DNA of 43,333 nt from Candidatus Rokubacteria bacterium RIFCSPLOWO2_02_FULL_73_56 (lineage in GTDB: Bacteria > Methylomirabilota > Methylomirabilia > Rokubacteriales > CSP1-6). A model generated the notes under the pieces. It ran no database searches. It was not told where the DNA came from and saw nothing but the letters and a program-made list of their open reading frames with translations. Location of the stretch: the NCBI GenBank assembly GCA_001788495.1, contig MGCF01000092.1:1071-44403 (forward strand), given 5' to 3'. This document shows positions 1 to 43,333 of the stretch, piece by piece (position 1 is the stretch's first letter; every line of letters begins with the position of its first letter). The translations under genes were made by a program, and so were the position numbers.

Positions 1-351
1 TTCGAGCAGATCGACGTCCTTCGAGGTGATCGAGAGGTTGCGCCCGTTTCGGGAGAGGTTGCCGTCGGTCGCGATCAGGCCCACCACATAGGCCGTCGCG
101 GGCGACCATACCGTGCGGTGATACGGAACGGTCGTCCCGCGCTCGAATCCGTAGCCGGGAGATGGTCCCCGGGGGCGGGCCTGAATTCCGAACTGGCGTA
201 GCCTCCTTCCCACCGTCGTTGCCCCGCACCCCAGCCGGACCGCGGTCTCAACGGCCGTCAGCCGTTCCTCCACATAGAGCCGCCTCAACAGCTCGGCGTC
301 GACCGGCACGTAAGAGGGACGCACGCGAGATGGCCTCGCTCTCAGCGTCAT
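1..351 (-). CDS. LAGLIDADG-type homing endonuclease-like protein with N-terminal HTH-like region, partial (runs off left edge)
   Basis: Manual reverse-strand translation from ATG at 351 (in-frame GTG 12 nt further upstream) gives MTLRARPSRVRPSYVPVDAELLRRLYVEERLTAVETAVRLGCGATTVGRRLRQFGIQARPRGPSPGYGFERGTTVPYHRTVWSPATAYVVGLIATDGNLSRNGRNLSITSKDVDLLE with no stop. 'AYVVGLIATDGNLS..GRNLSITSKDVDLLE' matches the first LAGLIDADG helix and following strand; the N-terminus looks like an HTH. Confidence 0.75.
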   Translation of the reverse strand, partial: MTLRARPSRVRPSYVPVDAELLRRLYVEERLTAVETAVRLGCGATTVGRRLRQFGIQARPRGPSPGYGFERGTTVPYHRTVWSPATAYVVGLIATDGNLSRNGRNLSITSKDVDLLE

Positions 352-417
352 CCTCGACTCCACCCGCGTCAATGTCTCGGATTCCTGACATCGCCGGCGG
401 AGCGGTGGACAGTGAGC

Positions 418-423
418 TACAAT
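418..423 (+). promoter_or_regulatory. -10-like TACAAT 8 nt upstream of iorA ATG (possible leaderless start)
   Basis: gctacaatccaggcccATG; no strong SD before the ATG. Confidence 0.4.
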
Positions 424-431
424 CCAGGCCC

Positions 432-2576
432 ATGGGGGAGCTGTCGTACGCCGAGGACGTCAAGCAGCTCGCGTTCGGCGAGGGCGAGGTCCTGCGCGGC
501 GAGGGGATCCTCGCGATCACGAAGGCGCTGCTGCAATCGGGCGTGAGCTACGTGGGCGGCTACCCCGGCGCGCCCGTCTCCTACCTGATCGACGTCCTCG
601 CCGACGCCAACGAGCCGGTCCTCAAGCCCCTCGGCGTCTACTTCGAGCAGTCCGGCAGCGAGGCGGCGGCGGCGGCGCTGCTCGGCGCGTCCATCAACTA
701 CCCGGTGCGCGGCGCGGTGACGTGGAAGTCCGTGGTCGGCACCAACGTGGCCTCGGACGCGCTCTCCCACGTGGCCTCCGCGGGCGTGATCGGCGGCAGC
801 GTCATCGTCATCGGCGAGGACTACGGCGAGGGGTCGTCGATCCTCCAGGAGCGGACGCACTCGGCGGCGCTCAAGTCGTCGGTGCCGCTGCTCGACCCGC
901 GCAACAGCCTCGACAGCTTCGCCCGCTTCGTGGAGGCGGGCTTCGGGCTCTCGGAGGCGTGCAACGAGCCGGTCTTCTTCTCGATCCGCATCCGCGCCTG
1001 CCACATGCGCGGCACGCTCCACTGCAAGGACAACGTGCGGCCGAAGGTCAGCATGCTCTCGCCGCTCGGCGCGCCGAGCTTCAGCCTCGAGCGGATCAAC
1101 CTGCCGCCGTTCACCTACGCGATGGAGGCGCAGAAGTTCGAGCAGCGGCTGCCCGCGGCGCGCCGCTACATCGTCGAGCACGGGCTGAACGAGCACCACC
1201 GCGGCGAGGAGGACCACCTGGGCATCGTGCTGCAGGGCGGGCTCTGGAACACGACGCTCCGCTGCCTGCACGTCCTCGGGCTGGCCGACACGCGCGGGCG
1301 CACGCCGCTGCCGCTCCTCGTGCTGAACGCGATCCACCCGCTCGTGCCCGAGCAGCTCGTGGCGTTCATGCGCGGCAAGCGCCGGATCCTCGTCGTCGAG
1401 GAGGGGATGCCGAACTACATCGAGCGCGAGCTCGGGGCGCTCGCGCACGAGGCGCGGCTCGACGTCGAGATCTCCGGCAAGGACGTCCTCGCGCCCAACG
1501 GCGAGTACGTGCCGCAGCTCGTGCTGCGCGGGCTCAGCCGCTTTCTCGCGACGGCGGGTGTCCGCTCGGTGCCGGCGGCGACGCTCGAGGAGCGCTACCG
1601 CGCGCTCACGGCCCACCAGGCGCGGGTGCGCGAGGTGCTGCCGGTGCCGGTCGCCAAGCGCCCGCCGTCCTTCTGCACCGGCTGCCCGGAGCGCCCCGTG
1701 TTCAGCGCGATGAAGATCCTGCGCGAGCGGGAGCCGGCGGTCGGCGACACGCACGTCTCGGCCGACATCGGCTGCTCGACGTTCTCGACCCAGGCGCCCT
1801 TCAACGTGGGCAGCTCGGTGCTCGGCTACGGCATGGGCCTGGCCTCGTCGAGCGCGGTGGCGCCGCTCTTCGGCAAGCGCGTCGTCTCGTTCATGGGCGA
1901 CGGCGGGTTCTGGCACAACGGCCTCACGAACGGCGTCGCCAACGCGATGTACAACAAGCAGGACTCCGTCCTCGTGATCCTCGACAACTTCTACGCCGCG
2001 GCGACCGGGCAGCACCACCTGCCGTCCACGGGCACGAACGCGCGGAGGGAGCCGGTCCGCATGACGATCCCCGAGGCGCTGCGCGGGCTCGGCGTCCCGT
2101 GGGTGCGCACGGTGAACTCGTACCGCATCGCGGAGGTCGTGGCGACGCTGCGCGAGGCGCTCACCACGCGCGTGCCCGGGCTCAAGGTGGTCATCGCGAG
2201 GAACGAGTGCATGCTCGAGCGCCAGCGGCGCGAGCGCCCGCGCCTCCGGCAGCTCGAGGCCGCGGGCGCGCAGGTGGTCCGGCCGCGCTTCGGCGTGGAC
2301 CCGGACGTCTGCACGGGCGACCACTCGTGCATCCGCCTGAGCGGCTGCCCGTCGCTCACGCTCCGTCCGAGCCCCGACCCCTTCCGCGCCGACCCGATCG
2401 CGCACGTGGACGACACGTGCGTCGGCTGCGGCGTGTGCGGCGAGGTGGCCCACGCCGCGGTGCTCTGCCCGTCGTTCTACGAGGTCCGCGTCGTCTCCAA
2501 CCCGAGCCGCTGGACGCGGTTCGCGGGCCGGCTGCGCCGGGCGGTCATCCGGCGGCTCGCGGCCGTCACGGCGTGA
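432..2576 (+). CDS. iorA: Indolepyruvate ferredoxin oxidoreductase subunit alpha (TPP enzyme with C-terminal ferredoxin domain)
   Basis: ORF track 162..2576, start reassigned to ATG 432 (MGELSYAEDVKQLAFGEGEVLRGEGILAITKALLQSGVSYVGGYPGAPVSYL). Motifs FCTGCPERPVF, GDGGFWHNGL, C-terminal CxGDHSCIRLSGCPSL and DDTCVGCGVCGE. Confidence 0.9.
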   Translation: MGELSYAEDVKQLAFGEGEVLRGEGILAITKALLQSGVSYVGGYPGAPVSYLIDVLADANEPVLKPLGVYFEQSGSEAAAAALLGASINYPVRGAVTWKSVVGTNVASDALSHVASAGVIGGSVIVIGEDYGEGSSILQERTHSAALKSSVPLLDPRNSLDSFARFVEAGFGLSEACNEPVFFSIRIRACHMRGTLHCKDNVRPKVSMLSPLGAPSFSLERINLPPFTYAMEAQKFEQRLPAARRYIVEHGLNEHHRGEEDHLGIVLQGGLWNTTLRCLHVLGLADTRGRTPLPLLVLNAIHPLVPEQLVAFMRGKRRILVVEEGMPNYIERELGALAHEARLDVEISGKDVLAPNGEYVPQLVLRGLSRFLATAGVRSVPAATLEERYRALTAHQARVREVLPVPVAKRPPSFCTGCPERPVFSAMKILREREPAVGDTHVSADIGCSTFSTQAPFNVGSSVLGYGMGLASSSAVAPLFGKRVVSFMGDGGFWHNGLTNGVANAMYNKQDSVLVILDNFYAAATGQHHLPSTGTNARREPVRMTIPEALRGLGVPWVRTVNSYRIAEVVATLREALTTRVPGLKVVIARNECMLERQRRERPRLRQLEAAGAQVVRPRFGVDPDVCTGDHSCIRLSGCPSLTLRPSPDPFRADPIAHVDDTCVGCGVCGEVAHAAVLCPSFYEVRVVSNPSRWTRFAGRLRRAVIRRLAAVTA

Positions 2577-4123
2577 GCGAGGGGCGGCTCCTCAGCGTCC
2601 TGATCCCCGCCGTCGGCGGGCAGGGGGGCGGCGTCCTGCTCGACTGGATCGTGGACGCGGCGCTCGTGGACGGTTACCCGGTGCACGGCACGTCCATTCC
2701 CGGCGTGGCGCAGCGCACGGGCTCGACGTCCTACTACGTCGAGCTGTTCACGGCGCGCGAGGCCGGCGAGGAGGCGGCGCCCACCTTCTCGCTCTACCCG
2801 GTGCCGGGGGCGCTCGACGTCCTGCTCGCCGCCGAGTTCCTCGAGGTCGGGCGCTCGATCGAGCTCGGCTTCCCGTCGCCCGCGCGCACGACGATCGTCG
2901 CGAGCACGCACCGCCTGTACTCGATCCACGAGAAGATCCCGACGGGGAACGGCATCTACCCGATCGCCGACCTCCAGGCCGCCGCGCGCGCGTTCGCGAG
3001 GACGCTCTACGCGTTCGACGCGCTCGCCCTGGCCCGCGAGCACGGGACCGAGGCGAACGCGGTCCTGCTCGGGGCGCTCGCCGGCTCGGGCGCCCTGCCG
3101 GTGCGGCCCGAGGCGTTCCGCGCGGCGATCGAGCGCAAGGGAGTCCAGGTCGAGGCCAACCTGCGCGGCTTCGACGCCGGTCTCGCCGTCACCGCCAGGC
3201 TCCGCGAGGGGGCGGGCGCCGGGACTCCAGCCCCGCCGCCCGCCGCCGCCCCGGCGGCGGTGATCACCGACGACGCGCTCGCACGGACCGTCGCGGAGCT
3301 GCCGGAGGCGCTCCGGCCGACGCTCGGGCAGGGCGTGGCGCGGCTCCTGGACTACCAGGACCCCGCGTACGCGCGGCGCTACCTCGAGCGGCTCCGGCCG
3401 TTCGCGGCCGGCGGCGACACGGAGCTCACCGCGACGCTCGCGCGCTGGCTCGCGGTGCTGATGACGTATGAGGACGCCGTGCGTGTGGCCCAGCTCAAGA
3501 CGCGCGCGGGCCGCTTCGAGCGCATCCGCCGCGAGACGGGCGCGGAGCGGGGCGAGATCGTCGTGACCGACTACCTGAAGCCCGACCTCGACGAGATCCT
3601 GGGGGTGCTCCCGGACCGGCTGGTCGCGCCGCTGGCGCGCTGGGCGGAGCGCCGCTGGCCGCACGCGCGCCCCGCGCTCGCGCAGCACGTGCGGACCACG
3701 ACGGTCAGCGGGTACCTGCGCGTGTGGCTGCTCACGCTGCTCAAGCCGCTCCGCCCGATCTCCCTCCGCGCGCGCCTGGAGCACGCGCGGATCGACCGCT
3801 GGCTCGCGGCGGTCGAGCGGTGCGCCCGCTGGGACCGGGCGCTCGCGCTGGAGGTGGCGCGCGCCGCGCAGCTCGTGAAGGGGTACGGCGACGTCCGCCG
3901 CCGCATGGCCGCGCACTTCGAGCGCCTGCTGGCCGGCGTGACGCGGGCGGCGGAGCTCGAGGCGCCCGGCGGGAGCTTCGAGGCGGCGCGGAGCCTGGCC
4001 GCCCGCTACCGGGTGCTCGTGCTCCAGGGGCCGGACGCCGAGCCGCGGGCGGTCGCGCTCGCCGAGCACGTGCTGGCGCGGCTCGCCGCCGCGGATCGCA
4101 CGGGGGCGCTCGCGCTCCTCTAG
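2573..4123 (+). CDS. iorB: Indolepyruvate oxidoreductase subunit beta, long form with C-terminal DUF6537-like extension
   Basis: GTG start overlaps iorA stop (GTGA). [50 protein letters not shown] is a 2-oxoacid oxidoreductase gamma-type domain, followed by a long C-terminal domain ([18 protein letters not shown]...[11 protein letters not shown]). Confidence 0.88.
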
Positions 4124-4812
4124 CGGCGCTGCCTGACGAGCTCGCCGAGGCGCCGCACGCTCGCCTCGGGCAGGTTCACGAAGGTGAGCGCGTAGCCGTC
4201 CGGGTCGCGGCGGAGGACCAGCGCGACCGCCTCGACGGCGGTCCCGCCGTCGAGCGGCGTGAAGGAGATCCGCACGGCGCTCTTCGGCTCGAGCGCGCCC
4301 GGCACGCGCACCTTCATGCCCGCCACGCCGACCTCCACGGACATCGCGTGGTGCTCGGCGCCGCTGTACTCGCGGATCCGGACCGGGAGCGACACGGGCG
4401 CGCGGGGGGCGCGCCGCCGGTCGGCGGGCGCCTCGCGCTCGAGGAGCCGGCTCATCGCGTGCGGCTCGAGGACCGTCAGGACCTCGTTGAGGCGGTCGAG
4501 GGGCACGGGCTTGCCGACGAAGTCGGCCGCGCCCAGGCGCAGGCACTCGCGGGCCTGGCTCTCGGTGACGACGCCGGAGACCGCGACGATCGGGACGCCG
4601 AGCTCGCGCACGGGGCGGAGCTGGAGGAAGTCGAGCCCGCTCATGCCGGGCAGGTGGATGTCGAGGATGATCGCGTCCGGGCGCTCGGTCGCGAGCTTGC
4701 CGAGCGCGGCCTCGGCGCTGCGGACCACCAGCGGCTGATGACCCAGCTCGAGCAGGAAATCCCGGAACACGTCGCCGAGATCCGTCTCGTCCTCGACCAC
4801 CAGGATCCGCAT
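4120..4812 (-). CDS. Response regulator receiver (REC) protein with C-terminal PilZ domain
   Basis: [16 protein letters not shown]...[14 protein letters not shown]...[10 protein letters not shown] (REC), then [40 protein letters not shown] (PilZ RxxxR / D-N-S-x-G-like region). 3' end overlaps iorB by 4 nt. Confidence 0.85.
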
Positions 4813-4880
4813 CGTGCGGAAATGCTAGCACGAGAGGCACGACTCCAGGCCCGGCGGGGCTCCACGCGAATGATGCGGCG

Positions 4881-4889
4881 TGTTATACT
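4881..4889 (+). promoter_or_regulatory. Extended -10 promoter candidate (TG-T-TATACT) for nuo cluster 1
   Basis: tgttatactcctccgc upstream of nuoA1; SD gaaggagga about 12 nt before GTG 4919. Confidence 0.45.
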
Positions 4890-4918
4890 CCTCCGCGTCG
4901 ATTTCGAAGGAGGAACGC

Positions 4919-5272
4919 GTGTCGGGCTACCTGCCCGTGTTCATCTTCGCGGTCCTGATCGTCGGCTTCGCTGTCGGGTCGCTGGCGGTGGCGTGGCTCC
5001 TGCGGCCCCACCGCCCGGACGCCGTGAAGCAGATGAACTACGAGTGCGGCGCCGAGCCCGTCGGCCCGGCGTGGGTGCAGTTCCCCGTCGGGTTCTACCT
5101 GGTCGCCCTCGTCTTCATCGTGTTCGACGCGCTCGCCGTCTTCCTGATCCCGTGGACGCTCGTGCTCCGCGCGGGCGGCATGCCGGCCTTCTGGGTGATG
5201 GCGGCGTTCATCGGGATCATCGGGCTCGGCTGGCTCTACGCGTACCGGGAGGGAGTGCTCGAGTGGAAGTGA
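4919..5272 (+). CDS. nuoA: NADH-quinone oxidoreductase subunit A (cluster 1)
   Basis: [72 protein letters not shown] upstream of GTG. Confidence 0.92.
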
Positions 5273-5904
5273 AGCCGCCGGTGCCGCGGATCCCCCCGCC
5301 GGGCTGGAGCGAGTTCAAGGACCTCCAGGAGTGGGAGAAGTACCACCAGGAGCGCGCGCAGGACGACAAGACGTCGGAGACGCTCGCGTCCATCGCCGAC
5401 GCCATCCACCACATGCCGGGCGGCTGGATCGTGACGACGTCCACCGAGAAGATCTTCAACTGGGCCCGGAAGTCCTCGATCTGGCCCGTCACGTTCGGGC
5501 TCGCGTGCTGCGCGATCGAGATGATGGCCACGTTCGCCTCGCGCTTCGACGTGGAGCGGTTCGGGATGGTGCCGTGGGCCTCGCCGCGCCACTCCGACCT
5601 CATGATCGTGTCCGGCACGGTGACGATCAAGATGGCGCCGCTGCTCAAGCGCATCTACGGCCAGATGCCGGACCCGAAGTGGGTCGTCTCGATGGGCTCG
5701 TGCGCGAACTCGGGCGGCCCCTTCCGCCACGGCTACCACGTGGTGAAGGGCGTGGACCGCGTCGTCCCGGTGGACGTCTACGTCCCCGGCTGCCCGCCCA
5801 CGCCCGACTCGCTGATGTACGGCCTGCTCCGGCTGCAGGAGCTCGTCGGCGAGTTCCAGCGGACCGGGCGGCGCGCGACGCCCGCCGAGGGCGCGTCCGC
5901 ATGA
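5263..5904 (+). CDS. nuoB: NADH-quinone oxidoreductase subunit B (cluster 1)
   Basis: [18 protein letters not shown]... with [41 protein letters not shown] start overlaps nuoA. Confidence 0.93.
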
Positions 5905-6353
5905 CGGCCGCCGACGCCGCGGCGCGGATCCGGGAGCGGTTCGGGGTCGAGGCCGTCGTCGAGGGCTCGAGCGTGACCGCCGTGCTGCCCCGCGAGCGAT
6001 GGCAGGAGGCCGGCGGTGTCGCCCGCCGCGAGCTCGGCTGCGCCTTCTTCAACTGGCTCAGCGCGGTGGACTGGAAGGAGCGGGGGCTCGAGGTCGTCTG
6101 CCGCGTGGACAACCTCGACGCGCGGCTCGGGCTCACGCTGCGGACGAGGCTCGACGCGGGCGCGCCGCGCTGCCCCACGCTCACCGGCGTCTGGCGCGGC
6201 GCGGACTGGATGGAGCGCGAGTGCTACGACATGTTCGGCGTGGTCTTCGAGGGCCATCCCGACCTCCGGCGGATCCTGCTCTCCGAGGACTGGGAGGGCC
6301 ACCCGCTGCGGAAGGACTACGCCGTGGACACGCCGCACACCCCGTACCGGTGA
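5901..6353 (+). CDS. nuoC: NADH-quinone oxidoreductase subunit C (cluster 1)
   Basis: [15 protein letters not shown]...[44 protein letters not shown] overlap with nuoB. Confidence 0.93.
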
Positions 6354-6375
6354 GCCGCCGCCGGAGGAGCCGACG

Positions 6376-7011
6376 ATGATCTACGAGCTGCGCACCTACA
6401 CGCTGGTGCCCGGCACGCAGGGCCAGTACCTCGAGCACAACCGGGAGACCGGCCGGGCGGTCCGCGGGGACCGGTACGGCACGCTCGTGGGCTCGTGGAC
6501 GACCGAGATCGGCCCGCTCAACCAGTTCGTGCACCTCTGGAGCTATCCGAGCTTCGAGGAGCGCACGCGGCTGCGCGGCGAGCTGGCGAAGAACCGGGAC
6601 TGGACCGAGGGCTACCTGCCGAAGATCCGCCCGCTGCTCGTCGCGCAGGAGAACAAGCTCCTCTCCGAGGTGCTGCCGCTCCAGCCGCCGGCGGACGCCG
6701 GCCACGTCTACGAGCTCCGGACGTACCGCACGCACGTCGGCAAGGCGCCGGAGTGGCTCGGGCACTTCCGGGCGATCATGCCGGTGCGCGAGAAGTACTC
6801 GAGGCGCGTCGGCCTCTGGCAGACGGAGGTCGCGCAGCTCAACGAGGTCGTGCACCTCTGGGCGTACCGCGACCTCAACGAGCGCGCCGCGGTGCGCGCG
6901 CAGGCGCTCCAGGACCCGGAGTGGCAGGCCTTCGTCGCGAAGTCGGCGCCCCTGCTGGCCGAGATGCGGTCCGTCGCGATGCTCCCGGCGCCCGCCTCGC
7001 CGATGCGCTAG
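6376..7011 (+). CDS. NIPSNAP family protein, two tandem NIPSNAP-like domains
   Basis: MIYELRTYTLVPGTQGQYLEHN... and second copy HVYELRTYRTHVGKAPEWLGHFRAIMPVREKYSRRVGLWQTEVAQLNEVVHLWAYRD; SD ggaggag. Confidence 0.85.
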   Translation: MIYELRTYTLVPGTQGQYLEHNRETGRAVRGDRYGTLVGSWTTEIGPLNQFVHLWSYPSFEERTRLRGELAKNRDWTEGYLPKIRPLLVAQENKLLSEVLPLQPPADAGHVYELRTYRTHVGKAPEWLGHFRAIMPVREKYSRRVGLWQTEVAQLNEVVHLWAYRDLNERAAVRAQALQDPEWQAFVAKSAPLLAEMRSVAMLPAPASPMR

Positions 7012-7020
7012 CCGTTCGCC

Positions 7021-8184
7021 ATGCCCGAGACGCAGACGCGGCAGGTCGTCGAGCTCGGCTACGCGGGCAGCGAGCGCCTCGTGATGAACATGGGGCCGCA
7101 GCACCCGTCCGCGCACGGCGTGTTTCGCATGCTCCTGACGCTCGAGGGGGAGACCGTGGTCGCGATGGACGCGATCATCGGCTACCTGCACCGCTGCCAC
7201 GAGAAGCTCGGCGAGACCCTCACGTACGTGCAGTACCCGTCGATCGCCTCGAAGACCGACTACGTCGCCGCGATGACCTCGGAGCTCGCGTACGTGTCGG
7301 CGGTCGAGGCGCTCGGCACGTTCGAGGTGCCGAGGCGCGCCCAGTACCTGCGCGTGCTCGTCGCCGAGCTGCAGCGCATCGCCTCGCACTGCCTCTGGCT
7401 CGGCACGTGGTGCATGGACATGGGCGGGGCGCTCGGGGGCGGCGCCACGGTGTTCCTCTACTGCTTCCGCGAGCGCGAGGAGGTCCTCGACCGCCTCGAG
7501 GAGCTGACCGGGGCGCGCCTGCTCTACGGCTTCCACCAGGTCGGCGGCACGCGCTACGACGTCCCCGCGGGCTGGGACCGGAAGGTCCGCGACACCGTGG
7601 CGTTCATCGAGCGGCGGATCGACGAGTGGGAGGCGATGCTCGAGGACAACGCCGTCTTCCGCGTGCGCACGCAGGGCGTCGGCGTCGTCTCGCGCGAGCT
7701 CGCGCAGGAGGTGGGCATCGCCGGCCCGCTGCTCCGGGGCTCCGGCGTGGACTTCGACCTCCGGCGCGACGCGCCCTACTCCTCGTACGGGGACTTCCGG
7801 TTCCGCGTGCCCGTGGAGGCGGCGGGCGACTGCTACGCGCGCTACCGCGTGCGGATGGTCGAGTTCCGCGAGTCGATCCGGATCGCCCGCCAGGTGCTCG
7901 ACGGGCTGCCCGAGGGGCCGATCTCGTCGCGCCCGGGCGTGAAGTCCGTGGGGCAGGTGCGGGTCCCGAAGGGCGAGGCGTACGCGCGCGTCGAGGGCGC
8001 GCGCGGCGAGGTGGGCTGCTACATCGTGAGCGACGGCGGGCCCAGGCCCTACCGCATGAAGTGGCGCGGGGCGTCGTTCTCGAACCTCGCCGTGCTGCCG
8101 CACATCATCCCCGGCCACAAGGTGGCCGACGTGGTCGCGATCATGGGCTCCGTGGACCCCGTGTTCGGCGAGGTGGATCGCTGA
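7021..8184 (+). CDS. nuoD: NADH-quinone oxidoreductase subunit D (cluster 1)
   Basis: MNMGPQHPSAHGVFRMLLTLEGETV...IIGYLHRCHEKL...CYIVSDGGPRPYRMKWRGASFSNL. Confidence 0.93.
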   Translation: MPETQTRQVVELGYAGSERLVMNMGPQHPSAHGVFRMLLTLEGETVVAMDAIIGYLHRCHEKLGETLTYVQYPSIASKTDYVAAMTSELAYVSAVEALGTFEVPRRAQYLRVLVAELQRIASHCLWLGTWCMDMGGALGGGATVFLYCFREREEVLDRLEELTGARLLYGFHQVGGTRYDVPAGWDRKVRDTVAFIERRIDEWEAMLEDNAVFRVRTQGVGVVSRELAQEVGIAGPLLRGSGVDFDLRRDAPYSSYGDFRFRVPVEAAGDCYARYRVRMVEFRESIRIARQVLDGLPEGPISSRPGVKSVGQVRVPKGEAYARVEGARGEVGCYIVSDGGPRPYRMKWRGASFSNLAVLPHIIPGHKVADVVAIMGSVDPVFGEVDR

Positions 8185-9167
8185 TGCCCTCGTTCGCCCG
8201 GCACGCGCTCGAGGCCGCCGTCGTGCTCGGCGCCCTCGTCGGCCTCGTCGCGTACGTGACGCTGCTCGAGCGGAAGTTCGCGGCGCGGCTGCAGTCGCGC
8301 ATCGGCCCGTACTACGTCGGGTGGCCGCACGGGTGGCTCCAGCCGATCGCGGACGGGCTGAAGCTCATGCTGAAGGAGGACGTGGTCCCCGCGCGCGCCG
8401 ACCGCGGCGTGTACAACCTGGCGCCGATCGTCTTCCTCGTCCCGTGCCTCCTGATCTTCGCGACGATCCCGTTCGCGCCCGGGCTCGGCGTCGCCGACCT
8501 CGCCATCGGCGTGCTGTTCTTCCTCGCCGTCTCCTCGCTCGAGATCGTCGGGCTCTTCATGGGCGGCTGGGGCTCGAACAACAAGTACGCGCTGCTGTCC
8601 GTGATGCGCGCCGTGAACCAGATCATCTCCTACGACCTGCCGTTCATCTTCGTCGCGCTCGTGCCGGTGCTGCTCGCGGGGTCGCTCCAGATGTCGGCCA
8701 TCGTCGGCGCGCAGGCGGGGCTCTGGTTCGTCGCGTACCCGGTCCTCGGGCAGCTCGCGTTCCTGGCGTTCGTGGTCGCGACGCTCGCCGCGGAGAACCG
8801 CGTGCCGTTCGACATCCTCGAGGCCGAGTCCGAGCTGGTCGCGGGCTTCCGCGTGGAGTACAGCGGGATGAAGCTCGCGCTGATCCAGCTCGGCGAGTAC
8901 GCGCACATGCTGGGGACGAGCTTCCTCGGCGCGCTGCTCTTCCTCGGCGGCTGGCTCGGCCCGGGCCCCGCGTGGCTCGGCCCGGTCTGGTTCCTCGCGA
9001 AGGCGCTCGCGATCTTCCTGCTCGTCACGTGGGTGCGCTGGAGCTTCGTGCGGATCCGCGTGGACCAGATCCTCGCGATCTCGTGGAAGCTCATGCTGCC
9101 CGCGTCGGTCCTCCTGCTGCTGGCGACCGCGCTCTGGGTCGCCGCGGGAGGTGCCGGTGCAGCCTGA
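8184..9167 (+). CDS. nuoH: NADH-quinone oxidoreductase subunit H (cluster 1)
   Basis: MPSFARHALEAAVVLGALVGLVAYVTLLERKFAARLQSRIGPYYVG...PFDILEAESELVAGFRVEYSGMKLALIQLGEY. Confidence 0.93.
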   Translation: MPSFARHALEAAVVLGALVGLVAYVTLLERKFAARLQSRIGPYYVGWPHGWLQPIADGLKLMLKEDVVPARADRGVYNLAPIVFLVPCLLIFATIPFAPGLGVADLAIGVLFFLAVSSLEIVGLFMGGWGSNNKYALLSVMRAVNQIISYDLPFIFVALVPVLLAGSLQMSAIVGAQAGLWFVAYPVLGQLAFLAFVVATLAAENRVPFDILEAESELVAGFRVEYSGMKLALIQLGEYAHMLGTSFLGALLFLGGWLGPGPAWLGPVWFLAKALAIFLLVTWVRWSFVRIRVDQILAISWKLMLPASVLLLLATALWVAAGGAGAA

Positions 9168-9708
9168 CGGCGGCACCGCCCAGGGTGTCCTGCGCGAGAC
9201 CGCGCAGCTCGTCGGCGCCGTCGGGCGCGCGATGGGCACGACCCTGCGGAACCTGTTCCGGCGGCCCGTCACGCTCCGCTACCCGGACGTCACGCGCGTG
9301 TACCCGGACCGCTTCCGCGGCGTGCTCGCCCTCACCTACGACCGGGAGACCGGCGAGGAGAACTGCATCGGCTGCCGGCTCTGCGAGTACATCTGCCCGC
9401 CGCAGGTCATCAAGGTCGAGATGCTGAAGGCCGAGAAGCGCAACTGGGCGAAGACCTTCACGCTCGAGCTGTACTCCTGCGAGTTCTGCGAGCTGTGCGT
9501 GCAGGTGTGCCCGACCGACGCGATCGTCATGCTGAAGACGTTCGATCTCGCCACGACCGACCGGCGGGAGCTGCTCCTCGACAAGGACCGGCTCCACGCC
9601 CTGGGTCTCCGGTTCGAGCACTCGTGGGCGACCGGCACCAGGCTCCGGGACATGCAGGCCCCCCCCAAGGCGGCGCGCGCGGCGGGCGAGGGAGGGGCCA
9701 GGGAGTGA
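9151..9708 (+). CDS. nuoI: NADH-quinone oxidoreductase subunit I, 2x[4Fe-4S] (cluster 1)
   Basis: CIGCRLCEYICPPQVIKVE and CEFCELCVQVCPTDAIVM; GTG start overlaps nuoH. Confidence 0.92.
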   Translation: MPVQPDGGTAQGVLRETAQLVGAVGRAMGTTLRNLFRRPVTLRYPDVTRVYPDRFRGVLALTYDRETGEENCIGCRLCEYICPPQVIKVEMLKAEKRNWAKTFTLELYSCEFCELCVQVCPTDAIVMLKTFDLATTDRRELLLDKDRLHALGLRFEHSWATGTRLRDMQAPPKAARAAGEGGARE

Positions 9709-10199
9709 CCGGCGAGACGGTGGCGTTCTGGGTCGTGGCCGCGGCGCTGCTGGCCTCGAGCCTCGCCGTCGTGCTCACGCCCAACCTCTTCCACGCGGTC
9801 CTCTACCTCGCGGCGGCGCTGGTGGCGACCGGCCTGGTCTTCCTGCTGCTCGACGCGCCGTTCCTGTTCGGCGTCCAGCTGCTGCTCTACGCGGGCGGCG
9901 TCGTGACGATCGTCGTGTTCGCGATCATGCTGACCGAGCGCCTGGTCGGCGAGCGGATCACCCAGGCGAGCCGCCACGTGTTCAACGGCGGCGTCGTGGC
10001 CGCCGCCGTGTTCGTGGCCGTGGCCGGGTTCCTGCTCCAGGGCCCGGCGACGCCGCCGCGGCCGCCGCTGGCGGGCGACACGACCGTGGCGATCGGCCGG
10101 GCGCTCGTGGGCCCGTTCGCGGTGACGCTCGAGCTGCTCGGCCTGCTGCTGGTCGCGGCGCTGCTCGGGGCGCTCTACCTCGCGAGGACCGAGGAATGA
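9705..10199 (+). CDS. nuoJ: NADH-quinone oxidoreductase subunit J (cluster 1)
   Basis: VTGETVAFWVVAAALLASSLAVVLTPNLFHAVLYLAAALVATGLVFLLLDAPFLFGVQLLLYAGGVVTIVVFAIMLTERL. Confidence 0.9.
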   Translation: MTGETVAFWVVAAALLASSLAVVLTPNLFHAVLYLAAALVATGLVFLLLDAPFLFGVQLLLYAGGVVTIVVFAIMLTERLVGERITQASRHVFNGGVVAAAVFVAVAGFLLQGPATPPRPPLAGDTTVAIGRALVGPFAVTLELLGLLLVAALLGALYLARTEE

Positions 10200-10495
10200 G
10201 CCTCGGCGCCTACCTCACGCTCGCCGCGCTCGTGTTCGCGATCGGCCTGTTCGGCGTGCTGACGCGCCGGAACGCGGTCGGCATCCTGCTCGGCATCGAG
10301 CTGATGCTGAACGCGGTCAACATCAACCTGGTCGCGTTCGCGCGCTTCCACGGCGACGTCGCCGGCCTCGTCTTCACGCTCTTCACGATCGCGATCACGG
10401 TCGCCGAGGTCGCCGTCGGCCTCGCCATCGTCATCGTGATCTTCCGGGTGCGCCGGACGGTCGACGCCGACCGGCTCGACCTCCTGCGGGGCTAG
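10196..10495 (+). CDS. nuoK: NADH-quinone oxidoreductase subunit K (cluster 1)
   Basis: LTLAALVFAIGLFGVLTRRNAVGILLGIELMLNAVNINLVAF. Confidence 0.93.
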   Translation: MSLGAYLTLAALVFAIGLFGVLTRRNAVGILLGIELMLNAVNINLVAFARFHGDVAGLVFTLFTIAITVAEVAVGLAIVIVIFRVRRTVDADRLDLLRG

Positions 10496-10496
10496 C

Positions 10497-12323
10497 GTGC
10501 GCCTGCTCGTGTGGCTCCCGCTGCTCGTGCTCGCGCTTCCGTTCACGAGCTTCCTGCTCCTCGCGGTCGTGGCGCCGCTCCGGCGGGCGGGCCGGGTCGC
10601 GGGCGCGGTGGGCATCGCCGCGATCGCGGCGTCGCTCGGCGGCGCGCTCCTGATCTGGAACGAGGGCTTCCGGCACACCGCGACCTGGGCGTGGCTCCCC
10701 GGCGACGGCGGCCCGATGGCGACGGTCGGCCTGCTCGTGGACCCGCTGGCGAACGCGATGCTCGTGCTGGTGACGCTGGTCTCGTTCCTCGTGCAGGTGT
10801 ACTCGCTCGCCTACCTCGCCGACGAGCCGGCGCCCGCGCTCGGCCGCTACTACACCTACCAGTCGCTGTTCGCGTTCTCGATGCTCGGCCTCGTGCTCTC
10901 GCCGGGCTTCCTCCAGATGTTCGTGTTCTGGGAGCTGGTGGGACTCTGCTCCTACCTGCTCATCGGCTACTGGTACCAGCGCCCGGCGGCCGCGCGCGCG
11001 GCGGTGAAGGCGTTCTGGATCACGAAGCTCGGCGACCTCGGCTTCATCATCGGGATCGTCATGCTGTGGGCCGCCACGGGGACGTTCGAGTTCGCGACGC
11101 TCTTCGCGAAGGCGCAGGCGCACGCGCTCGCGATCCCGGCGCTCGGCACGATCATGTTCCTGATCTACCTCGGCGCGGTCGGCAAGTCGGCCCAGTTCCC
11201 GCTCCACGTCTGGCTCCCCGACGCGATGGAGGGCCCGACGCCGGTCTCCGCGCTGATCCACGCCGCGACGATGGTCACGGCCGGCGTGTACATGGTCACG
11301 CGCGCGCAGCCGCTGTTCGCGCTCGTGCCGGACGTGCTCGCGCTGATCGGCTGGGTCGGCGCGTTCACCGCGCTGCTGGCGGCGACGATGGCCTGCGTCG
11401 AGAACGACATCAAGCGCGTGCTCGCCTACTCGACCGTCTCGCAGCTCGGCTACATGATGGCGGCGGCGGGCGCGGGTGCGGCGGAGGCCGGCTTCTTCCA
11501 CCTGCTCACGCACGGCCTGTTCAAGGCCCTGCTCTTCCTCGGCGCCGGCGCCGTGATCCACGCGGTCGGCTCCAACGACATCTTCCGGATGGGCGGGCTC
11601 TTCCGCGCGATGCCGCAGACGGGCCTCGTGTTCCTCGTCGGCACGCTCGCGCTCGCGGGAGTCCCGCCGCTCGCGGGGTTCTTCTCCAAGGAGGCCGTGC
11701 TCGGCGGCGTGTGGGCGGCGCACATGACGTGGCCCTTCGTCATGCTCGCGCTCACCGCGTTCCTCACCGCCTTCTACATGTTCCGCGTCGTGTTCACCGC
11801 CTTCTTCGGCCCGGCCACGGCCGCGGGCCACGCGCACGAGCCGGCGTGGGCGATGCGCGGCCCGCTCTGGCTCCTCGCGGCGCTCACCGTCCTGCTTGGC
11901 CTGCGCCTGGCGGCCGGCGGGGGCGAGGCCCACGGGCCGGCCTGGCTCGCGCCGCTCTCCGTCGGGCTGGCGCTGGCGGGCGTCGCGCTCGCCTGGGCGA
12001 TGTACCAGCGCGGCGCCCTCGACCCGCGGCGCGTCGCGGCGGCGTTCCCGCTCTCGGTGCTCGACGCGCTCGCGCGCCGGCGCTACGGCCTCGACGCGCT
12101 CTACGACGGCCTCTACCGCGGTTTCGTCCTGGCCCTCTCGCGGCTGGTCGGCTGGATCGACCGGTACCTGGTGGACGGCGTGCTGAACGTGGCGAGCGCC
12201 TGGACGCTCCGCGGCGGCGACGCGCTCCGGCGGATCCAGAGCGGCGTGCCCCAGGACTACGTCTTCGGCGTCGCGTTCGGCGTGCTGTTCCTCGTCGTGT
12301 GGGCGCGCCTGTGGATGCGCTGA
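10497..12323 (+). CDS. nuoL: NADH-quinone oxidoreductase subunit L (cluster 1)
   Basis: 608 aa; VFWELVGLCSYLLIGYWYQRPAAARAAVKAFWITKLGDLGFIIG, HVWLPDAMEGPTPVSALIHAATMVTAGVYM. Confidence 0.94.
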   Translation: MRLLVWLPLLVLALPFTSFLLLAVVAPLRRAGRVAGAVGIAAIAASLGGALLIWNEGFRHTATWAWLPGDGGPMATVGLLVDPLANAMLVLVTLVSFLVQVYSLAYLADEPAPALGRYYTYQSLFAFSMLGLVLSPGFLQMFVFWELVGLCSYLLIGYWYQRPAAARAAVKAFWITKLGDLGFIIGIVMLWAATGTFEFATLFAKAQAHALAIPALGTIMFLIYLGAVGKSAQFPLHVWLPDAMEGPTPVSALIHAATMVTAGVYMVTRAQPLFALVPDVLALIGWVGAFTALLAATMACVENDIKRVLAYSTVSQLGYMMAAAGAGAAEAGFFHLLTHGLFKALLFLGAGAVIHAVGSNDIFRMGGLFRAMPQTGLVFLVGTLALAGVPPLAGFFSKEAVLGGVWAAHMTWPFVMLALTAFLTAFYMFRVVFTAFFGPATAAGHAHEPAWAMRGPLWLLAALTVLLGLRLAAGGGEAHGPAWLAPLSVGLALAGVALAWAMYQRGALDPRRVAAAFPLSVLDALARRRYGLDALYDGLYRGFVLALSRLVGWIDRYLVDGVLNVASAWTLRGGDALRRIQSGVPQDYVFGVAFGVLFLVVWARLWMR

Positions 12324-13846
12324 GGCTGCCCGTCCTCTCGGTCATCACGTGGTCGCCGTTCGTCGGCGCGCTGCTGATCATGTTCACGGCCCGTCACCGG
12401 CCGCGGGCCGTGCGCCTGATCGCCGCGGTCACGACCGGCGTGTCGCTGCTGCTCTCGCTCGGGATCTACGTCGCCTACGACCGGGAGGGCGCGGGCTTCC
12501 AGTTCTACGAGAAGGTGGCGCTCGTCCCGCCGCTCGGGATCTCCTACGAGCTCGGCGTGGACGGGATCAGCCTGCTCCTGGTGCTGCTCACGGCCATCAT
12601 CATCTTCGCGGGCGTGTTCGCGTCGTGGACCGTGAAGGTGCGGAGCCAGGAGTTCTACGCGCTCCTGCTCGCGCTCGTCACGGGCGTCTTCGGGGTCTTC
12701 GTCTCGCTCGACCTCTTCGTGCTCTTCCTGTTCTACGAGCTCGCCGTCCTGCCCATGTACCTGCTGATCGGCATCTGGGGCTCGTCGGGCGAGATCCGGC
12801 CCCGCGGCATCTTCGCCTGGGCGTACCGGGAGACCGGCGTCGGGACGAAGGAGTACGCGGCGATGAAGCTCACGCTCTACCTGCTCTTCGGCTCCGCGTT
12901 CATCCTCGTCGGCATCTTCGCCCTCTGGGTCCACGCGGGCGCGGGCTCGTTCTCGTACCTCGACATGGAGACCGCCGTGTTCGCCCCGGGCGTCCAGCGC
13001 TGGGTCTTCCTCGCCTTCTACGTCGGCTTCGGCGTCCTCGCGGGCATCTGGCCGCTGCACACGTGGTCGCCCGACGGCCACGCCTCGGCGCCGACGGCGG
13101 TGTCCATGCTGCACGCCGGCGTGCTGATGAAGCTCGGCGCCTACGGCATCGTCCGGGTGGGGATGGGGCTCCTGCCCGAGGGCGCCGCGGAGCTGGTCTG
13201 GCTCGTCGGGACGATCGCCTGCGTCAACATCGTCTACGGCGCGCTCTCGGCGATGGCGCAGACGGACCTCAAGTACGTGATCGCGTACTCCTCGGTGTCG
13301 CACATGGGGCTCGTGCTGCTCGCCGCCGCGACGCTGACGGAGGCGGGGCTCAACGGCTCGGTGTTCCAGATGTTCGCCCACGGCATCATGACCGGCCTCT
13401 TCTTCGCGCTGGTGGGCCTCGTCTACGAGAAGGCCCACTCGCGCGAGATCGGCAGGATGGGCGGCTTCGGCAGGGTCATGCCCGGGGTCGCCACCGCGTT
13501 CACCGTCGGCGGCCTCTCCTCGCTGGGGCTGCCCGCGACCTCGGGCTTCGTCGCCGAGCTGCTCACGTTCATGGGCGCCTGGCGCTCGGAGCACCGCTGG
13601 TGGCTCTTCCCGGCGGTGGTGGGCACGTTCCTGACCGCGGTGTACGTGCTGCGGGTCACCAAGCAGATCTTCTGGGGGCCGGAGTCGCCGCACTTCCGGC
13701 ACCTCGAGGACGCCCGCGGGCCCGAGTGGGTGGCGCTCGTGCTCCTCGTCTTCGTGCTGGTCCTCTTCGGGATGGCGCCCGGCCTGGCGCTCGGGCCGGT
13801 GGACACGGCGACCGTGCCGCTCCTCGCGCGGATCGTGGGGCCCTGA
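12311..13846 (+). CDS. nuoM: NADH-quinone oxidoreductase subunit M (cluster 1)
   Basis: VDALRLPVLSVITWSPFVGALLIMF...LFYELAVLPMYLLIGIWG...PLHTWSPDGHASAPTAVSMLHAGVLMKLGAYG. Confidence 0.93.
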   Translation: MDALRLPVLSVITWSPFVGALLIMFTARHRPRAVRLIAAVTTGVSLLLSLGIYVAYDREGAGFQFYEKVALVPPLGISYELGVDGISLLLVLLTAIIIFAGVFASWTVKVRSQEFYALLLALVTGVFGVFVSLDLFVLFLFYELAVLPMYLLIGIWGSSGEIRPRGIFAWAYRETGVGTKEYAAMKLTLYLLFGSAFILVGIFALWVHAGAGSFSYLDMETAVFAPGVQRWVFLAFYVGFGVLAGIWPLHTWSPDGHASAPTAVSMLHAGVLMKLGAYGIVRVGMGLLPEGAAELVWLVGTIACVNIVYGALSAMAQTDLKYVIAYSSVSHMGLVLLAAATLTEAGLNGSVFQMFAHGIMTGLFFALVGLVYEKAHSREIGRMGGFGRVMPGVATAFTVGGLSSLGLPATSGFVAELLTFMGAWRSEHRWWLFPAVVGTFLTAVYVLRVTKQIFWGPESPHFRHLEDARGPEWVALVLLVFVLVLFGMAPGLALGPVDTATVPLLARIVGP

Positions 13847-13850
13847 CGCG

Positions 13851-15272
13851 ATGCTGCCCGCCCCGCTCGCCGCCGGCGTCCTGGAGCTCGCCCTCGGGGC
13901 CGTCCTGCTGCTCGTGTTCGTGCTGAACCTCTTCGCGCGCGGCGAGGACCGCCGCTGGCTCGCGGGCACGGCCCTCGGCGGCGTGCTCGTGGTCGGCGCG
14001 CTGAGCCTCGTCGTGACGCCGGCGCCGGCGGGGCCGGGCGGCATGTTCGTGCAGGACGGGCTCGCGATCTTCGCGAAGCGGCTGTTCCTCGGCGCGACCG
14101 TCATCGGGCTGCTGGCCGGGCTCGGGGCCCGGCCCGCCTCGGGGCGGCGCGCGGGCGAGTACCACCTGCTCCTGCTCACCTCGCTCCTCGGGATGCTCGT
14201 GCTCGCCTCGGCCCGCGACCTGATCCTGCTGTTCGTCGCGTTCGAGGTCATGTCGATCCCCCTCTACGTGCTCGCGGGCTTCCTCAAGCGCGACGCGACG
14301 GCGGTCGAGGCGTCGCTCAAGTTCTTCCTGGTCGGCAGCGTGTCCTCCGCGGTGCTCGCGTACGGGCTCTCGTTCGTGTACGGCGCGGCGCGGTCCACCG
14401 ACCTCGCGAAGGTGGCGCAGGCCTTCTCCACGGCCGAGCCGCTCCTGCTGCTCGGCCTGCTCGCGGCGCTCGCCGGCTTCGCGTTCAAGATCGCCGCGTT
14501 CCCGTTCCACATGTGGGTGCCCGACACGTACGAGGCCGCGAGCACGCCGTTCGTCGCGTGGCTGTCCGTGACGCCCAAGGCCGCCGGCTTCGTGGTGCTG
14601 TTCCGGGTCTACTTCGAGGGCATGGGCGAGCGCGCGGACGCCTGGATGCCGATCGCCGCCGGCCTCGCCACCGTCACGATCGTCGCGGGCAACCTGATGG
14701 CGCTGCCGCAGCAGAACACGAAGCGGCTGCTCGCCTACTCCGGCGTCGCCCACATCGGCTACATGCTCGTCGGCTTCGCCGCCGCCTCCGCGGCGGGGAC
14801 CGCGATGATCCTCTTCTACCTGGTCGCGTACGTGTTCAGCAACATGGGCGCCTTCCTCGTGGTCGAGGCGGTGGCCCGGGCGGAGGGCTCGGAGGCGACC
14901 GCGGCCCTCCGCGGGCTCGCGCAGCGCTCGCCGCTCCTGGCGCTGGCGATGCTGCTGTTCCTGCTCTCCCTCGGCGGCATCCCGTTCGTCGCGGGGTTCT
15001 GGGCGAAGCTGTACGTCTTCTGGGCGGCGGCCGCGGCGGGCCTCTACTGGCTCGTGCTGGTCGGCGCGGTGCTCACGGTCGTCGCGCTGTTCTACTACCT
15101 GCTGGTCGCCAAGCGCATGTACATCGAGGCACCCGAGCGCCCCGGGCGCATCCAGCTGTCCGCGCCGCTGGCGCTCGCGCTCGTGCTCTGCGCGCTCGGC
15201 GTCGTGGCGCTCGGCGTCTATCCGAAACCGGTCGTGATGGCGGCCCTGCGCGTCGCCACGCCGCTCTTCTGA
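13851..15272 (+). CDS. nuoN: NADH-quinone oxidoreductase subunit N (cluster 1)
   Basis: 473 aa; LLFVAFEVMSIPLYVLAGFLKRDATAVEASLKFFLVGSVSSAVLAYG, FHMWVPDTYEAASTPFVAWLSVTPKAAGFVVLFRV. Confidence 0.93.
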   Translation: MLPAPLAAGVLELALGAVLLLVFVLNLFARGEDRRWLAGTALGGVLVVGALSLVVTPAPAGPGGMFVQDGLAIFAKRLFLGATVIGLLAGLGARPASGRRAGEYHLLLLTSLLGMLVLASARDLILLFVAFEVMSIPLYVLAGFLKRDATAVEASLKFFLVGSVSSAVLAYGLSFVYGAARSTDLAKVAQAFSTAEPLLLLGLLAALAGFAFKIAAFPFHMWVPDTYEAASTPFVAWLSVTPKAAGFVVLFRVYFEGMGERADAWMPIAAGLATVTIVAGNLMALPQQNTKRLLAYSGVAHIGYMLVGFAAASAAGTAMILFYLVAYVFSNMGAFLVVEAVARAEGSEATAALRGLAQRSPLLALAMLLFLLSLGGIPFVAGFWAKLYVFWAAAAAGLYWLVLVGAVLTVVALFYYLLVAKRMYIEAPERPGRIQLSAPLALALVLCALGVVALGVYPKPVVMAALRVATPLF

Positions 15273-15285
15273 GGAGGGAGTCCGC

Positions 15286-15579
15286 ATGAACAGACCGCTG
15301 GTCCTCGCCGCCGCCCTGACGGTCGCGCTCCTGGCGCCCGCCGCCGTGGGCGCGTTCCAGTGCCCTGCGCTCATCACGCGCGCCCAGACCGAGCTCGGGC
15401 ACCTGCCGAAGCCGAAGGGGCCGGTCCAGGCGATCAACCGCGGGCCCGAGGTGAAGCTGATCGAGGCGCGCCTGGCCCAGGCGCAGGCCGCGCACGACCA
15501 GGGGCAGCACGAGCAGGCGGTGAAGCTCGCGACCGAGGCCCTGGAGATGCTCGAACATGTCCGGCGCGAGAACCGCTGA
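15286..15579 (+). CDS. Small secreted/periplasmic alpha-helical hypothetical protein
   Basis: 97 aa with Sec signal (MNRPLVLAAALTVALLAPAAVGAFQ) and helical repeat-like tail; 13 nt after nuoN; SD gaggag. Confidence 0.65.
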   Translation: MNRPLVLAAALTVALLAPAAVGAFQCPALITRAQTELGHLPKPKGPVQAINRGPEVKLIEARLAQAQAAHDQGQHEQAVKLATEALEMLEHVRRENR

Positions 15580-15642
15580 GGCACCACGCGGCGAGTCATC
15601 ATCTGGCTAACTGCCTGAGATATCAGAGATAACGATTCAAGC

Positions 15643-15671
15643 TTGACCTGGGCCGGCTTCCGCTGTAGTTT
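15643..15671 (+). promoter_or_regulatory. Promoter candidate TTGACC-N17-TAGTTT for tetR
   Basis: TTGACC 15643-15648, TAGTTT 15666-15671, directly followed by a palindromic operator. Confidence 0.45.
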
Positions 15672-15672
15672 T

Positions 15673-15690
15673 GTACCGACCGGTTGGTAC
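15673..15690. promoter_or_regulatory. TetR-type operator palindrome GTACCGACCGGTTGGTAC
   Basis: 18-bp palindrome (one mismatched pair) between the -10 and the tetR ATG at 15693. Confidence 0.65.
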
Positions 15691-15692
15691 AG

Positions 15693-16325
15693 ATGAAAGC
15701 GCAGACGACCAACGGCAGCCGTACCCGGGACGGACGGAGCACGCGCGAGGCGATCCTCGCCGCCGCGCAGCGCCTGATCCACGTGCACGGCTACAACCAC
15801 ACGGTGCTCGACGACGTGCTGCGCGAGAGCGGCGTCGGCAAGGGCAACTTCTACTACCACTTCAAGAGCAAGGAAGAGCTCGGGCACGCGATCCTCGACC
15901 AGCTCGTGACCTCGTTCATCGAGCGCACGCTCGAGCCGTGCTTCGCCGACCCGGCGGGCCGCCCGCTCGCCCAGATCCGCTGCTTCCTCGACCGCGTGCT
16001 CGAGGCCCAGCGCGAGCGCCACTGCGTGGGCGGCTGCCCGCTGGGCAACCTGGCGGCGGAGCTGTCGGACGTGCACGAGGGCTTCCGCACGCGGCTCGCG
16101 TCCGTCTTCGCGGCCTGGCGCGAGCGGCTGACGGTCGCGCTCCACCGGGCGCGGCGCAGCGGGGACATCGGCGCCGCGGCGCGTCCCGAGGCCCTCGCGG
16201 ACTTTCTCGTCGCCTCGCTCGAGGGCGCCATCCTCCTGACGAAGGTCTCGAAGGACATCGCGGTCATGGAGCAGTGCGTGGGCGAGATGAAGCACTACCT
16301 CGCGCAGTACGAGGCGGGGCGGTGA
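15693..16325 (+). CDS. TetR/AcrR family transcriptional regulator
   Basis: STREAILAAAQRLIHVHGYNHTVLDDVLRESGVGKGNFYYHFKSKEELGHAIL is a TetR_N HTH. Confidence 0.93.
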   Translation: MKAQTTNGSRTRDGRSTREAILAAAQRLIHVHGYNHTVLDDVLRESGVGKGNFYYHFKSKEELGHAILDQLVTSFIERTLEPCFADPAGRPLAQIRCFLDRVLEAQRERHCVGGCPLGNLAAELSDVHEGFRTRLASVFAAWRERLTVALHRARRSGDIGAAARPEALADFLVASLEGAILLTKVSKDIAVMEQCVGEMKHYLAQYEAGR

Positions 16326-16930
16326 GCGTCGTCCCGCGCACGCGGCCCGACGGCGACGCGCCGCTCGTCGAGGCGCTCCGGCGCGAGGACCCGGAGGCGC
16401 CGGCCACGCTCGTGGACGCCTACGGCGACCGCGTCTACCGGCTCGCGCTCCGGATCACCGGCTCGAAGGAGGACGCCGAGGAGGCGGCCCAGGACGCGCT
16501 CTGGACCGCGGTCCGCAAGATCCAGACGTTCAAGGGCGAGGCCGCCTTCGGCAGCTGGCTCTACCGCATCGCGGCCAACGCCGCGTACCAGAAGCTGCGC
16601 ACGCGCAAGGCGAAGGCGCGCGAGATCGCGATCGACGACGTGCTGCCGGTCCTCGACGACGAGGGGCGCCACTTCGAGCCGATGGACGACTGGTCGCGCC
16701 GGGTGGACGAGGCGACCCTGCAGGGCGAGCTGCGCCGCGTGCTCACCGAGGCGATCGACGGCCTGCCGCCCGACTACCGCACCGCGCTCGTCCTGCACGA
16801 CGTCGAGGGCCTCTCGAACCCCGACATCGCCGAGGCGCTCGGGATCAGCCTGCCGGCGGTGAAGTCGCGCGTCCACCGCTCGCGCCTGTTCGTGCGCAAG
16901 CGGCTCGCCGACTACATGCAGACCGTCTAG
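16322..16930 (+). CDS. ECF-like RNA polymerase sigma-70 factor
   Basis: LALRITGSKEDAEEAAQDALWTAVRKIQTFKGEAAFGSWLYRIAANAAYQKLR (region 2) and LPPDYRTALVLHDVEGLSNPDIAEALGISLPAVKSRVHRSRLFVRKRL (region 4). GTG start overlaps tetR stop. Confidence 0.92.
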   Translation: MSVVPRTRPDGDAPLVEALRREDPEAPATLVDAYGDRVYRLALRITGSKEDAEEAAQDALWTAVRKIQTFKGEAAFGSWLYRIAANAAYQKLRTRKAKAREIAIDDVLPVLDDEGRHFEPMDDWSRRVDEATLQGELRRVLTEAIDGLPPDYRTALVLHDVEGLSNPDIAEALGISLPAVKSRVHRSRLFVRKRLADYMQTV

Positions 16931-17023
16931 CCCGCGCGAGAGCTCCTCCAGTTGACGCGGGGCGTCGCCCTGTGGTCTCATAGGTGCTCGTCACCATTCA
17001 CGTTTCAGGAAGGTAACGGGTCC

Positions 17024-17335
17024 ATGGAAGCGGTCATCGCGAGCGGCGGCAAGCAGTACTGCGTGACACCCGGGCAGGTCATCGCGATCGAGAAGCTCGC
17101 GGGCGTCAAGGGCGCGCCCGTCGAGTTCCGGTCGGTGCTGCTGGTCAAGCGCGACGGCGAGGTCATCGCCGGCGCCCGGGCGCTCGCCGGCGCCCGGGTG
17201 TCGGGCGAGGTGGTCGCGCAGGGGCGCGGCCGCAAGGTCAGCATCGTGAAGTTCAAGCGGCGCAAGAACTACCGGCGGCACCGCGGCCACCGCCAGGCGG
17301 CCACGACGGTCCGCATCACGAGGATCGAGGTCTAG
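17024..17335 (+). CDS. rplU: 50S ribosomal protein L21
   Basis: [35 protein letters not shown]...[28 protein letters not shown]. Confidence 0.95.
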
Positions 17336-17343
17336 AGGGCACC

Positions 17344-19806
<2,463 letters not shown>

Positions 19807-19815
19807 GGGACGGCG

Positions 19816-21072
19816 ATGGACGTCCGGGCGCTCGTGGAGCAGAAGGCGCGCGGCGCGCGCGAGGCGGCGCGCGCGCTCGCCCTCGCGCCCACGCGGACGA
19901 AGAACGAGGCCCTGCTGCAGATGGCCCGGGGCCTCGTGGAGAAGGGCGAGGCGCTGCTCGCGGCCAACCGCGCCGACCTCGAGCGGGCGCGCGGCCGCGG
20001 GCTCGCGCGCGCGTTCCTGGATCGGCTCACGCTCACCGAGTCGCGTGTCGAGGACATGGCGCAGGGGCTGCGCGAGATCGCCGCGCTCCCCGATCCCGTC
20101 GGCACCGTCGCCGAGTCGTGGCGCCGCCCGAACGGCCTCGAGATCTCCCGCGTCCGCGTCCCCCTCGGCGTGATCGGCTTCATCTACGAGTCGCGCCCGA
20201 ACGTCACCGCCGACGCCGCGGGGCTCTGCGTCAAGTCGGGCAACGCGGTGATCCTGCGCGGCGGCAGCGAGGCGATCGAGTCGAACACGGCGATCGCCGC
20301 CGTCCTCGCCAGGGCGCTCGAGAAGGCGGGGGCGCCGGCCGACGCGATCCAGTTCGTGGACATCGTCGACCGGGAGGCGGTGGCCGTGCTGCTGGAGCTC
20401 GACGGGCTCGTGGACCTCGTCATCCCGCGCGGCGGCGAGGAGTTCGTCCGCTGGGTGTCCGGGCGCTCCCGCGTGCCGGTGCTCAAGCACGACAAGGGGC
20501 TCGTCCACGTCTACGTGGATGCGGGGGCCGACCTCGCGATGGCCGCGCGGCTCGTGGTGAACGCCAAGGTCCAGCGGCCCAGCGTGTGCAACGCGCTCGA
20601 GACGCTGCTCGTGCACCGCGACGTCGCGGCGGGCTTCCTGCCCGCGGTCGCCGCGCGGCTCGCGGAGGCCGGGGTCGAGCTGCGCGGCTGCCCGCGCACG
20701 CTCGGGCTCGTGCCCGGGGCGCGGCCGGCGACCGACGCGGACTGGGACACGGAGTACCTCGACCTGGTCCTGGCGGTCCGGGTGGTGGACGACCTCGACC
20801 AGGCGATTGCGCACATCGGGCGCCACGGCTCGGGGCTCGCCGAGGCGATCGTCACCAACGACCTGCGCCACGCGCGTCGCTTCACCCAGGAAGTGGACGC
20901 CGCGGCCGTCCTCGTGAACGCGTCCACGCGCCTAGTGGACGGCAACCAGTTCGGCATGGGCGCCGAGATGGGGATCTCGACCTCGCGGGTGCACGCCCGC
21001 GGGCCGGTCGGCGTCCGGGAGCTCACGACCACGAAGTTCGTCGTGCTGGGTGACGGGCAGGTGCGGGACTAA
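19816..21072 (+). CDS. proA: Glutamate-5-semialdehyde dehydrogenase
   Basis: RVPLGVIGFIYESRPNVTADAAGLCVKSGNAVILRGGSEAIESN; DKGLVHVYVD; QFGMGAEMGISTSRVHARGPVGVRELTTTKF. Confidence 0.96.
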   Translation: MDVRALVEQKARGAREAARALALAPTRTKNEALLQMARGLVEKGEALLAANRADLERARGRGLARAFLDRLTLTESRVEDMAQGLREIAALPDPVGTVAESWRRPNGLEISRVRVPLGVIGFIYESRPNVTADAAGLCVKSGNAVILRGGSEAIESNTAIAAVLARALEKAGAPADAIQFVDIVDREAVAVLLELDGLVDLVIPRGGEEFVRWVSGRSRVPVLKHDKGLVHVYVDAGADLAMAARLVVNAKVQRPSVCNALETLLVHRDVAAGFLPAVAARLAEAGVELRGCPRTLGLVPGARPATDADWDTEYLDLVLAVRVVDDLDQAIAHIGRHGSGLAEAIVTNDLRHARRFTQEVDAAAVLVNASTRLVDGNQFGMGAEMGISTSRVHARGPVGVRELTTTKFVVLGDGQVRD

Positions 21073-21075
21073 GGC

Positions 21076-21675
21076 TTGGCCCGTACCGGCGTCCTCGGCG
21101 GATCGTTCAATCCGGTCCACTACGGCCACCTCCTGCTCGCCGACGAGGTGCTCGAGGCGCTCGGGCTCGACCGCATCCTCTTCGTCCCCGCCGGCGTGCC
21201 GCCGCACAAGTCCCCGGCGCTCCTGGCGCGCGCCGAGGACCGGTTCGCCATGGTGAGGCTCGCGACGGCGGGCCACCCGCGGTTCGAGGTCTCCGACCTC
21301 GAGCTGCGCCGCGCGGGCCCCTCCTACACGGTCGACACGCTCGAGGCCCTCGGGATCCCGCGCGCGGACCTCTTCCTCGTCGTCGGCTCGGAGACCTTCC
21401 TCGACCTCCTCTCGTGGCGCGAGCCGCGGCGCATCGCCGAGCTCGCGCAGCTCGTCGTCGTGCCCCGCGTCGGGAGCGCCTTCGACCCGGACAGCGCCGC
21501 GGCGCGGAAGATCGTGCGCGAGGTCGGGCAGGAGCCCCTGATCGTGCGCGCGACCTCGCTGCCGATCTCGGCCTCGGACCTCCGGCGCCGGGTGCGCGAG
21601 GGGCGCTCGCTCGCCTTCCGGCTGCCCGACGCCGTGATCGGGTACATCGCGACCCGGGGGCTCTACCGGGCGTGA
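21076..21675 (+). CDS. nadD: Nicotinate-nucleotide adenylyltransferase
   Basis: RTGVLGGSFNPVHYGHLLLADEVLEALGLDRILFVPAGVPPHK; SYTVDTLEAL; ISASDLRRRVREGRS. Confidence 0.95.
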   Translation: MARTGVLGGSFNPVHYGHLLLADEVLEALGLDRILFVPAGVPPHKSPALLARAEDRFAMVRLATAGHPRFEVSDLELRRAGPSYTVDTLEALGIPRADLFLVVGSETFLDLLSWREPRRIAELAQLVVVPRVGSAFDPDSAAARKIVREVGQEPLIVRATSLPISASDLRRRVREGRSLAFRLPDAVIGYIATRGLYRA

Positions 21676-22025
21676 CCCAGCTCCCGGCGGAGCGGAAGGC
21701 GCGCCTCGCGGCGCGCGCGGCGCAGGACAAGCGCGCGACCGACCTCACCGTGCTCGACGTGCGCGGCATCTCGAGCGTCACCGACTACTTCCTCGTCTGC
21801 GGCGGGCGGTCCACGACCCACGTGGAGGCGATCGTCGACGCGGTCCGCGCGGAGCTCCGGACGGAGGGGATCCGCCCGCTCCACGCCGAGGGCGTCGCCG
21901 AGAGCGGCTGGGTCCTGCTCGACTACGGCGACGTCCTCGTGCACGTCTTCCTCGAGGAGACGCGCGTCTACTACGCGCTCGAGCGGCTGTGGGGCGACGC
22001 CCCCGTGATGGAGCTCGACGGCTGA
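21672..22025 (+). CDS. rsfS: Ribosome silencing factor RsfS
   Basis: KRATDLTVLDVRGISSVTDYFLVCGGRSTTHVEAIVDAV...GWVLLDYGDVLVHVFLEETRVYYALERLWGDA; GTG start overlaps nadD stop. Confidence 0.93.
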   Translation: MTQLPAERKARLAARAAQDKRATDLTVLDVRGISSVTDYFLVCGGRSTTHVEAIVDAVRAELRTEGIRPLHAEGVAESGWVLLDYGDVLVHVFLEETRVYYALERLWGDAPVMELDG

Positions 22026-22035
22026 CGAATCCGTT

Positions 22036-22056
22036 GCACGCGTCAGGGACGCGTGC
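22036..22056. promoter_or_regulatory. Perfect inverted repeat GCACGCGTC-AGG-GACGCGTGC in the rsfS/dksA intergenic region
   Basis: 9-bp perfect arms with 3-nt loop; lies within the spacer of a putative TTGCAC-N17-TAGCGT promoter. Confidence 0.6.
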
Positions 22057-22106
22057 TAGCGTCATATGCTCAAGTGCGCATCAACGCCGCGTACAGGGGG
22101 GCTTGG

Positions 22107-22472
22107 ATGCGAAAAGAGCGCCTGACGTACTTCCGCAAGCGCCTGCTCGAGAAGCAGCGGCAGCTGACCGAAGAGGTCGGCCGGACCGCGCTGTACGGCA
22201 AGGACCAGGAGGACGACTCCATCAAGGACCTCGGCGACCAGGCGAACACCGCCTACAACCGGGAGTTCTTCTTCGAGCTCGGCAACGGCGACCGGCGGCT
22301 CCTGCGCGACGTGGTGTCCGCCCTGCAGAAGATGGACGACGGCGGGTTCGGCTCCTGCGAGCGCTGCGGCGAGCCGATCGCGGACAAGCGCCTGGAGGCG
22401 CTGCCGTTCGCGCGCTACTGCATCGACTGCCAGCGCGTCGTCGAGCAAGAGGAGCGGATGGCCACGGGCTAG
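22107..22472 (+). CDS. DksA/TraR family zinc-finger protein
   Basis: MRKERLTYFRKRLLEKQRQL...CERCGEPIADKRLEALPFARYCIDCQRVVE; SD aggggggc. Confidence 0.9.
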   Translation: MRKERLTYFRKRLLEKQRQLTEEVGRTALYGKDQEDDSIKDLGDQANTAYNREFFFELGNGDRRLLRDVVSALQKMDDGGFGSCERCGEPIADKRLEALPFARYCIDCQRVVEQEERMATG

Positions 22473-22527
22473 CCGGCCTCCGGGCCCGCATGCGAACCGC
22501 GCCCCCCGCACCCCCGCGCTCGTCGTC

Positions 22528-23475
22528 GTGAGTCTCCTCGCCTCGCTCCGCACGCTCGTGTCCCTGGGCGGGGGCCTGCGCCGTCTCCTCGCGTGGCGAG
22601 GCGGCGCGGGCGCGCTCGCCGACGACCCGCGGACGGCGGAGCTGCTCGCGCGGGCGCGCGAGGCCCGCGCCGCCGGCCGCGGGGAGGAGGCTGCCGCGCT
22701 GTACCGCCACGTCCTGGACGCGCGGCGCGGCCACCCGGGCGCGCTGCGCGGGCTGCGCGAGCTCGCCGTCGAGGCGGGGCGGTGGACGGAGGCGCTCGAG
22801 GTCCAGCAGCGGCTCGCGAGCGCCGTCGGGGCGGGAGAGCGGGCGCAGGAGGCGCACTGGCTCGCGGTGATCCTGTACGAGCTCGGGCGGGCGGCCCTCG
22901 CGCGCGGCGACGCGGCCGACGCGCTCGCGCACTTCCGGAGCGCGGTCCGCGCGGAGCGCGACTTCGTGCCGGCCGCGGTCGCGCTCGGCGACGCGCACGA
23001 GGCGCTCGGCGAGCACCGCGAGGCCGTCCGCGCCTGGGAGCGCGCCGCCGAGCACGCGCCGGCGCTGCCCCTGCTCGCGCGGCTCGAGCGGTATCACCGC
23101 CAGGAGGGCCGGCCGAGCCGGATGATCTCGCTCTACCGCGAGGCGCTCGAGCGCACGCCGGACGACCTCGCGCTCGCGGTCGCGCTCGGACGGGTCTACT
23201 TCGAGCTGGAGATGCTCGACGAGGCGGCCGACCAGTTCGAGAAGGTCGAGGTCCGCGCGCCGGACCTGCCCGCCGTGCACGCCTACCTCGGCGCGGTCTT
23301 CGAGCGCCGCAACGAGGCGCAGGCGGCCTTCGAGGAGTACCGCCGCGCGCTGGCGCTCGGCCACGCCTTCGAGTGGCCGCACCGGTGCGAGGCGTGCGGC
23401 GCCCCGTCGTCCGCCTGGCGGGACCGGTGCGAGCAGTGCCGACGCTGGAACACGCTGCGCCCCGCGCGCGGCTAG
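22528..23475 (+). CDS. TPR protein with C-terminal rubredoxin-like zinc ribbon (LapB-like)
   Basis: Multiple TPR motifs and C-terminal HRCEACGAPSSAWRDRCEQCRRWNTL. Confidence 0.75.
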   Translation: MSLLASLRTLVSLGGGLRRLLAWRGGAGALADDPRTAELLARAREARAAGRGEEAAALYRHVLDARRGHPGALRGLRELAVEAGRWTEALEVQQRLASAVGAGERAQEAHWLAVILYELGRAALARGDAADALAHFRSAVRAERDFVPAAVALGDAHEALGEHREAVRAWERAAEHAPALPLLARLERYHRQEGRPSRMISLYREALERTPDDLALAVALGRVYFELEMLDEAADQFEKVEVRAPDLPAVHAYLGAVFERRNEAQAAFEEYRRALALGHAFEWPHRCEACGAPSSAWRDRCEQCRRWNTLRPARG

Positions 23476-24320
23476 GCGCGCTCCCGCCCCTGGCGCCCCT
23501 GGCCGCGGGCGCGCTCGTCGCCGCGCTCGACCTCCTGTTCCCCGCGCTCTGCCCCGTGTGCCGGACCCCGCTCGGGCCCGGCCGCCGCGACCCGCTCTGC
23601 GGCCCGTGCTGGGGGGGCATCGCGCGCATCGAGCCGCCGTGGTGCGAGGCCTGCGGCCTGCCCCTCTCGGCGCCGCGGCCGGTGCCCGTCGTGGCCGCGC
23701 CCGCGCCGCCGGCCGGGGGCGGCGCCGGGGACGGGGGCGCCCCCGAGCGCGTGTCGTTTCGAGCGGAGGGGGTGCCCCCGTCCCCGAGCGCCTCCGTGCT
23801 GTGCGGCGCGTGCGAGGCGCGGCCGCCGGCGTACGACTGGGGGCGCGCGGCGGCGCGCTACGAGGGCCCGCTGCGCGAGGCGCTCCACGCGCTCAAGTTC
23901 GGCGGCCGGCGCGCGCTCGCGCGCCCGCTGGCCGACCTGCTGGTCGAGCAGTGCGGGGCGGCGCTGCCCGCCGACGCCGTGGTGGTGCCGGTGCCGCTCG
24001 GCCGGGACCGCGAGCGCGCCCGCGGCTTCAACCAGGCGGCGCTGATCGCCGGGCGCGCGGCGAAGCGGCTCGGCCTCGGGCTCGAGCGCCGGTGGCTCGC
24101 GCGGGTGCGGGCGACCTCGCCGCAGAGCGAGCTCGCGGCCGCGGAGCGGAGCGCCAACGTCCGGGGCGCGTTCCGCGCCTCGCCGGAGGTCCGCGGGCGC
24201 CACGTGCTCCTCGTGGACGACGTCATGACGACGGGCGCCACGCTCGCCGAGTGCGCGCGGGCGGTCGCCGCCGCCGGCGCGGCCCGCGTCGGTGTCCTGG
24301 CAGTTGCCCGCGTGCTCTGA
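23436..24320 (+). CDS. comF: ComF family phosphoribosyltransferase
   Basis: CPVCRTPLGPG...CEACGLPLSAP...CGAC...AAARYEGPLREALHALKFGGRRALARPLADLL...VLLVDDVMTTGATLAECARAV. GTG start (23427 or 23436) overlaps the TPR gene. Confidence 0.88.
   Translation: MPTLEHAAPRARLGALPPLAPLAAGALVAALDLLFPALCPVCRTPLGPGRRDPLCGPCWGGIARIEPPWCEACGLPLSAPRPVPVVAAPAPPAGGGAGDGGAPERVSFRAEGVPPSPSASVLCGACEARPPAYDWGRAAARYEGPLREALHALKFGGRRALARPLADLLVEQCGAALPADAVVVPVPLGRDRERARGFNQAALIAGRAAKRLGLGLERRWLARVRATSPQSELAAAERSANVRGAFRASPEVRGRHVLLVDDVMTTGATLAECARAVAAAGAARVGVLAVARVL
23727..23785. repeat. Palindromic insert in comF: 18-bp arms (23727-23744 / 23768-23785), 23-nt loop
   Basis: GGGGACGGGGGCGCCCCC ... GGGGGTGCCCCCGTCCCC; arms complementary except one G:T position. 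Confidence 0.65.
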
Positions 24321-24333
24321 GTCGCCCTATAAT
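24304..24333 (+). promoter_or_regulatory. Sigma70-type promoter TTGCCC-N18-TATAAT for gap-pgk-tpiA-secG
   Basis: TTGCCC 24304-24309, TATAAT 24328-24333, upstream of gap ATG 24383. Confidence 0.6.
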
Positions 24334-24382
24334 CGGAGACTGCACGGTACCGGAGTTTCGCTATCCCACAAGGAGCCCCTCG

Positions 24383-25390
24383 ATGAGCATTCGGGTCGGA
24401 GTCAACGGGTTCGGGCGCATCGGGCGCGTGTTCTTCCGCACCGCGCTCGCGAGCCAGGACGTCGAGGTCGTCGGCGTGAACGACCTGGCGAACGCGAAGA
24501 CGCTGGCGCACCTGCTCAAGCACGACTCCGTCCACGGCGGTCTCGCCGCCGAGGTCACGGTCAAGGACGAGGCGATCTTCGTCGACGGGCGTGAGGTCCG
24601 CGTGTGCGCGCAGAAGGACCCCGCCGCGCTGCCGTGGAGGGAGCTGGGCGTCGACGTCGTCGTCGAGTCCACGGGCCTGTTCCGCGACACCGCGACCGCG
24701 TCGAAGCACCTGCACGCCGGCGCCAAGAAGGTGATCATCACCGCGCCCGCGAAGGATCCCGACGTCACGCTGGTCCTCGGCGTGAACGAGCAGGCCTACG
24801 ACCCGGCGCGCCACCGGATCATCTCCAACGCGTCGTGCACGACGAACTGCCTGGCGACGACGGCGAAGGTCCTCGACGACGCGTTCGGCATCAGGCGCGG
24901 CTTCGCCTCGACCGTGCACTCGTACACGAACGACCAACCCGTGCACGACTTCCCGCACAAGGACCTCCGGCGCGCGCGCGCCGCGGCCGTGAGCATGATC
25001 CCGACGACGACCGGGGCGGCCACCGCCGTCGGCCTCGTGCTGCCGAAGCTCAAGGGCAAGCTCGACGGGATCGCGATCCGCGTGCCGACCATCAACGTCT
25101 CGGTGGTCGACTTCGTCGCCGAGCTCGAGAAGCCGGCCACGGTCGAGGCGATCAACGCCACGTATCGCGAGGCGGCGGGGGGGGCGCTCCGCGGCATCCT
25201 CGAGGCGACGGACGAGGAGCTGGTGTCGTGCGACTTCAACGGCAACCCGCACTCGGCGATCGTCGACCTGCCCTCGACGGCGGTGGTCGAGGGCACCCTC
25301 GTCAAGGTGCTGGCCTGGTACGACAACGAGTGGGGGTATTCCTGCCGGGTGCGTGACCTGATCCGGTTCATCGGGAAGACCCTGTCGTAG
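24383..25390 (+). CDS. gap: Glyceraldehyde-3-phosphate dehydrogenase, type I
   Basis: MSIRVGVNGFGRIGRVFFRTAL; SNASCTTNCLATTAKVLDDAFGI; AWYDNEWGYSCRVRDL; SD aggag. Confidence 0.97.
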   Translation: MSIRVGVNGFGRIGRVFFRTALASQDVEVVGVNDLANAKTLAHLLKHDSVHGGLAAEVTVKDEAIFVDGREVRVCAQKDPAALPWRELGVDVVVESTGLFRDTATASKHLHAGAKKVIITAPAKDPDVTLVLGVNEQAYDPARHRIISNASCTTNCLATTAKVLDDAFGIRRGFASTVHSYTNDQPVHDFPHKDLRRARAAAVSMIPTTTGAATAVGLVLPKLKGKLDGIAIRVPTINVSVVDFVAELEKPATVEAINATYREAAGGALRGILEATDEELVSCDFNGNPHSAIVDLPSTAVVEGTLVKVLAWYDNEWGYSCRVRDLIRFIGKTLS

Positions 25391-25392
25391 CG

Positions 25393-26577
25393 TTGCCGAA
25401 GCTCACCCTCGATCGGCTCGAGCTCCGCGGGAAGCGCGTCTTCGTCCGCGCCGACCTCAACGCCCCGCTGGACCACGACACGGTGTCGGACGACACGCGG
25501 CTGCGTGCGGTCGTGCCGACCCTGCAGTACGTGCTCGACGCGGGGGCCGCGGTCGTGCTCGCCTCGCACCTGGGCCGGCCGAAGGGCCAGGTCGCGCCCG
25601 CGTACTCGCTCCGCCCCGTGGCCGAGCGGCTCGAGGCGCTGCTCGGCCGGCGTGTCGAGCTGGCGCCGGACTGCGTCGGGCCGGCCACGCGCGAGCGCGC
25701 GCAGCAGCTCGGCCCCGGGGAGGTCCTGCTGCTCGAGAACCTCCGCTTCCACCCGGAGGAGGAGGCGAACGACGAGGGCTTCGCGAAGGCGCTCGCCGCG
25801 CTGGCCGACTGCTACGTGGACGACGCGTTCGCCGCGGCGCACCGCGCGCACGCCTCGATCGAGGCGATCACCCGCCACCTGCAGCCCGCCGCCGCGGGCC
25901 TGCTCATGCAGCAGGAGCTCGCGGCGCTCGGCCGGATCCTGCAGGCGCCCGAGCGCCCGCTCGTGGCGCTCCTGGGCGGCGCGAAGGTCTCCGACAAGCT
26001 CGCGCTCGTCGAGCACCTGCTCGAGCGCGTGGACGCGCTGCTGATCGGGGGCGGCATGGCGTTCACGTTCCTCCGGGCCCTCGGCCACGACGTCGGGCGC
26101 TCGCTCGTCGAGCCCGCCCGGATCGAGACCGCCCGGCGCGCGCTCGAGGCCGCCCGGCGGCGCGGCGTGAGCCTGGTGCTGCCCGTGGACGCGGTCGTCG
26201 CCGACGGGCTCGACAGCCCGGCGGGGCGCGTCGTCGGCGTGCGCGAGATCCCGGCGACGCAGGCGGGGCTCGACATCGGGCCGCGCACGGTCGAGCGGTT
26301 CACCGAGGCGCTCCGGGGGGCCAGGACGATCGTCTGGAACGGCCCCATGGGCGTCTTCGAGCGTCCGCCGTTCGCCGCCGGCACGCTCGCGGTCGCGAAG
26401 GCGGTCGCGGCGTCGGCGGCGTTCTCGGTCGTCGGCGGCGGCGACACGATCGCCGCCGTGACGCAGGCGGGCGTCGGGGACCGCATCGGCTACATCTCGA
26501 CCGCGGGCGGCGCCTTCCTCGAGTTCCTCGAGGGGCGGGCGCTCCCCGGCGTCGAGGCGCTCACGGAGGCGGGCTGA
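25393..26577 (+). CDS. pgk: Phosphoglycerate kinase
   Basis: GKRVFVRADLNAPLD; ASHLGRPKGQ; LLENLRFHPEEEAND; LGGAKVSDKLALVEHLL; WNGPMGVFE; VVGGGDTIAAV. Confidence 0.97.
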   Translation: MPKLTLDRLELRGKRVFVRADLNAPLDHDTVSDDTRLRAVVPTLQYVLDAGAAVVLASHLGRPKGQVAPAYSLRPVAERLEALLGRRVELAPDCVGPATRERAQQLGPGEVLLLENLRFHPEEEANDEGFAKALAALADCYVDDAFAAAHRAHASIEAITRHLQPAAAGLLMQQELAALGRILQAPERPLVALLGGAKVSDKLALVEHLLERVDALLIGGGMAFTFLRALGHDVGRSLVEPARIETARRALEAARRRGVSLVLPVDAVVADGLDSPAGRVVGVREIPATQAGLDIGPRTVERFTEALRGARTIVWNGPMGVFERPPFAAGTLAVAKAVAASAAFSVVGGGDTIAAVTQAGVGDRIGYISTAGGAFLEFLEGRALPGVEALTEAG

Positions 26578-27356
26578 TGCGCACGCCGCTCGTCATCGGC
26601 AACTGGAAGATGCACGGCACGCTCGGCGAGGCGCGTGCGCTCGCGACCGCGATCCGCGACGGGCTCAAGCGCCCGCGCGGCGTCGAGGTGGTGCTCTGCC
26701 CGCCCTTCACCGCGCTGGCGGCCGTCGCGGAGAGCCTCGGCACGGGGCCGATCCAGCTCGGCGCGCAGACCTGCCACCACGAGGCGGCGGGCGCGCACAC
26801 CGGCGAGGTCTCGCCCGCGATGCTCGCGGACCTGGGCTGCCGCTGGGTGCTGCTCGGCCACTCGGAGCGGCGCCGGGAGATCGGCGAGCCGGACGGCCTG
26901 ATCAACCAGAAGGTGAAGGCCGCGCTCGAGCACCGGCTCACGCCGGTGCTGTGCGTCGGGGAGACCGCGGAGGAGCGCCGGCAGGGGCTGACCTTCACCA
27001 CGGTCGAGGGCCAGCTGCGCGCCGGCCTCGCCGGCCTCGCGGCCGCCGCGATCGCCCGCAGCGTGCTGGCCTACGAGCCCGTCTGGGCGATCGGCACGGG
27101 CGTCAACGCGACGCCGGGCCAGGCGGCCGAGGTCCACGGCTACCTCCGGGGCCTGCTCTCGGAGCTCGCCTCCAAGGAGGTCGCGCAACAGATCCGGATC
27201 CTGTACGGCGGCAGCGTGAAAGCCGACAACGCGGACGTCCTCGTCGCGGAGCCCGAGATCGACGGCGCGCTCGTCGGGGCGGCCTCGCTCGGCGCGCCGG
27301 GCTTCATCGCCATCGTCAAGAAGGCGGCGCGCGTCGGCGCCGCCCCGAAGGAGTGA
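26577..27356 (+). CDS. tpiA: Triosephosphate isomerase
   Basis: MRTPLVIGNWKMHGT; LLGHSERRREIGEPD; LAYEPVWAIGTGVNATP; ILYGGSVKADNA. Confidence 0.97.
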   Translation: MRTPLVIGNWKMHGTLGEARALATAIRDGLKRPRGVEVVLCPPFTALAAVAESLGTGPIQLGAQTCHHEAAGAHTGEVSPAMLADLGCRWVLLGHSERRREIGEPDGLINQKVKAALEHRLTPVLCVGETAEERRQGLTFTTVEGQLRAGLAGLAAAAIARSVLAYEPVWAIGTGVNATPGQAAEVHGYLRGLLSELASKEVAQQIRILYGGSVKADNADVLVAEPEIDGALVGAASLGAPGFIAIVKKAARVGAAPKE

Positions 27357-27360
27357 GCCG

Positions 27361-27720
27361 ATGTACGTCGCCCTGATCGTTCTCCACGTCCTCGTCTCGT
27401 TCGCGATCATCGGGATCGTGCTGCTGCAGTCGGGCAAGGGGGCCGACATCGGCTCGGCCTTCGGCGGCGCCGGCAGCCAGGCCGTGTTCGGCTCGATGGG
27501 CACGCCGACGATCATGGGCAAGATCACGACCGCGGTCGCGGTCGTCTTCACGGTCACGTCGTTCACGCTCGCGATCCTCGGCGGCGGCCGCGGCGGGTCC
27601 GTGGTGCGCGAGCCCGCGCCCGCCGGCGCCCCGGCCCCGGCGCCCGCGGCGCCGAGCGGAACACCCGCGCCGACGGGGGCGGCGCCGAGTGCGCCCGCCG
27701 CGCCGACGCCGTCCCGCTAG
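27361..27720 (+). CDS. secG: Preprotein translocase subunit SecG with Ala/Pro-rich C-terminal tail
   Basis: MYVALIVLHVLVSFAIIGIVLLQSGKGADIGSAFGGAGSQAVFGSMG. Confidence 0.93.
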   Translation: MYVALIVLHVLVSFAIIGIVLLQSGKGADIGSAFGGAGSQAVFGSMGTPTIMGKITTAVAVVFTVTSFTLAILGGGRGGSVVREPAPAGAPAPAPAAPSGTPAPTGAAPSAPAAPTPSR

Positions 27721-27721
27721 C

Positions 27722-29380
27722 GTGCGCCGCGCGGCGTGCCGCCTCGCGGCGGCGCTCGTGCTGGCGGGGGCGCTGGGCGGCTGCGGCCAGCGCGCGGAGG
27801 CTCCCGCCGAGGCCACGGGGGGCGCCGAGGGCTACACGGCCGCGTACGGCGACACGCTGATCGAGGCCCTGACCGGCAACATCTCGGGGCTGATCCCGAA
27901 CGTGCAGTCCGACAGCGCCTCCTTCGACGTGGGCTCGCTCCTCTACAACGGGCTCGTCACGCGCGACAAGAACCTCAACTTCATCGGCGACCTCGCCGAG
28001 TCGTGGAAGTTCAGCAAGGACTGCCTCGACCTGGCGATCAAGCTCAAGCGCAACGCCAAATGGCACGACGGGCAGCCGTTCACCGCGGACGACGTCCTCT
28101 TCACGTACGAGACGATGATCAACCCGAAGACGCCGACCGCGTACCGCGAGGACTTCAAGGCGGTCGCGTCCGTGGCCGCGGTGGACCCGTACACGCTCCA
28201 CGTCCGCTACAAGGCGCCGTACGCGAAGGCGCTGCAGACGTGGGAGACCTGGATCCTGCCCCGGCACGTCCTCGAGAAGTACGCGGTCGCGGGCAAGCTC
28301 CGCGACGCGCCGCAGAACCGCACCGACCCGGTGGGGACGGGCCCCTACCGCTTCCACGAGTGGCGGCCCGGCGAGAAGGTCGTCCTGGTGGCGAACCCCG
28401 AGTATTTCGAGGGGCGCCCGTACCTGTCGCGCGTCGTCTACCGGATCATCCCGAGTCAGGCGACGATCTTCCTCGAGCTCAAGGCCAAGGGCGTGGACTC
28501 CGCCGGCCTCACGGCGCTCCAGTACCAGCGGCAGACCGACTACCCGGCGTTCCGCAAGGCGTACCACAAGTACCGCTACCCGGGCAACGCGTACACCTAC
28601 CTCGGCTTCAACCTGAAGGACCCGCGCTTCCGCGACGCGCGGGTCCGCCGGGCGTTCGCCCACGCGATCAACAAGAAGGCGCTGATCGACGGCGTGCTGC
28701 TCGGCCTCGGGCGCGACGCGACGGGGCCGTACAAGCCCGGCACGTGGGCGTACACCGCGAAGGTCAAGACGTACCCGTACGACATGGCCAGGGCGCGGGC
28801 GCTGCTCGCGGAGGTCGGCTGGAGGCCGAACGCCGAGGGGGTCCTCGTCAAGGACGGCCAGCCGTTCAAGTTCGAGCTCATGACGAACCGGGGCAACGAC
28901 GAGCGCAAGAAGGTCGCCGAGATCGTCCAGGCCGCCCTGCAGGAGCTGGGCGTCCAGGTGGAGATCCGCGTGATCGAGTGGGCGGCGCTGCTGAAGGAGT
29001 ACATCAAGAGGCCGGAGCGCCGCTTCGACGCGATCGTGCTCGGCTGGGGCGTCGGGCTCGACCCCGACCAGTACAACATCTGGCACTCGTCCAAGACGGG
29101 CGCCGACGAGCTCAACTTCATCTCCTACGCCAACCCGGAGGTGGACCGGCTGCTCGAGCAGGGGCGCAGCTCCTGCCACCAGGAGGAGCGCACGAAGCAC
29201 TACCGCCGGCTCCAGGAGGTGCTCGCCGAGGACCAGCCGATCATCTTCCTCTACTTCCGCGACGCGCTCCCGGTCGTGTCCTCGCGCGTCAAGCGGATCG
29301 TGCCGGCGCCGGCCGGCATCCGGTACAACTTCACGGAGTGGTTCGTGCCCAAGCAGCTCCAGCGGTACACCGCGGACTGA
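27722..29380 (+). CDS. Peptide/oligopeptide ABC transporter substrate-binding lipoprotein (SBP family 5)
   Basis: Lipobox ALGGC after Sec signal; ESWKFSKDCLDLAIKLKRNAKWHDGQPFTADDVLFTYETM. Confidence 0.92.
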   Translation: MRRAACRLAAALVLAGALGGCGQRAEAPAEATGGAEGYTAAYGDTLIEALTGNISGLIPNVQSDSASFDVGSLLYNGLVTRDKNLNFIGDLAESWKFSKDCLDLAIKLKRNAKWHDGQPFTADDVLFTYETMINPKTPTAYREDFKAVASVAAVDPYTLHVRYKAPYAKALQTWETWILPRHVLEKYAVAGKLRDAPQNRTDPVGTGPYRFHEWRPGEKVVLVANPEYFEGRPYLSRVVYRIIPSQATIFLELKAKGVDSAGLTALQYQRQTDYPAFRKAYHKYRYPGNAYTYLGFNLKDPRFRDARVRRAFAHAINKKALIDGVLLGLGRDATGPYKPGTWAYTAKVKTYPYDMARARALLAEVGWRPNAEGVLVKDGQPFKFELMTNRGNDERKKVAEIVQAALQELGVQVEIRVIEWAALLKEYIKRPERRFDAIVLGWGVGLDPDQYNIWHSSKTGADELNFISYANPEVDRLLEQGRSSCHQEERTKHYRRLQEVLAEDQPIIFLYFRDALPVVSSRVKRIVPAPAGIRYNFTEWFVPKQLQRYTAD

Positions 29381-29383
29381 GAC

Positions 29384-29411
29384 CATGGGGGGCCTCGAAG
29401 GGCCCCCCATG
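29384..29411 (+). terminator. Strong perfect hairpin (11-bp stem, 6-nt loop), terminator/attenuator or mRNA stabiliser
   Basis: CATGGGGGGCC-TCGAAG-GGCCCCCCATG 3 nt after the SBP stop; no U-tract follows. Confidence 0.65.
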
Positions 29412-29460
29412 CTCCTCGACCAGGCGATTCGTTCACGGCCTCTGAGATCGCCGGTCGCGC

Positions 29461-29466
29461 TAGAAT
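29461..29466 (+). promoter_or_regulatory. -10-like TAGAAT 8 nt upstream of permease ATG (possible leaderless start)
   Basis: gctagaatagcccgccATG; no SD evident. Confidence 0.4.
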
Positions 29467-29474
29467 AGCCCGCC

Positions 29475-30470
29475 ATGCTCGGTTACGCGCTGCGGCGCCT
29501 CCTGCTCGCGCTCCCGCTGCTCGTCGGGATCACCTTCATCTCCTTCGTCGTGATCCACCTGGCGCCCGGCGAGCCGACCGAGATGCAGGACGGGGGCGAC
29601 CTCTCGACCAGGTCCGACAAGCAGATGCGCGAGCGGCTGCGCGAGGAGTACGGGCTCGACAAGCCGCTGCCCGTGCAGTACTGGAACTGGCTCACGCGGC
29701 TCAGCCGTCTCGACTTCGGCAAGTCGTTCGGGCCCGACGCGCGCCCCGTGCTCGAGAAGATCGGCCAGCGCCTGCCGGTGACGCTGCTCCTGAACGTCGT
29801 CGAGATGCTGATCATCATCGTGCTGGCGGTACCGATCGGCGTGCTGTCCGCGACCCGCCAGTACTCGACGTTCGACAAGGTCACCACGGTCTTCGTGTTC
29901 GTGGGCTTCGCCACGCCCGACTTCTGGCTCGCCCTGCTCCTGATGATGCTGTTCGGCGTCCAGCTCGGCTGGCTGCCGATCTCCGGGCTCCGCTCGCTCA
30001 ACTGGGAGTACCTGCCGTTCCTGCGGCAGCAGTGGGACTTCCTGAGCCACCTGATCCTGCCGATCGGCGTCGCCACGTTCGGCGGGCTCGCCGGCTTCTC
30101 GCGCTACATGCGCCAGTCGATGCTCGAGGTGGTCCGCCAGGACTACGTCCAGACGGCGCGCGCCAAGGGGCTCGCCGAGGGCGTCGTCATCGGCAAGCAC
30201 GCGCTGCGCAACGCGCTGCTGCCGATCGTGACGATCCTGGGCCTCTCGCTGCCCGGCCTGGTCGGCGGCAGCGTCATCATCGAGTCGATCTTCGCCATTC
30301 CCGGCATGGGCCAGCTCATGGTGCAGGCGGTGTTCGAGCGCGATTACCCGGTCATCATGGGCAACCTGGTCGTCGTCTCGACGCTCACCCTGCTCGCCAA
30401 CCTGGTCGCCGACGTGACGTACGGCCTGGTGGACCCGCGCATCCGCGTGGGGCGCCGGAGGGGCCGGTGA
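29475..30470 (+). CDS. Peptide ABC transporter permease (DppB-like)
   Basis: [63 protein letters not shown]. Confidence 0.93.
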
Positions 30471-31324
30471 GGGGCTTCTGGCGCGCGCTCAAGCGCAACC
30501 GCCTCGCGCTGATCGGCGGCGTGGTCGTCGTGATCCTCGTCGGGATCGCGGTGCTGGCGCCGCGGCTCGCCGCGTGGGACCCGAACCGGCCCGACGTGAA
30601 CCGGATCCTGGAGCCGCCCTCGCGCGCGCACCTCTTCGGCACCGACGCCCTCGGGCGCGACGTGCTCTCCCGGATGCTCTACGGCTCGCGCGTCTCGCTC
30701 GCCGTCGGGTTCGTCTCGGTCGGCATCGCGGTGCTGCTCGGCACGGTGCTCGGCGCCGCGGCCGGCTACCACGGCGGGCTGGTGGACGCCGCGATCATGC
30801 GCGGGGTGGACCTCATGCTCGTGTTCCCGCGCTTTTTCCTGCTGCTCGCCGTGCTCGCGTTCCTGACCCCGTCGATCTGGACGATCATGGCGGTGATCGG
30901 GCTCACGGGCTGGATGGGCGTCGCGCGCCTGGTCCGGGCCGAGTTCCTCGCGCTCAAGGAGCGCGAGTTCGTCATCTGGTCGCAGTCGATCGGCGCCGGC
31001 GGGCTCCGCATCGTGTGGCGCCACATCCTGCCGAACGCGATGGCGCCCGTGCTCGTCGCGATGACGCTCGGCATCCCGGCGGCGATCCTCACGGAGTCGG
31101 GGCTCTCGTTCCTCGGCCTCGGCGTCCGGCCGCCGCACGCGACCTGGGGCAACATCCTGAACGAGGGCCGGGACGCGATCGAGATCGCCTGGTGGCTGTC
31201 CGTGTACCCGGGGCTCGCGATCCTCGTGACCGTGCTCTCCTACAACCTGCTCGGGGAGGGGATCCGCGACGCGCTCGACCCGCGCCTGCGCCAGGGTGCG
31301 GGGCGAATTGCGACGCGCGGGTAG
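30467..31324 (+). CDS. Peptide ABC transporter permease (DppC-like)
   Basis: [75 protein letters not shown]-type EAA region. Confidence 0.93.
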
Positions 31325-31336
31325 CCGCGCTATACT
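31308..31336 (+). promoter_or_regulatory. Promoter for tRNA-Leu: TTGCGA-N17-TATACT
   Basis: -10 ends 10 nt before the mature tRNA 5' end; overlaps 3' end of permease gene. Confidence 0.6.
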
Positions 31337-31346
31337 TCGTCTCCGC

Positions 31347-31431
<85 letters not shown>

Positions 31432-31510
31432 ACCCTCCTTCCCGCGCTTCGTTCCGACGCCCTGGCCCCGCACCCCGCGGCGCGTCCCCGTGCGACGGCG
31501 CCGACCGCTG

Positions 31511-31519
31511 TGGCATAAT
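31511..31519 (+). promoter_or_regulatory. Extended -10 candidate (TG-G-CATAAT) for lipA-nuo2-pdh
   Basis: tggcataatg, 33 nt upstream of lipA ATG. Confidence 0.4.
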
Positions 31520-31552
31520 GCGCTGGTTCGAGCGGACGGGAAGACTGCCCAA

Positions 31553-32458
31553 ATGACACACTCACTCCCCGTGCTGCAACCCGCGGCGCCGACCCCGGGG
31601 CGCAAGCCCGAGTGGCTCAAGGTGCGGGCGCCCGGCGGCCCCAGCTACATGCGGCTCAAGAGCCGCATGCGCGGGTGGAACCTGCACTCGGTCTGCGAGG
31701 AGGCGCACTGCCCCAACATCGGCGAGTGCTGGGAGGACGCGACCGCGACGTTCATGATCCTGGGCGACGTGTGCACGCGCAACTGCGCTTACTGCGCGAT
31801 CGCCCACGGCCGGCCCGTGTGGGAGGACCGCGAGGAGCCCGAGCGGATCGGCCGGGCGGTCGGCGAGCTCGGCCTGGAGTACGTGGTGATCACCTCGGTC
31901 AACCGCGACGACCTCGCGGACGGCGGGGCCGCGCACTGGGCCGCGACCGTGCGCGCGGTGCGCCGGCACGCGCCGGCGTGCCGGGTCGAGGCGCTGATCC
32001 CGGACTTCCAGGGCAGCGTCGCGTCGCTCGAGGCGGTCCTCGCCGCGCGGCCAGACGTGCTCAACCACAACACCGAGACGGTCCCGCGCCTGTACGGGGT
32101 CGCGCGGCACGGCGGCCGCTACGAGCGGCCGCTCGCGATCTTCCGGCACGCGCGCGCGGTCGTGCCAGGCCTCGTGACCAAGTCCGGGATCATGCTGGGT
32201 CTCGGCGAGACGCGCGACGAGCTGGTGGCGACCCTGCGCGACCTGCGCGAGGTCTCCGTGTCGATCCTGACGCTCGGCCAGTACCTCCGCCCGTCGCCCG
32301 CGCACCTGCCGGTGGCGCGCTACTACGCGCCCGAGGAGTTCCGGGAGCTCGCGGCGCTCGGGCGCGAGCTCGGCTTCGCGCACGTCGAGTCCGGGCCGCT
32401 CGTGCGCAGCTCGTACCACGCCAAGCGGCAGGCCCACGCCGCGGGGGTGACGGCATGA
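31553..32458 (+). CDS. lipA: Lipoyl synthase (radical SAM)
   Basis: [75 protein letters not shown]. Confidence 0.96.
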
Positions 32459-32805
32459 CCTTCGCGCCGCTCCTGATGACGTTCGCGTTCGCGGCGCTCG
32501 TGGCGGGCGCGCTGCTCGGCATCCCGAAGCTCCTCGCGCCGCGGCGGCTCTCGCCGGTCAAGGCCGAGCCGTTCGAGTGCGGCAAGGACCCGATCGCGGT
32601 CTCGGAGGGCCGGTTCGCGATCAAGTTCTCGACGGTCGCGATCTTCTTCATCCTCATCGACATCGAGCTGGTGTTCGTCTGGCCCTGGGCGATGCTCTAT
32701 CGCTCGCTCGGTTGGTTCGGGTTCGCGGAGATGATGGTGTTCCTCGGCATCCTGATGCTCGGGTTCCTCTACGTGTGGCGCAAGGGAGGACTCGAATGGG
32801 AGTAG
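32455..32805 (+). CDS. nuoA: NADH-quinone oxidoreductase subunit A (cluster 2)
   Basis: [84 protein letters not shown] overlap with lipA. Confidence 0.92.
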
Positions 32806-33254
32806 GCACGTTCTTCACGTCCAGGCTCGACGCCGCGATCGGCTGGGCGCGGAAATACTCGATCTTCCAGTACCCGTTCATCACGGCGTGCTGCGGCATG
32901 GAGTACATGGCCGTGGCGTGCTCGCACTACGACATCGACCGGTTCGGCGCCGGGCTGCCGCGCTTCTCGCCGCGGCAGGCGGACGTGCTGTTCGTGGTCG
33001 GGACGATCAGCCACAAGATGGCGCCCGTCCTCAAGCGCGTGTACGACCAGATGACCGAGCCCAAGTGGGTCGTGGCCTTCGGCGTGTGCACGTGCACGGG
33101 GGGCTTCTACAACAACTACGCCACCGTCCAGGGCATCGACACGATCATCCCGGTGGACGTGTACATCCCCGGCTGCCCGCCGCGGCCCGAGTCCGTGATC
33201 GACGGCCTCATGAAGCTCCAGGACAGGATCGCGGCGCAGGTCCAGAGGTTCTAG
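32796..33254 (+). CDS. nuoB: NADH-quinone oxidoreductase subunit B (cluster 2)
   Basis: FITACCGMEYMAVACSHYDIDRFG; FGVCTCTGGFYNNYATVQGIDTIIPVDVYIPGCPPRPE. Confidence 0.94.
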   Translation: MGVGTFFTSRLDAAIGWARKYSIFQYPFITACCGMEYMAVACSHYDIDRFGAGLPRFSPRQADVLFVVGTISHKMAPVLKRVYDQMTEPKWVVAFGVCTCTGGFYNNYATVQGIDTIIPVDVYIPGCPPRPESVIDGLMKLQDRIAAQVQRF

Positions 33255-33751
33255 TGGACGGCGCGGCCATCCTCGAGCGGGTGCGGGCGCGCTTCGGCCC
33301 GGGCGTGGTCGACACGCACGACCACCACGGCGACCACACCGCGGTCGTCACGCGCGACGTGCTCCTGTCGGTGCTCGCGTGGTGCCGCGACGAGCCCGCG
33401 CTCGCGTTCGACATGCTCACGGACCTGACGGCCGTGGACTACCTGCAGTACCCCGGGCGCGAGGACGGCCCGCGCTTCGAGGTCGTCTACCAGCTCTACT
33501 CGGTGCCGCACAACCACCGGCTGCGGGTCAAGGTGCGCGTCGAGGAGGACGCCGCCGTCGTCCCGAGCGCGGTCGCCCTCTGGCCGATCGCCAACTGGCT
33601 CGAGCGCGAGGTCTGGGACATGTTCGGCGTCCGGTTCCAGGGGCATCCGGACCCGCGGCGGCTCCTCATGTACGAGGAGTTCGTGGGCCACCCGCTCCGC
33701 AAGGACTACCCCATCGACCGGCGGCAGCCGCTGATCGGCCCGGGGACGTGA
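33254..33751 (+). CDS. nuoC: NADH-quinone oxidoreductase subunit C (cluster 2)
   Basis: [82 protein letters not shown]. Confidence 0.94.
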   Translation: MDGAAILERVRARFGPGVVDTHDHHGDHTAVVTRDVLLSVLAWCRDEPALAFDMLTDLTAVDYLQYPGREDGPRFEVVYQLYSVPHNHRLRVKVRVEEDAAVVPSAVALWPIANWLEREVWDMFGVRFQGHPDPRRLLMYEEFVGHPLRKDYPIDRRQPLIGPGT

Positions 33752-33760
33752 GCGCGGGCC

Positions 33761-35134
33761 ATGGCCGAGCCGACACGGCGCGAGTTCGTGCTGGGCGAAG
33801 GGGGCGGGACCGGCGGCGGGAGCCAGAACCTGCTGGTCGGTCTGGGGCCCTCGCATCCGGCCATGCACGGCATCATCCGCATCGCGGCCGAGCTCGACGG
33901 CGAGACCATCGTGCGAGCGGACGTGGAGATCGGGTATCTCCATCGGGCGTTCGAGAAAGACTGCGAAGTGGGCGGATGGAACAACGCGATCCCGTACACG
34001 GACCGGCTCAATTACGTCTCGCCGCTCATCAACAACTTCGGCTACTGCGCCGCCGTCGAGAAGCTCCTCGGGATCGAGGTCACCGAGCGGTGCAAGTACA
34101 TCCGCGTGATCATGTCCGAGATCTCGCGGGTGTGCGACCACCTCACGTGCATCGGCGCCACCGCGATGGAGCTCGGCGCGTTCACGGCCTTCCTCTACAT
34201 GATCAAGGCCCGCGAGTACCTGTGGGAGCTGGTGGAGGACGTCACGGGGGCGCGGCTCACGATCTCGTACGGTCGTGTCGGGGGCGTCAAGGCCGACCTG
34301 CCCGACGGCCTCGCCGGGAAGGCGCGCAACGCCTTCAAGGAGACGCGCGAGGTCCTGGACGAGGTCCACCGCCTGCTGACCGGCAACCGCATCTTCGTGG
34401 ACCGCATGGTGGGCATCGGCGCGCTCACGCGCGAGGAGACGATCGCGTACGCGATCACGGGCCCGATGCTCCGCGCCGTCGGCGTCCCCTACGACGTGCG
34501 GCGGGCGCGACCGTACGACGTCTACGACCGCCTGGAGTGGGTGATCCCGACGCAGCAGGACGGCGACAACTACGCGCGGTACCTCGTGCGCATCGCCGAG
34601 ATGGAGCAGTCCATGCGCATCGTCGAGCAGGCGCTCGCGATGATCCCGGGCGGGCCGATCAACGTCGACGCCGAGGGGCGGCCGATCGACCCCGCCGCCT
34701 ACGTGGACCGCGGCAAGCAGGGCAAGACCGAGGGCCTGCTGCTCGTGCCGATCACGCTGTCGCCGAACCTCGAGGGCCAGGCGCGCGCCGAGCTGGCCCG
34801 GGTCAGCGTGGGGGACAAGCGGGTCGTCCTGCCGCCCAAGGCGAACACGTACGGCTCCATCGAGGGGCTGATGAACCACTTCATGCTGATCATGGACGGC
34901 TACGGGATCCGGCCCCCGCAGGGGGAGGCGTACGTCCCCGTCGAGGGCGCCAACGGCGAGCTCGGGTTCTACGTCGTCTCCGACGGCTCGGACCGGCCCT
35001 ACCGCGTCCGCTGCCGGCCCCCCTGCCTGCCGCCGATGGCGGCCCTTCACCGCATGATCGAGGGCGAGATGGTGGCCGACCTGGTCCCGACCTTCGGCTC
35101 GGTCAACATGATCGGCGGCGAGCTGGATAGATAA
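33761..35134 (+). CDS. nuoD: NADH-quinone oxidoreductase subunit D (cluster 2)
   Basis: VGLGPSHPAMHGIIRIAAELDGETIVRADVEIGYLHRAFEKDCE; DGSDRPYRVRCRPPCLPPMAALHRMI. Confidence 0.95.
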   Translation: MAEPTRREFVLGEGGGTGGGSQNLLVGLGPSHPAMHGIIRIAAELDGETIVRADVEIGYLHRAFEKDCEVGGWNNAIPYTDRLNYVSPLINNFGYCAAVEKLLGIEVTERCKYIRVIMSEISRVCDHLTCIGATAMELGAFTAFLYMIKAREYLWELVEDVTGARLTISYGRVGGVKADLPDGLAGKARNAFKETREVLDEVHRLLTGNRIFVDRMVGIGALTREETIAYAITGPMLRAVGVPYDVRRARPYDVYDRLEWVIPTQQDGDNYARYLVRIAEMEQSMRIVEQALAMIPGGPINVDAEGRPIDPAAYVDRGKQGKTEGLLLVPITLSPNLEGQARAELARVSVGDKRVVLPPKANTYGSIEGLMNHFMLIMDGYGIRPPQGEAYVPVEGANGELGFYVVSDGSDRPYRVRCRPPCLPPMAALHRMIEGEMVADLVPTFGSVNMIGGELDR

Positions 35135-35246
35135 TGCGAAGCCTCCACATGGCAAGGCCCGCGCGCGGGCCGTCGCTGGACAGATCAGATATGCGAAGCC
35201 TCCACATGGCAAGGCCCGCGGGCGGGCCGTCGCTGGTCAGATCTTC
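35134..35246 (+). repeat. Tandem duplication of a 57-bp unit (35134-35190 and 35191-35246) between nuoD2 and nuoE
   Basis: atgcgaagcctccacatggcaaggcccgcg[c/g]gcgggccgtcgctgg[a/t]cagatc... repeated twice; unit contains the perfect 16-bp palindrome ggcccgcgcgcgggcc in copy 1. Confidence 0.85.
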
Positions 35247-35250
35247 ATGA
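35134..35250 (+). CDS. Candidate 38-aa micro-ORF made of two 19-aa repeats
   Basis: MRSLHMARPARGPSLDRSD-MRSLHMARPAGGPSLVRSS-stop; ATG overlaps nuoD stop (TAATG), TGA overlaps nuoE ATG (ATGA). Below typical gene-caller size; translation unproven. Confidence 0.35.
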   Translation: MRSLHMARPARGPSLDRSDMRSLHMARPAGGPSLVRSS

Positions 35251-35729
35251 CGGCGTCCCGCGTCCAGTTCAGCGGCGAGCAGCTCGCCGAGGTCCGGCGG
35301 CTGCAGGCGCTCTACCCGGACAGGCGCGGCGCGCTCCTGCCCGTGCTCCACATGGCGCAGGACGCCTTCGGCTGGGTCTCGCTCGACGTCGAGGAGTACG
35401 TGGCGGAGCTCTTCGACCTCTCGCCCGCGCACGTGCACGAGGTCGTCACCTTCTACACGCTCTACTTCCGGCAGCCGAAGGGCCGCCACGTCGTCGCCGT
35501 GTGCCACAACCTCTCGTGCCACCTGGCCGGCGCCAAGACCATCCTCGGCCACCTCAAGACCCGGCTCGGGGTCGAGGTCGGCGCGACGACGCCGGACGGC
35601 CGCGTCACGCTCCTGGCGGTCGAGTGCCTGTGCGCGTGCGAGCGCGCGCCGATGATGCAGGTGGACGACCGCTACGAGCTCGACCTGACGCCCGAGAAGG
35701 TCGACCGGATCCTCGAGGGCCTGCGATGA
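35247..35729 (+). CDS. nuoE: NADH-quinone oxidoreductase subunit E (cluster 2)
   Basis: LLPVLHMAQDAFGWVSLDVEEYVAELFDLSPAHVHEVVTFYTLYF; CHNLSCHLAGAKTIL; VECLCACERAPMMQV. Confidence 0.94.
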   Translation: MTASRVQFSGEQLAEVRRLQALYPDRRGALLPVLHMAQDAFGWVSLDVEEYVAELFDLSPAHVHEVVTFYTLYFRQPKGRHVVAVCHNLSCHLAGAKTILGHLKTRLGVEVGATTPDGRVTLLAVECLCACERAPMMQVDDRYELDLTPEKVDRILEGLR

Positions 35730-36952
35730 CCGGCGAGCGGATCCTCATGCGCAACTTCGACCGGCCGGACTCGCACACGCTCGCGGCCTACCGGGCAACC
35801 GGCGGCTACGCGGCGTGGGCGAAGGCCCAGGGGATGGAGCCCGCCGCGATCACCGAGGAGGTCAAGGCCTCGAACCTCCGCGGTCTCGGCGGCGCCGGCT
35901 TCCCGACCGGGACCAAGTGGTCGTTCATCCCGAAGGGGCACACGGGTCCCGTGTACCTCGTCATCAACGCGGACGAGGGCGAGCCGGGCACGTTCAAGGA
36001 CCGGTACCTGCTCGAGCGGGACCCGCACGCGCTGCTCGAGGGCATGCTGATCGCGGCGCGCGCGATCCGCGCGGCCACCGGCTTCGTCTACATCCGCGGC
36101 GAGTACGTCGAGCCCTGGCGCCGGTTCGACGCGGCGGTGCGCGAGGCGTACGACGCCGGGTACCTCGGGAAGGGCTTCGACGTCGTCGTGCACCGCGGCG
36201 CGGGCGCGTACATCTGTGGTGAGGAGACCGGCCTGATCTCGTCGCTGGAAGGGAAGAAGGGCTGGCCGAAGGTCAAGCCTCCGTTTCCGGCGATCAAGGG
36301 CGCCTTCGGCATGCCGACGATCGTCAACAACGTCGAGACGATCAGCCACGTCCCCCACATCATCGACCGGGGCGGGGCGTGGTTCGCCGCCCTCGGCACC
36401 AGGACGCAGGGCGGGACGCGGATGTTCTCGGTCTCCGGACGGGTCGCGCGGCCCGGCGTGTACGAGGCATCGGTCGCGATCACGCTGCGCCAGCTCATCG
36501 ACGACCTGGCGGGCGGCGTCACCGGCAACGGGCGGCTCAAGGGGGTGGTGCCCGGCGGCTCGTCGGCGCCGATCCTCCGGGCGGACGAGATCGACGTGAC
36601 GATGGACGTGGACGGGCTGCGGAACGCCGGGACGATGGCGGGCTCGGCGGGCGTCGTCGTGATGGACGAGACCGTGTCGATCCCCGAGGCGCTCCTGGTC
36701 GTCGCGCGCTTCTACGCGCACGAGAGCTGCGGGCAGTGCACGCCGTGCCGGGAGTCCACCGGCTGGATCTACAAGATGGTCCGCCGGATCGTCGAGGGGC
36801 GCGGCCGCAAGGAGGACCTCGACACGATCCTGGACGTCGCCAGGCGCGGCGCCGGCACGACGATCTGCGCGTTCTACGACGGGGCCGTGGGGCCGTACCT
36901 CTCCTACATCGAGAAGTTCCGGGACGAGTTCGAGGCGCTGATCGCGAAATAG
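35726..36952 (+). CDS. nuoF: NADH-quinone oxidoreductase subunit F (cluster 2)
   Basis: LRGLGGAGFPTGTKWSFIPKG; VINADEGEPGTFKDRYLLERDPH; GAYICGEETGLISSLEGKKG; ESCGQCTPCRESTGW. Confidence 0.96.
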   Translation: MTGERILMRNFDRPDSHTLAAYRATGGYAAWAKAQGMEPAAITEEVKASNLRGLGGAGFPTGTKWSFIPKGHTGPVYLVINADEGEPGTFKDRYLLERDPHALLEGMLIAARAIRAATGFVYIRGEYVEPWRRFDAAVREAYDAGYLGKGFDVVVHRGAGAYICGEETGLISSLEGKKGWPKVKPPFPAIKGAFGMPTIVNNVETISHVPHIIDRGGAWFAALGTRTQGGTRMFSVSGRVARPGVYEASVAITLRQLIDDLAGGVTGNGRLKGVVPGGSSAPILRADEIDVTMDVDGLRNAGTMAGSAGVVVMDETVSIPEALLVVARFYAHESCGQCTPCRESTGWIYKMVRRIVEGRGRKEDLDTILDVARRGAGTTICAFYDGAVGPYLSYIEKFRDEFEALIAK

Positions 36953-36954
36953 CG

Positions 36955-38550
36955 ATGCCCAGGCTCACGATCAACGGCAAAGAGGTCGAGGTCCCCGCGG
37001 GGACGAACCTGATCGAGGCGGCGCGCCGGGTGGGCGTCGAGGTCCCGCACTACTGCTACCACCCGGGCCTGTCCATCGCCGGGCAGTGCCGGCTCTGCAT
37101 GGTGGACATCGAGAAGACGCCGCGCCCGACGATCGCGTGCAACACGCAGGCGGTGGACGGGATGGTCGTCTGGACCGAGACCGACCGCGTGAAGGAGACG
37201 CGCCGCTCGGTCATGGAGTTCCACCTGATCAACCACCCGCTCGACTGCCCCGTGTGCGACCAGGCGGGGGAGTGCTGGCTGCAGATCTACTACATGAAGC
37301 ACGGCCTGTACGACCCCCGGATGACGGACGAGAAGGTCCACAAGCCGAAGGCCGTGCCGCTCGGGCCGCACGTGATCCTCGACGCCGAGCGCTGCATCCT
37401 GTGCTCGCGCTGCGTGCGGTTCTGCGACGAGATCACGAAGACCGGCGAGCTGGGCATCTTCCACCGCGGCGACCACTCGGAGATCGGGCTCTTCCCGGGC
37501 CGGGAGCTCGCCAACCCGTACTCGGCGAACGTCGTCGACATCTGCCCGGTCGGCGCCCTGACCGACCGCGACTTCCGGTTCCAGGTGCGCGTGTGGTACC
37601 TCGACGCGACGAAGTCGATCTGCCCCGGCTGCGCGCGGGGCTGCAACATCGAGGTCCACACGAACCGCCGGCGGCCGCACCACGCCGAGGGCCGGCGCGT
37701 GGCGCGCCTCAAGCCGCGCTACAACGCGGACGTCAACCGCTGGTGGATCTGCGACGCGGGGCGGTACGGGTACGGGGCCGTGGACGACAAGACCCGGCTG
37801 CGCGCGCCGTCGCGCCGCGAGGGCGAGGCGGTCGCCGACGCGACGTGGGAGGAGGCGATCGCCGCGGTCGCCGGCACCCTCGGGCGCCTCCGGCCCGACG
37901 AGCTGGGCGTCATCGCCTCGCCGCGCATGGCCAACGAGGATCTGTTCGCGCTCCGGCGGGTGCTCGAGCGGCGCGGGATCCGCCGCGTCGGCTGCCGGGT
38001 GCCGCCCCGCGAGCCCGGCGACGAGGACGACATCCTCATCCGCGCGGACAAGAACCCGAACGCGCGCGGCGCCGCGCTGCTCGGGCTCGACGGCGACGCG
38101 GCCGCCGTCCTCGCCGCGGCACGCGCGCGGCAGGTGAAGTGCCTCTGGGTGTTCGACCACGACCTGCTCGCGTCGGGCTGGCCCGAGGCCTCCGTGGAGC
38201 AGGCGCTCCGGGCCGTCGAGACGCTGATCTTCACCGGCCCCAACGCCAACGCGACGAGCGAGCGCGCCCACTGGGTGCTGCCGTCGGCCGCGTGGGTGGA
38301 GCGCGAGGGCACGTACACGAACTTCGAGGGGCGCGTGCAGCGCTTCCGCCAGGCGCTCGAGCCGCTCGGGCAGGCGCTCCCCGCGTGGGACCTCCTCGGC
38401 CGCGTCCTCGTGGCGCTCGGCGCCCCGGCGGCGCCGCCGCGCGCGGAGCGCTGGTTCGGCGAGCTGGCGGCCGCGGTCCCCGCGTTCGCCGGCCTGAGCT
38501 ACCGGTCGATCGGCGACGCGGGGCAGGCCGCGGCGACGGGCCCCGCATGA
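36955..38550 (+). CDS. nuoG: NADH-quinone oxidoreductase subunit G, short form of 531 aa (cluster 2)
   Basis: HYCYHPGLSIAGQCRLCMVDIEK; HPLDCPVCDQAGECWLQ; RCILCSRCVRFCDEI; N7-type CPGCARGCN...WWICDAGRYGY; shortened molybdopterin-type C-terminus. Confidence 0.92.
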   Translation: MPRLTINGKEVEVPAGTNLIEAARRVGVEVPHYCYHPGLSIAGQCRLCMVDIEKTPRPTIACNTQAVDGMVVWTETDRVKETRRSVMEFHLINHPLDCPVCDQAGECWLQIYYMKHGLYDPRMTDEKVHKPKAVPLGPHVILDAERCILCSRCVRFCDEITKTGELGIFHRGDHSEIGLFPGRELANPYSANVVDICPVGALTDRDFRFQVRVWYLDATKSICPGCARGCNIEVHTNRRRPHHAEGRRVARLKPRYNADVNRWWICDAGRYGYGAVDDKTRLRAPSRREGEAVADATWEEAIAAVAGTLGRLRPDELGVIASPRMANEDLFALRRVLERRGIRRVGCRVPPREPGDEDDILIRADKNPNARGAALLGLDGDAAAVLAAARARQVKCLWVFDHDLLASGWPEASVEQALRAVETLIFTGPNANATSERAHWVLPSAAWVEREGTYTNFEGRVQRFRQALEPLGQALPAWDLLGRVLVALGAPAAPPRAERWFGELAAAVPAFAGLSYRSIGDAGQAAATGPA

Positions 38551-39644
38551 GCGCGCTCGCGGACCTCGGGATCGTCTTCGGGCGCGTCGCCTTCGCCATG
38601 CTCTTCGTCGTCAACACGGCGGCGCTCCTCGGGTGGGTCGAGCGCAAGCAGTCCGCGATCATGCAGGACCGGATCGGCGCCAACCGCGCCTCGATCCTCG
38701 GCTTCCGCGTGCTGGGGCTCTTCCATCCGATCGCCGACGCGATCAAGATGCTGACGAAAGAGGACTTCAGGCCGGCGCGCGCCGACCGCGTCCTGTTCGC
38801 CCTGGCGCCGTTCGTGTCGGTGTTCTTCGGGCTGGTCGCGTTCGCCTCGATCCCCTTCGGCGACACGCTGCGCGTCGCCGGGCGCGAGGTCCCCCTGCAG
38901 GCGGTCACGCTCAACGTCGGCGTGCTGTACGTGTTCGCGATGCTCTCGCTCGGCGTCTACGGCGTCATGATGGCGGGCTGGTCCTCCGCGAACAACTACG
39001 CGCTCCTCGGCGGCCAGCGCGCGGCCGCGCTCATGATCTCGGCGGAGATCGCGATCGGCGCCTCCATCATGGGCGTCGTGATGGTGTACGGCTCGCTCGA
39101 CCTCATGGACATCGTGCGCGGGCAGGGCGCCCTGCTCTTCGGCTGGATCCCGGCCTGGGGCATCGTCACCCAGCCGCTCGCGTTCGTCCTGTTCGTGACC
39201 GCCGGCATCGCGGCGACCAAGCGCATCCCGTTCGACACGCCCGAGGGCGAGTCGGAGATCATCGGCTACTTCGTCGAGTACAGCGGCATGAAGTTCGGCA
39301 TGTTCCTCATGGCCGACCTCGTGGAGACGACCGTGATCGCGGGGCTGACGACGTCGCTGTTCCTCGGCGGCTGGCAGGTGCCGTACCTCGTCGCCGAGGG
39401 CTTCCGCTTCCCGTGGGGCGCGGCGCTCGCGCTCCCGCACCTGCTCGTCGTGCTCCTCCAGGTGGGCGCCTTCGTCACGAAGGTGAGCGCGATGATCTTC
39501 TTCATGATGCTCGTGCGCTGGACGCTGCCCCGCTTCCGCTACGACCAGGCGATGCGCCTGGGCTGGCTCGGCCTCTTCCCGCTCTCGATCCTCAACATCG
39601 TGCTCACGGGCCTCCTGCTCCTGCTGTGGGGGGCGCGCGCGTGA
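38547..39644 (+). CDS. nuoH: NADH-quinone oxidoreductase subunit H (cluster 2)
   Basis: NTAALLGWVERKQSAIMQDRIGANRASILGFRVLGLFHPIADAIKMLTKED; PFDTPEGESEIIGYFVEYSGMKFGMFLMADLVE. Confidence 0.94.
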   Translation: MSALADLGIVFGRVAFAMLFVVNTAALLGWVERKQSAIMQDRIGANRASILGFRVLGLFHPIADAIKMLTKEDFRPARADRVLFALAPFVSVFFGLVAFASIPFGDTLRVAGREVPLQAVTLNVGVLYVFAMLSLGVYGVMMAGWSSANNYALLGGQRAAALMISAEIAIGASIMGVVMVYGSLDLMDIVRGQGALLFGWIPAWGIVTQPLAFVLFVTAGIAATKRIPFDTPEGESEIIGYFVEYSGMKFGMFLMADLVETTVIAGLTTSLFLGGWQVPYLVAEGFRFPWGAALALPHLLVVLLQVGAFVTKVSAMIFFMMLVRWTLPRFRYDQAMRLGWLGLFPLSILNIVLTGLLLLLWGARA

Positions 39645-40180
39645 GGGTCCTGCAGCGGTTCTACCTCGTCGAGGTCCTCTCGGGCGTGGCGCTCACCGCC
39701 GCGCACTTCTTCCGCAACATGGGCGCCCACGGGCGGCGCGCGCTGGGCCAGAAGAGCGCGCGCGGCGCCGTGACGATCCAGTACCCCGAGGAGCGGCGGC
39801 CGTACTCGCCGCGCCTGCGCTCGCTCCACCGCCTCGTGCGGCGCGAGGACGGCTCGCCCCGCTGCGTCGCGTGCATGATGTGCGAGACCGTGTGTCCGGC
39901 GCACTGCATCTACATCGTGGCGACGGAGCACCCGAACCCGGAGATCGAGAAGGTGCCCGCGCGCTTCGACATCGACATCGGCAAGTGTGTCTTCTGCGGC
40001 TACTGCGTCGAGGCCTGTCCGGAGGACGCGATCCGGATGGACACCGGCATCCTGGAGTTCGCCTCCTACAGCCGCCGCGGGATGATCTACACGCAGGAGA
40101 TGCTGCTGTCGCTCGAGCCGGCCGGGCCGGACGGCCGGCCGCAGTCGCCGATCCCCATCCCGGCGGACCGCCAGCCGTGA
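39641..40180 (+). CDS. nuoI: NADH-quinone oxidoreductase subunit I (cluster 2)
   Basis: [19 protein letters not shown] and [23 protein letters not shown] overlap with nuoH. Confidence 0.94.
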
Positions 40181-40677
40181 GCACCTGGGTCGCGTTCTTC
40201 GTGCTCGCGGCGCTCGCGGTCGGCTCGGCCCTGGGGCTGGTGCTCCGGCGGAACCCGATCCACGGCGCGCTCTTCCTCGTCGTGAACCTCGGCTCCGTCG
40301 CCGGGCTGTACCTGATGCTCGGCGCCGAGTTCCTCGCGGCCGCGCAGGTGATCGTGTACGCGGGCGCGATCATGGTCCTCTTCGTGTTCGCGATCATGGT
40401 GCTGATCCCGGGCAAGGAGGAGACGGGGCCGGACCCCCGCCGCGCGGTCCGCCTGCTGGCGCCGCCGCTCGGCGCCCTCCTGTGCCTGCTCCTGGCGTTC
40501 GTCGTCGCGCGCGGGACCGGCGCGCCCGCGGGCGCCGCGCCGCCGGCGCCCGCGACGCTCGGCGCGCTCGGCCGGCTCCTGTTCACGCGGTACCTGTTCC
40601 CGTTCGAGCTGACGTCCGTGCTCCTCCTCGCGGCGATGGTCGGCGTCCTGCTCCTCGCCCGGAAGCGGGGGTCGTGA
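40177..40677 (+). CDS. nuoJ: NADH-quinone oxidoreductase subunit J (cluster 2)
   Basis: [57 protein letters not shown]. Confidence 0.93.
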
Positions 40678-40982
40678 TGGGCGTGCCCGAGCACTACTAC
40701 GTCGCGCTCTCGGCGATCCTGTTCACGATCGGCGTGGTCGGCGTCGTCATTCGCCGCAACCCGCTCGTGATCTTCATGTCCATCGAGCTGATGCTCAACG
40801 CCGCGAACCTCGCGCTCGTCGCCTTCGGCCACCGGTTCGGCGCGCTCGACGGCCAGGCGCTCGTCCTGTTCGTGATGGCCGTCGCGGCGGCCGAGGTGGC
40901 CGTGGGCCTGGCGATCATCGTCGCGATCTTCCGCGTGCGTCGGCGCCTGTCGGTGGACGACCTCAGCGTGATGCGCTGGTAG
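40677..40982 (+). CDS. nuoK: NADH-quinone oxidoreductase subunit K (cluster 2)
   Basis: [49 protein letters not shown]. Confidence 0.94.
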
Positions 40983-40994
40983 CGGGAGGTCCAG

Positions 40995-42011
40995 ATGGCC
41001 AAGCCCGTGCCGCGAGAGAGCCTGGTCCCCGGCGTCGACGCCGGGCTGGCGCGCCGCCTGCTCGGCGAGATGCTGCTCATCCGCCGGTTCGAGGAGAAGG
41101 CGGCCGAGGCGTACACGCTCGGCAAGATCGGCGGCTTCCTGCACCTGTACATCGGCGAGGAGGCGGTGGCGGTCGGCGCCACCTCGGTCCTCCGGCCGGA
41201 CGACTTCGCGATCTCCGCGTACCGCGAGCACGGGCACTGCCTGGCGAAGGGCGCGGACCCGCGGCGGATGATGGCCGAGCTGTACGGCCGCCGGGACGGC
41301 CTGTCGAAGGGCAAGGGCGGCTCGATGCACCTGTTCGACCGGAGCGTGAACTTCCTCGGCGGCCACGCGATCGTGGGCTCGCATCTGCCGGTCGCGGCGG
41401 GCGTGGGGTTCGCCATCAAGTACCAGGGCGGTGACCAGGTCGTCGTGTGCTACTTCGGCGACGGGGCGGTGCCCCAGGGCGAGTTCCACGAGTCGATGAA
41501 CCTGGTGGCGCTGTGGAAGCTGCCCGTCGTCTACCTCTGCGAGAACAACCGCTACGCGATGGGCACCTCGACCGAGCGCGCGCTCGCGCAGACGGAGATC
41601 TGGAAGTTCGGCCAGACCTACGGCATCCCGTCCGAGCGCGTGGACGGCATGGACGTGCTCGCGGTCCGCGAGGCGGTGGGCCGGGCGGTGGCGCGCGCGC
41701 GGGCGGCGAGCACCCCGGCGCTCATCGAGGCCGACACCTACCGGTTCCGCGGGCACTCGATGCGCGACCCGGCCGGCGCGGTGTACCGCACCCGCGAGGA
41801 GGTCGAGCGCGAGAAGCAGCGGGACCCGATCGTGCTGTTCCGGGCCCGGGTGCTCGCGGCGGGGCTCCTCGCCGAGGACGACGTCCGGGCGATCGAGAAG
41901 GACGTGAGCGACCGCATCGACGAGGCCGTGGCGTTCGCCGACGCGTCGCCGGAGCCGCCGGCCGAGTGGCTGTTCACCGACATCTACACCGACATCTCCA
42001 CGGAGGCCTGA
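40995..42011 (+). CDS. pdhA: Pyruvate dehydrogenase E1 component subunit alpha
   Basis: YREHGHCLAKGADPRRMMAELYGRRDGLSKGKGGSMHLFDRSVNFLGGHAIVGSHLPVAAGVGFA; FGDGAVPQGEFHESMNLVALWKLPVVYLCENNRYAMGT. Confidence 0.94.
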   Translation: MAKPVPRESLVPGVDAGLARRLLGEMLLIRRFEEKAAEAYTLGKIGGFLHLYIGEEAVAVGATSVLRPDDFAISAYREHGHCLAKGADPRRMMAELYGRRDGLSKGKGGSMHLFDRSVNFLGGHAIVGSHLPVAAGVGFAIKYQGGDQVVVCYFGDGAVPQGEFHESMNLVALWKLPVVYLCENNRYAMGTSTERALAQTEIWKFGQTYGIPSERVDGMDVLAVREAVGRAVARARAASTPALIEADTYRFRGHSMRDPAGAVYRTREEVEREKQRDPIVLFRARVLAAGLLAEDDVRAIEKDVSDRIDEAVAFADASPEPPAEWLFTDIYTDISTEA

Positions 42012-42012
42012 C

Positions 42013-43002
42013 GTGGCGGTGCTGACCTACCGCGAGGCCCTGAACCTCGCGCTCCGCGAGGAGATGCGCCGCGATCCGCGCGTGTTCGTCATCGGCGAGG
42101 AGGTCGGCCTGTACGAGGGCGCCTACAAGGTGACGCAGGGGCTCCTCAAGGAGTTCGGCGCCCAGCGCGTCGTGGACACGCCGATCGCGGAGTCGGGCTT
42201 CACCGGCGTCGGCATCGGCGCCGCGATGGTGGGGCTCCGGCCCGTGGTCGAGATGATGACGTTCAACTTCGCGCTGGTCGCGGTCGACCAGATCGTGAAC
42301 ACCGCGGCGAAGATCCACTACATGTCGGGCGGCCAGTACCGCGTGCCCCTGGTCATCCGCGGGCCGGGCGGGCCGGCGGCGCAGCTCGGCGCGCAGCACT
42401 CGCAGTCGATGGAGTCCTACTTCTACCACGTGCCCGGGCTCAAGGTCGTGCGCCCCACGACGCCGATGGACGCCAAGGGGCTGCTGAAGGCGGCGATCCG
42501 CGACGACAACCCCGTCATCTTCATCGAGTCGGAGACGCTCTACAACGTCAAGGGCGAGGTGCCCGAGGATCCGGAGTTCCTGATCCCGCTCGGGCGGGCG
42601 ATCGTGCGGCGCGAGGGCACCGACGTCACGCTCGTCGCCTACATGGGCATGATGTACCGGGCGATGGAGGTGGCGGAGGAGCTCGCGCCGGAGGGCATCT
42701 CGATCGAGCTGGTGGACCCGCGGACGCTGCGTCCCATGGACGCCGAGACCATCATCGGCTCGGTCCGGAAGACGCACCGTGCGGTCGTGGTGGAGGCGGG
42801 CGCGGGCTTCGCGGGCATGGGCTCCGAGATCGCGTCGTTCATCACCGAGCGCGCGTTCGACGACCTCGACGCGCCGGTCGAGCGCGTGACCGGGGCGAAC
42901 GCGCCGATGCCGTACGCGCGCAACCTCGAGAGGCTCAAGACGCCGTCCAAGGAGAAGATCGCCGCCGCGGTGCGCCGCGTGTGCGGGACGAACGGGGGCT
43001 GA
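42013..43002 (+). CDS. pdhB: Pyruvate dehydrogenase E1 component subunit beta
   Basis: MAVLTYREALNLALREEMRRDPRVFVIGEEVGLYEGAYKVTQGLLKEFGAQRVVDTPIAESGFTGVGIGAAMVGLRPVVEMMTFNFAL. Confidence 0.95.
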   Translation: MAVLTYREALNLALREEMRRDPRVFVIGEEVGLYEGAYKVTQGLLKEFGAQRVVDTPIAESGFTGVGIGAAMVGLRPVVEMMTFNFALVAVDQIVNTAAKIHYMSGGQYRVPLVIRGPGGPAAQLGAQHSQSMESYFYHVPGLKVVRPTTPMDAKGLLKAAIRDDNPVIFIESETLYNVKGEVPEDPEFLIPLGRAIVRREGTDVTLVAYMGMMYRAMEVAEELAPEGISIELVDPRTLRPMDAETIIGSVRKTHRAVVVEAGAGFAGMGSEIASFITERAFDDLDAPVERVTGANAPMPYARNLERLKTPSKEKIAAAVRRVCGTNGG

Positions 43003-43005
43003 CCC

Positions 43006-43333
43006 ATGGCCGTCACCAAGGTCGTGATGCCGAAGCTCTCCGAGGCGATGGAGAGCGGCAAGATCATCAAGTGGCTCAAGCAGGAAGGCGATCGCGTCGC
43101 GGGCGGCGATATCCTCGCGGAGGTCGAGACCGACAAGGCCGACGTCGAGATGGAGGCGTTCGGCGGCGGCGTGCTGCGGAAGATCCTGGTGTCGGCGGGG
43201 GAGAAGGCGCCCGTCGGGACGCTGATCGCCGTCATCGCCGAGACGGGCGAGGACATCTCCACGGTGCTGGCGACGGCGGGGGCGGGGGCAGGGGCAGGCT
43301 CCGGGGCTCAGACCACCCCACCTCGCCCGGAGC
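43006..43333 (+). CDS. pdhC: Dihydrolipoamide acetyltransferase (E2) of PDH complex, partial (lipoyl domain; runs off right edge)
   Basis: MAVTKVVMPKLSEAMESGKIIKWLKQEGDRVAGGDILAEVETDKADVEMEAFGGGVLRKILVSAGEKAPVGTLIAVI, then Gly/Ala linker. Confidence 0.92.
   Translation, partial: MAVTKVVMPKLSEAMESGKIIKWLKQEGDRVAGGDILAEVETDKADVEMEAFGGGVLRKILVSAGEKAPVGTLIAVIAETGEDISTVLATAGAGAGAGSGAQTTPPRPE

Follow-up and report, generated by a model that had tools for sequence, protein, structure and literature searches.

A tandem hairpin repeat between nuoD and nuoE of a Candidatus Rokubacteria genome is probably a MIRU-like, coupling-preserving insert

How can two copies of a GC-rich hairpin repeat lie between two genes of a single operon and still leave them translationally linked? 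This question is raised by a 43,333-nt stretch of DNA (hereafter the window) from a Candidatus Rokubacteria MAG of 4.05 Mb in 189 contigs (G000), representing an uncultured bacterium of soil or groundwater. In the window, nuoD, which encodes the 49-kDa subunit of complex I, occupies positions 33761-35134 of the forward strand (ORF list; Pfam PF00346 Complex1_49kDa, E = 4e-98), and its TAA stop codon (35132-35134) shares one nucleotide with the ATG (35134-35136) of a 38-codon micro-ORF, forming TAATG. This presumably translated micro-ORF (35134-35250, forward strand) reads MRSLHMARPARGPSLDRSDMRSLHMARPAGGPSLVRSS up to a TGA stop codon (35248-35250) that overlaps by 4 nt (ATGA) the ATG at 35247 of nuoE, the gene for the 24-kDa, thioredoxin-like 2Fe-2S subunit (35247-35729, forward strand; Pfam PF01257 2Fe-2S_thioredx, E = 9e-51). 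An earlier reading made from the letters alone (the sequence-only reading) had described a tandem 57-bp repeat forming a 38-aa ORF coupled to both neighbors, and this layout was confirmed. No GGAG/GAGG-type Shine-Dalgarno motif is seen directly 5' of the nuoE start codon.

The micro-ORF consists of two 57-nt units of a repeat here named element A, both on the forward strand and both recovered by repeat search: copy 1 at 35134-35190 (covariance-model match at 35144-35187, E = 1.9e-16) and copy 2 at 35191-35247 (match at 35201-35244, E = 6.6e-17), copy 2 ending on the A of the nuoE ATG. The units are identical at 51 of their first 53 bases (96%) and differ at several positions, which speaks against a trivial duplication introduced by assembly. 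Each holds a conserved GC hairpin on the forward strand, supported by pair counts over 13 copies, at 35151-35179 in copy 1 (core GGCAAGGCCCGC..GCGGGCCGTCGC) and at 35208-35236 in copy 2. The first includes a perfect 16-bp palindrome (35156-35171), present as the sequence-only reading had reported, and the second a one-mismatch version of it (35213-35228), such palindrome matches having a chance expectation of 0.09 in the window. The smaller gcct-cca-ca-tgg-ca-aggc hairpin noticed in the same reading was likewise found in both copies.

We consider it probable that the tandem insert is a coupling-preserving repeat resembling the mycobacterial MIRUs, and that its micro-ORF serves as a ribosome relay rather than as a gene for a useful peptide. 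Element A, lying in sense at operon junctions, would bring or keep a start codon on the upstream stop codon, and its frame would be free of stops up to the start of the next gene. Ribosomes ending nuoD may re-initiate at the overlapping ATG; their passage through the 38 codons would unfold both GC hairpins, after which termination at the TGA lying over the nuoE ATG would let them start again on nuoE. The relay would neutralise an insertion that otherwise puts 112 nt of strong structure, with no visible Shine-Dalgarno site, between coupled genes. In experiments with E. coli and Haloferax, re-initiation drops sharply by 13-14 nt and is nearly gone by about 20-38 nt (PMC10666635). Were the micro-ORF absent, 112 nt and two GC hairpins would separate the nuoE start from the nuoD stop; its presence reduces each step to an overlap of 1 or 4 nt and places both hairpins within a reading frame. 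Termination-reinitiation coupling occurs at ATGA/TGATG gene overlaps (PMC6728339, PMC10666635); the window insert has the same overlaps and presumably uses the same mechanism, but the hand-off would here pass via one or more micro-ORFs, built from inserted repeats, that stand between the genes.

Element A forms a dispersed family of hairpins. Within a set of 57 family genomes, one per species and drawn from MAG data, a DNA search recovered a single copy at nuoD-nuoE in G048, which belongs to another genus, together with diverged ones in G054 and G055, located at different operon junctions; a gapped pattern then revealed copies in G037 too, of which one likewise lies at nuoD-nuoE. The named records among these are Candidatus Rokubacteria GWC2_70_16 (G054) and Candidatus Rokuibacteriota NC_groundwater_1479 (G048). 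A covariance model built from 13 copies gave about 20 matches in G037, 4 in G054, 3 in G055, 2 in G048 and 2 in the genome of the window, and nothing comparable in the remaining family genomes. The sequence-only reading had proposed to count copies in the genome and its relatives. The own 4.05-Mb MAG yielded no further copy, either at up to 3 mismatches or by the covariance model, while the relatives hold about 20 in one genome and 2-4 in three others. Its suggestion of a REP-like element inserted and duplicated in a coupling-compatible frame proved essentially right, as the hairpin family is dispersed, amplified in a relative, and retains coupling at the window junction and at other loci.

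In the 57 genomes, the exact gapped pattern had 8 matches and its reversed control 1. A gapped pattern of higher specificity matched two Rokubacteria as well as a Mesorhizobium and a Geodermatophilaceae genome, the last two being unrelated. The exact 21-mer occurs in none of 84,980 species, a set to which the own genome possibly does not belong; a plasmid search gave no match to the repeat, Rfam gave only sub-threshold palindrome matches, and an 18-nt match in a viral contig, in unrelated and AT-richer surroundings, seems fortuitous. A CRISPR repeat was rejected: the two units adjoin with no spacers, and Rfam CRISPR-DR28 scores 20-23 bits, below the 35-bit cut-off. Since element A also stands beside unrelated genes, we dropped the idea that the unit derives from nuoE, which had been suggested by GCGAAGCCTCCA and CTCCACATGGC in the NuoE codons of some relatives.

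Across the 13 copies, 95% of stem cells are paired and two pairs show compensatory G-C/C-G swaps, a pattern that supports the stem without being decisive, because copies from the same genome are related. Units measure 54-81 nt and are in tandem at 8 loci at least; the spacings of 54, 57, 75 and 81 nt are all multiples of 3, which is suggestive given the few independent unit lengths. From its dispersal, we infer that element A is mobile. One tandem array (G037:C91), with spacings of 80, 80 and 77 nt and NTGA overlaps between units, sits between a CtaG-like gene and a gene resembling UDP-glucose dehydrogenase and forms a chain of four relay ORFs ahead of the downstream gene.

All 22 examined loci carry element A in sense to the upstream gene, mostly 12-35 nt past its stop codon and, in G037, almost always 23-32 nt past it. 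The flanking genes are unrelated in function, as confirmed by Pfam at most loci, and include SecG/solute-binding protein, CysS/SpoU methylase, nuoK/nuoL, FtsX/ABC ATPase, LUD domain, CoA transferase, histidine kinase and amino-acid-synthesis protein/luciferase-like enzyme, among others. With start codons set by rule, a relay was defined by each next start overlapping the previous stop (NTGA or TRATG) through to the downstream gene, or by an in-frame N-terminal extension. An unbroken relay or extension is present at 16/22 loci, extensions being occasional (G037:C186, G048:C184 and G037:C101); three loci miss it by 10 nt or less (G037:C349, G037:C365 and G048:C222), and three have none. Among the latter, G037:C74 is followed by a convergent gene, while G054:C10 and G055:C63 represent an orthologous junction (pyruvate:ferredoxin oxidoreductase) where the element is uncoupled and an AAGGAG-like or GAGGAT sequence stands 5' of the next gene's start. 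Because of this uncoupled pair and of a 10-nt gap in G048 where the overlap would be, coupling is not an absolute property of element A. At the 12 dispersed loci with micro-ORFs, 10 relays were observed vs 4.65 expected (P = 2.6e-4) when the insert was shuffled with its frame free and its ends fixed. The junction nuoK-nuoL, occupied in G037 (G037:C285), has a nearly abutting counterpart in the window (around 10492-10500).

At the junction nuoD-nuoE itself, the direct overlap that the sequence-only reading had envisaged for relatives turned out to be the commonest state, with 4 nt shared (52 family junctions). Element A occupies this junction in G000, G048 and G037, whose three genera (g1, g19 and g11) are not grouped as a clade by a tree built on five Nuo proteins. 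In other lineages, the same place is taken by unrelated inserts, almost all of which also preserve a relay: other hairpins expand it in G026, G033, G039, G045 and G049, a 36-bp triplicate in G020, and duplicated nuoD tails in G047 and G039. The relay runs through one micro-ORF in eight genomes (G000, G002, G037, G026, G010, G033, G020 and G049) and through two in G036, G039, G045 and G047; the remaining cases are in-frame NuoE extensions, in most of which the start on the nuoD stop is the only in-frame start. These inserts are scattered over the Nuo tree, and most insertion events are therefore independent, those of G039/G049 and G000/G002 (where G002 holds a remnant) probably not.

Relays were found at 26/27 expanded nuoD-nuoE junctions, most of them with unrelated inserts, vs 16/68 at the other expanded nuo junctions of the same genomes (BC 2/17, CD 1/8, EF 2/4, FG 3/9, GH 3/7, HI 4/11, IJ 1/4, JK 0/8). 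Full shuffles of nuoD-nuoE gave 13.9 expected relays vs 28/29 observed, and a stringent conditional null, in which the NTGA at the nuoE start was retained and the frame allowed to vary, gave 6.9 expected vs 12/13 observed (P = 0.0025); like the other relay statistics, these figures share some ancestry, and the shuffles only partly model a stop-poor, GC-rich composition. A bolder reading would hold that Rokubacteria possess a class of elements, independent of MIRUs, that actively targets stop/start overlaps, and that the nuoD-nuoE hand-off is under such strong selection that hardly any insert survives there unless it forms a chain of relay micro-ORFs or extends NuoE at its N terminus. We regard this as conceivable, but would sooner bet against it.

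The nearest known system is the mycobacterial MIRU. MIRUs are short (40-100 bp), dispersed intergenic repeats, often in tandem, whose ORF overlaps the neighbouring start codon, so that insertion, which takes place at start/stop overlaps, retains translational coupling (PMC12548453, PMC2734929). Element A is similarly a short unit present at several loci and in tandem at some; its ORF overlaps the upstream stop and the downstream start (strictly at 16/22 loci, within 10 nt at 3), and it is sited in operons, co-oriented with the genes, at all loci examined. It differs from MIRUs by its occurrence in another phylum, its hairpin core, a left boundary that is often TAATG (1-nt overlap), and its low copy number (0-4 in most genomes, about 20 in G037). 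Element A would work like a MIRU; as the likeness seen is one of organisation, it is not filed as one. Rickettsia palindromic elements, like other MITE-like palindromes that occur within coding frames, are tolerated since the frames stay open; element A differs from them in lying between genes, with a micro-ORF of its own and only occasionally as an N-terminal extension.

REP/BIME repeats associated with RAYT (Y1) transposases are, like element A, small palindromic extragenic repeats found singly or in tandem, and a plain repeat of this type, selfish or structural, with an open frame due to the accident of high GC, would account for the compact hairpin with its compensatory changes and for the dispersed and tandem copies. 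Stops are absent from most frames of GC-rich stems, and relays are fairly frequent by chance because GC-rich sequence is stop-poor, a single junction giving one in about 0.4-0.6 of conditional shuffles with both ends given. We nevertheless judge this account unlikely, as REPs are orientation-free whereas element A keeps one orientation at stop codons throughout, and as relays exceed both the conditional null at two independent locus sets and the other junctions of the same operon. Regarding the transposase proposed as a check by the sequence-only reading, PF01797 (Y1_Tnp/RAYT) was searched in the 57 family genomes and is present in 11, G054 among them, but absent from G000, G037, G048 and G055; with no Y1 transposase in G000 or G037, REP/RAYT membership is not supported.

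The predicted folding of the insert region is strong (-64.2 kcal/mol, z -2.0), and its site just past a stop codon recalls ribosome termination structures (PMC7518266), as would be expected of an attenuator or ribosome-termination structure lowering nuoE output relative to nuoD. Such a regulatory RNA would, however, stand inside a frame that ribosomes are expected to translate through; other lineages are coupled without a hairpin or with different hairpins, and no T run lies 3' of the hairpin, which together make this explanation improbable in our view. The least tenable account is that of a genuine small protein whose sequence is itself conserved (repeats of MRSL.MA.P..G.SL); the sequence-only reading had raised a genuine peptide as an option, and we consider this very improbable. 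In its favor, one frame (MRSL) and similar peptides are common to the copies of the window, G048, G054:C109 and G055:C53, and the tandem spacings of 54, 57, 75 and 81 nt are multiples of 3. Against it, the G037 copies use another hairpin frame (SQAPRQRGVAG), G055:C63 has no relay frame, copy 2 of the window and the G048 copy differ over 17 codons, by inspection, in about 1 synonymous position but in no fewer than 5 non-synonymous ones, the product has no Pfam or other family match, and the congener G002 retains a 6-codon remnant alone (MRSQSA and a stop), still exactly coupled. Frame differences, non-synonymous changes and this coupled remnant fit selection on the hand-off, not on the product.

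For the relay reading, the comparative evidence is good, and translation itself is inferred. Coupling-preserving repeats have been known mainly as mycobacterial MIRUs, and the same solution would now extend to an uncultured phylum. That many unrelated inserts at one junction all keep a relay provides comparative evidence that termination-reinitiation between particular genes may be selected rather than incidental. Unannotated short ORFs between coupled genes are predicted to be, in many cases, relays for ribosomes and not genes for small proteins, and the natural series found here (0, 1 or 2 relay ORFs, or an N-terminal extension) could tell how many hand-offs a ribosome survives.

Several other observations concern the nuo genes. 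We found no published description of three further dispersed, GC-rich elements at nuo junctions of relatives: an element B (CAGGCCACCC..AGCCGGCCTC..GGACCCCGCTACAATGA) ending in a start codon, an element C with paired palindromes GCGCCGGCTTTGCCGGCGC and GGGGGGCGAAGCCCCCC, and an element D (GGAGTGCGAAGCCGCAG..CGAGGCGAGCCTGTGATGG); both B and D seem to bring an ATG at their ends. In G039 and G049, a second copy of the nuoD tail (MIAGELDR and a stop) comes after the nuoD-nuoE insert, as if a target of about 25 bp had been duplicated, and in G039 this copy makes a second relay ORF. In the congener G003 (G003:C71), the last 40 or so nuoD codons are absent and nuoE continues in an open frame of 581 codons, which may reflect either a fused nuoD-nuoE gene or faulty assembly. 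Between nuoE and nuoF, G027, G026 and G045 have inserts of about 560-695 nt that by eye resemble an antisense small cassette of toxin-antitoxin type. In the window, the nuo operon at 32-41 kb is not followed directly by nuoL-N and leads into what appears to be a 2-oxoacid dehydrogenase E1 gene at 40995, and a second nuo cluster with nuoK-like and nuoL-like genes lies apart from it at 10187-12314.
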